A stretch of 48,277 nt of DNA from Psychrobacter sp. (GTDB taxonomy: Bacteria; Pseudomonadota; Gammaproteobacteria; Pseudomonadales; Moraxellaceae). Positions 1 to 48,277 of the stretch are shown here, in pieces (position 1 is the first letter of the stretch; each line of letters opens with the position of its first letter). A program made the position numbers and the translations under genes. The stretch covers positions 1 to 48,277 of the forward strand of contig NZ_JAGLBC010000005.1 of assembly GCF_018260395.1 (NCBI RefSeq), written 5' to 3'. The notes beneath the pieces were generated by a model. That model worked only from the letters and a program-made list of their open reading frames with translations. It ran no database searches and was not told the origin of the DNA.

Positions 1-193
1 TACGAACTTAGCTTATGATGAACTGAAATAGTTTTATGTCAGATTAAATTGTTTTTAAATTTGGTATTATTGTCTTAATTGGTTGATGACCTTAATTAAT
101 GATGAGACTTAATTAAAATAAACTTTGATTGACTTCTATTTAGTTGGTTAATATAGAATTACTATTCTAACAACCTTTTTTAGAGTATTCGCT

Positions 194-739
194 ATGCGAT
201 CAAAATACAGACAGCAGCTGCAAAAATTGCTCAAGCCTCTGAATGGAGTGGCTAAAGTATCCACCCAAGACTTAATGACAAAATTTGGGCCTAAAAAAAG
301 CCGACTGCTAAATGACGCTGAGATAAAAATGGCACAGTCAGTATTTGGTGCCGCCTTTGATGTCAGTGAGGTACGTCTAAAGACGGCATGGTGGGTATTA
401 AAAAACTATGCTGTTAGTCCCAATGGCAATATCTATTTTAATCCAAATGACTGGATTGAGGACTTTAGCAAGCAGTCGTTAGGCAAAAAAAGTTGGTTAA
501 TTCATGAGTTAACGCATGTTTGGCAAATTCAACAGGGGTTAAAAGTGGTACGCGGTGCGCTACTCAATCGACGTTATGACTATGTATTAGAAGAAGGCAA
601 ATCCTTTTTTAAATACGGTATCGAACAACAAGCGCGTATGGTTGAAGATTACTTTGTGCGCCGCGAACAAGGTAGGGACTGTAACGCTTGGCAAGCTTGT
701 ATTCCATTTTTACAGCAAAGCAAGGATTTCCAGGCATGA
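194..739 (+). CDS. Hypothetical protein with HELTH zinc-metallopeptidase-like motif (DUF4157/vgr-related-like)
   Basis: 181-aa ORF; contains SWLIHELTHVWQIQQG (HExxH) as in DUF4157/Rhs-Vgr-associated proteins; family assignment from recall only. Confidence 0.6.
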   Translation: MRSKYRQQLQKLLKPLNGVAKVSTQDLMTKFGPKKSRLLNDAEIKMAQSVFGAAFDVSEVRLKTAWWVLKNYAVSPNGNIYFNPNDWIEDFSKQSLGKKSWLIHELTHVWQIQQGLKVVRGALLNRRYDYVLEEGKSFFKYGIEQQARMVEDYFVRREQGRDCNAWQACIPFLQQSKDFQA

Positions 740-926
740 ATAATAGAACAACCTGTAAAACTCTTATAAATCTAACAAATCCAAACTATAGAGTTTAACG
801 ATTAAATTGCAAGTCATGACAAGCAGATTGAACAATTCAAACAACAGTTGAAAAAGTTCAAATAAGACTTTATTAGATAAGATAGTTGTACAAGTTTGAA
901 TGATTGAGTGCTTTAAATTAATGCAT

Positions 927-962
927 AAAAAAGGCCCCCGGTACTGATATCGGAGGCCTTTC
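927..962. terminator. Intrinsic terminator, possibly bidirectional, between ORF 194-739 and gltA
   Basis: AAAGGCCcCCG-GTACTGATAT-CGGaGGCCTTT stem flanked by A-run and T-run. Confidence 0.75.
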
Positions 963-1086
963 GTTTAGCTTATTAATCATCAGTTGCCTATTAAGTTAGT
1001 TTTTATAGCTTAATAAATACTGAGCTTACTAAATATGAAGCTTACGAAATATAAACTACTATTTAGGATTTTCTATACAACTACGC

Positions 1087-2367
1087 TTATTTACGATCTT
1101 CAAGCTTAACAAAGTCACGCTGCGTTTCGCCAGTGTATAACTGACGAGGACGACCAATCTTAAATGGTGCTGAATGCATTTCTAACAAGTGGCTGATCCA
1201 ACCTGAAGTACGCGCTAAAGCAAAGATAACAGTAAACATTGAAGTTGGGATGCCAATAGCTTTTAGGATGATACCTGAGTAGAAGTCAACGTTTGGATAT
1301 AAATTACGTTTTACAAAGTACTCATCTTCAAGAGCGATTTTCTCAAGCTTCATAGCCAGCTCAAGCTTAGGATCATTGATACCTAAAGCGCCTAAAACTT
1401 CATCACAAGTTTCTTTCATAACTTTGGCACGTGGATCAAAGTTTTTATAAACGCGGTGACCAAAGCCCATTAGCTTCACTTCTTTACGTTTCACTTTTTC
1501 CATGAACTCGTCAACGTTTTCAACGGTACCAATTTCGTCTAGCATTTTTAGTACGGCTTCGTTAGCGCCACCGTGTGATGGACCCCAAAGTGCTACAATA
1601 CCAGCAGCAATACACGCATAAGGGTTAGCGCCAGTTGAAGCTGTCAAACGAACCGTAGAGGTAGAAGCGTTTTGCTCATGGTCTGCATGCAGGGTGAAGA
1701 TCTTATCCATTGCTTTAGCAATAATTGGATTTACTTTGTAATCTCTATCAGCAGGCGTAGCAAACATCATGTACAAGAAGTTTTCCGCGTAATTGAAGTC
1801 ATTACGTGGGTACATGAAAGGTTCGCCCTTGGTGTATTTGTAGCTCATCGCGGCGAGAGTTGGCATTTTTGCGATTAAGCGAATAGCCGTAATGTCACGC
1901 TGTTTTTCATCAGTTACATCTAAGTTATCATGATAAAAAGCAGATAAAGCGCCGACCACACCTACCATAATAGCCATTGGGTGCGCATCACGACGGAAAC
2001 CTTCATAAAATTTACGTAATTGATCATGAACGCCTGTATGTTCTCTTATGTTTTTATAGAACTCTTCTTTTTGTTCAGCATTTGGTAAATCACCATGAAG
2101 TAAGGCATAGCAAACTTCTAAGTATTCAGCATTATCAGCCAATTGATCGATGGGATAACCACGGTGTAACAACTCACCTTTATCACCATCAATATAGGTG
2201 ATTTCTGATTCAACAGGTGCCGTTACTTTGAAACCTGGGTCATAAGTCCAATAGCCTGCTTCTTGAAAAGCTGAAACGTCAACTACTGATGGACCAAGAG
2301 TGCCCTTAATAATCGGTAATTCATATTCCTGTCCATCTACCTTTAGATATGCAGTTTCGTTAGCCAT
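1087..2367 (-). CDS. gltA: Citrate synthase (type II)
   Basis: 426 aa; [57 protein letters not shown] upstream of ATG. Confidence 0.98.
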
Positions 2368-3925
2368 AAAATCCTCTTAATTATTGTAATAACAGTAAGT
2401 TTGGGGTGAATAACATTGATATAAGTCGAAAAGCATTGAGTTGGCTTTAAACCAATCTTAATCGCTTTATAAATAATAGTAATGCTATCGGGTCTAACAC
2501 TTTAGTATAAATTTAATCTTTGCTCTATTTAATCTTTGTTCTATTAACTATCAATCCCTTTAGAATTAATGCTTTTAATAAAAAAAATGACTAAAACAGC
2601 GTTAAATAAATTTTTCAAAGCATTAATTTTACGCCTTGTTTAATAACACATGCCAGTATTTAGTAAATAATTACCCTTAAATATGCACTAACTCTGGCTT
2701 TATGTATGCACTATTTATGCCTTTTCCACAGTAAGGATGACTGAAAAAGGCCAAAATTGCTAGTTTTCTTCATCAATCGATTGCTTACAGTAGATAAGGG
2801 AGCACAGTAAGATTAAATCAAATCAATGATTTGATAGATTTAGGCATATACAAAGATCTAGATATATACCGACCATATAATATCAGTAAACAGACGATAT
2901 TGAAAAAAACATTTATAACGTAAAATCGCCCCTATAGTCAATGTAAAGACTATATATGAACGTATCTTACAGGCTGATTTTTTAGTACATTTTGATGACA
3001 ATTAAAATATTTAGCTATCATATAACCATAACCTAGAATTTTATTAACAAGTTTTGATTATTGTATGATTTTAAATTCGATTAATACAACTGAGTTACAG
3101 GATTGGACGGATTAGCGAATCCTGTTAATACGCTTTGATAGCAGTTATTTTATTATGCCTAAAAATATCAATCTAGCTGATTAAATTTGAATAAATAGGA
3201 TGCAATCATTAAAAAAATACTACAATAGTTTGGTGTTAATTAAACGATAATATTAATAAGCATAAGATATAAGCATTTAACATCTTAGTTGCTTATAAAA
3301 AATTTGATGTAGCTTTATCAATAGTAACTAAATTGTTAGCGAATAAGTGACTGTTTAAGCTTATTTGGTATTTTAATTGTAATTGATAACAACAAACTCT
3401 ATAATTACAGCGTTATAGATGCTGGCTTAGTATTTATCTGTTAGATTGCAAACTTTTTAAATAGTATAAATTTTGACTAGTAATAGCCTACACTTTATAA
3501 ATAGTGGATGGTTACAACGTTTATTGTGAATAAAATTCGCTACATAACTAAAATAGTTTTAAATTTTTATGATATTTTTTGCGAATCAACAAATGATAGT
3601 TAAGTCGCCAACGCCTTTTGAGCGTAAGCTTTTGCATCGAATCTTAATACTCTAAAATTTTTATTTGTAATCATTCTTAGTTGTTCATATTACAAAAATT
3701 AGAGTGCTGTAGCTTTACAGTACGGCTAAATACTAATTTAGCTTGTTAGCAACTCCTTAACTTATAAGTCTCGTGCACGTATTAGACAACAGAACTTAAG
3801 CATTGAATCAAACAGATGGCATTGATAAAAGCTTGTAATGTTAAATAGGTTTGAAATTTTGCTTTTAGTAAGTGAAAGGTCTTAATAGCGTAATCACGAG
3901 TGTCAACCGCAAAAGGACGCCCGCT

Positions 3926-4303
3926 GTGAAAAGCAATCGACCGATTAATCTGCCACTTAGCCAAGTGATTAGCGTTAACAGTTCACCGACAGCCAGAGCA
4001 TCGATTTTACATCGTATTTCAGGAGTTATTCTATTTTTATTAATTCCAGTTTTGCTATGGCTTCTACAAACTTCAATATATTCTCCTGAACGTTTTAATG
4101 CTGTTTTTGACAACATGGTATTGCGCTTTATTGTGTGGATATTTGTTGCTGCAACTGCTTACCATTTTGTGATGGGCATCAAGCATTTACTTGCCGATAT
4201 GGGCTTTAATGAAGAGCTTCAATCTGGTAGAAGAGCGTCAATTGTGACCTTTATTATTGCTGCTATACTAATAGTGCTGTCATTTATATGGGTGATGTTC
4301 TAA
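3926..4303 (+). CDS. sdhC: Succinate dehydrogenase cytochrome b556 subunit
   Basis: SdhC-like (RPINLPLSQV...SILHRISGVILF...AYHFVMGIKHLLAD). GTG at 3926 has an AAAGGA RBS; the ORF track starts at an upstream GTG (3872). Confidence 0.93.
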   Translation: MKSNRPINLPLSQVISVNSSPTARASILHRISGVILFLLIPVLLWLLQTSIYSPERFNAVFDNMVLRFIVWIFVAATAYHFVMGIKHLLADMGFNEELQSGRRASIVTFIIAAILIVLSFIWVMF

Positions 4304-4674
4304 TGAGAAATGATTCTGGAATTAAAAGTGCGACCGGCCTAACTGGCTCAGGATCGCGCGATTGGATTATGCAACGTATAAGTGCTGTGGTATTAGCTGT
4401 ATACACAGTGGTGATGGTGGCTTTCTTCTTGCTTCATGGTAGCGTAAATTATGAGCAATGGGTAACGTTCGTCATGAGCATGCCAATGCGTTTATTAAGT
4501 TTACTGGCGATAGTTGCCTTAGCGGTACACGCTTGGGTAGGCATGTGGACGATCTTTACTGACTATGTTAAATCTACTGGTCTGCGCATTGTATTACAGG
4601 CTGCTATGATCATCGCAATTTTAGTATACCTATTTTGGGGCGTCATGATTTTTTGGGGCCGTGGCATCATGTAA
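4303..4674 (+). CDS. sdhD: Succinate dehydrogenase membrane anchor subunit
   Basis: TAATG overlap with the sdhC stop; GSGSRDWIMQRISAVVLAVYTV; three TM helices. Confidence 0.93.
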   Translation: MRNDSGIKSATGLTGSGSRDWIMQRISAVVLAVYTVVMVAFFLLHGSVNYEQWVTFVMSMPMRLLSLLAIVALAVHAWVGMWTIFTDYVKSTGLRIVLQAAMIIAILVYLFWGVMIFWGRGIM

Positions 4675-4943
4675 CTTAATAGCTCGTTTATTTATATGAT
4701 CTCTAAGTTTTAATACTTTAATTGGAATCTATAAATAGGCGCTATATAGTTAATAGATGAACCAAAACAACTTTAGACAAAAGCGAGCCTGTCTGGTAAT
4801 GAGAGGCTATTTTAGTAACTTAATTGATTCAAGCAGCATTGGCTATATTAGCTAAAAAGTCTTAAGACAAGCTTGAAATAAGTTGCTTAATAGTGACCAT
4901 CGCCAGCTAATATGACGACTAACGTATTCATTAGGAAAACGTA

Positions 4944-6794
4944 ATGGCAACTAGACAAGACAATACAATAAGCAATATTAAAACCCTAAATTACGACTCT
5001 GTTATCGTTGGCGGTGGCGGCTCAGGTATGCGTGCAGCTCTGCAATTAGCAGATGGTGGCATGAAAGTAGCTGTTATTACCAAAGTATTCCCAACTCGTT
5101 CGCACACTGTTGCGGCTCAGGGTGGTATCGGTGCAAGTTTAGGTAACATGAGTGATGATAACTGGCACTTCCATTTTTATGACACTGTAAAAGGTTCAGA
5201 TTGGTTGGGTGACCAAGACGCTATCGAATTTATGTGCCGTGAAGCGCCAAAAGTGGTTTATGAGCTTGAGCACATGGGTATGCCGTTTGACCGTAACCCA
5301 GATGGTACGATTTATCAACGTCCTTTTGGTGGTCATACCTCTAACTATGGTGAAAAAGCAGTACAACGTGCTTGTGCAGCGGCTGACCGTACAGGGCATG
5401 CTTTATTGCATACTTTATATCAAAAGAACTTAGAAGCGGGTACTGAATTCTTCATCGAGTGGATCGCATTAGATTTAATCAAAGATGAAAAAGGCGATAT
5501 CAACGGTGTGGTAGCAATTGAACAAGAAACTGGTACCGTTGCTGTATTCCAAGCCACCAATACTGTATTAGCTACAGGTGGTGCAGGTCGTATATTCTCA
5601 GCATCAACAAACGCCTATATTAATACAGGTGATGGTTTAGGTATGGCAGTTCGTGCTGGTATTCCTTTACAAGATATGGAATTTTGGCAATTCCACCCTA
5701 CCGGTGTATTCGGTGCAGGGGTACTTCTAACAGAAGGTTGTCGTGGTGAAGGTGCTATCTTACGTAATAAAGATGGTGAAGCCTTCATGGAACGTTACGC
5801 GCCTACGGTTAAAGATTTGGCGCCTCGTGACTTAGTATCACGTTCTATGGACCAAGAGATTAAAGAAGGTCGTGGCTGTGGACCAAATGCGGATCATATC
5901 GTAATGGACATGACGCATTTGGGTGTCGATACTATAATGAAGCGTCTGCCTTCAGTATTTGAAATTGGTAAAAACTTTGCTAACGTTGATATTACTAAAG
6001 AGCCAATCCCAGTTATTCCAACTATTCACTATATGATGGGCGGTATTCCAACCACTATTCATGGTCAGGTAATTGTTCCTAATTTAGAAGGGAATGTTGA
6101 CGAGCACGGCTTATATACAGAAGGTAAGATTGTTAAAGGTCTATATGCCATTGGTGAGTGTGCTTGTGTAAGCGTTCACGGTGCTAACCGTTTAGGAACC
6201 AACTCTTTACTTGACTTGGTTGTCTTTGGACGCGCCGCTGGTAAACATATTATTGATAACTTTAGCAGCTCTGACCATACCTATCATCCTTTAAATCCAC
6301 GTGTATTAGACTATACCGTTGGTCGCTTAAATAAATTACAGCAATCAACCCAAGGTTATAACGCACAAGAAGTAGCAGATGAAATCCGTGCCACCATGCA
6401 GAAGCATGCTAGTGTGTTCCGTACTCAAGCTTTGATGGACGAAGGGGTTCAAAAGTTATTAGCGCTTCAAGATAAGGTCGATAACATTCATTTAGCTGAC
6501 AAGTCTCAAGTATTTAACACAGCGCGTATTGAAGCCTTAGAAGTTGCTAACCTTTATGAAGTTGCAAAAGCTACTATGCTTTCAGCTTCAAAACGTCAAG
6601 AGTGTCGTGGTGCGCATACTGTACTTGATTATGAGCGTCCAGAAGACGATGCAGTTGCGCCAAACGGTCGTAATGATAACGAGTGGATGAAGCATACAAT
6701 ATGGTATTCTGAAGGCAACAAGATTGTTTATAAGCCAGTTCGTAAAGTACCATTGACTGTTGATTATGTTGAACCAAAAGTGCGCGTTTACTAA
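4944..6794 (+). CDS. sdhA: Succinate dehydrogenase flavoprotein subunit
   Basis: 616 aa; GGGGSGMRAALQLA, FPTRSHTVAAQGGI, HPTGVFGAGVLLTEGCRGEG. Confidence 0.98.
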   Translation: MATRQDNTISNIKTLNYDSVIVGGGGSGMRAALQLADGGMKVAVITKVFPTRSHTVAAQGGIGASLGNMSDDNWHFHFYDTVKGSDWLGDQDAIEFMCREAPKVVYELEHMGMPFDRNPDGTIYQRPFGGHTSNYGEKAVQRACAAADRTGHALLHTLYQKNLEAGTEFFIEWIALDLIKDEKGDINGVVAIEQETGTVAVFQATNTVLATGGAGRIFSASTNAYINTGDGLGMAVRAGIPLQDMEFWQFHPTGVFGAGVLLTEGCRGEGAILRNKDGEAFMERYAPTVKDLAPRDLVSRSMDQEIKEGRGCGPNADHIVMDMTHLGVDTIMKRLPSVFEIGKNFANVDITKEPIPVIPTIHYMMGGIPTTIHGQVIVPNLEGNVDEHGLYTEGKIVKGLYAIGECACVSVHGANRLGTNSLLDLVVFGRAAGKHIIDNFSSSDHTYHPLNPRVLDYTVGRLNKLQQSTQGYNAQEVADEIRATMQKHASVFRTQALMDEGVQKLLALQDKVDNIHLADKSQVFNTARIEALEVANLYEVAKATMLSASKRQECRGAHTVLDYERPEDDAVAPNGRNDNEWMKHTIWYSEGNKIVYKPVRKVPLTVDYVEPKVRVY

Positions 6795-6910
6795 GATAAG
6801 CTTGATTGACGTAGCCTATTTGAATTTAATTTTTTGAATTAGTAAAGCTGTTTAACTTTACCTTAGTTTGGTATTAAATTAGCAGTTTTACGCCGTGTGG
6901 AGTTAGCAAT

Positions 6911-7621
6911 ATGAGCCGAGGTACTCGCACCATAGAAATATACCGCTACGACCCTGATAAGGACGCAGCCCCTTACATGCAAACTTATACGATTGAGCTT
7001 CTAGACTCTGATCGTATGTTGCTTGACGTTTTACTTCGTTTGAAAAAACAAGATGAAGGCATCACCTTTAGACGCTCTTGCCGCGAAGGCATTTGTGGTT
7101 CTGATGGGGTTAACATCAATGGTAAAAACGGTCTAGCATGTTTAATTAACATGAACACTTTACCTGAGAAAATCACAGTACGTCCTCTACCAGGTCTGCC
7201 TGTGGTACGTGATTTGGTTGTGGACATGAACCAGTTCTATGAACAATATGAAAAAGTACACCCGTACTTAATCAATGATCAACCTGCACCGCCTACTGAG
7301 CGTTTACAATCTCCTGAAGACCGTGAGAAGTTAAATGGCTTATACGAGTGTATTTTATGTGCATGTTGTTCTACTAGCTGTCCATCATTTTGGTGGAATC
7401 CTGATAAATTCTTAGGACCATCTGCGTTACTCAATGCATATCGCTTTGTTGCAGATAGCCGTGACAGTGATACCCAAGCACGTTTAGCTCGTATGGACGA
7501 TCCATTCAGTCTATTCCGTTGCCGCGGTATTATGAACTGTGTTGCAGTATGTCCTAAAGGTTTAAATCCAACTCGTGCTATTGGGCATCTACGTAACATG
7601 TTACTAGAGCAAGCTGGTTAA
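6911..7621 (+). CDS. sdhB: Succinate dehydrogenase iron-sulfur subunit
   Basis: Fe-S Cys motifs CREGICGSDGVNINGKNGLAC, CILCACCSTSCPSFWW, CRGIMNCVAVCPKGLNP. Confidence 0.98.
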   Translation: MSRGTRTIEIYRYDPDKDAAPYMQTYTIELLDSDRMLLDVLLRLKKQDEGITFRRSCREGICGSDGVNINGKNGLACLINMNTLPEKITVRPLPGLPVVRDLVVDMNQFYEQYEKVHPYLINDQPAPPTERLQSPEDREKLNGLYECILCACCSTSCPSFWWNPDKFLGPSALLNAYRFVADSRDSDTQARLARMDDPFSLFRCRGIMNCVAVCPKGLNPTRAIGHLRNMLLEQAG

Positions 7622-7653
7622 ATTGAGTTAGCAATACTTTACGTGAATACCAC

Positions 7654-7687
7654 AGACCTCTATTTGTTGATAGGGGTCTTTTTTTGT
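7654..7687 (+). terminator. Intrinsic terminator of sdhCDAB
   Basis: AGACCtCTAT-TTGTTG-ATAGgGGTCT followed by TTTTTTT. Confidence 0.85.
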
Positions 7688-7918
7688 TAAAATTAACTCT
7701 GCTCAAATGATGAACATTTAGATTATAAATAGCTAATATTAATCATTCAAAACTTATTATTTTTGGTTATGTGATACCCTTATATTGAGTGTGCAACTGT
7801 ATTCTAAAATTGTTACGATATACAGTATGGTGCATTAACATGGCGTAATAATTGCATAAATTATATAGATAACTAACTATGCCAATAGCTGCCAAAATGA
7901 AGTGCTTTAAACAAATGC

Positions 7919-7966
7919 TTTAGTTATTAGGTGATTTAGTTATCAGGTGATTTAGCTATTAAAATT
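7919..7966. repeat. 16-bp degenerate tandem repeat x3
   Basis: TTTAGTTATTAGGTGA / TTTAGTTATCAGGTGA / TTTAGCTATTAAAATT. Confidence 0.75.
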
Positions 7967-8329
7967 CTATTTAAAATTTAATCGTATACAGCCGAATTTA
8001 GAACTAAAATAAAAATATGCAAAATTAATAAATTTAAAAAAATTTAGCTCTATATTAAAAATCTTAAAACAAATAATAAAATGAATAAATTACAGTTGAT
8101 ATAAGTGATGTATCCTATTATGAAAGAACAAATAAAAACATAGAAAGATAATAAAACTTATATCAATAAGTTTGTATATTTGACTTGCCGTAATTGTTGA
8201 TTATTTCATAAATATTTTAAATCATTATATTTGAATATTTTAAATGCTTATTATTAATTATCAATTCATGCAATAGCTCTTTAAATGAGTTTTATTTTAA
8301 TCAAACCTTAATGTTAATAAGAAAAGACT

Positions 8330-11215
8330 ATGACTACTATGACTAATGAAGATGCTATAAAAGCAGCAGCAGGTTCTGAGCTTGCAGGCGACAATGCAAC
8401 TTATATCGAGTCGCTTTATGAACAATACTTACAAGACCCAGATAGCGTTGATGAAGATTGGCAAGCATATTTTGAACAGTACAAATCAGCTAATGATGCT
8501 TTACACCATGCCATTCAGGATCAGTTTTTACTTTTAGCCCGTAATCAAACCGCAAATAAAGGGGTAGCCCTCGCGGCCTCTGAAGTCTCTACCGATGCAA
8601 ATCCTAATTGTCAAGACCCTAGAAATATGGGTGTACAGAAGTTAATATCTGCTTATCGTCGTCGCGGACATCGCCGCGCTCAGTTAGATCCTTTGCAATT
8701 ACATCCACGTGCACCTGTTGAAGATTTAGCCCTAGAGTATCATGGGTTGTCTGAAGCCGATTTAGACACTGTATTTCCAACTAGTGACTTTAAGATTGGC
8801 AAACCTGAAGCAACACTTCGTGAAATAATCGAAACTGCAAATCGTATTTACTGTCGCCACATTGGCCTTGAATATATGCATGTAACCACTAGTGTTGAAA
8901 AACGCTGGTTTGAAAATTACATGGAAACCAATCTTGGTTACATCAAGTTTGATACTGATAAGAAAAAAGAGATTCTTGAGCGTCTCACGGCAGCAGAAGG
9001 TCTAGAAAAATATTTAGCTCGTAAATATACTGGGGTGAAACGTTTTGGTCTTGAGGGCGGCGAGAGCTTTATCCCAGCGGTTCATGAGATTATTCAACGT
9101 GCAGGAGGCTACGGTACCAAAGAAATGGTTATCGGTATGGCTCACCGTGGCCGTCTTAATTTATTGGTAAACATTTTAGGTAAAAATCCTGCCGATTTAT
9201 TTGATGAGTTTGATGGTAAAGTAATGCCTCAAAAAGGGTCAGGAGATGTTAAGTATCATAATGGATATTCATCTAACATAATGACGCCTGGTGGTGAAGC
9301 GCATCTTGCCTTAGCGTTTAACCCTTCACATTTAGAAATCGTCTCTCCAGTACTTGAAGGTTCAGTTCGTGCTCGTCAAGTCCGTCGTAATGATACCGAT
9401 GGTAACTTGGTTCTACCGTTGGTAATTCACGGTGATGCTGCTATTGCAGCTCAGGGTGTGGTTCAAGAAACCTTCCAGATGTCGCAGACTCGTGCGTACA
9501 CTACTGGCGGTACGGTACATATTGTCATTAATAACCAAGTGGGTTTTACCACTAGCCGTCAAGAAGATGCACGTTCTACTGAGTATTGTACAGATATTGC
9601 TAAGATGGTCCATGCGCCAATATTACACGTCAATGGTGACGACCCCGAAGCAGTGGTATTCGCAGCACAAATGGCTCTAGATTATCGTCATGAATTCCAT
9701 AAAGATATTGTGATTGACTTATTCTGCTATCGTCGTAACGGTCACAACGAAGCCGATGAGCCTTCAGCAACTCAGCCATTAATGTATGCCATCATCAAGA
9801 AGCTACCTACTACTCGTACATTGTATGCCGAAAAATTGTTGCAAGAAGGTGTTATTTCACAAGGTGATGATAAAATTCTTGAAGATGAATACCGTGAAGC
9901 TTTAGACAAAGGAGAGTATGTAGCCAATTCACTGGTACGTGAGCCAAATAAAAAGCTGTTCGTAGATTGGAGTCCTTATTTAGGTCATGAATTGCAGGAT
10001 GATTGGGATACCAGTGTTGATATTGAAAAACTACAAGCTTATGGCCGTCGTATGGCTGAAATGCCAGAAGGATTTAAGCTACAACGTCAAGTTCAAAAAG
10101 TTGTTGAACAACGTTTAGCGATGCAAACTGGCGAAGAGCCATTAAATTGGGGTGCCGCTGAAACTTTAGCTTATGCTACTTTGGTAGATGAGGGTGTGCT
10201 AGTTCGTATTACAGGTGAAGATGTGGGTCGTGGTACTTTCTCGCATCGTCACGCTGAGATCTTTAACGTTGAAAATGGTGAAATGTATGTACCATTGGCT
10301 CATTTAAATAAATCGCAAGCACGTTTTGCTACTTATAACTCGTTATTGTCAGAAGAAGCGGTACTAGCATTTGAGTATGGCTATGCGACCACAGTGCCTA
10401 ACGCACTGATCATTTGGGAAGCACAGTTCGGAGATTTCGTAAACGGTGCACAAGTGGTTATCGACCAATTTATTTCAAGCGGTGAGACCAAATGGCAACG
10501 TGCGTGTGGTTTGACCATGCTGTTACCGCATGGTTTTGAAGGTCAAGGTCCAGAGCATTCTTCAGCACGTTTAGAACGTTTCTTACAGTTATGTGCTGAA
10601 GACAACATGCAGGTTATCACGCCAACTACACCTGCTCAGATCTTCCATGCACTTCGTCGTCAGGCTGTACGTCCAATACGTAAACCTTTAGTAGTTATGT
10701 CACCTAAGAGCTTACTACGTCATAAACTGGCTACTTCAGAATTAGAAGAGTTAGCTAATGGTAAGTTTGAGACAGTATTGCCAGAGTTTGATCAGCTAGC
10801 TAATGACAAAGTTACTCGTATCGTGATGTGCGGTGGTAAGGTCTATTATGATTTACTAGAACAGCGTCGTGAATTAGGTTTAGATCATGTGGCTATTGTA
10901 CGTATTGAGCAGTTATACCCATTACCAGAAAAACGTATGGTTGAAGAAGTGCAGAAATATGCCAATTTAGAAGAGATTGTCTGGTGTCAAGAAGAACCGC
11001 TGAATCAAGGTGCATGGTATTATTTAGCACCGCATATGTTCCGTATTTTTGGTCCAAAGGGTGACCAACCTCGTGTCACTAAAGCTCACATTGTTGAGCC
11101 AGTTGCTCGTCCTGCTTCTGCAGCGCCTGCAACCGGTTTACCCGCTATCCATGCTCGTCAGCAACGAGAATTGGTAGCTGGTGGCTTGGGTGTATCAGTA
11201 GATCAATTAAAATAA
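8330..11215 (+). CDS. sucA: 2-oxoglutarate dehydrogenase E1 component
   Basis: 961 aa; YEQYLQDPDSVDEDWQAYF, GMAHRGRLNLLVNILGKNP, full-length E1o. Confidence 0.98.
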   Translation: MTTMTNEDAIKAAAGSELAGDNATYIESLYEQYLQDPDSVDEDWQAYFEQYKSANDALHHAIQDQFLLLARNQTANKGVALAASEVSTDANPNCQDPRNMGVQKLISAYRRRGHRRAQLDPLQLHPRAPVEDLALEYHGLSEADLDTVFPTSDFKIGKPEATLREIIETANRIYCRHIGLEYMHVTTSVEKRWFENYMETNLGYIKFDTDKKKEILERLTAAEGLEKYLARKYTGVKRFGLEGGESFIPAVHEIIQRAGGYGTKEMVIGMAHRGRLNLLVNILGKNPADLFDEFDGKVMPQKGSGDVKYHNGYSSNIMTPGGEAHLALAFNPSHLEIVSPVLEGSVRARQVRRNDTDGNLVLPLVIHGDAAIAAQGVVQETFQMSQTRAYTTGGTVHIVINNQVGFTTSRQEDARSTEYCTDIAKMVHAPILHVNGDDPEAVVFAAQMALDYRHEFHKDIVIDLFCYRRNGHNEADEPSATQPLMYAIIKKLPTTRTLYAEKLLQEGVISQGDDKILEDEYREALDKGEYVANSLVREPNKKLFVDWSPYLGHELQDDWDTSVDIEKLQAYGRRMAEMPEGFKLQRQVQKVVEQRLAMQTGEEPLNWGAAETLAYATLVDEGVLVRITGEDVGRGTFSHRHAEIFNVENGEMYVPLAHLNKSQARFATYNSLLSEEAVLAFEYGYATTVPNALIIWEAQFGDFVNGAQVVIDQFISSGETKWQRACGLTMLLPHGFEGQGPEHSSARLERFLQLCAEDNMQVITPTTPAQIFHALRRQAVRPIRKPLVVMSPKSLLRHKLATSELEELANGKFETVLPEFDQLANDKVTRIVMCGGKVYYDLLEQRRELGLDHVAIVRIEQLYPLPEKRMVEEVQKYANLEEIVWCQEEPLNQGAWYYLAPHMFRIFGPKGDQPRVTKAHIVEPVARPASAAPATGLPAIHARQQRELVAGGLGVSVDQLK

Positions 11216-11223
11216 GTCAAACT

Positions 11224-11253
11224 AAGGTCTAAGTAGGTAACTGCTTAGACCTT
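11224..11253. terminator. Strong hairpin in the sucA-sucB intergenic region (attenuator or weak terminator)
   Basis: AAGGTCTAAG-tAGGTAACTg-CTTAGACCTT, 10-bp perfect stem; no long U-tract directly after. Confidence 0.5.
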
Positions 11254-11440
11254 TAGTATTAGTCCTTTTTATCCCTATTTTTGGAATCAATCTAGTTTAT
11301 TTTGACAGTAAGCAATGTATCAATTAAAACAAGTATTATGCATAAGTTGCTTATTATCCAATCATAAAAACGATGTGCTTACTTAAACCTTATTAGTAAG
11401 CCATTGATAACTTTATATTAATATAACAGGAGCACTTCCC

Positions 11441-12760
11441 ATGGCAGAAATTAAAGCGCCCGTATTTCCAGAATCAGTTGCTGACGGTACTATCGTTGAA
11501 TGGCACGTAAGTGAAGGCGAACAAGTAAAGCGTGATGACATTCTAGCTGAAATTGAAACCGATAAAGTTGTTTTAGAAGTAGTTGCTCCAGACGATGGTG
11601 TGGTTACCAAAATTGTTAAGCATGTGGATGACATTGTCTTATCTGATGAGTTAATAGGTGAGTTTGAAGCGGGTGCTACAGCAACTTCTGATAATAATAC
11701 TAGCAGCAGCGATAGCAACAGTAATAGTAATAGTCAGAATAATAGTAACAATCAAAATAATAGTAACAACGAGGGTAACAGTGAACAGTCGCCAGCTAAT
11801 CAATCCACAGACGATGCACCTAAACAAGTAGGCTATGGTGATAAGTCTTCGGGCACTGAGGCACCTGTTGAGCAAGATCATAAAGATCAAAGCCCAGCGG
11901 TCCGTAAAGCGGCTAAAGAGGCTGGCGTAGATCCTAAAAATGTAGAAGGAACAGGCCGTGACGGTCGTGTTACCAAACAAGATATGGCCAATCCTACGCT
12001 TAAGGCAGACAGTTCTATTAAGTCTGACAGTGGTCGTCCTGTAGCTGAGTCAGTAGGCGAGCGTACTGAGAAGCGTGTTCCTATGACTCGTTTACGTAAG
12101 ACTGTGGCCAACCGTCTATTGGCTGCATCACAAGAAACGGCTATGTTAACCACGTTCAACGAAGTAAATATGAAACCGTTAATGGATCTGCGTGCTAAGT
12201 ACAAGGATCAGTTTGAAAAACGTCACGGTACCCGTTTAGGCTTTATGTCTTTATTCGTAAAAGCGGCTACCGAAGCTCTAAAACGTTTCCCAGCAGTTAA
12301 TGCTTCAATTGACGGCGATGATATCGTATATCATGGCTATTATGATGTAGGTGTGGCGGTATCTTCAGATCGTGGACTAGTGGTCCCTGTACTACGTGAC
12401 ACAGATCGTATGAGCATGGCAGATATCGAAGGTGGCATTCGCGATTTCGCAGGTAAAGCACGTGACGGTAAATTGTCTTTACAAGAAATGACTGGTGGTA
12501 CATTTACTATCACTAACGGTGGTGTATTCGGTTCATTAATGTCAACACCAATTTTGAACCCACCTCAAACTGCTATCCTTGGTATGCACGCTATCAATGA
12601 TCGTCCAATGGCTGTAAATGGTCAAGTTGAGATTTTACCAATGATGTATTTGGCCTTATCTTATGATCATCGTATGATTGATGGTAAAGATGCGGTACAG
12701 TTCTTAGTGACCATTAAAGAAATGATTGAAGACCCAGCTCGACTATTATTTGATCTGTAA
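11441..12760 (+). CDS. sucB: Dihydrolipoyllysine succinyltransferase, 2-oxoglutarate dehydrogenase E2 component
   Basis: Lipoyl motif [12 protein letters not shown]3-binding [29 protein letters not shown], catalytic [16 protein letters not shown]. Confidence 0.98.
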
Positions 12761-12769
12761 GGTCAACAG

Positions 12770-12803
12770 GCTTGTATCGGAGTGTTTCTGGTACAAGCTT
12801 TTT
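12770..12803 (+). terminator. Hairpin plus T-run downstream of sucB
   Basis: GCTTGTA...TACAAGC followed by TTTTT. Confidence 0.6.
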
Positions 12804-13002
12804 AGTTATGGAGTGATTGATTATTATGTTATTACGAAGATAGTTTAAGTGTTATCAGTTCAATGCTGATAATTCAATACAAACATCAAGCTAAACTGTA
12901 ATTACCATAATAATTGAAATTCTAATAATTATTTATAATTCTAACTATAAATAGATAAATAATAGAGCTTTTAAAATTCTTGAATAAAAAACGGAATATA
13001 TT

Positions 13003-14460
13003 ATGAAAGACACTTATGATTTAGTAGTTATTGGCGGTGGTCCTGGTGGTTATGAAGCTGCTATCCGTGCCGGTCAATTAGGTATGAGCGTCGCTTGTAT
13101 CGAAAAACGCGTTTATAAAGGCGAGCCTGCATTGGGCGGGACTTGTTTAAACGTAGGCTGTATCCCCTCAAAAGCCTTACTTGATTCTTCACATCGTTTT
13201 GGAGCTACCAAGCATGACCTTGAAGAGCATGGTATCACTACCGGTGATGTTAAGATTGATGTTGCTAAAATGATTGAGCGCAAAGAAGGCATCGTTAAAC
13301 AATTAACTGGCGGTGTTGCTATGTTGCTTAAAGGCAACGGTGTAGACTGGCTAAAAGGTTGGGGCACATTGGTTGATGGTAAAAGCAGTGACAAGAAAGT
13401 TAAGTTTACCGCTTTAGAAGACGAGTCAGAAACAGTAATCACTGCTAAAAATGTTATCTTAGCAGCAGGTTCAGTGCCTATTAATATCCCTGTTGCTCCT
13501 GTAAATAACGAAGAAGGTATTATTGTTGATTCAACAGGTGCCCTTGATTTCACCGAAACGCCTAAGCGCCTTGGTGTCATTGGTGCCGGTGTCATCGGTC
13601 TAGAGTTAGGTTCTGTATGGCGCCGCCTTGGTTCTGAAGTGGTTATTTATGAAGCACTTCCAGAGTTTTTAGGCGCTGCTGATAAAGACATTGCTAAAGA
13701 AGCCGCCAAGCTGCTTAAAAATCAAGGCTTAGACATTCGCGTAGATACCAAAGTTACCAATGCTGAAGTAAAAGATGGCCAAGTAGTAGTTACTAGTGAA
13801 AAAGGTGGTGAATCTTCAGAAGACACTTTTGATAAGTTAATTGTCTGTGTAGGTCGCCGTGCTTATTCAGAAAAATTACTTGAAGAAGGCTGTGGTGTTG
13901 AGTTGACTGAACGTGGCTTAGTCAATGTAGACGAGCAATGTAAAACTAACCTTGACGGTGTTTATGCCATTGGTGACTTAGTTCGTGGTCCAATGCTTGC
14001 TCATAAAGCAATGGAAGAGGGTATGATGGCGGTTGAGCGTATCCATGGTGAAAAAGCTCAAGTGAATTATGATACCATTATCAACGTTATCTATACTCAT
14101 CCAGAAATTGCTTGGGTGGGTTTAACCGAGCAACAAGCTACTGAACAAGGTTATGAGGTTAAGACGGGGTCTTTTAACTTAGCTGCGAACGGCCGTGCAC
14201 TCGCTCAAAGCGAAGGCCAAGGTTCAATCAAAGTGGTTGCTGATGCAAAAACAGATCGTCTATTGGGTATGCATGCGATTAGTGCTGGCGCTGGTGATAT
14301 CGTTCACCAAGGTATGATTGCTATGGAATTTGTATCAAGCATTGAAGATTTACAGTTAATGACTTTCGCTCACCCAACAATCAGTGAAGCGGTTCATGAA
14401 GCTGCACTGTCTGCTGATGGTCGTGCTATTCATGCAATCCAACGTAAAAAACGTAAATAA
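13003..14460 (+). CDS. lpdA: Dihydrolipoyl dehydrogenase (E3)
   Basis: GGGPGGYEAAIRAGQLG, GGTCLNVGCIPSKALL disulfide motif, HAHPT-type C-terminus (FAHPTISEAVHEA). Confidence 0.97.
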   Translation: MKDTYDLVVIGGGPGGYEAAIRAGQLGMSVACIEKRVYKGEPALGGTCLNVGCIPSKALLDSSHRFGATKHDLEEHGITTGDVKIDVAKMIERKEGIVKQLTGGVAMLLKGNGVDWLKGWGTLVDGKSSDKKVKFTALEDESETVITAKNVILAAGSVPINIPVAPVNNEEGIIVDSTGALDFTETPKRLGVIGAGVIGLELGSVWRRLGSEVVIYEALPEFLGAADKDIAKEAAKLLKNQGLDIRVDTKVTNAEVKDGQVVVTSEKGGESSEDTFDKLIVCVGRRAYSEKLLEEGCGVELTERGLVNVDEQCKTNLDGVYAIGDLVRGPMLAHKAMEEGMMAVERIHGEKAQVNYDTIINVIYTHPEIAWVGLTEQQATEQGYEVKTGSFNLAANGRALAQSEGQGSIKVVADAKTDRLLGMHAISAGAGDIVHQGMIAMEFVSSIEDLQLMTFAHPTISEAVHEAALSADGRAIHAIQRKKRK

Positions 14461-14681
14461 AGTTAATAACGTAAAAAATATTAATAAAAAATAAGTTATA
14501 GACCCATAAAGTGCTAATAAGTATTTATATAAAAGTCTGTTACTAAATAAGTTGCTGATATGAAAAGTAGTAGGAGTATGGGCGTTAACTGGCGGTTTAA
14601 TCTAATCTGTTAACGACTATAATTGCGATATTTTCTCGTATCAGCTTTACCTGTTAAATAATAAAATTAAAGGATAACTTT

Positions 14682-15851
14682 ATGAATTTACATGAGTATC
14701 AAGCAAAACTATTGCTAGAAAGCTATGGTCTACCTATCCAAAAGGGTATCATTGCTTATAATGGTGAAGAGGCTGCTGAAGCTTTTGACAAGACGCCAAC
14801 GGATGTAGCCGTAATTAAGGCGCAGGTACACGCTGGTGGCCGTGGTAAAGCGGGTGGTGTTAAGCTTGCTAAAACTCGTGAAGAAGCCAAAGAGATTGCC
14901 GATTCTTTAATCGGTACCAACTTAGTCACCTATCAAACTGATGCTGAAGGTCAGCCAGTAAACTTTGTATTGGTGGCCGAAGATATGTACCCAGTACAAA
15001 CCGAATTGTATCTTGGTGCTGTAGTTGACCGTGCTACTCGTCGTGTAACTTTCATGGCATCAACTGAAGGTGGTGTTGAGATTGAAAAAGTAGCTGAAGA
15101 AACGCCTGAGAAAATCTTTAGTATCCAAGTTGATCCTCTAGTAGGTCTATTGCCATTTCAAGCACGTGAAGTAGGTTTCAACTTAGGTCTTGAAGGCAAG
15201 CAAATTAATCAGTTTGTTAAATTAATGACTGGTGCTTATCAAGCCTTTATCGAAAACGATTTTGATATGATTGAAATCAACCCATTAGCCGTTCGTGAAA
15301 ATGGCGAATTGGCTTGTGTAGATGGCAAAATTGGTGTCGATTCAAACGCGTTGTTCCGTCATCCAAAAATTGCTGAACTTCATGATCCTTCACAAGAAAA
15401 TGAGCGTGAGCTTAAAGCGGCCGAATTTGATCTAAACTATGTGGCTTTAGAAGGCAATATCGGTTGTATGGTTAATGGTGCCGGACTTGCTATGGCAACC
15501 ATGGACATCATTAAATTATATGGTGGTAAGCCAGCTAACTTCCTAGACGTTGGCGGTGGAGCTACTAAAGAGCGTGTAGTTGAAGCCTTCAAAATTATCT
15601 TAGAAGATTCAAGTGTGAAAGGCGTTCTAATCAATATTTTTGGTGGTATCGTACGTTGTGACATGATTGCTGAAGCCATTATTGCTGCAGTTAAAGAAGT
15701 AAACGTTACTGTACCTGTTGTGGTTCGCTTAGAAGGTAACAATGCTGAGTTGGGTGCTAAATTATTAGATGAGTCTGACGTTGAAATCATTTCAGCTCAA
15801 GGCTTATCAGACGCTGCACAAAAAATTGTTGATGCTGTCAAAGTAGCATAA
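14682..15851 (+). CDS. sucC: Succinate-CoA ligase beta subunit
   Basis: [46 protein letters not shown]. Confidence 0.98.
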
Positions 15852-15908
15852 TCTGCCTATAACAAACGTATCGACCCTATAATAAGTGAATCCTACTAGG
15901 AGTAAATA

Positions 15909-16784
15909 ATGAGTGTATTAATTGATAAAGACACCAAAGTATTGGTGCAAGGTTTTACTGGTAAAAATGGCACTTTCCATTCAGAACAAGCTATTGAATA
16001 CGGTACTAAAGTTGTTGGTGGTGTAACGCCAGGTAAAGGTGGTCAAACTCACCTAGGTTTGCCAGTGTTTAACACTATGGCAGAAGCTATGGCAGCGACA
16101 CAAGCTGATGCTTCAGTTATCTATGTACCAGCACCTTTCGTGTTGGATTCTATCATTGAAGCGGTAGATGCAGGTGTTAAGCTAATCGTTGTGATCACTG
16201 AAGGCGTACCTACTTTAGATATGCTTAAAGCAAAGCGTTATATCGAAGAAGCTGGTGATGTAAAAATGGTTGGCCCAAACTGCCCAGGCGTTATTACTCC
16301 AGGTCAGTGTAAAATCGGTATTATGCCAGGCCATATTCATTTACCAGGTAAAGTGGGTATCATCTCACGCTCTGGTACATTGACTTATGAAGCTGTGGCT
16401 CAAACCACTAAGCTTGGTTTTGGTCAGTCAACTTGTATCGGTATTGGTGGTGACCCAATCCCAGGTATGAATCAAATCGATTGTTTGAAGATGTTTCAAG
16501 AAGATCCTCAAACTGAAGCTATCGTACTAATTGGTGAAATTGGTGGTACTGCTGAAGAAGAAGCAGCTGCCTACATCAAACAGCACGTAACCAAACCAGT
16601 AATCGGTTATATTGCTGGAGTTACAGCGCCTAAAGGTAAGCGCATGGGACATGCTGGTGCCATTATCTCTGGTGGTAAAGGCACTGCTGAAGAGAAGTTC
16701 AAAGCATTTGAAGATGCGGGTATCGCCTATACTCGTGATCCATCTAAGATTGGTGAGACGGTTAAAGAGGTTACTGGTTGGTAA
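15909..16784 (+). CDS. sucD: Succinate-CoA ligase alpha subunit
   Basis: [36 protein letters not shown]. Confidence 0.98.
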
Positions 16785-16848
16785 TTTTCCAGTATTGGTT
16801 TCAGTTAACAGTCAGTAGATATCTGAGTTAACTGGAATATGTAAGAAT

Positions 16849-16881
16849 AAAAAGAGCATCCTTCGTGGTGCTCTTTTTTTT
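16849..16881 (+). terminator. Intrinsic terminator downstream of sucCD
   Basis: AAAAAGAGCATCC-TTCGT-GGTGCTCTTTTTTTT. Confidence 0.9.
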
Positions 16882-16992
16882 GTTTTGATAATGTTTAACT
16901 TTTATTTAGCTTATTGGTTAATGCAGGTAGTCTAAGTCTTAAAGTTTGCTACAATATAGGTAGAAATTTATATCAGATAGCCCTCATTTACC

Positions 16993-17051
16993 AATCAAAA
17001 CTATACTTATAAATCAAATAACTATACTTAATAATCAAAACTATACGAATT
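16993..17051. repeat. 19-21-bp degenerate tandem repeat x3 immediately upstream of galU
   Basis: AATCAAAACTATACTTATA / AATCAAATAACTATACTTAAT / AATCAAAACTATACGAATT. Confidence 0.75.
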
Positions 17052-17065
17052 AAAATTGGATGCTT

Positions 17066-17938
17066 ATGACCACTCAAGTTACTCATGCTGTTATCCCTGT
17101 TGCCGGCTTCGGTACGCGTATGCTACCTTTATCAAAAGCAGTTCCTAAAGAACTATTACCTTTAGGCAATCGTCCGGCAATTCATTATGTCGTAGAGGAG
17201 GCTATCGCTGCTGGTATTAAAAATATTGTTTTGGTTGGACATGCTCAAAAAAGCGCCATTGAAAACTATTTTGATATGAATGCTGAACTTGATAATCAGT
17301 TGCGGGCTAAGGATAAAGTTGAAATAGCTGATAGCTTAAACTGGTTGCCAGAAGATGTATCTGTTTCTATGATTCGTCAGGGGAAGCCATTAGGTCTGGG
17401 TCATGCAGTGCTTAAGGCGCGCCCTATTGTTGGAGACAGTCCATTTGCTGTTATGCTTCCTGATGTGGTATTAAATCCATTTACTACCAAGATGGATCAA
17501 GACAATTTGGCTTACATGATTCATGCTTTTGAGCAAACCCATCATTCACAGATCTTAGTGAGTCAAGTTGATGATAAAGACGTACATAAATATGGTATTG
17601 CTAAGTTAAAAGATGCTGATCAATTGTCTCAGCTAACTGGGGATAAAAATGCTAACTTTGCAGTTGCAGGTTTTGTAGAAAAGCCGCAGTTAGCAGATGC
17701 GCCTTCTAATTTAGCTGTGGTCGGTCGTTATGTATTTACCTCAACTATATTTGATTATTTGGCGAACACTCAACCCTCAGTCGGTGGTGAAATTCAGTTG
17801 ACGGATGCCATTGATGCGTTAATAAGCACCCAAGGGGTTGATATCACGACTATGTTAGGGGACAGCTTCGACGCTGGAGATATGACCAGTTATATGCAAG
17901 CTTTTATCTATTTTGCTCAGCAGCAACTATCAGCTTAA
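17066..17938 (+). CDS. galU: UTP-glucose-1-phosphate uridylyltransferase
   Basis: VIPVAGFGTRMLPLSKAVPKELLPLGNRPAIHYVVEEA; alternative ATG at 17060. Confidence 0.96.
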   Translation: MTTQVTHAVIPVAGFGTRMLPLSKAVPKELLPLGNRPAIHYVVEEAIAAGIKNIVLVGHAQKSAIENYFDMNAELDNQLRAKDKVEIADSLNWLPEDVSVSMIRQGKPLGLGHAVLKARPIVGDSPFAVMLPDVVLNPFTTKMDQDNLAYMIHAFEQTHHSQILVSQVDDKDVHKYGIAKLKDADQLSQLTGDKNANFAVAGFVEKPQLADAPSNLAVVGRYVFTSTIFDYLANTQPSVGGEIQLTDAIDALISTQGVDITTMLGDSFDAGDMTSYMQAFIYFAQQQLSA

Positions 17939-18020
17939 CCTATTATCAGCTTAACCTATTATCAGCATAAATTACTATCAGCATAAATTACGATCAGCAT
18001 AAACTATCAGCCCAAATTTA
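17928..18020. repeat. 16-bp tandem repeat array (6 units, one with a 3-bp deletion) overlapping the galU stop codon
   Basis: TATCAGCTTAACCTAT x2, TATCAGCATAAATTAC x2, GATCAGCATAAAC, TATCAGCCCAAATTTA; galU TAA lies in unit 1. Confidence 0.9.
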
Positions 18021-18056
18021 GTCAGATTATGTCATCATTTATTGAGCTATCCTATT

Positions 18057-18146
18057 ATGTCAAAAGAAGCTATGTCAAAAGAAGCTATGTCAAAAGAAAC
18101 TAGTGTAAAACAAAGCATGTCGACACAAACTAGTATAAAACAATCC
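18057..18146. repeat. 15-bp tandem repeat array (6 units) encoding MSKEA-MSKEA-MSKET-SVKQS-MSTQT-SIKQS at the pgi N-terminus
   Basis: ATGTCAAAAGAAGCT x2, ATGTCAAAAGAAACT, then three diverged 15-mers. Confidence 0.9.
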
Positions 18147-19832
18147 AAATTAAATAATAAAAGCACCAATGCCTTACCAACCCAGTTACCACAATGGCAA
18201 AAGCTACAACAATTGGCCCAACGCTCCTGGTCTTTAACTGAGTTATTTAATACTGAAATGGATAGAGCAAAAAAATACAGTGTCAGTGCTGAAGGCATTT
18301 ATTTTGATTATTCTAAGCAGTGTCTTGATTCGGATGTAAAAAAGCAGTTAATGGCATTGGCAAATGCTTGTAACCTACAACTAAAAATAAATGCGCTGTA
18401 TCAGGGTGAAAAGGTAAACAGCAGTGAGGATAGAGCGGCTTTACATACTGCCCTTCGCCTTCCTAAAACGGCAAAACTGTCCCATCAAGGTATTGATGTG
18501 GTGGCAGAAGTGCATGACAGCCTAGATAAATCTGCTGATTTAGTAGACAGAATACGCAATGGTATCTGGCGTGGATACTCTGGTAAGGCTATTACTGATG
18601 TGGTAAATATCGGAGTTGGTGGGTCTGATTTGGGACCTGTAATGACCAATACAGCGCTTGATGAATGGGCAGATAGCGACATTCAAGTGCATTTTGTGTC
18701 CAACATGGATGGTACTCAGTTAGGCAATTTATTAGAGCGTTTAAATCCAGAGACTACCTTATTCATTATCTCGTCTAAATCTTTTGGCACCGTCGACACC
18801 CTTTCTAATGCAGAGACGGCTAGAGCTTGGTTGCTAGAGACTGGGGCCAGTCAAGCGACGTTGCTACGCCGTCATTTTATTGGTATTTCTGCCAATACTA
18901 AAAAGGTCAGTGCTTGGGGAATTGCCAAAGAGCATCAATTAAAGCTATGGAATTGGGTGGGGGGCCGCTTTTCAATGTGGTCTGCCATTGGCTTGGCTGT
19001 AGCAATCCGTATTGGCACTGAGCGTTTTAATGAAATGCTACAAGGTGCTTATGCCATGGATCAGCATTTTTTAAACACTGAGTTTGAGCATAATTTACCG
19101 GTACTATTAGGTCTGATAGGCGTTTGGAACAGTACTTTTTTGGATATAAATGCCCATACTGTCCTACCTTATGATGGCCGTCTTAAGTATTTCCCAAGCT
19201 ACTTGACCCAACTTGAGATGGAAAGTAATGGTAAGTCGGTCACCCATCAAGGCCAAGCGGTTGCTTATGCAACTTGTCCTATCCTATGGGGTGAGATTGG
19301 CTCTAATGCTCAGCATGCATTCTATCAATTACTGCATCAAGGTACGCAGAAAGTCTCTTGCGACTTTATAGCCTGTGTCAATTATTATCAAGACTCTGAA
19401 TCTAACGAATTAAAGCGCCAGCATGCCCTGTCGTTGGCCAACTGCTTGGCCCAAAGCCGAGTCTTAGCGTTTGGTAACGATGCCTTAGTAGCTAAACCTG
19501 ATCAAGAAGTGTCTGATCTTGATAAGTTTAAGCGCTATCGTGGTAATCAACCGTCTACCACTATTTTGTTAGATGAGTTGACACCAAGAAGTTTTGGGTC
19601 GCTTATCGCCTTGTATGAACATAAAGTGTTCGTTATGGCCAGCATTTGGGACATTAATCCATTTGATCAATGGGGGGTGGAAATGGGCAAAAAGGTGGCG
19701 GATGAGGTGTTTGCGCATATCAATCTTGCAAAATCATTCTCGAATTCTTTGGAAGGTGCCGATCCTGAAGTAAACTTTGATAGCTCTACCCAAGCTTTAT
19801 TACAGCATATTAATAAGAAAATTGAAGTTTAA
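18057..19832 (+). CDS. pgi: Glucose-6-phosphate isomerase
   Basis: GGSDLGPVMTNTAL, SSKSFGTVDTLSNAETA, WDINPFDQWGVEMGKKVA; ATG at 18057 preferred over upstream TTG 18042; N-terminal extension is repeat-derived. Confidence 0.95.
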   Translation: MSKEAMSKEAMSKETSVKQSMSTQTSIKQSKLNNKSTNALPTQLPQWQKLQQLAQRSWSLTELFNTEMDRAKKYSVSAEGIYFDYSKQCLDSDVKKQLMALANACNLQLKINALYQGEKVNSSEDRAALHTALRLPKTAKLSHQGIDVVAEVHDSLDKSADLVDRIRNGIWRGYSGKAITDVVNIGVGGSDLGPVMTNTALDEWADSDIQVHFVSNMDGTQLGNLLERLNPETTLFIISSKSFGTVDTLSNAETARAWLLETGASQATLLRRHFIGISANTKKVSAWGIAKEHQLKLWNWVGGRFSMWSAIGLAVAIRIGTERFNEMLQGAYAMDQHFLNTEFEHNLPVLLGLIGVWNSTFLDINAHTVLPYDGRLKYFPSYLTQLEMESNGKSVTHQGQAVAYATCPILWGEIGSNAQHAFYQLLHQGTQKVSCDFIACVNYYQDSESNELKRQHALSLANCLAQSRVLAFGNDALVAKPDQEVSDLDKFKRYRGNQPSTTILLDELTPRSFGSLIALYEHKVFVMASIWDINPFDQWGVEMGKKVADEVFAHINLAKSFSNSLEGADPEVNFDSSTQALLQHINKKIEV

Positions 19833-19926
19833 GTTTAGGTTTAAGTTGTCTCAGTGAAGTTTATAGTACCAAAAGCCCTAACGATAAAAACAATAAAAAC
19901 AATAAAAAACTATAAGGATGAATCTC

Positions 19927-21264
19927 ATGGTTATGCCAGCCAAAACTATGAACAATAACTCTGCTGTAGGCAATCATTGTATCATAGTAGGTCATTCTAT
20001 TGATGCCATTACCACAGCAACAGTCATGGTAAGTCTCGGCAATAGAGTAAGCTTATATGCCAATTCACAAGCGCTGGAGAATACACTAGCCAATTACAAC
20101 TTTGAATATCAGCAACAGGCTTTATGGCAACTGTACTTAAGCCAGCACAGCATCGTTGTAGAGTCTATCCCCGAACAAGCAAGTGCAGTTTTTGGTGAAG
20201 AGTCTGCTAATTTATACTGGTTATTTCATAGTGATCTTCCGGCTTCTTGGCAAAAGTCCAAAGATAATAAACCCAGTTGGGTGGTTCATCTGAATGAAAG
20301 CCAAACTCCCAGTCAGATACCGCTGATTTTAAGTGGTATCAGTACCTTGGGGGTATTTTCAGATATTGCCACTTATTGTCAACGTCCTTGGGTATATTAT
20401 GTGCCGTTTGTGTTCCTACAAGATGGCAACACCTATCCTTCAATGTTGTCTCCGAAGTTGTGGTTGATGGGTGAGAAGACCAAAGATTCTATCGATAAAG
20501 TTGCAGTGTTACAGCCCTTGATAGCCCAAGCACAACAAAGCTATATCAGTGATATTGCTACCATTGAGTTCTCACGTAGTGCCATTATGAGTATGCTAGC
20601 CACGCGAGTCAGCTTTATGAATGAATGGTCGAGATTGGCAGATTATAAAGGTGTCGACATCCAAGAGGTAGCAAATATTATGGGCTTGGATACACGAATA
20701 GGGAGCAGTTATCTTAAAGCTGGTTGGGGCTTTGGAGGGCGAACTTTACCGGCAGAAATCAAGGCGTTACAACAGACATTAGACAATACTCAGGTTGATC
20801 ATCATCTTATTCATGCGGTAAATCTAATTAATAATGACCAAAAAGAGCTGATTTTCCGTAAGTTTTGGCAATATTTTGATGGGGCAATCGAAAACAAGCA
20901 GGTCACTATTTGGGGTGCGAGCTACAAAACTGGTTCGGGCCGTACTTCTGAAGCAGCCATACATCCTTTATTACGTCTAATATGGTCATATAATATCACC
21001 ACCCATGTCTATGCCCTAGAAGCCGAAAGCGAGCTGGCAGGCTTATATCCTGAACAGCCATTGTTAAAGTTCATCGCAATTTCAACCGAACAGTTGGCTA
21101 ATAGCGATGCCTTATTTGTGTTGTCATGGCCAGGTACTAAGCGTTTACCTATTAGTGCTATTAATGAAGTGGTGGTGCCGGTGTTTGATGCTCAAAATGC
21201 CTTTAGTAAGACTCAGATAGACTCTTTAAAAGGAGATTATCAAGGTATTGGCCGTCGCAAATAG
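19927..21264 (+). CDS. Degenerate UDP-glucose/GDP-mannose dehydrogenase family protein (putative pseudoenzyme)
   Basis: UGD-like architecture (LATRVSFMNE, GLDTRIGSSYLKAGWGFGG.., IWGASYKTGSGRTSEA) but catalytic Cys replaced by Thr (GFGGRTLPAE) and no GxGxxG; ATG 19927 with AAGGA RBS (ORF track start 19918). Confidence 0.85.
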   Translation: MVMPAKTMNNNSAVGNHCIIVGHSIDAITTATVMVSLGNRVSLYANSQALENTLANYNFEYQQQALWQLYLSQHSIVVESIPEQASAVFGEESANLYWLFHSDLPASWQKSKDNKPSWVVHLNESQTPSQIPLILSGISTLGVFSDIATYCQRPWVYYVPFVFLQDGNTYPSMLSPKLWLMGEKTKDSIDKVAVLQPLIAQAQQSYISDIATIEFSRSAIMSMLATRVSFMNEWSRLADYKGVDIQEVANIMGLDTRIGSSYLKAGWGFGGRTLPAEIKALQQTLDNTQVDHHLIHAVNLINNDQKELIFRKFWQYFDGAIENKQVTIWGASYKTGSGRTSEAAIHPLLRLIWSYNITTHVYALEAESELAGLYPEQPLLKFIAISTEQLANSDALFVLSWPGTKRLPISAINEVVVPVFDAQNAFSKTQIDSLKGDYQGIGRRK

Positions 21265-21327
21265 CAATGGTGTTTAGAATTGTTTAGAATCATTTACTAT
21301 TAAATTTTATCAGTTTAGATGCAATAT

Positions 21328-21435
21328 ACCCGTTAATCTCTATTTAGTACTTGAGTGAATTAGTTGATTGAACTGCATGAGTCAATTGCCTGTGTCAATA
21401 TTCAAGTATCTGACTCTATGATTAACGGGTTTTTT
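21328..21435 (+). terminator. Long nested inverted-repeat element ending in a T-run (large terminator, structured RNA or MITE-like)
   Basis: ACCCGTTAATC (21328-21338) / GATTAACGGGT (21420-21430) plus T-run; nested TACTTGA/TCAAGTA and GATTGA/TCAATT. Confidence 0.6.
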
Positions 21436-21560
21436 AAATATTTGATGGTAAGGCTATTAAACTAGCCTGCCAATTGAATAACTGATGAATCAACTAACTA
21501 ATCACCTTACTAATCAACTGACAACAAACAAAGCAATCACAATCAAGCGACTACTCTAGA

Positions 21561-23021
21561 CTAGGCAACTTGCGCGCCTTGCTGACCTAACCACTGTTTA
21601 ATCTCTTCAATTTTTTTAGTTAGTAAGGCTTCATCACCTTTGGTTTCTATGTTAAGACGAATTAAAGGTTCGGTATTAGAGGTGCGAAGATTAAAGCGCC
21701 ATTCACTAAAATCTAGGCTCAGACCATCTAAGGTGTTTTTGTTAGGGTTCTGCGATTTAAAATATTCTTCAATACCCGTGATAATCTCATCGCTACTTAG
21801 ACCAGTTAGCTTAAAGTTAATTTCGCCAGAACTTGGATATGCGCTGATACGTTCATTCACCAACTGACCTAATGACTTACCTGAAGTGGATAATAGCTCA
21901 ATGGTTAGTAACCAAGGAATCATGCCGCTATCACAATAAAAGAAATCACGGAAGTAGTGATGCGCACTCATTTCGCCCCCATATACTGCTCCGGACTCGC
22001 GCATTACTTGCTTGATAAAAGAGTGACCTGACTTGCTGATAACCCCTTTACCGCCAGCCTCTTCGATAAGGGCTTCAGTGTTATATATCACACGAGGGTC
22101 ATAGACAATGGCGGCTCCTTCATGCTTTTGCAAAAACGCCTGAGCCAACATACCAACCACATAGCTACCTTCTACAAACTCGCCATTGGCATCAAATAAG
22201 AAGCAGCGGTCAAAATCCCCGTCAAAAGCAATGCCTAAATCCGCGTTATTTTTAATAACCGTTTGTTTGGTGGACTCTCGATTGGCAATAATCATTGGGT
22301 TAGGGATGCCATTAGGGAAGCTACCATCTGGCGTATGATGCACTTTAATGATTTCAATAGGCGCACCACTTTGTTGCAGGCGTTGCTCGATTAGATCTAC
22401 AGTAGGAGCCGCACTACCATTTCCTGAATTAATAACAACTTTTAATGGTGTGAGTTTATCGGTGTCAATAAAGCTCATAAGATGGTCGACATACGCCGTT
22501 TTATCAAATTTATCTATTACTTGTCCTGTGTTAGAGATAGCGGCAAAGTTGCCTTGTTCTGCAAGTGCCTGAATATCGGCCAATCCTGAATCCGCACTTA
22601 TCGGTTTTGACTGGTCACGTACTAATTTTAAGCCATTGTAATTAATAGGGTTGTGGCTGGCAGTAACTTCAATACCGCCCAAGGCTTGGTAATGACTAGT
22701 TGCAAAGTAAACCTCTTCGGTACCCGTCATACCTAGGTCTATCACATCAACGCCTGCATCGACAATGCCGCGAATAGTAGCCTGCTTTAAGGTTTCACTT
22801 GAATCTCGAATGTCACAGCCAATAACGATGCTATTTTGGACGCCATCACTAACTTGGTTTTGGGTACGCTGACCGGCAAGAATCTCGGCAAAAGCACGAC
22901 CAATACGGTAGGCAATGTCTTCATCCAAATTAACCCCTAATTCACCACGTATATCGTAAGCTTTGAAAGAAGTAATAGAACGATGTGCAAAATTATCAGT
23001 AGCAGTAGGTGTTGTAGTCAT
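21561..23021 (-). CDS. manB: Phosphomannomutase/phosphoglucomutase (ManB/AlgC family)
   Basis: FKAYDIRGELGVNLDE, VTASHNPINYNGLKLV, GIAFDGDFDRCFLFD, RTSNTEPLIRLNIE. Confidence 0.93.
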   Translation of the reverse strand: MTTTPTATDNFAHRSITSFKAYDIRGELGVNLDEDIAYRIGRAFAEILAGQRTQNQVSDGVQNSIVIGCDIRDSSETLKQATIRGIVDAGVDVIDLGMTGTEEVYFATSHYQALGGIEVTASHNPINYNGLKLVRDQSKPISADSGLADIQALAEQGNFAAISNTGQVIDKFDKTAYVDHLMSFIDTDKLTPLKVVINSGNGSAAPTVDLIEQRLQQSGAPIEIIKVHHTPDGSFPNGIPNPMIIANRESTKQTVIKNNADLGIAFDGDFDRCFLFDANGEFVEGSYVVGMLAQAFLQKHEGAAIVYDPRVIYNTEALIEEAGGKGVISKSGHSFIKQVMRESGAVYGGEMSAHHYFRDFFYCDSGMIPWLLTIELLSTSGKSLGQLVNERISAYPSSGEINFKLTGLSSDEIITGIEEYFKSQNPNKNTLDGLSLDFSEWRFNLRTSNTEPLIRLNIETKGDEALLTKKIEEIKQWLGQQGAQVA

Positions 23022-23145
23022 TTTGAGCCTTGTTTTAGTAATTTATAAAATATAGGGATTTAATTTAATAGTGAGCTGAACTATGAATCAGCTTAATGCG
23101 TTATATCTAAATTAAAAGTTTGAGTAAAAAACTTAAACTAAAAAA

Positions 23146-24414
23146 TTAACTATAACCAAACACATCTCTTGAGTAAACCTTATCAGACACATCTTCTAGT
23201 TCGGTATGCCAACGGTTGGCAACAATCAAATCATTACTTTGCTTAAATTGTTGCAGATCATTGATAACTTGACACCCTTCAAAGGTATCCTCGACTAAAG
23301 CCGGCTCATAAATGGTAATACTCATACCATGCTGCTTTAAGGTTTGTATCACATCAAGTACTGCCGAATCTCTAAAGTTATCAGCGTCTTTTTTCATACT
23401 AAGACGATAAATTCCCACTTGGCTAGGATTTTTGTCAATAATTTGGCGAGCGATAAAGCGCTTTCTAGTATTGTTGGCATCGACTACTGCGTGGATTAGA
23501 TTGGCAGGAATACCGGCATAGTTGGCTTGAAGCTGTTGGGTATCTTTGGGTAGACAGTAGCCTCCGTAGCCGAAAGACGGGTTATTGTAATGCTGACCAA
23601 TACGCGGATCTAATCCTACGCCTGTGATGATAGCTTGGCTGTTTAATTGGTGCTTTTCAGCAAAACTATCTAACTCGTTAAAAAATGCTATACGAGTGGC
23701 CAAATAACTGTTGGCAAAGAGCTTCACAGCTTCAGCTTCAGTAGGCGGCATCATCAATGTAGGCGCATCTTTTGACTCACTTGCTTGCTGATATAGTCTC
23801 ATCAATGCTTGTGCCAATACTTGCTGCGACTCTGTAGCACCAACAATGATACGCGAGGGATGCAGGTTATCGTATAAAGCCTGGCCTTCACGTAAAAACT
23901 CAGGCATAAACAAAATTTGAGTATCAAATTGCTGACGCATACTATCCGTAAAGCCAATAGGAATTGTAGACTTGATAACAATAGGCACTTGACTGTTTTG
24001 AGCCCGAACCGCGCTGATACTCGCTTCTACTGAAGAAGTATCAAATTGTCCCGAAGCCACATCATAGTTGGTTGGGGTAGCAATAATAACCAAGTCACTT
24101 TTTTCATAAATACCTTGGCCGTCTATCTGGGTTTGAGAGCTGGCTTGTAGATTCAGTTGTCTATTGGCCAAATAGTCACAAATCTCTGAATCTTGTAATG
24201 GCGATTGATTTTGCTGCAGCTGGTTAATCTTAATCTGATCAATATCAAATAGCATCACTTGGGTATTTAAATGAGCTTGAGCCAACAAAATGGCATTCGA
24301 TAGTCCCACATAGCCTGCGCCAATGACCACGATTTTTGATAATTTAATGGTTGTGGATTGGTCATATAAGATTTGTGAGTTAGAAGTAGTTAAGTTGTTT
24401 TCAGAGTCGCTCAT
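23146..24414 (-). CDS. ugd: UDP-glucose 6-dehydrogenase (canonical)
   Basis: VVIGAGYVGLSNAILLAQ, MPEFLREGQALYDNLHPSRIIVG, AEAVKLFANSYLATRIAFFNE, GYGGYCLPKDTQQL; start trimmed to MSDSENN (ORF track 24525). Confidence 0.95.
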   Translation of the reverse strand: MSDSENNLTTSNSQILYDQSTTIKLSKIVVIGAGYVGLSNAILLAQAHLNTQVMLFDIDQIKINQLQQNQSPLQDSEICDYLANRQLNLQASSQTQIDGQGIYEKSDLVIIATPTNYDVASGQFDTSSVEASISAVRAQNSQVPIVIKSTIPIGFTDSMRQQFDTQILFMPEFLREGQALYDNLHPSRIIVGATESQQVLAQALMRLYQQASESKDAPTLMMPPTEAEAVKLFANSYLATRIAFFNELDSFAEKHQLNSQAIITGVGLDPRIGQHYNNPSFGYGGYCLPKDTQQLQANYAGIPANLIHAVVDANNTRKRFIARQIIDKNPSQVGIYRLSMKKDADNFRDSAVLDVIQTLKQHGMSITIYEPALVEDTFEGCQVINDLQQFKQSNDLIVANRWHTELEDVSDKVYSRDVFGYS

Positions 24415-24590
24415 ATCTTTATTCTTATATATTTTAAAATTATTGGGGCTGCGTATAATCTGTTTACTATATATCAGTTTACTATATTCTGATGAGCTCA
24501 TAATTACAATTCTAAAATGATACACTGCTGATATGACAGATTAAAAACGGCTATATTAGCGAATAACTAAAACACTGAGAGTAAGGTGCT

Positions 24591-25508
24591 ATGCATAATA
24601 AGCAAAATAACCAGAGTAAGCCAAATACCACCGATATAAATGATAAACAAGATACACAAATTATTGCACCAATACCAATACTTGGTATACCTGAGCCTAC
24701 AACGCGCATGGAAGATCTAGTAGCGCTGATGGCACGACTGCGTGCTGACTGTCCTTGGGACATTAAGCAAACCAATCACAGCCTAATTCCCTATGCTATA
24801 GAAGAGGCTTATGAGCTAGCTGAAGCAATACAAGAGGGTGATATCGAGGACATTAAAGGTGAGTTAGGTGATGTGCTGTTGCAAGTCATCTTTCATTGTC
24901 AAATTTATGCCGAGCAGCATCAATTTGATTTAGCTGATGTGGTGTTTACTTTGCAAAGTAAACTGATTCGTCGCCACCCGCATGTATTCGAGGCAGAACA
25001 ACTGCCCGATGAAGCAGCAGTGAAACAGCGCTGGGATGACATAAAGGCTATAGAAACTACAGAGCGAGAGCGTCGAGGCAAACCAAAGCGTAGCTTAGAT
25101 AAAGTAAAGGCGGGTAGCGCTTTGATGCAAGCGCAAAGCCTACAAAAAGCAGCCAGTAAATTGGGGTTTGACTGGGATGGGGTAAGTGATGCGATTGAGA
25201 AATTAGAAGAGGAAATTGCTGAGTTGAAGCAAATCCTTCCAAGCGACCTTCAACTTGAGAACGAAAAACTAGATGAGGCGTTAAAGCTTGAGCTTGAAAA
25301 AGAACTGGGGGATTGCATTTTTGGTTTGGTAAATGTCGCCCGCAAGTTAAATCTTGATGCGGAGGCAGCGACATTGACTTGCGTGCATAAGTTCCGGAGT
25401 CGCTTTGGTTTTATTGAAGAACAACTGGCCAAGCAAGGAAAAACAGCTGAAACCAGCACCCTTCAAGAAATGGATACCTTGTGGGAGCTTGCCAAACAGT
25501 ATGAGTAA
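24591..25508 (+). CDS. mazG: Nucleoside triphosphate pyrophosphohydrolase MazG
   Basis: MARLRADCPWDIKQTNHSLIPYAIEEAYELAEAI; ELGDVLLQVIFHCQ; second EEIAELK...ELGD repeat. Confidence 0.96.
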   Translation: MHNKQNNQSKPNTTDINDKQDTQIIAPIPILGIPEPTTRMEDLVALMARLRADCPWDIKQTNHSLIPYAIEEAYELAEAIQEGDIEDIKGELGDVLLQVIFHCQIYAEQHQFDLADVVFTLQSKLIRRHPHVFEAEQLPDEAAVKQRWDDIKAIETTERERRGKPKRSLDKVKAGSALMQAQSLQKAASKLGFDWDGVSDAIEKLEEEIAELKQILPSDLQLENEKLDEALKLELEKELGDCIFGLVNVARKLNLDAEAATLTCVHKFRSRFGFIEEQLAKQGKTAETSTLQEMDTLWELAKQYE

Positions 25509-25920
25509 AACGTTTGGACTAGAGTCTATCCTATTTAGAATTAATACTAAACTGACATGTACGATAGACTATTTATCGAAATTTATTCAGGTATTACTAT
25601 TATTGTTGAGCCTGCTTCTAACTAACCAGGCATTAGCTAAACAATGTTTTGCGGATTCAAATCAAGCATATAGATATCTTGTTGAACAGCAACAAGCTCA
25701 AGAGGCAAATTTAACGGGTAAAAACAAAATTATAGATATCAATCAAGCGACTGAAGCTGAATTGACTACCTTAAAGGGCATTGGTAGTAACAAAGCTCAA
25801 CAAATTATCTTATATCGTCAGGCTTTTGGAGAGTTTAAGCGTATAGAGGAATTGGCCAAAGTAAAAGGAATTGGCGAGAAGACCGTCGCTAATAATAAAG
25901 CGCGTCTGAAAGTTGATTAA
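25501..25920 (+). CDS. ComEA-like helix-hairpin-helix DNA-binding protein with N-terminal signal/TM segment
   Basis: IDINQATEAELTTLKGIGSNKAQQIILYRQAFGEFKRIEELAKVKGIGEKTVANNKARL; ATG overlaps the mazG stop. Confidence 0.88.
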   Translation: MSKTFGLESILFRINTKLTCTIDYLSKFIQVLLLLLSLLLTNQALAKQCFADSNQAYRYLVEQQQAQEANLTGKNKIIDINQATEAELTTLKGIGSNKAQQIILYRQAFGEFKRIEELAKVKGIGEKTVANNKARLKVD

Positions 25921-25935
25921 CTTATTAAGCTGTGT

Positions 25936-26478
25936 TTATTGCGAACAAACCGCTTGATATAAGGGTTCATTGATAGCCAACGTATGCCAGCTTAATTGCT
26001 TAAAATTAGCAGCAGTGAGTTTAGCCTCTGAGGTTGATTGGGTTAATGTAGTAGTGGCAGGATGAGTGCAATTTACCAATTGAGGAATGACTTTGGTACT
26101 GATACGTCTTTCAAAAAGATAGAGATTGCTAAGTCTTATATCATCAGTGGTACTGCTAATGGCTCTATCAATAGTTTTAGCCTCGCCAGATGCCATAAAG
26201 CGTATTACTTGTGGCTTAATATAACTCCACGGGCGATACCAGAGACTGCCTTCAACATTTTTTATCACCTGTACCGATTCCGGTATTGTTTGTAATTGTT
26301 GTTTATCCCAGTGGTATTCTTGATGAATTTGAAAACCTAACATACCAAAACCTGCAAAGATAGGAATAAGCCATTTCGGTGCTTTACGGCCCATAAGTTT
26401 TGCCAATTGGCGCAAGATCATAGCAATGCCTGCCATCCCAAATCCGGCAGTAACTGTGGCAATAAATTCGTAAATCAT
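25936..26478 (-). CDS. Conserved hypothetical membrane-anchored protein
   Basis: 180 aa, N-terminal hydrophobic segments and C-terminal soluble part; family not recognised. Confidence 0.6.
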   Translation of the reverse strand: MIYEFIATVTAGFGMAGIAMILRQLAKLMGRKAPKWLIPIFAGFGMLGFQIHQEYHWDKQQLQTIPESVQVIKNVEGSLWYRPWSYIKPQVIRFMASGEAKTIDRAISSTTDDIRLSNLYLFERRISTKVIPQLVNCTHPATTTLTQSTSEAKLTAANFKQLSWHTLAINEPLYQAVCSQ

Positions 26479-26643
26479 AAGACAACACTTCCATGTAAAA
26501 GAGCGTTAAGAATTTAGTTGATATAAAAATGAATAAGCCACAGTCATGACTTATTCATTTTAACGTCAAGTTGTTGTTGACTAGCGAAGTTGTAGCAACT
26601 AACTTCGCAAGCTTTGGTTTAGATTAAGGAGATGGTCTGTTAA

Positions 26644-28513
26644 CTAATGATCAATCGCTTCTGCAGCACCGCGTGGGGAGCGAACACTTTCCACCAACTG
26701 TTGAATGTGCAGTGGAGGCGCTTGAGTTGCATAAGAGACTAAGAAGGCTACGATAAAGTTAATGAGCGCTCCAATCACCCCAAATGACAAGGGTGAAATG
26801 CCCAATAACCAATACTCAGCAGTATCAGGGAAGTTAGCGGTATCTGGAATAAACAACCAACCTTTGTACATAAAGATGTATACCAAGGTAGTGATTAGAC
26901 CGGCCAACATACCAGCAATGGCACCATAGTTATTAATGCGTTTTGAAAAAATACCCATCATTAACGCTGGGAATAATGAAGCACCAGCAATACCAAAGGC
27001 AAGAGCCACAACTTGAGCTGCAAAACCAGGCGGATTAATGCCTAGATAGGTGGCAATAACGATGGCAACACCCATAGATATACGTGCCACCATCAGCTCC
27101 CCTTTATCGCTAATGTCTGGGTTGAAGTTTCGTTTCACCAAGTCATGACTAATTGCAGAAGAAATGGCCAATAGTAAACCTGCAGCGGTAGATAATGCAG
27201 CCGCCAAACCACCAGCAGCAATTAAACCAATAACCCAAGGTGGTAAATTGGCAATCTCAGGGTTGGCCAAGACCATAATGTCATTATTAACGTCAAGCTC
27301 GTTACCTGCCAAGCCCGCTTTAGCAAATTTACCGTCTAGCTCCGAGGCATGAGCCATTTCAGCATCTTTAACAGCGATAGTGGCCGCCGCAACATCACCG
27401 CCTGATTTCTCGGCAGTGGCTAAGGCAGCTTTTGCTGAACCTAAGCCGCTATCGTTATACATTTGAATGCGACCATCACCATTTAAATCGTTGTACTGAA
27501 TCAACCCTGTATTTTCCCAAGTTTGCATCCAGCTTGGACGCTCTTTGTAATTTATGGCAGGAGCATTAACCCCTTGAGGATAAACAGTATCAATTAAGTT
27601 TAAACGAGCCATAGCACCAACAGCTGGCGCGGTAAAATATAGTAGGGCAATAAATACTAATGCCCAGCCAGCTGACCAGCGCGCATCAGCAACTTTTAGT
27701 ACAGTAAAAAAGCGAATAATAACGTGTGGAAGACCAGCGGTACCAATCATTAGCGATAAGGTAAATAGCACCATATTTAGCTTATTGGGGACATCAGCTG
27801 TGTAAGCGGTAAAACCCAACTCAGTCACTACCTGATCAAGTTTAGTCAGCAGAGGGATTCCAGATTCAGTATGATTTGAAAACAGGCCCAATCCTGGGAT
27901 AGGGTTACCCGTTAACTCAAGTGAAATGAATACAGCAGGAATGGTATAAGCAATAATCAGAACCACATACTGAGCCACCTGAGTATAAGTGATACCCTTC
28001 ATACCGCCCAGTACGGCGTAGAAAAACACCACGAATGCAGCAATAATAAGACCAGTAGTATTTTCTACCTCTAAGAAGCGTGAGAATGCAACGCCTGCAC
28101 CGGTCATTTGTCCAATGACATATGTTGTCGAAGCAATGATTAAACAGGCCACAGCTACTAAAGCGGCTGTCTTTGAATAGAAGCGATCGCCAATAAAGTC
28201 AGGAACCGTATACTTACCAAATTTACGTAAGTAAGGCGCCAATAGCATAGCCAATAAGACGTAGCCACCTGTCCAACCCATTAGATAGGTGGAAGCACCC
28301 ATAACCGCCAGCAGCCAATAAACCTGCCATAGAGATAAACGAGGCCGCACTCATCCAGTCTGCACCGGTTGCCATGCCATTTAATACGGGATGAACCCCA
28401 CCGCCGGCGACATAAAACTCTTTAGTAGATCCTGCTCTTGCCCAAATAGCAATGCCAAAATAGAGTAGGAAGGATGCGCCGACAAATAAAATATTGATTG
28501 TAAACTGACTCAT
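26644..28513 (-). pseudogene. Sodium:solute (acetate-like) symporter, VC_2705 subfamily, disrupted by an apparent +1 frameshift
   Basis: 28223-28513 encodes the N-terminus (..[23 protein letters not shown]) and 26644-28350 continues in another frame ([40 protein letters not shown]); extra base in CCC (28298-28300). Confidence 0.9.
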
Positions 28514-28516
28514 AAC

Positions 28517-28777
28517 TTACTCCTCATCTAAGCCGTATTGTTTATCCAGCTTATTCATACGCCAAGCGTAGAAGAAGATGAGAATAATAAAGGTGATTAT
28601 CGAGCCCTGTTGAGCGAACCAGAAACCTAAATCAGCGCCACCGAATTTTATACCCGCCAATAGTGGACGGAATAAAATACCACAACCATATGAGCAAAAA
28701 GCCCAGATAAAAAGACATATTAGAATCAGACGGACATTGGCTTTCCAATAGCCTGACGAATCTTGCGAGGGATTCAT
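28517..28777 (-). CDS. DUF4212 small subunit of sodium/solute symporter
   Basis: YWKANVRLILICLFIWAFCSYGCGILFRPLL..GGADLGFWFAQQGSIITFIILIFFYAWRMNKLD; AAAGGAG RBS supports start at 28777. Confidence 0.9.
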   Translation of the reverse strand: MNPSQDSSGYWKANVRLILICLFIWAFCSYGCGILFRPLLAGIKFGGADLGFWFAQQGSIITFIILIFFYAWRMNKLDKQYGLDEE

Positions 28778-29168
28778 AAGACAAACTCCTTTTGTCATAG
28801 AGGGTGTAAATTACAACCCTTATAGAAAACTGCTTCCTGCAGTAAAAAGATTAATATTAATATTGTTTAATTTATCTTCCTAAAATAAACCAGATTGTAT
28901 CAAGTTAGTTACTTTAAGATATTTTAGTTTACAGTTGTCTACCTAGTATATCAATTAAATAATTTAAAAAAAATTAACATTATAAATTAGTAAAACTAAA
29001 ATTCATTAAATATAAATTATCTGTAGATTAATGATGAGTTGGTATTGTGATTGAGTCTAAATTTTTATAGAATGACCAACTTATTTTAATACCAGTTTTA
29101 TTGATCGAGATATGATTTAGCTTTTAAAAATCGCCCCTATTGTAAATAGCCCTATTTTCATTGATTTA

Positions 29169-29204
29169 TTTAGCTATTAATTTAGCTAGTGATTTAACTA
29201 TCTA
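29169..29204. repeat. 12-bp degenerate tandem repeat x3
   Basis: TTTAGCTATTAA / TTTAGCTAGTGA / TTTAACTATCTA. Confidence 0.5.
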
Positions 29205-29301
29205 TTAATTGAGTTGTTTGTCGCATCAAGATCCAATTTTATTCTTTTGGTCAAAGCTGCTTTACGACTTGTTATCTATAAATGGTTAGGGTAAAAGGAG
29301 A

Positions 29302-30816
29302 ATGACAATGCTTGAGCAACCGAATGCCTTTACTGAAGGGTTTAATGCGTTTGTAGATTGGGGTAATGGGATAATCTGGGGAAGTGACTCCTGGTTAATC
29401 ATGAACAATCCTTGGTATGGCCTTTTAGTTTTTGTACTTATTGGGGCAGGTTTGTATTTTACAGTGGCGACTCGTTTTATTCAGTTTCGCCATTTTGGAC
29501 ACATGTGGAACCTTTTACGATCTTCGGGTCAAGGACGAAAAGAGGGCGGCATTAGTTCTTTTGAAGCTTTGATGACATCTCTGGCTGCTCGTGTCGGTAC
29601 TGGTAACTTAGCGGGTGTAGCCATTGCGGTGTATATTGGCGGACCTGGGGCAGTATTCTGGATGTGGATCACAGCAATTTTAGGTATGTCCACCAGCTTT
29701 ATTGAATCTACACTGGCTCAAGCTTATAAGGTGCCGCATGAAGACAATGTATATCGCGGAGGTCCTGCATATTATATTGAAAAAGGTTTAGGTCAACGCT
29801 GGATGGCAATATTCTTCTCGCTTTGCCTATTGGTTGCCTTTGGTTTAGCCTTTAATGGCGTTCAAGCAAACTCTATCGCACAAGCTACGAACCAAGCCTT
29901 TGATACCCCTAGTTGGGTAACTGGCTTGGTATTGGTAGTATTGGTAGCGCCTGTGGTATTTGGAGGACTACGCTCAGTGGCCAAAGTTGCGGGTAAGGTA
30001 GTGCCTATCATGGCTATTTTGTACGTGGGATTAGCGCTATATATTATCGTAACCAATATTACTCAGTTTCCAGCAGCGATTGCTTTAATTTTTAAGTCAG
30101 CATTTGGGTTCGAGCAAGCAGCAGGTGGTGTTCTAGGCTATGGTATTGCTCAAGCAATGATCAATGGTATTAAGCGTGGTTTATTCTCAAACGAAGCAGG
30201 GATGGGATCAGCCCCGAACGCAGCAGCCACAGCCAAGAGTCACCCTGACCACCCAGCAGTTCAAGGCTTTATGCAAATGTTAGGGGTTTTCATTGATACT
30301 TTGGTAATTTGTTCTGCCACTGCTGCTATTATTATTTTGTCAGGGGTTATTGGCGATCCAAACGTAGAAGAGGAAGGGATTAAACTGACTCAGTTGGCGT
30401 TATCGAAGTTTGTAGGTGACTGGGGTATCTACTTTGTGGCCGTGGCTATCTTCTTCTTTGCTTTTACCTCTATTATTGCCAATTATAGTTATGGCGAGTC
30501 AAACTTAGAGTTTATCTCCGGTCATAAAAGTGCCAAAGTGCCGATTATAATTTTTCGTTTCTTAGTATTGGTTATGGTGTTCATTGGTTCTGTGGCTAGT
30601 TTGCCAGCTATTTGGAACTTCGCCGATCTATCAATGGGTCTGATGGCGTTAACCAACTTGGTGGCGATAGTTATTTTATCGCCTGTAGCGCTACGAGTAC
30701 TGCGTGACTATGAGCGTCAGGTAAAAGAAGGAAAAACACTTGAACAAATCACTTTTGATCCTGATCGGTTCAAAAAATTAAAAGATGAAGCAAACCGTGA
30801 CGCTTGGAAAGATTAA
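29302..30816 (+). CDS. AGCS family sodium:alanine/glycine symporter
   Basis: 504 aa; SSFEALMTSLAARVGTGNLAGVAIAVYIGGPGAVFWMWITA, GLFSNEAGMGSAPNAAATAKS. Confidence 0.95.
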   Translation: MTMLEQPNAFTEGFNAFVDWGNGIIWGSDSWLIMNNPWYGLLVFVLIGAGLYFTVATRFIQFRHFGHMWNLLRSSGQGRKEGGISSFEALMTSLAARVGTGNLAGVAIAVYIGGPGAVFWMWITAILGMSTSFIESTLAQAYKVPHEDNVYRGGPAYYIEKGLGQRWMAIFFSLCLLVAFGLAFNGVQANSIAQATNQAFDTPSWVTGLVLVVLVAPVVFGGLRSVAKVAGKVVPIMAILYVGLALYIIVTNITQFPAAIALIFKSAFGFEQAAGGVLGYGIAQAMINGIKRGLFSNEAGMGSAPNAAATAKSHPDHPAVQGFMQMLGVFIDTLVICSATAAIIILSGVIGDPNVEEEGIKLTQLALSKFVGDWGIYFVAVAIFFFAFTSIIANYSYGESNLEFISGHKSAKVPIIIFRFLVLVMVFIGSVASLPAIWNFADLSMGLMALTNLVAIVILSPVALRVLRDYERQVKEGKTLEQITFDPDRFKKLKDEANRDAWKD

Positions 30817-30863
30817 CTAGCTTTAAAATACTAGCTATTAAATTCTACCTATAGCGTATAACT

Positions 30864-30895
30864 AAAAAACCCCGTTCATTTTGAACGGGGTTTTC
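30864..30895. terminator. Bidirectional intrinsic terminator between AGCS gene and ETF-QO gene
   Basis: AAAACCCCGTTCA-TTT-TGAACGGGGTTTT perfect stem. Confidence 0.9.
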
Positions 30896-30952
30896 ATTTA
30901 TCTATCTATTAGCAATAAAATAGCTAAGATCAGCTACCTGTATTCTTTACAG

Positions 30953-31024
30953 ACTTGGATAGTCTTACCTATTGGGATAGTTTTACATGTTTGGATAGTC
31001 TTACATATTTGGATAGTTAGGACC
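30953..31024. repeat. 18-bp tandem repeat x4 spanning the ETF-QO stop codon
   Basis: ACTTGGATAGTCTTACCT / ATTGGGATAGTTTTACAT / GTTTGGATAGTCTTACAT / ATTTGGATAGTTAGGACC; the stop is TTA at 31001-31003. Confidence 0.9.
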
Positions 31025-32668
31025 GCCACCACCTTCAGGAGCTACCCAAGTGATGTTTTGTGAAGGGTCTTTAATATCACAAGTCTTACAGTGCACACAG
31101 TTTTGAGCGTTAATAACGAACTTAGCGCCTTCTGCATCTTTAACAATCTCATATACCCCAGCTGGACAATAGCGCTGTGCAGGCTCTGCGTAGATTGGTA
31201 AGTTCACAGTGACTGGTACTGTCGGATCAGTAAGCTTCAAATGACAAGGCTGGTCTTCTGCATGGTTGGTATTAGAGATAAATACTGAAGACAATTTATC
31301 GAAAGTTAACTTACCATCTGGCTTAGGATAGTCTGGCTTATAAGACGTACTGGCTTTATCAAGGCTATCATAATCAGGGGTAGTATCGCGAATAGTTAAT
31401 GGCATTTTACCTTTTAATAAATTATGCTCGATAAAGGTAAATGCGCCACCCATAAACATGCCCATGCGGTGCATTGCAGGTGAGAAGTTACGCACTTCGT
31501 AATTATCTTCATACAACCAAGACTGTTTATACATTGTGGTATAGCTTTCGACTTCATCGTGCTGACGACCGGCTTGCACTGCCTCAAAAATAGCTTCAGC
31601 TGCCAACATACCAGACTTCATTGAAGTATGGGTGCCTTTAATCTTGGCTGGGTTCAAGAATCCAGCATCATCACCTACCAATACACCACCTGGGAAGGTT
31701 AATTTTGGTAACGAATTTAAACCACCTTTGGTTAATGCACGAGCACCATAAGATAAGCGCTTACCGCCTTCTAATACTTGTCTTATAACAGGATGCGTCT
31801 TTAGGCGCTGCATTTCATCAAATGGAGACACATAAGGGTTGTGATACGCTAAGTCAATAACCATACCAAAGCTAACCTGGTTATTTTCATCATGGTATAA
31901 CCACCAGCCACCAGTAGACCCTGTCTCGGTTAATGGCCAACCTAAACCATGCATAACCACACCTGGCTCATGCTTGCTTGGGTCAATGTCCCATAGCTCT
32001 TTAATACCAATACCGTAATGTTGTGGATCGCTGTCTTTATCTAAGCCAAAGCGGCTAATTAAACGCTTACCTAAATGTCCACGGCAACCTTCGGCAAAGA
32101 TTGTGTATTTAGCATTTAATTCATAGCCTGGCTCAAAACCTGATTTATGTGAGCCATCAGACGCCACACCCATATCACCAGTTAGGACACCGCGAACTGA
32201 TCCATCATCGTTATATATAATATCAGAAGCAGGGAAGCCTGGGAACATCATGACTTCAAGCTCTTCAGCTTGCTCAGCCAACCAGCGCACCACATTACCT
32301 AATGAGACTATGTAGTTGCCTTCATTGTGCATTGGGGTAGGTACAAGTGCATTAGGTACATTGGTTGAACGCGTTGCTGAATTTAAATAATAAATTCTAT
32401 CTTCAGTCGCAGGGACATTTAAAGGGGCGCCTTTTTCTTTCCAATCAGGAATAAGCTCATTTAGGGCGCGAGGTTCAATAACTGCACCAGATAAAATATG
32501 AGCCCCAAATTCAGAGCCTTTTTCTACCACACAAACCATAAACTCGTCGTTACCAGCTTCTAGAGCAAGTTGACGCAGACGAATGGCTGCTGAAAGACCA
32601 GAAGGGCCTCCTCCAACAATAACAACATCGAAATCCATTGACTCACGTTCTATTTGTTCATCTTGCAT
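31001..32668 (-). CDS. Electron transfer flavoprotein-ubiquinone oxidoreductase
   Basis: [39 protein letters not shown], C-terminal 4Fe-4S [33 protein letters not shown]. Confidence 0.97.
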   Translation of the reverse strand: [555 protein letters not shown]

Positions 32669-32993
32669 TTGAAACTCCTTATAGCTGGCTTAATCACACC
32701 AACACCATACATTAATGGCAGGTATGAGCACTATTAATTTAATCGCTAGCAAACATTAATTTGAATATCTGTCAATATACCCAATTGTATAATATGCGAC
32801 AACAATTAGACATAAAAAACAGGTCTTTATGTCAGGAGCTGGCGGAAATATAAAAAAAGGGTTGCAGTTAGTTACCCATTATAAAATAAAAGTTGGATAA
32901 AGACGACACGAATTGTGACTCACTCGTGATAAAGTAAGCTTACTTATTGTTTTAACTTAATGTTAGCGAAAATAATTAGAGGAATAAAATAAA

Positions 32994-33599
32994 ATGCAAT
33001 ATTCAGAACATCAACCAACAGTCTCTAACAGTTTAGATTCATTATCAGAATTTATAAAAAAAGAAAGCAGCGATCGCCGTGGTCGTTCAATTCCGCCTTT
33101 AGATAAGTGGAATCCTGAACGTGAAGCTGATATGGATATGGTTATCAAAGCCAATGGTGAGTGGTGGCATGAGGGCAGCAAGGTGACTCGTCAATCCTTG
33201 GTAGATCTCTTTTCAACCGTGCTTTGGCGAGAGGGGACTGATAATGAACCACAGTATTTTTTAAAAACGCCGGTTGAAAAATTACGCATTCGTGTTGAAG
33301 ATGTGCCTTTTTTAATGACTGAAGTAAATATTATTAAGAACCAAGGTGCGCAGCAAATTGAATTTATTAGCAGTACTGGTGATGTGGTGTATTTAGATGA
33401 TGAGCATCCGCTTGAGATGCGAGATTATCAAGGTGAGCAGCGACCTTATATAGAAGTACGCTTCGGCATGTTGGGTCTTATCTCTCGTAATGTTTTAATG
33501 CATCTCATAAAACTTGGCGACTTGACCGAAGATGGGGATAATACGACTTTGACACTACATAGTGGCGGTAAAGCTTATTCAGTTACTGTTGCAAACTAG
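32994..33599 (+). CDS. DUF1285 domain-containing protein
   Basis: IPPLDKWNPEREADMDMVIKANGEWWHEGSKVTRQSLVDLFSTVLWRE...YFLKTPVEKLRIRVEDVPF. Confidence 0.88.
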   Translation: MQYSEHQPTVSNSLDSLSEFIKKESSDRRGRSIPPLDKWNPEREADMDMVIKANGEWWHEGSKVTRQSLVDLFSTVLWREGTDNEPQYFLKTPVEKLRIRVEDVPFLMTEVNIIKNQGAQQIEFISSTGDVVYLDDEHPLEMRDYQGEQRPYIEVRFGMLGLISRNVLMHLIKLGDLTEDGDNTTLTLHSGGKAYSVTVAN

Positions 33600-33735
33600 T
33601 CTTTAATTAATTATCCTGAATAAAACAAGTTAACCTCAATCAACCCAATGATTACCAATTAAACTAGCATTAAGCTAGCGTAGTTGTCTGATTGGGCTGG
33701 TTATGATGTTCTACAAAGGTAGCAATATATAGGTC

Positions 33736-34818
33736 ATGACAACCGCTGTGAACACACAATCTATTAATTTTAGCTCTTCTGACCCTGCTCCCATTGGTAT
33801 TTTTGACTCTGGTGTAGGTGGCTTGTCGGTCTACTTACACCTTAAACAGCAGATGCCAAATGAAAGTTATCTTTATTATGCCGATACTCTAAATGTCCCT
33901 TATGGGTCTAGATCAAGTACAGAAATAAAAGATTTAACTTTATTGGCAGTGGATTGGTTAGTTGCTTCAGGTTGTAAGTTGGTTGTTATAGCTTGCAACA
34001 GTGCTTCAGCTTATGGTCTACAATTGGCTCGTCAAAAGTACCCCAATGTTCCGATAGTGGGTTTAGTGCCTGCCTTAAAGCCAGCAGTCTTAAGCAGTAA
34101 TAGTAAAAGCGTGGCGGTTTTAGCCACTAAAGCTACTTTAGATGGCGAGTTATTAAACACAGTTATCAAAGATTATGCCTATCCTGCTCAAGTTAATGTA
34201 GTCAAATGGTTTAATCCCAATCTTGTGCCTTGGGTAGAAGCGGGTATGCCACTAGACTGTGAAACACCCAAGCAGTTAAAGGCACAGTTAAAGCATTTTT
34301 ATGAGCAAAAAGTTGATCATTTAGTTCTAGGCTGTACTCATTACCCTTTCTTTAGAGACTTTGTGCTAGCTGAGGTAGCCAATGAGAACTTAGACATTAA
34401 AGTACTCGACTCAGGAGCTGCAATTGCCGCTAGAGTTAAAGCTTTATTAACGCAGTCAAAGTCTTTGGTATCCTCGAAGCTTACCAATGGTTCCAAAAAT
34501 GACTTATATGTTGGATATACTTCTGCTTATAACCCTACTTATTCTTTCAATCCTAATCATTCCAAAAGCTCTGCACTTATTCAGAGCATCGCCTTGGATA
34601 CTATTGAGAATAAAACTCCAAGCTTAAACCCATATCAAGATCTACTCCAAATACAAAATGAAACTCAAGACATAGATCATACTATTAAAGCCTGTAAAAA
34701 TGATGAAAATTTAACTCCCCTACACGCTGGGTTGTCTTTTTTTGTCTCTGACCCGAAAGCGAACTTAGCAGAGGTATCGCGAATGGTACAACGCCTAATT
34801 TTTCGTAAATCTCTTTAA
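33736..34818 (+). CDS. murI: Glutamate racemase with an extended C-terminal insertion
   Basis: PIGIFDSGVGGLSVYLHLKQQMP, VIACNSASAYGL, DHLVLGCTHYPFF; 360 aa versus ~265 typical. Confidence 0.93.
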   Translation: MTTAVNTQSINFSSSDPAPIGIFDSGVGGLSVYLHLKQQMPNESYLYYADTLNVPYGSRSSTEIKDLTLLAVDWLVASGCKLVVIACNSASAYGLQLARQKYPNVPIVGLVPALKPAVLSSNSKSVAVLATKATLDGELLNTVIKDYAYPAQVNVVKWFNPNLVPWVEAGMPLDCETPKQLKAQLKHFYEQKVDHLVLGCTHYPFFRDFVLAEVANENLDIKVLDSGAAIAARVKALLTQSKSLVSSKLTNGSKNDLYVGYTSAYNPTYSFNPNHSKSSALIQSIALDTIENKTPSLNPYQDLLQIQNETQDIDHTIKACKNDENLTPLHAGLSFFVSDPKANLAEVSRMVQRLIFRKSL

Positions 34819-34863
34819 ACCACTTATAACACTCTAGGTATTGTTCCAGCTTTGACTATTTCA

Positions 34864-34907
34864 AACTAAGCCTTATTCAAATTCGAACTAAGCATTATTC
34901 AAACTTT
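34864..34907. repeat. 22-bp tandem repeat x2 downstream of murI
   Basis: AACTAAGCCTTATTCAAATTCG / AACTAAGCATTATTCAAACTTT. Confidence 0.65.
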
Positions 34908-35105
34908 GTGGATTATGTTACCAAAAGCATGCCTTGTTAATATAATAGATACGAGTTTTGTTTGTTTAACTCAGAAGCTTACAGTAGAATTTAGGTCTGC
35001 AATAATCAATTGTTGAACAAAAACTAACTCTTAAATATAGAATTAAATGTTAAGTTAGTAGCTATAAATATAAATTTATGACCAGAGTGGTCTGAGGAAA
35101 ATGAT

Positions 35106-35402
35106 ATGTCTAATCCAAATAATGATAAATTAAAAGAAGAAATCAACCACTTAGAAGACTCTATGCACGATGCCGAAAAGCCTCATACTTTGGAGGAGCA
35201 AGTGGCAGACATGAAGCGTCGTGGCATCGATCCTAGTAAATCATATAAAGAATGGGATGATCAAAAAGAAGACGATTGGGGTAATGAGACTTGGAAAGAA
35301 AATGGTAAGTGGGAGCATAAAACTCCTGAAGACTTAGATCCAAAAGCTAAAGAAGAGTGGGACGGCGAGAATGGTAAGCCAAATCCACCTCCTATTGTTT
35401 AA
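35106..35402 (+). CDS. Small charged, Trp-rich hydrophilic hypothetical protein
   Basis: 98 aa; KEWDDQKEDDWGNETWKENGKWEHKTPEDLDPKAKEEWDGENG; preceded by TGAGGAAAATGATATG RBS-like context. Confidence 0.75.
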   Translation: MSNPNNDKLKEEINHLEDSMHDAEKPHTLEEQVADMKRRGIDPSKSYKEWDDQKEDDWGNETWKENGKWEHKTPEDLDPKAKEEWDGENGKPNPPPIV

Positions 35403-35480
35403 CATCATTTATCATAACCATTAAATCATTATCTGTTAAAAAATTTTCTAATTATAGTCTCAAAATAACAGTCTCAAACA

Positions 35481-35515
35481 AAAGCCACCCAATTAGATGA
35501 TTGAGTGGCTTTTTT
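35481..35515. terminator. Intrinsic terminator between convergent genes
   Basis: AAAGCCACcCAAT-TAGATG-ATTGaGTGGCTTTTTT. Confidence 0.88.
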
Positions 35516-35543
35516 GATTTTAAGGAATGTACAGAGCTGTGAG

Positions 35544-36953
35544 CTATTTACCTGTATCAGTACGAATAATACGAAGGCTACCATCTTTTAAAATTACTTT
35601 GCCCGCGCCATCTTGTTGTTTAATAAGACGGCCAATACTGTCGGTATTAGTAGTGGACGCAACACCTTGCTGAATTCTAGTTTGGTTGTATTGCGGATAA
35701 CTAGACTGTGAAGAAGCTCCTTGATTGCTATTAATTAAGCGATAAAACTTCTGACCTGCACGGCCATCGGCTGGGAACATACCTTTACTGGTTTGGTATT
35801 GTTGAATGGCCTTTCGGGTATTGTCACCAATGATACCGTCTACTTCACCAATATCATAACCGGCGTTGATTAGACCTTGCTGAATGTCTTTGGCTTGTTG
35901 ACGGCTTATGCCTGGATCATCAGTCGGCCAAGCAGTGATAAAGTCAGTATTAGAGCTGTTCTCTTTTTCGATCAAATCTGATAGATGCGCAATGGCCAAA
36001 GCATAGTTCTCTGACGCATTATAAGAGTAGAAAGTATCGAAGTTTTTACCCACTAGGAATGCAGGACCTTTTAAACCTGCTGGTAATAATAGACCTGCAC
36101 TGCTTAAATCATACGGAATAGGACGACCGTCAGCTAGAGTAAAGCCCTTATCACGCCAATAGCTCATTGGTTTTTTGTCTGTACGGCTATTTGAACCCCA
36201 ATATCCTGATGGAATCTTTACTTCATAACCCCATGGCTCACCACTGCGATATCCACGTTTGGCTAAGAAATTGGCGGTTGAGGCTAGGGCATCAGGTTTA
36301 CTGTTTACCAAGTCACGGCGACCATCACCATCGAAGTCAACCGCTAAGTCTAAGAATGTACCGGGCATAAATTGAGTTTGACCAAAGGCGCCCGCCCAAG
36401 AGCCTTTCATGTCACTGGCAGCAATATCACCGTTTTGCACAATTTTTAGGGCATTGGCATATTCACCACGAAAATAAGATTGACGGCGGTCAAAGCAAGA
36501 CAAGGTTGCCAGCGACTGAAATAAGTCTTTTTTACCTAGCGTCTGACCGAAGTTCGACTCTACACCCCAGACTCCTAAAACGTGCTCGGCTTTTACCCCA
36601 TAACGGGATTCAATGCGGCGTAGGGTATCTGCCATTTCATGTTTGGCACGGATACCATCTTCAACACGCTCTTTATCAACTAGTGATGATAAGTAATCCC
36701 ACACATCTTTTTGGAATTCTGGTTGATAGTTTAATGAGGAGATAACACTCGAATCAGGCTCGCTAGGACGATATTGCTCAAAAGTAGAGCTGTTTACACC
36801 GCGAAAGGTACTAGAGTTCTTTAGGCCATCTAGGCATTGTTGAAACTGAGAGTTAGATAAGTAAGGGGCTTCTGCAGCAGCTTGAGCACTGGTAGCTGCC
36901 AAAGATAGGCCAATAACACTGGTTAAAGCAGCCACTATACGAGTATGCAGCAT
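35544..36953 (-). CDS. Lytic murein transglycosylase (MltB-like, SLT_2 plus C-terminal peptidoglycan-binding domain)
   Basis: HVLGVWGVESNFGQTLGKKDLFQSLATLSCFDRR, GSWAGAFGQTQFMPGTFL, IDQGLINAGYDIGEVDGIIGDNTRKAIQQYQ-type PG-binding segment. Confidence 0.93.
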   Translation of the reverse strand: MLHTRIVAALTSVIGLSLAATSAQAAAEAPYLSNSQFQQCLDGLKNSSTFRGVNSSTFEQYRPSEPDSSVISSLNYQPEFQKDVWDYLSSLVDKERVEDGIRAKHEMADTLRRIESRYGVKAEHVLGVWGVESNFGQTLGKKDLFQSLATLSCFDRRQSYFRGEYANALKIVQNGDIAASDMKGSWAGAFGQTQFMPGTFLDLAVDFDGDGRRDLVNSKPDALASTANFLAKRGYRSGEPWGYEVKIPSGYWGSNSRTDKKPMSYWRDKGFTLADGRPIPYDLSSAGLLLPAGLKGPAFLVGKNFDTFYSYNASENYALAIAHLSDLIEKENSSNTDFITAWPTDDPGISRQQAKDIQQGLINAGYDIGEVDGIIGDNTRKAIQQYQTSKGMFPADGRAGQKFYRLINSNQGASSQSSYPQYNQTRIQQGVASTTNTDSIGRLIKQQDGAGKVILKDGSLRIIRTDTGK

Positions 36954-37182
36954 AAGATTAATCCTTAATATGATAAATTTTTATAGTGTTAGAAGTGAAA
37001 GAGGATATAAGCTATATATTCAAAAATATAAATCAAGATGCCTTTTTTACAAAGCTATCAAAAAATCGCTAACTTTAAATGTTATGTCAGGGTAACCAAA
37101 ATAAAGAATAAATAAAAGGTATGAATAGATTTGGTTACCATATCAAGACGTCAAAAAAGGGATTGGTTAAGATAATTCTAAT

Positions 37183-38133
37183 TTAAAAAGGAAGAACACA
37201 CATTGTTAACCTAAGCTCGTGACTCTCACCCGCCTCCAAAGTAACACTGTCCAAATGCGCATTAGCCGTCTCAATACAAAGCATACGCTGATAGTCATCA
37301 GCAGCAAATTGTGAGACCTGTTTTGCTTTCTCAATCCAAGGGTTCCAAACCACAGTGCTGTTACTACCCTTGGCTTGTAAATGGTAAGTTTGCGCTGGCG
37401 TGTTTAAAGTAATATTTGGAGCGCCATGATAAATACGATCAACACCCTCACTAAAGGTTACATTGCCTTGTTGGGTCTTGGTTTCCCATTTATCTAAAGT
37501 ATCAGTATAAGGCACTTTACTAAGACCATAGATATAACTTTGCGTAATGTCTATTGCGGGTAAGTAGGTGTGTAGTGCTTGAGAGAAGTTTATGGTTTGC
37601 TTGCTGTGATTGGTCGTAATCAAACTAATATGAAAATGATCGGCATTAAATAGGAATTTTACTTGTAAACTTAGCTTAGGATGAAAATCCTTTAATTCTG
37701 GCAACTGTAAAGTTAAGCTAGCATAGTGTTGTAGCTGATGATCCACGTGAAGCGGGTTAAACATAACCATATTAAAATTCTGCGTACGGGCGAAACCATG
37801 TTGCTTTAGATCAAGTTTACAGTCTTTAAAACTTTCTTGAACCGCTTCTGGATTGGCGCTAAATTGCCCAAAGACCGGCCAGCAGATAGGAATACCACCG
37901 CGTACGGATTCCCCAGTTTTATACTCAGCTTTTTCGCTAACCCAAAGCCAGTTATTATGATCATCGTTCATACGTGTAGAGAAATGTATCAGCTGGGCGC
38001 CTTGCAATAATACAGTAGCACGATAATCAGCTGAAGTAATGGTGACGGCATCGAGTTCATCAATTTTGCTATAAGCTATAGTCGGTAACAAGTTGGTTCC
38101 TTTGTATTGAATACTTAGGTTATGGTTGTTCAT
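37183..38133 (-). CDS. D-hexose-6-phosphate mutarotase (aldose 1-epimerase-like, YeaD family)
   Basis: LLQGAQLIHFSTR, ESVRGGIPICWPVFGQF, VVWNPWIEKAKQVSQFAADDYQRMLCIETANA. Confidence 0.93.
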   Translation of the reverse strand: MNNHNLSIQYKGTNLLPTIAYSKIDELDAVTITSADYRATVLLQGAQLIHFSTRMNDDHNNWLWVSEKAEYKTGESVRGGIPICWPVFGQFSANPEAVQESFKDCKLDLKQHGFARTQNFNMVMFNPLHVDHQLQHYASLTLQLPELKDFHPKLSLQVKFLFNADHFHISLITTNHSKQTINFSQALHTYLPAIDITQSYIYGLSKVPYTDTLDKWETKTQQGNVTFSEGVDRIYHGAPNITLNTPAQTYHLQAKGSNSTVVWNPWIEKAKQVSQFAADDYQRMLCIETANAHLDSVTLEAGESHELRLTMCVLPF

Positions 38134-38178
38134 TTAATTATAAATAAGTTTATGGGCTTTTTATATTACACCATACCG

Positions 38179-38895
38179 CTATAAATGCTTTAAAACCCAA
38201 GCGATATTTAAAAAAGGTCTACCTTTTGTAGACAGGGATGGTGCTTGCTGTTCTTCCACTATGTCGATGATATAGCTATCTGCATAATACGAATGTATCT
38301 TGGCCTTGGTAATAAAAAAGGGCGGACCAGATATTTTATCGTATTTATCTTCAAATTCATCATCCAAACCAAAGGTTAACAATAACTGGTCAGCATATCT
38401 AGTTAATGCCATTAAATGCTGGGTATAACGTACTCGTAGCGAATGGTTGCCTAAAGCGTCATCACCGTCATCAGGCAAAGCAACTAGCGCCGCACGATCA
38501 TAGATAGCAGCAATCTGCCCAATATCCTCAGCGGTTAGCTCAAAGATATCACCGACCCAAATGATAATGGTTTGAGATTTATGATTATCACCATAGCTTC
38601 CCTTGTAGAACTTAAGTTTGGGATTAGTAGAGTGGGAATGAATGGTAGGCGTTATTTGATTCTCAGCAAAAAATTCAACCACCGCTTGCTCAACAAGTTC
38701 AACGCCCACAACATCATAACCTTGCTCTGCTAGCCAAACCATATCAATACTTTTGCCGCACAATGGCACACAAACGGTACTGCCAGCAGGGGCATTAAGC
38801 TTGGTGAAGTGCGATTTGAGTAGTGAATTTGGCTCCGATTGATTGAACCCTATTTGTTTGCTTTGCCATTTATCTTGCCAGAAGTTGGGATTCAT
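38179..38895 (-). CDS. tpm: Thiopurine S-methyltransferase family protein
   Basis: FWQDKWQSKQIGFNQSEPNSLLKSHF, VCVPLCGKSIDMVWLAEQGYDVVGVELVEQAVVEFF. Confidence 0.93.
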   Translation of the reverse strand: MNPNFWQDKWQSKQIGFNQSEPNSLLKSHFTKLNAPAGSTVCVPLCGKSIDMVWLAEQGYDVVGVELVEQAVVEFFAENQITPTIHSHSTNPKLKFYKGSYGDNHKSQTIIIWVGDIFELTAEDIGQIAAIYDRAALVALPDDGDDALGNHSLRVRYTQHLMALTRYADQLLLTFGLDDEFEDKYDKISGPPFFITKAKIHSYYADSYIIDIVEEQQAPSLSTKGRPFLNIAWVLKHL

Positions 38896-38947
38896 GTGGT
38901 GATTCTGCCATTATTGTGATGATTTAATAGATTGCTTAGCTCTTGCT

Positions 38948-39003
38948 AGTGAACAACATATTTAGTAGTGAATAACCAATTTAGTAGTGAATAAACAATT
39001 TGG
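38948..39003. repeat. 19-bp tandem repeat x3 upstream of tpm
   Basis: AGTGAACAACATATTTAGT / AGTGAATAACCAATTTAGT / AGTGAATAAACAATTTGG. Confidence 0.85.
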
Positions 39004-39019
39004 ATATTAGTATAAAACA

Positions 39020-39043
39020 ATGGCTACCTTATCGGGTAGCCAT
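39020..39043. terminator. Hairpin between msrA and tpm
   Basis: ATGGCTACC-TTATCG-GGTAGCCAT perfect 9-bp stem; on the minus strand followed by TGTTTTA. Confidence 0.6.
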
Positions 39044-39080
39044 TATCTAGTGTTAAATAATTTTTAACTTAATAGTTTAT

Positions 39081-39150
39081 ATTTAGTCATTAGCATTCAG
39101 TCATTAGTATTTTGTCATGAATATCTAGTCGTAAATAGTTAGTCATTACT
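39081..39150. repeat. 14-bp tandem repeat x5 downstream of msrA
   Basis: ATTTAGTCATTAGC / ATTCAGTCATTAGT / ATTTTGTCATGAAT / ATCTAGTCGTAAAT / AGTTAGTCATTACT. Confidence 0.85.
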
Positions 39151-39182
39151 ATTAAACCTAAGCCAATGCAAAAAAACATAGT

Positions 39183-39713
39183 TTAGCTTTGAAGATATTG
39201 CTTAAACTCTTTACGTAATTTACTAAGTTTTGGTGGGATAACGGCTTGGCAATACCCCTGCGTTGGGTTCTTATTGAAGTAATCTTGATGGTAGTCTTCT
39301 GCCACATGGAACTCGTGTACAGGATGTACTTCAGTGACAATATTTAGACCCATTTCATCTCGCAGCTTACCAATAACTCGATCTATAGTCGGTTTTTGTT
39401 TTTCTTCATCGGTATAAAAAACCACAGATCGGTATTGACTGCCGACATCATTGCCTTGACGGTCACGAGTGGTAGGATCATGAGTGGCAAAGAAAATATC
39501 TAAGATAACCTCTAAAGGCACCACCGACTCATCGAAGTCTACTCGCACCACCTCTACATGACCAGTTGTACCCGAGCAGACATCTTTATAATTCGCCAAG
39601 TTGGCATCTTCTCCGCCCATATAGCCCGAAGTGACTTTTTGCACACCTTTAACCGACTGGAAAACAGACTCAGTACACCAAAAACAACCGCCACCTAAAA
39701 TAATCGTTTGCAT
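39183..39713 (-). CDS. msrA: Peptide-methionine (S)-S-oxide reductase
   Basis: ILGGGCFWCTESVFQSVKGV, GTTGHVEVVRVDFD, YHQDYFNKNP. Confidence 0.97.
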   Translation of the reverse strand: MQTIILGGGCFWCTESVFQSVKGVQKVTSGYMGGEDANLANYKDVCSGTTGHVEVVRVDFDESVVPLEVILDIFFATHDPTTRDRQGNDVGSQYRSVVFYTDEEKQKPTIDRVIGKLRDEMGLNIVTEVHPVHEFHVAEDYHQDYFNKNPTQGYCQAVIPPKLSKLRKEFKQYLQS

Positions 39714-39830
39714 AATTTATCCTTATTATGAATTAGCTTGGTCTTAATTCTACCAAAATACAAACAGACGATAAGTTAAAAACAGTAATGATATAATACA
39801 GCGTGTTCAAAATTGAATAAGAGACTCGAT

Positions 39831-40661
39831 ATGTCTAATACAGTAAATGACGACGTTAAGCGCCATGCCATTGATAGCGAAAATATGGCTAAAGATAATG
39901 TGGTTTATGATAACGTATTTACGACGCCCTTAGACAAGGCAGCTCGCTTTTCATTTGATGAGCAAGTGGTAGCTTGCTTTCCCGATATGATTCGTCGTAG
40001 CGTCCCAGGTTATGGTCAGATGTTAGCAATGCTTTCCATATTTGCCAAGCGTCACTGTAAGTTTGGCCAAGTAAATGATGATGGACAACGGGTTAGCCGA
40101 GTATATGATTTAGGCACCTCATTGGGCGGTGCGACTATGGCACTACTGAATGAGACAGGAGGGTTTGCGCCTGACGAGCTACAAATAAAAGCGGTAGATA
40201 TCTCGCCTGCGATGACCCAAAAAGCTGAAGATCTACTCAAAGAGAATTACCCAGATCATGATATCGAAGTCATTACTGCTGACATTCGCGGATTTAAGAT
40301 TGAGCCTTGCGATATGGTGATATTAAATCTTACTTTGCAGTTCTTGCCGCCTGCCGATCGCATTCAAGTATTACAGAACATTTATAACGCGCTAAGTGAT
40401 GGTGGTATTTTGATATTGACCGAAAAAAATCACACTGGTGATGAGCAAGATGATGCTTGGCTGATTGAGCGCTATTATGATTTCAAACGTGCCAATGGTT
40501 ATAGCGAGCTTGAGATTAGTGGTAAGCGCAATGCTTTAGAAAATGTGCTCATTACTGATACCTTAGAGTTGCATCATCAACGCTTAAAACAAGTGGGTTT
40601 TAGTCGCAGTTTGACTTGGTTCCAGTTTTTAAACTTTGCGTCTGTTGTGGCTTTTAAGTAG
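39831..40661 (+). CDS. cmoA: Carboxy-S-adenosyl-L-methionine synthase
   Basis: [59 protein letters not shown]. Confidence 0.95.
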
Positions 40662-40777
40662 TAGTTTATTTTTAATAATGTAGTAGCTTAGTTGAGTAAT
40701 AAAGTTTTAAGCAGCACATGATTTGAGGCAGATAGAAACACTCTATCTTTTACTTACAATCTCAATAGGACTATCGT

Positions 40778-41344
40778 TTGATTCATTACATAACCGGCGG
40801 AGAGCGCTCTGGTAAAAGCAGTTTTGCACAACACTTGGCTGAAAAAATCAGTGAATCTCCTTATTATCTAGCGACTGCTCGGGTTTTAGACATTAGTTTT
40901 GCTGAGCGAGTTGAGCGTCATATTGACGACAGGGTGCAATCAAAGCGTCAGTGGACAACTATAGAAGCGGATTTGAAGTTAACAGATGCTTTACAGCCCC
41001 ATTTTAATCATCAAATCCTTGATTCAGAACAGTCCTTTAAATCACCAACTATTGTTGTAGACTGCGTTACCCTGTGGCTCACCAATTATGTTATGGATTA
41101 TGACTATGCCATTGATAAGTGCCTGATACTCGCTAAGCAAGAAATCGATGAGCTTGTAACTTTTGCCAATCAATACAACGCCACAGTGTTTATTATTTCC
41201 AATGAAATCGGTATGAGTTTGCACGCCAGTACTCCAGAAGGACGCAAATTTGTATCACTTCAAGGCTGGGTGAATCAGTATCTGGCACACTTGGCTGATA
41301 AAGCGACTTTGGTGGTTTCGGGTTTACCGGTAACTTTGAAGTGA
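40778..41344 (+). CDS. cobU: CobU-like bifunctional adenosylcobinamide kinase/guanylyltransferase
   Basis: IHYITGGERSGKSSFAQHLAE (P-loop), VVDCVTLWLTNYV, FIISNEIGMSLHASTPEGRKF; TTG start. Confidence 0.9.
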   Translation: MIHYITGGERSGKSSFAQHLAEKISESPYYLATARVLDISFAERVERHIDDRVQSKRQWTTIEADLKLTDALQPHFNHQILDSEQSFKSPTIVVDCVTLWLTNYVMDYDYAIDKCLILAKQEIDELVTFANQYNATVFIISNEIGMSLHASTPEGRKFVSLQGWVNQYLAHLADKATLVVSGLPVTLK

Positions 41345-41454
41345 ATGCTAACATTGCTTAAGTTCACCCGGACAGCCATAGCCCTTATAATAGCCAGCTT
41401 AATATCTATCACAATTATACTAACCTCCCTATATTCAAAAACAACGAACCGTTT

Positions 41455-41496
41455 ATGACAAACCAAACAACCAATATGACAAACCAAACATCCAAT
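41455..41496. repeat. 21-bp tandem duplication containing the cmoB start codon
   Basis: ATGACAAACCAAACAACCAAT / ATGACAAACCAAACATCCAAT (MTNQTTN-MTNQTSN). Confidence 0.9.
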
Positions 41497-42549
41497 CAAA
41501 CCATCGAAACCGCTGAACGTGAACTCTATCTAGCACTGATTCAACGTGCTCAATATCGCCCCATTGCTACCCAGTGGTTGGCGAATCTACCACAGTGGCT
41601 CAGTGACGTGAAAGACAAACGGCGCTATGCTCATGCGCCAGCCTATTTATCTGCGGTGGAAAATCTGCCAAAAATCGAAGTCAACGGAGTAGACTTAAAC
41701 AGTGACGTGTTGACCATAGAGGCTCAATTAAACGAGGGGCAAAGTAAGCAGATTACTGCCTTGATGAAGCAGTTAATGCCGTGGCGTAAGGGCCCATTTC
41801 AGATTGGTACCGGCGACAATAAAGTATTCATTGATACCGAATGGCACAGTGATTGGAAATGGAATCGTATTAAACCTCATATCGGCACGCTTGAGGGCCG
41901 TTATGTGCTTGATGTGGGTGGTGGTTCAGGCTATCACGGCTGGCGTATGGCGGGCGCGGGCGCGAAACAAGTGGTTATTATTGACCCGTCATGCCTTTTT
42001 TATCATCAATTTATGGCGATTCGACATTTTGTGGCCGGCTTTGATACTGATATGGACATCGACAAAACAGGTATCGGTTATCGCACCCACTATATCCCCG
42101 TCGGTTTAGAGGAGTTGCCTTCAAGCTCGGATGAAGGCAATCAGCTGTTTGACACGGTATTTTGTATGGGGGTGCTTTATCACAGACAGTCGCCCTTTGA
42201 ACATCTCAATCAATTAAAAAATCAGTTAATAAACGGCGGTCAATTGGTGTTAGAGACCTTAGTGGTAGAAGGTGATAAAAATACGGTATTGGTACCGCAT
42301 AACCGCTATGCGCAAATGAACAATGTTTATTTTATTCCATCTGTAGCGGCACTAACAGGCTGGCTCGAAAAGGTAGGGTTTAGAGATGTCAAATGCGTGG
42401 ATATTGATATCACTTCAGTTGAGGAGCAGCGAGCCACGGAGTGGATGACCTATCAATCGCTTAAAGACTTTTTAGATCCGAATGATCCTATGATGACAAT
42501 TGAAGGCTATCCTGCGCCGATGCGAGCGACATTGATTGCGACTAAGTAA
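41455..42549 (+). CDS. cmoB: tRNA 5-methoxyuridine(34)/carboxymethyl transferase
   Basis: WRKGPFQIGTGDNKVFIDTEWHSDWKWNRIKPHI, VLDVGGGSGYHGWRMAGAGA, GVLYHRQSPFEHLNQLK. Confidence 0.96.
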   Translation: MTNQTTNMTNQTSNQTIETAERELYLALIQRAQYRPIATQWLANLPQWLSDVKDKRRYAHAPAYLSAVENLPKIEVNGVDLNSDVLTIEAQLNEGQSKQITALMKQLMPWRKGPFQIGTGDNKVFIDTEWHSDWKWNRIKPHIGTLEGRYVLDVGGGSGYHGWRMAGAGAKQVVIIDPSCLFYHQFMAIRHFVAGFDTDMDIDKTGIGYRTHYIPVGLEELPSSSDEGNQLFDTVFCMGVLYHRQSPFEHLNQLKNQLINGGQLVLETLVVEGDKNTVLVPHNRYAQMNNVYFIPSVAALTGWLEKVGFRDVKCVDIDITSVEEQRATEWMTYQSLKDFLDPNDPMMTIEGYPAPMRATLIATK

Positions 42550-42694
42550 TTTAAATTACACGATAATAGTTAGTATGTATAAGATCGGTAAATAAGTTTT
42601 ATTCCATTTGTTTTACTTATTTAATAGGGTTTATCTATGATAATATTTCAAATGATATCAATATATTAATATAGGTTTAATAGGAAATATCCTA

Positions 42695-43816
42695 ATGACT
42701 AACTATTTGACTAGATACTGTACTAAGCATTCCATCTTTATTTTGACTTTAATGGGACTTATGGGAGCAACTGGCTTACCTGCTACCGCATCAGATGCGT
42801 TTGGTACTCCTTTTAGTAATAATGGGTTTGAGAAAGATGATTGGCAAGTCGTTTGTGATAATACTTTAACCTGCCGCGCTGCAGGATATCAAGATGAGAC
42901 GACAGAGACTAAACCTGCATCTATAATGTTGGTTGCAAAGCCGAAAGTAGCGCTGCCAGAGGGTTATGTCAAGCTTATCGATGACAATAGGAATAAGCCG
43001 CAAACTATACAGCTTTGGTTAAATGGTAAAAATTATGGCAATTTAAGCCCCAAATTGCAGCTAACATCGCAGCAAACCCAGCAATTGCTTAATTCTGCAG
43101 ACAACAACCTATCTATCGTATTGAAATCGCCAAAGATGACATGGCAAATCAGTGATAAAGGCATGAACGCCGTATTGTTAAAACTCGATGAGGTGCAAGG
43201 CCGTGTGGGCACAAAACTGGCATTGGTCAGTAAAAACAACCCCAATCTGCAAACACCAAAAGATCAACGTCCACAACCTATCATCCACAAAGCGTATGCT
43301 TATCCTGATGATACTCGTCATTCATTAACACCAGCTAAAAAAGCTTACTTCAATAACAATATTAATAAATGGATTAATATCAATGCCAAACAATTCATAG
43401 GCTCTAAAGATAGCATGGGCGAATGTGAGCTGATTAATCCAGCCAGTGAGCAGTCACAAAACTATAAAAGCGAGACTTTTGAATGGACATTTTCGCCTAT
43501 TGATGCCAACAACACCTTGGCCAGTCATCCGTGCTGGCGCGCTGCTTATAATGAAGGGTACGGTTATTGGCTGATTAACAATGCCAAGCCCAATCAACCT
43601 CAGCTTATCACCACCTCAGGCATTAGTTATGCCAATGGCCAAATTTCATCCGCTAGTAAAGGGCGCGGGATAGGTGACTGCTGGAGTGGAACGGTATGGA
43701 CCTGGAATGGCAAAACATTTGTTAAATCATCGGAACTGACCACAGGTATGTGCCGAGGCTTTGAGGGTGGTGCGTGGGAATTGCCCACTTATGTTACTAA
43801 GGTTGTTAAAAATTAG
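42695..43816 (+). CDS. DUF1176 domain-containing secreted protein
   Basis: Signal-like N-terminus; FEKDDWQVVCDNTLTCRAAGYQ; C-terminal GRGIGDCWSGTVWTWNGKTFVKSSELTTGMCRGF. Confidence 0.9.
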   Translation: MTNYLTRYCTKHSIFILTLMGLMGATGLPATASDAFGTPFSNNGFEKDDWQVVCDNTLTCRAAGYQDETTETKPASIMLVAKPKVALPEGYVKLIDDNRNKPQTIQLWLNGKNYGNLSPKLQLTSQQTQQLLNSADNNLSIVLKSPKMTWQISDKGMNAVLLKLDEVQGRVGTKLALVSKNNPNLQTPKDQRPQPIIHKAYAYPDDTRHSLTPAKKAYFNNNINKWININAKQFIGSKDSMGECELINPASEQSQNYKSETFEWTFSPIDANNTLASHPCWRAAYNEGYGYWLINNAKPNQPQLITTSGISYANGQISSASKGRGIGDCWSGTVWTWNGKTFVKSSELTTGMCRGFEGGAWELPTYVTKVVKN

Positions 43817-43859
43817 ACTATAACTAACTAAGCTATAAAATACTAAACTATAAAAAATT
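43815..43859. repeat. 15-bp degenerate tandem repeat x3 overlapping the DUF1176 gene stop codon
   Basis: AGACTATAACTAACT / AAGCTATAAAATACT / AAACTATAAAAAATT. Confidence 0.65.
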
Positions 43860-43951
43860 ATGCTACATATTTAGTTTAGGCAAAGCGTCAAGGGCAGAGT
43901 AGCCAATAGCGCTTAAACTTGAAAAAATAATATTACTTAAATTTAGCCTCC

Positions 43952-44182
43952 TTAAAGCACCCATCTTTCGAACACAACTTCTAATACCAGCTTCAATAAA
44001 AAGCCCACAAATCCTGCACCTAAGGCGAGAAAAATCCAAAAGGTACCGGCACGACCTGCATCAGATTTTTTAGAAATGTCCCACATAATAAAAAACAAAA
44101 AAGCGATAAAAATAGGTAATAAAACGTATAGGCCCCACTGGGTAACAGTTTCAGCGGCAATAGCAAACACAGCAGCAAGCAT
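43952..44182 (-). CDS. Small membrane protein, DUF2788-like
   Basis: TVTQWGLYVLLPIFIAFLFFIMWDISKKSDAGRAGTFWIFLALGAGFVGFLLK. Confidence 0.8.
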   Translation of the reverse strand: MLAAVFAIAAETVTQWGLYVLLPIFIAFLFFIMWDISKKSDAGRAGTFWIFLALGAGFVGFLLKLVLEVVFERWVL

Positions 44183-44230
44183 AAGTGCATTCCAAAGTTA
44201 ATGATAAAAATAGGGAGGTACTATTTTGAC

Positions 44231-44282
44231 AGTACTTTAAATCAGTACGCTAAATCAGCATGTTAGAATAGTACGCTAAGTG
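44231..44282. repeat. 13-bp degenerate tandem repeat x4
   Basis: AGTACTTTAAATC / AGTACGCTAAATC / AGCATGTTAGAAT / AGTACGCTAAGTG. Confidence 0.8.
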
Positions 44283-44503
44283 TTAAAAGTTTATCTACTA
44301 TTTGCCATTATAGAGGAGTCTGGCCCCATAATGCCATTTTGGTGGACAATGATAACAAAACAACAAAATTGAAAGATGATGGAAAAAAACAGCCAACCTT
44401 GATATATTAAAGGGCTGCTTCTAATATATAAGCACCATTTCAATATTGTCCTCAAACCTATATTTAAATCTCCTATTTACTTAACTTCAGAGTTTAATTC
44501 ATT

Positions 44504-46333
44504 ATGTCGCAAGCTCAAATTGATGAAATCTTTGCATTACTTGATAGCGCCGCCAAAGTATTGATTGATCAAGACGTATTGCCAGTAGATTGGCAAAATA
44601 ACAGTCAAATTACCCGAAGCAAAAGCCCTGAGCACGGCGACTATGCCAGTAATATCGCTTTAACTGCCGCCAAAGCAGCCAAGTCAAATCCACGCCTTTT
44701 AGCAGATCAGCTAATCGCGGCATTACCTGACTATGATAGCATTGCTAAGTTAGAGGTGGCCGGTCCTGGTTTTATCAATATATTCTTAAATACTGAAGCT
44801 AAGTTTGCTGTATTAGATGCAATCTTTGATAAACATGAGCGTTATGGCTTAACTGATGAATTCTCCGATAAAAAGATTCAAGTAGAGTTTGTTTCCGCCA
44901 ACCCAACTTCAAGTTTGCATGTGGGTCATGGTCGTGGTGCTGCTTTTGGTATGAGTGTTGCTAACTTATTGGAAGCAGTGGGTTATCATGTCACACGTGA
45001 ATACTACGTTAATGACGCAGGTCGTCAAATGGACATCCTAGCCGCTAGTACTTATTTACGTTATTTAGAATTAAATGGTGAGCAAGTACACTTCCCTGTA
45101 GGTGGCTATCAAGGCGATTATGTGACCCAAATTGCCCAAACCGTCAAAACTCAGCAAGCAGATGCTTATGTTCATCCTTATGCTGAGATTAGCAATAACG
45201 CTCCTGAAGATGAAGTATCTCAAGTTAGTGAAGCGGGCGCAAAAGAGATAGTCTCTGGTGATAAAAATGCGCATATTGACGTAATTATCGCCAACAGTAA
45301 AAAAGCCTTAGGAGCAGATTACGATATCTTCCTAAAAGCCGCTTTAAGTGACATCCTAGCAGACATCAAAGATGACTTGAATGACTTTGGGGTACGTTTT
45401 GAGCAGTGGTTTAGCGAAAAGTCTATTGCTGAAGAGATTGAGCCAGTACTCGCTGAGCTTGATAGCAAAGGTTATTTGTACCAAAAAGACGGTAACACAT
45501 GGTTCCGTTCAACTGACTTTGGGGACGAAAAAGACCGCGTGGTTCGTCGTGCCAATGGTTTGACCACTTACTTTGCATCCGACATTGCTTATCATAAGAA
45601 TAAATTTGAGCGTGGGTTTGATACGGTGATTAATGTTTGGGGTGCTGATCACCATGGATATATTGCTCGTGTACGTGCTGCACTGACAGCACTGGGTATC
45701 GATGAAAAACGTCTAGAAGTTATTTTAGTGCAGTTTGTAGCGCTATGGCGTGGTGAAGAAAAAATTCAAATGTCATCTCGTTCAGGCAAATTTGTGACCT
45801 TGCGTGAGTTGCGTGAAGAAGTGGGTAATGACGCCGCACGTTTTTATTATGTGGCCCGTAAGCCAGAAGTCCACATTGATTTTGATTTAGAATTGGCGAA
45901 GTCGCAGAGCAAAGACAACGCCGTTTATTACATTCAATATGCCCATGCTCGTGTCTGTAGTGTGCTTGAAAAAATCAATGACAAAGGTTTTACCGTCGAT
46001 GATGCACAAGGCCAAGCGCAGCAAATATTGCTACAAGCAGAAGCCGAAAGCGAGCTTATGAAATTAATGGCCGCTTACCCAGCCACCTTAAAGCGAGCTG
46101 CCACAGGTTATGACCCACATGTATTAACCAATTACTTAAAGGATTTGGCCTCATTATTCCACGCTTGGTATAACGACAATCGTATTTTACCAGTGAGTAT
46201 CATTGCTGATGAAACCCCAAGTCAAGAAGAGTTAGACTTAATGCAAGCCCGTTTGCGTCTGTCTAAGGCAGTGCGCCAAGTGCTGGCTAATGGTTTAAGT
46301 TTATTGGGATTGTCAGCGCCTACCAGCATGTAG
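44504..46333 (+). CDS. argS: Arginyl-tRNA synthetase
   Basis: EFVSANPTSSLHVGHGRGAAFG (HIGH-type), INVWGADHHGYIARV, C-terminal ALSLLGLSAP-type end. Confidence 0.97.
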   Translation: MSQAQIDEIFALLDSAAKVLIDQDVLPVDWQNNSQITRSKSPEHGDYASNIALTAAKAAKSNPRLLADQLIAALPDYDSIAKLEVAGPGFINIFLNTEAKFAVLDAIFDKHERYGLTDEFSDKKIQVEFVSANPTSSLHVGHGRGAAFGMSVANLLEAVGYHVTREYYVNDAGRQMDILAASTYLRYLELNGEQVHFPVGGYQGDYVTQIAQTVKTQQADAYVHPYAEISNNAPEDEVSQVSEAGAKEIVSGDKNAHIDVIIANSKKALGADYDIFLKAALSDILADIKDDLNDFGVRFEQWFSEKSIAEEIEPVLAELDSKGYLYQKDGNTWFRSTDFGDEKDRVVRRANGLTTYFASDIAYHKNKFERGFDTVINVWGADHHGYIARVRAALTALGIDEKRLEVILVQFVALWRGEEKIQMSSRSGKFVTLRELREEVGNDAARFYYVARKPEVHIDFDLELAKSQSKDNAVYYIQYAHARVCSVLEKINDKGFTVDDAQGQAQQILLQAEAESELMKLMAAYPATLKRAATGYDPHVLTNYLKDLASLFHAWYNDNRILPVSIIADETPSQEELDLMQARLRLSKAVRQVLANGLSLLGLSAPTSM

Positions 46334-46488
46334 CATGTAAAAGTTAGCTTATGAGGTTAAGATGTTTCTTTTTTAAGCTGCATACCTTATCAATTAGTAA
46401 GTTGCCTTAATTTGTTATGCTAGGTTGATAAAGTTGGCTATAACTATAACAAACATGCCCCGATTGAATTTGAAAGTGGAGAAAGTTT

Positions 46489-47316
46489 ATGTTAGCAAAA
46501 AAACCCAAAGGTGCGGTAGAAACACGACAAGGCGGTGGGATGGCTAGCTTACTGTGGATGTTCCTAGGGGCCTTATTAACCGTAATATGTATAGTGGTGC
46601 TGTATCTGTGGAATCCCTTCGATATGGGTTCAGAAAAAAAAGCCGAAGAGCATACTGTAGCACCTATTACACAGCCTAAAAATAAAAACGAAGACTTTGA
46701 GTTCTATGATCTTTTGCCAGACCAAGAAATGATAAGCTTGCCTGATCAAGCGGTGTCTGTTGACGATAATATGTCTACTAACCCTACTGATTTACAGCCT
46801 GATGTGGTGATAACTGAGCCTGGTAGAAACCCTCAAAATCCAGATAATACTATTGTTAGTTCTGATAATACGGTTATTTCGGAAGATAGAACAAACACGC
46901 CAAAACCTAGTCCACAGTCGCCAACATCAAATAATGATCAAGACATCGTTATTGTGGAAGAACAAGGCACTTATGACGACCCTACGCCTGCAAATTCTCA
47001 GGACAATCCACAAGGTTCGACACAAAGCGATAAGGGTAATGGAGCTTCTCAAGCGGCAACCCTGCCTACATCAATGAAACAAAGCTACATACTACAAATA
47101 AATAGCTATAGTAATGCTGAAGAAGCCGATAAACGTCGTGCACAAGTACTCATGGCTGGAGTTGATGCTCGTGTCGTTAAGTCCAAAATGGCTAATGGCC
47201 AAGTGGTTTATCAAGTGGTTTCTCCTACCATGACCAATCGCCAAAACGTTATATCGGCTCAGCAGAAACTACAAAATAATGGTATCGATTCTTTGGTCGT
47301 TGAACAGCGTCGTTAG
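46489..47316 (+). CDS. SPOR domain-containing (FtsN-like) membrane protein
   Basis: N-terminal TM, disordered middle, C-terminal SYILQINSYSNAEEADKRRAQVLMAGVDARVVKSKMANGQVVYQVVSPTMTNRQNVISAQQKLQNNGID. Confidence 0.92.
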   Translation: MLAKKPKGAVETRQGGGMASLLWMFLGALLTVICIVVLYLWNPFDMGSEKKAEEHTVAPITQPKNKNEDFEFYDLLPDQEMISLPDQAVSVDDNMSTNPTDLQPDVVITEPGRNPQNPDNTIVSSDNTVISEDRTNTPKPSPQSPTSNNDQDIVIVEEQGTYDDPTPANSQDNPQGSTQSDKGNGASQAATLPTSMKQSYILQINSYSNAEEADKRRAQVLMAGVDARVVKSKMANGQVVYQVVSPTMTNRQNVISAQQKLQNNGIDSLVVEQRR

Positions 47317-47363
47317 TATTGTCATTTATAATCTAAAGATGTGTGAAACAGGGTGTGTTAACT

Positions 47364-48122
47364 ATGGCAAAGGTCTCCTCCATTACGCGAGTACTGCAGA
47401 TTATCGAAGCAGTGTCTTATTCCGCTACGCCAACCACACCTTTAGAGTTATCCCAGCAACTTGATATTCCTAAGCCCACTATTCATCGTCTATTACAACA
47501 GTTAATAGAAGAGGGTTATGTTATGGTGGATATTACCGGAGGGATTGTTGCTGGAAAAAGAGTGCGTAATTTAAGTGTTGAGCTTTGGCAGCAGCGCCAA
47601 TTTTATAGCGAGCGTCATGTCATTTTGCAGCACTTGGTGCGTGATGTAAAAGAAACATGCGGAATTAGTGTACCGCATAACATGCATATGATTTATACCA
47701 ACCGTGCCAAGACTGAGTTACCGTTACAGATTTATTTGCCAGTAGGATCTAAGTCGCCGTTATGGTGTACTGCAACAGGTAAGCTATACCTTAGTCAATT
47801 ATCTCCTGAGCGACGTGGTAAAATGTTGCAAAATTTAAGCTTAGATAAGTTTACCAAGAACACCATTACTAATATTGATGAGCTTAATAAAGAGCTAGAT
47901 CATATTGCTGAAACTGGCATTGGCATCGACGATGAAGAGTTTATATCAGAAATGGTCGCAGTTTCGGTACCTATCTTAGATAAGAAAGACCGTTATTTAG
48001 CCTCCTTATATATGCACGCCCCAACCGTAAGAATATCCTTAAAAGATATGATGCATTTTGTGCCGCGTTTACGAGAAGCGGCGCTTGATATCCAGTCTTT
48101 GGTTTACGAATTGCAAAGTTAA
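47364..48122 (+). CDS. IclR family transcriptional regulator
   Basis: SSITRVLQIIEAVSYSATPTTPLELSQQLDIPKPTIHRLLQQLIEEGYV; IclR ligand domain; ATG 47364 preferred over GTG 47343. Confidence 0.93.
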   Translation: MAKVSSITRVLQIIEAVSYSATPTTPLELSQQLDIPKPTIHRLLQQLIEEGYVMVDITGGIVAGKRVRNLSVELWQQRQFYSERHVILQHLVRDVKETCGISVPHNMHMIYTNRAKTELPLQIYLPVGSKSPLWCTATGKLYLSQLSPERRGKMLQNLSLDKFTKNTITNIDELNKELDHIAETGIGIDDEEFISEMVAVSVPILDKKDRYLASLYMHAPTVRISLKDMMHFVPRLREAALDIQSLVYELQS

Positions 48123-48143
48123 TGCTTTACTTTACGTATACAA

Positions 48144-48172
48144 ATAGCCCAGGTCATTGACTTGGGCTTTTC
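48144..48172 (+). terminator. Intrinsic terminator downstream of the iclR-type gene
   Basis: AGCCCAgGTC-ATT-GACtTGGGCTTTT. Confidence 0.8.
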
Positions 48173-48277
48173 ATGATAATTTTGATGCTAGACAGATAAA
48201 TAGGTACAAAGAATTCTAAATTTAAATCAAAGTACTATTCATCTAAGACATCACTGAGTTAAAACACTGTCGTCAAA

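Follow-up and report, generated by a model that had tools for sequence, protein, structure and literature searches.

A gene next to pgi and near galU in Psychrobacter encodes a protein that is predicted to keep the fold of UDP-glucose dehydrogenase (UGD) but has lost the catalytic residues of this enzyme. The protein, here called X, belongs to an old and strongly conserved family that sits beside the genes making UDP-glucose and that includes, as identified by gene order and one marker, the gene annotated "ugd" in the capsule locus of Acinetobacter. This widespread annotation is therefore probably wrong, and X is more likely a sugar-nucleotide sensor or regulator than an enzyme. While the pseudoenzyme assignment is held with very high confidence, the mechanism is inferred and we consider it about as likely as not.

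Sequence and predicted structure of X

The window analyzed is the whole 48,277-nt stretch of Psychrobacter sp. contig NZ_JAGLBC010000005.1 (assembly GCF_018260395.1). X is encoded at 19918-21264 (+), an ORF of 448 aa without internal stop. A first-pass annotation, made from the sequence alone, had described a full-length UDP-sugar dehydrogenase paralog with a dismantled active site starting at 19927, which is the fourth codon and also an ATG; residues 1-19 are of low confidence and the true start may be one of the internal ATGs. What it observed in the sequence proved correct, as every motif it reported was found. The Rossmann motif GxGYVGL reads GHSIDAI (19990-20010) and PEFL(K/R)EG is replaced by PFVFLQDG (20404-20427), with loss of the Glu. 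The motif ExxKxxxNxxLAxxxxFxNE reads EFSRSAIMSMLATRVSFMNE, with Arg in place of the catalytic Lys at codon 220 (20575-20577) and Met in place of the catalytic Asn at codon 224 (20587-20589), and GFGGRTLPAE carries Thr276 (20743-20745) in place of the catalytic Cys. By comparison, the Arg of DxRIG (codon 260, 20695-20697) is invariant in X and in canonical UGDs, and the Lys of the FKP/SYK motif (codon 337, 20926-20928) is K or R in all homologues. These substitutions are not due to chance, since the same ones are fixed in orthologues.

A search against the three Pfam domains of the family, which had been suggested as a check of the assignment, found the central domain PF00984 (E=3e-22; 78.9 bits against a cut-off of 25.4), a C domain below its cut-off (E=0.059) and no match to the N-terminal NAD domain PF03721. 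NCBIfam TIGR03026 scored 120.6 bits against a cut-off of 189.8. Structure prediction, also proposed in advance, gave a confident full-length model with AF2 (pLDDT 94.2, pTM 0.89), and the best PDB matches returned by Foldseek are all UGDs (3gg2, 2y0c-e; TM about 0.8). The three-domain UGD fold is therefore predicted to be complete although the family signatures are eroded.

X lies immediately downstream of pgi (18042-19832, +; glucose-6-phosphate isomerase), which is preceded by galU (17060-17938, +; UTP-glucose-1-phosphate uridylyltransferase). This pgi is read from a TTG, with an N-terminal extension of 40-45 residues (18042-18170) that holds an MSKEA-type tandem repeat (MSKEAMSKEAMSKE); orthologous Pgi proteins align only from about residue 40, and the start, or a repeat expansion, is thus in question. 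On the opposite strand are the gene that had been called manB (21561-23021, -), by Pfam a phosphoglucomutase/phosphomannomutase (manB/pgm), and a canonical ugd with all motifs (23146-24525, -), closest to the E. coli-type model PRK15057; this ugd had been given as 23146-24414. Further along, a short ORF at 25405-25920, with an uncertain start codon, overlaps the end of a mazG-like gene and has a ComEA-like helix-hairpin-helix C-terminus.

Distribution of X and loss of the catalytic residues

Orthologues of X were found in all 36 Psychrobacter genomes searched, in 76 named loci of Psychrobacter and Moraxella, in most Moraxella and across Moraxellaceae (genera, families, genomes and loci are designated below by g, f, G and L numbers). 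In the large genus g36 the order is galU-X-pgi with pgm on the opposite strand, which is the published layout of the Acinetobacter K locus (PMC3628348, PMC9676051), and X is the gene called "ugd". Among 176 genomes of this genus searched for the OXA-51 forward primer, diagnostic of A. baumannii, one (G235) matched exactly and one with one mismatch. G235 carries X between galU and pgi, with GFGGENFSHD in place of GYGGSCFPKD; the identification as A. baumannii rests on this marker and on gene order. A plasmid search with the Acinetobacter gene found nothing.

Among 164 distinct Moraxellaceae homologues with a readable motif, the Cys position holds T (92), N (44), S (24), A (2), H (1) or G (1) and never C. 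The second and third Gly of GxGYVG, the acidic residue after beta-2 and the AVGTP loop are also gone or altered in nearly all members, while 22 canonical UGDs keep all of these. Outside Psychrobacter/Moraxella, the residues that hold the UDP-sugar in UGDs are mostly kept (ExxK Lys, DxRIG Arg, FKP Lys, DGRN Arg and Asn). In Psychrobacter/Moraxella, the pocket was rebuilt with new and equally fixed residues, with R220 in 102 of 102 rows, M224 in 98, T276 in 91 and E280 in 102, and with DGRN changed to D-A-Q/K-N, so the ligand may have changed. The former pocket is nonetheless the best conserved part of the protein in this group (mean identity 0.907 against 0.733), although the positions compared were chosen from motif knowledge and include glycines. 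Whether X binds a UDP-sugar is left undecided by these data, as the binding residues are retained in most branches but partly replaced in Psychrobacter/Moraxella.

The fixed new pocket residues (R220, M224, T276, E280, GSGRT) could indicate that X is still an enzyme, with a different chemistry that needs neither Cys nor NAD. This is unlikely, because the residue at the nucleophile position differs between branches (T, S, N, G, A, H), as does the Lys/Asn pair, and no shared catalytic set is left. It is still less likely that X is an active UGD using Ser/Thr in place of Cys. While the fold and part of the UDP site are retained, the NAD-binding elements and most catalytic residues are lost, above all in Psychrobacter/Moraxella, many members have Asn, Gly or Ala at the Cys site, and the K-locus literature assigns GlcA to other genes (see below). 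NAD-dependent oxidation of UDP-glucose was not assayed.

Origin and selection

X sequences form one clade nested inside TuaD-type UGDs, and the tree rejects a recent duplication of the neighboring ugd. The term paralog in the first-pass annotation thus needs correction, as X is a separate, older lineage; the E. coli-type ugd belongs to a different subfamily and is in that place in only 6 of the 76 named loci (L001-L003, L006, L007, L051), probably as a clade-specific gain. A restriction of X to Moraxellaceae was also rejected. A search of 295 genomes of the order with the X of genus g34 as query brought similar proteins from families f37, f38 and f44, and those read in detail lack Cys (15 sequences) and sit next to galU and/or pgi, as galU-X-pgi in f44, pgi-X in f38 and galU-X without a nearby pgi in f37. 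Relatives in family f8 (G426, G561) proved canonical. In two f44 genomes (L280, L285; G449, G558) a separate canonical TuaD-type ugd and the Cys-less X lie in one cluster around galU, showing the two gene types side by side.

A further, careful tree placed all 35 X sequences from four families in one clade inside true UGDs, with 100/100 support and in every bootstrap tree, with a stem of 1.43 changes per site. Within that clade the Acinetobacter-type and the Psychrobacter/Moraxella members of f1 do not group together, so either the gene moved between families or long branches disturb the inner order; only the single origin of the Cys-less clade is claimed here. Unusually divergent X sequences with long branches were seen in one g36 genome (L188:5001-6257, G083) and in a small Psychrobacter subgroup (L124-L126; G020, G014, G162) (36-38% identity to the window X).

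The absence of orthologues, or a dN/dS near 1, had been named beforehand as evidence that would overturn the pseudoenzyme reading, and neither was found. In the five pairs with dS below 1.5, dN/dS of X was 0.065, 0.077, 0.091, 0.097 and 0.134, against 0.066, 0.056, 0.077, 0.055 and 0.118 for pgi in the same pairs. X has long stem branches and evolves faster than pgi or galU, about 1.6 times as fast as pgi in Psychrobacter (mean distance 0.41 against 0.25), and one copy (L075, Psychrobacter sp. WY6) appears split by a frameshift, which could be a sequencing error or a recent loss. However, X is under clear constraint, is present in all Psychrobacter genomes searched and has full-length frames in nearly all, so that a decaying pseudogene is all but ruled out.

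Genomic linkage with pgi and galU

In Moraxellaceae, X is adjacent to pgi in nearly every locus where both could be read, with 138 loci as pgi-X and 18 as X-pgi, frequently with 4-bp or 1-bp overlaps; the few listed as further apart have ambiguous starts or broken frames. Loci overlap between searches and these are therefore not independent genomes. The two opposite orders make a hitchhiking explanation less likely.

Of 249 family genomes, 16 have no X match. Eleven of these have no pgi by protein search, and 9 of the 11 were also tested and negative for Pfam PGI. Four others (g32) have a divergent pgi of about 42% identity. The last, G067, has a pgi remnant directly followed by an X remnant (L217:4056-5111) next to an intact pgm, and a second pgi elsewhere, so this pair decayed together. 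One Moraxella-group genome, G147, keeps galU but has neither pgi nor X; in most of the others galU is gone too, and the co-loss is thus partly loss of the whole locus. Two apparent exceptions did not hold: in G158, with X but no pgi, the neighboring bases are masked as N, and the hit in G093 is a canonical UGD in an incomplete genome. A partial distance correlation of X was 0.55 with pgi, against 0.35 with galU and 0.31 with manB, which gives only modest, non-decisive support.

The first-pass annotation had proposed a regulatory subunit or a nucleotide-sugar sensor for the galU/pgi/manB/ugd pathway, and this interpretation is supported in part: a pseudoenzyme on a UGD fold that is not a decaying gene is supported, whereas a subunit of canonical Ugd or of another nucleotide-sugar dehydrogenase is disfavored and very unlikely. 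A canonical ugd does lie 2 kb away here, and pseudoenzyme partners of active paralogues are common, but this ugd is clade-specific and 11 of 60 Psychrobacter genomes have X without a nucleotide-sugar dehydrogenase over the family cut-off; for three of these (G004, G009, G022) all candidates were scored, and at least three Psychrobacter genomes keep X with no true nucleotide-sugar dehydrogenase. A sensor or regulator for the galU/pgi pathway fits gene order and co-loss and is the best remaining idea, but it is inferred.

Proposed role of X and its implications

Sequence and trees show that an ancestral TuaD-type UGD copy beside galU/pgi lost the nucleophilic Cys, the GxGxxG and AVGTP NAD-binding elements and the acidic residue after beta-2 while keeping most UDP-sugar-binding residues, and that the pocket was then rebuilt in Psychrobacter/Moraxella; purifying selection and the linkage and co-loss with pgi are likewise shown. 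That X binds a UDP-sugar, most likely UDP-glucose, without oxidizing it is inferred from the retained or newly fixed pocket residues, and that it regulates the Pgi-Pgm-GalU branch by reporting the level of this sugar to the enzymes encoded beside it is a further inference. In Moraxellaceae the likeliest target is Pgi, given the co-loss, the overlaps and the distance correlation. Pgi in these organisms mainly feeds fructose-6-P into glucose-6-P, glucose-1-P and UDP-glucose, a direction of use that was not examined here, and X would thus gate carbon into capsule, LOS and other UDP-glucose-derived glycans. There is no direct evidence for ligand binding or for interaction with Pgi or GalU, neither of which was measured, and GalU cannot be excluded as the partner because X sits with galU and no nearby pgi in f37. 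As a whole, this explanation is about as likely as not.

Two other readings that also accept a pseudoenzyme appear unlikely. X could be a purely structural scaffold or stabilizer that holds Pgi (and/or GalU, Pgm) together without sensing a ligand, as suggested by the translational overlap and constant adjacency with pgi, the invariant fold positions and an N-terminal domain more variable than the rest. However, the former substrate pocket is the most conserved part and UDP-sugar residues are retained in most branches, which a mere scaffold would not need. Alternatively, X could bind UDP-glucose but act on another process such as cell division or capsule export, in the manner of UgtP or OpgH. 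UDP-glucose is a known signal of that kind and the same retained pocket would fit this reading, but the constant linkage is with galU/pgi rather than with division or export genes.

Published data on A. baumannii fit the pseudoenzyme reading and add a phenotype. The K-locus database paper states that galU, ugd, gpi and pgm are in every K locus, assigns glucuronic acid to the extra genes ugd2-ugd5 in 24 loci and expects neutral capsules where only the common genes are present (PMC9676051), as one would expect if the common ugd makes no UDP-GlcA. A frameshift or deletion of ugd has been reported to give tolerance to a phage (PMC13340115), and phage-resistant mutants carried insertions in pgm, gpi or ugd (PMC10904470). 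These mutations may act by polarity on gpi, which lies downstream of and overlaps ugd, and they are the only evidence for a non-catalytic function, which was not measured here; in Psychrobacter, X is last in its run.

If this reading is right, a core gene of the Acinetobacter, Psychrobacter and Moraxella sugar-nucleotide locus is misannotated, and predictions that Acinetobacter can always make UDP-glucuronate from the common K-locus genes, or that this Ugd is a dehydrogenase drug target, rest on a protein without catalytic residues. It would explain why capsules with glucuronic acid are linked to ugd2-ugd5, and why a gene with no visible enzymatic role is kept and affects capsule-dependent phage sensitivity. 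It also makes testable the general question of how bacteria that use Pgi mainly in the gluconeogenic direction set the flow of carbon into UDP-glucose. More tentatively, and somewhat less likely than not, a whole family of proteins annotated as UDP-glucose dehydrogenase, including the "ugd" of every A. baumannii capsule locus and its relatives in at least four families of the order, could be UDP-glucose-sensing pseudoenzymes that control entry of carbon into UDP-glucose at Pgi and/or GalU, and hence a new class of sugar-nucleotide sensor. No description of this family, of a UGD pseudoenzyme or of a Psychrobacter UGD was found in the open-access literature, although subscription papers were mostly not covered and prior notice cannot be excluded. 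While UGDs are a well-known enzyme family, a pseudoenzyme family derived from them has been hidden by annotation, since several members (Acinetobacter-type, g34 and g30) pass the TIGR03026 cut-off for nucleotide sugar dehydrogenase.

Comparison with known systems

The proposed working principle of X, a sugar-nucleotide-binding protein that reports a pathway end product, resembles that of GlmR/YvcK, which senses UDP-GlcNAc and acts on GlmS, and of UgtP and OpgH, which link UDP-glucose to cell size. These are unrelated or still-catalytic proteins, homology with X was not tested, and the function of X has not been shown. The E. coli-type Ugd (PRK15057), such as that at 23146-24525, is in the same superfamily but on a separate branch of the tree and has its canonical motifs intact. 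The TuaD/BceC-type UDP-glucose 6-dehydrogenases (PDB 3gg2, 2y0c-e; NF047673) share with X the fold over the whole length, the central helix, the DxRIG Arg and the FKP-type Lys, and the X clade nests inside this subfamily; X differs in having no Cys nucleophile, in the loss of the NAD site and, in Psychrobacter/Moraxella, in the replaced Lys/Asn pair. Finally, the "ugd" of the A. baumannii K locus (galU-ugd-gpi-pgm; PMC3628348, PMC9676051) is a member of the same X clade in the same locus. It has the gene order X-pgi instead of pgi-X, keeps the DGRN Arg and the ExxK Lys, and is still listed in the literature as UDP-glucose dehydrogenase.
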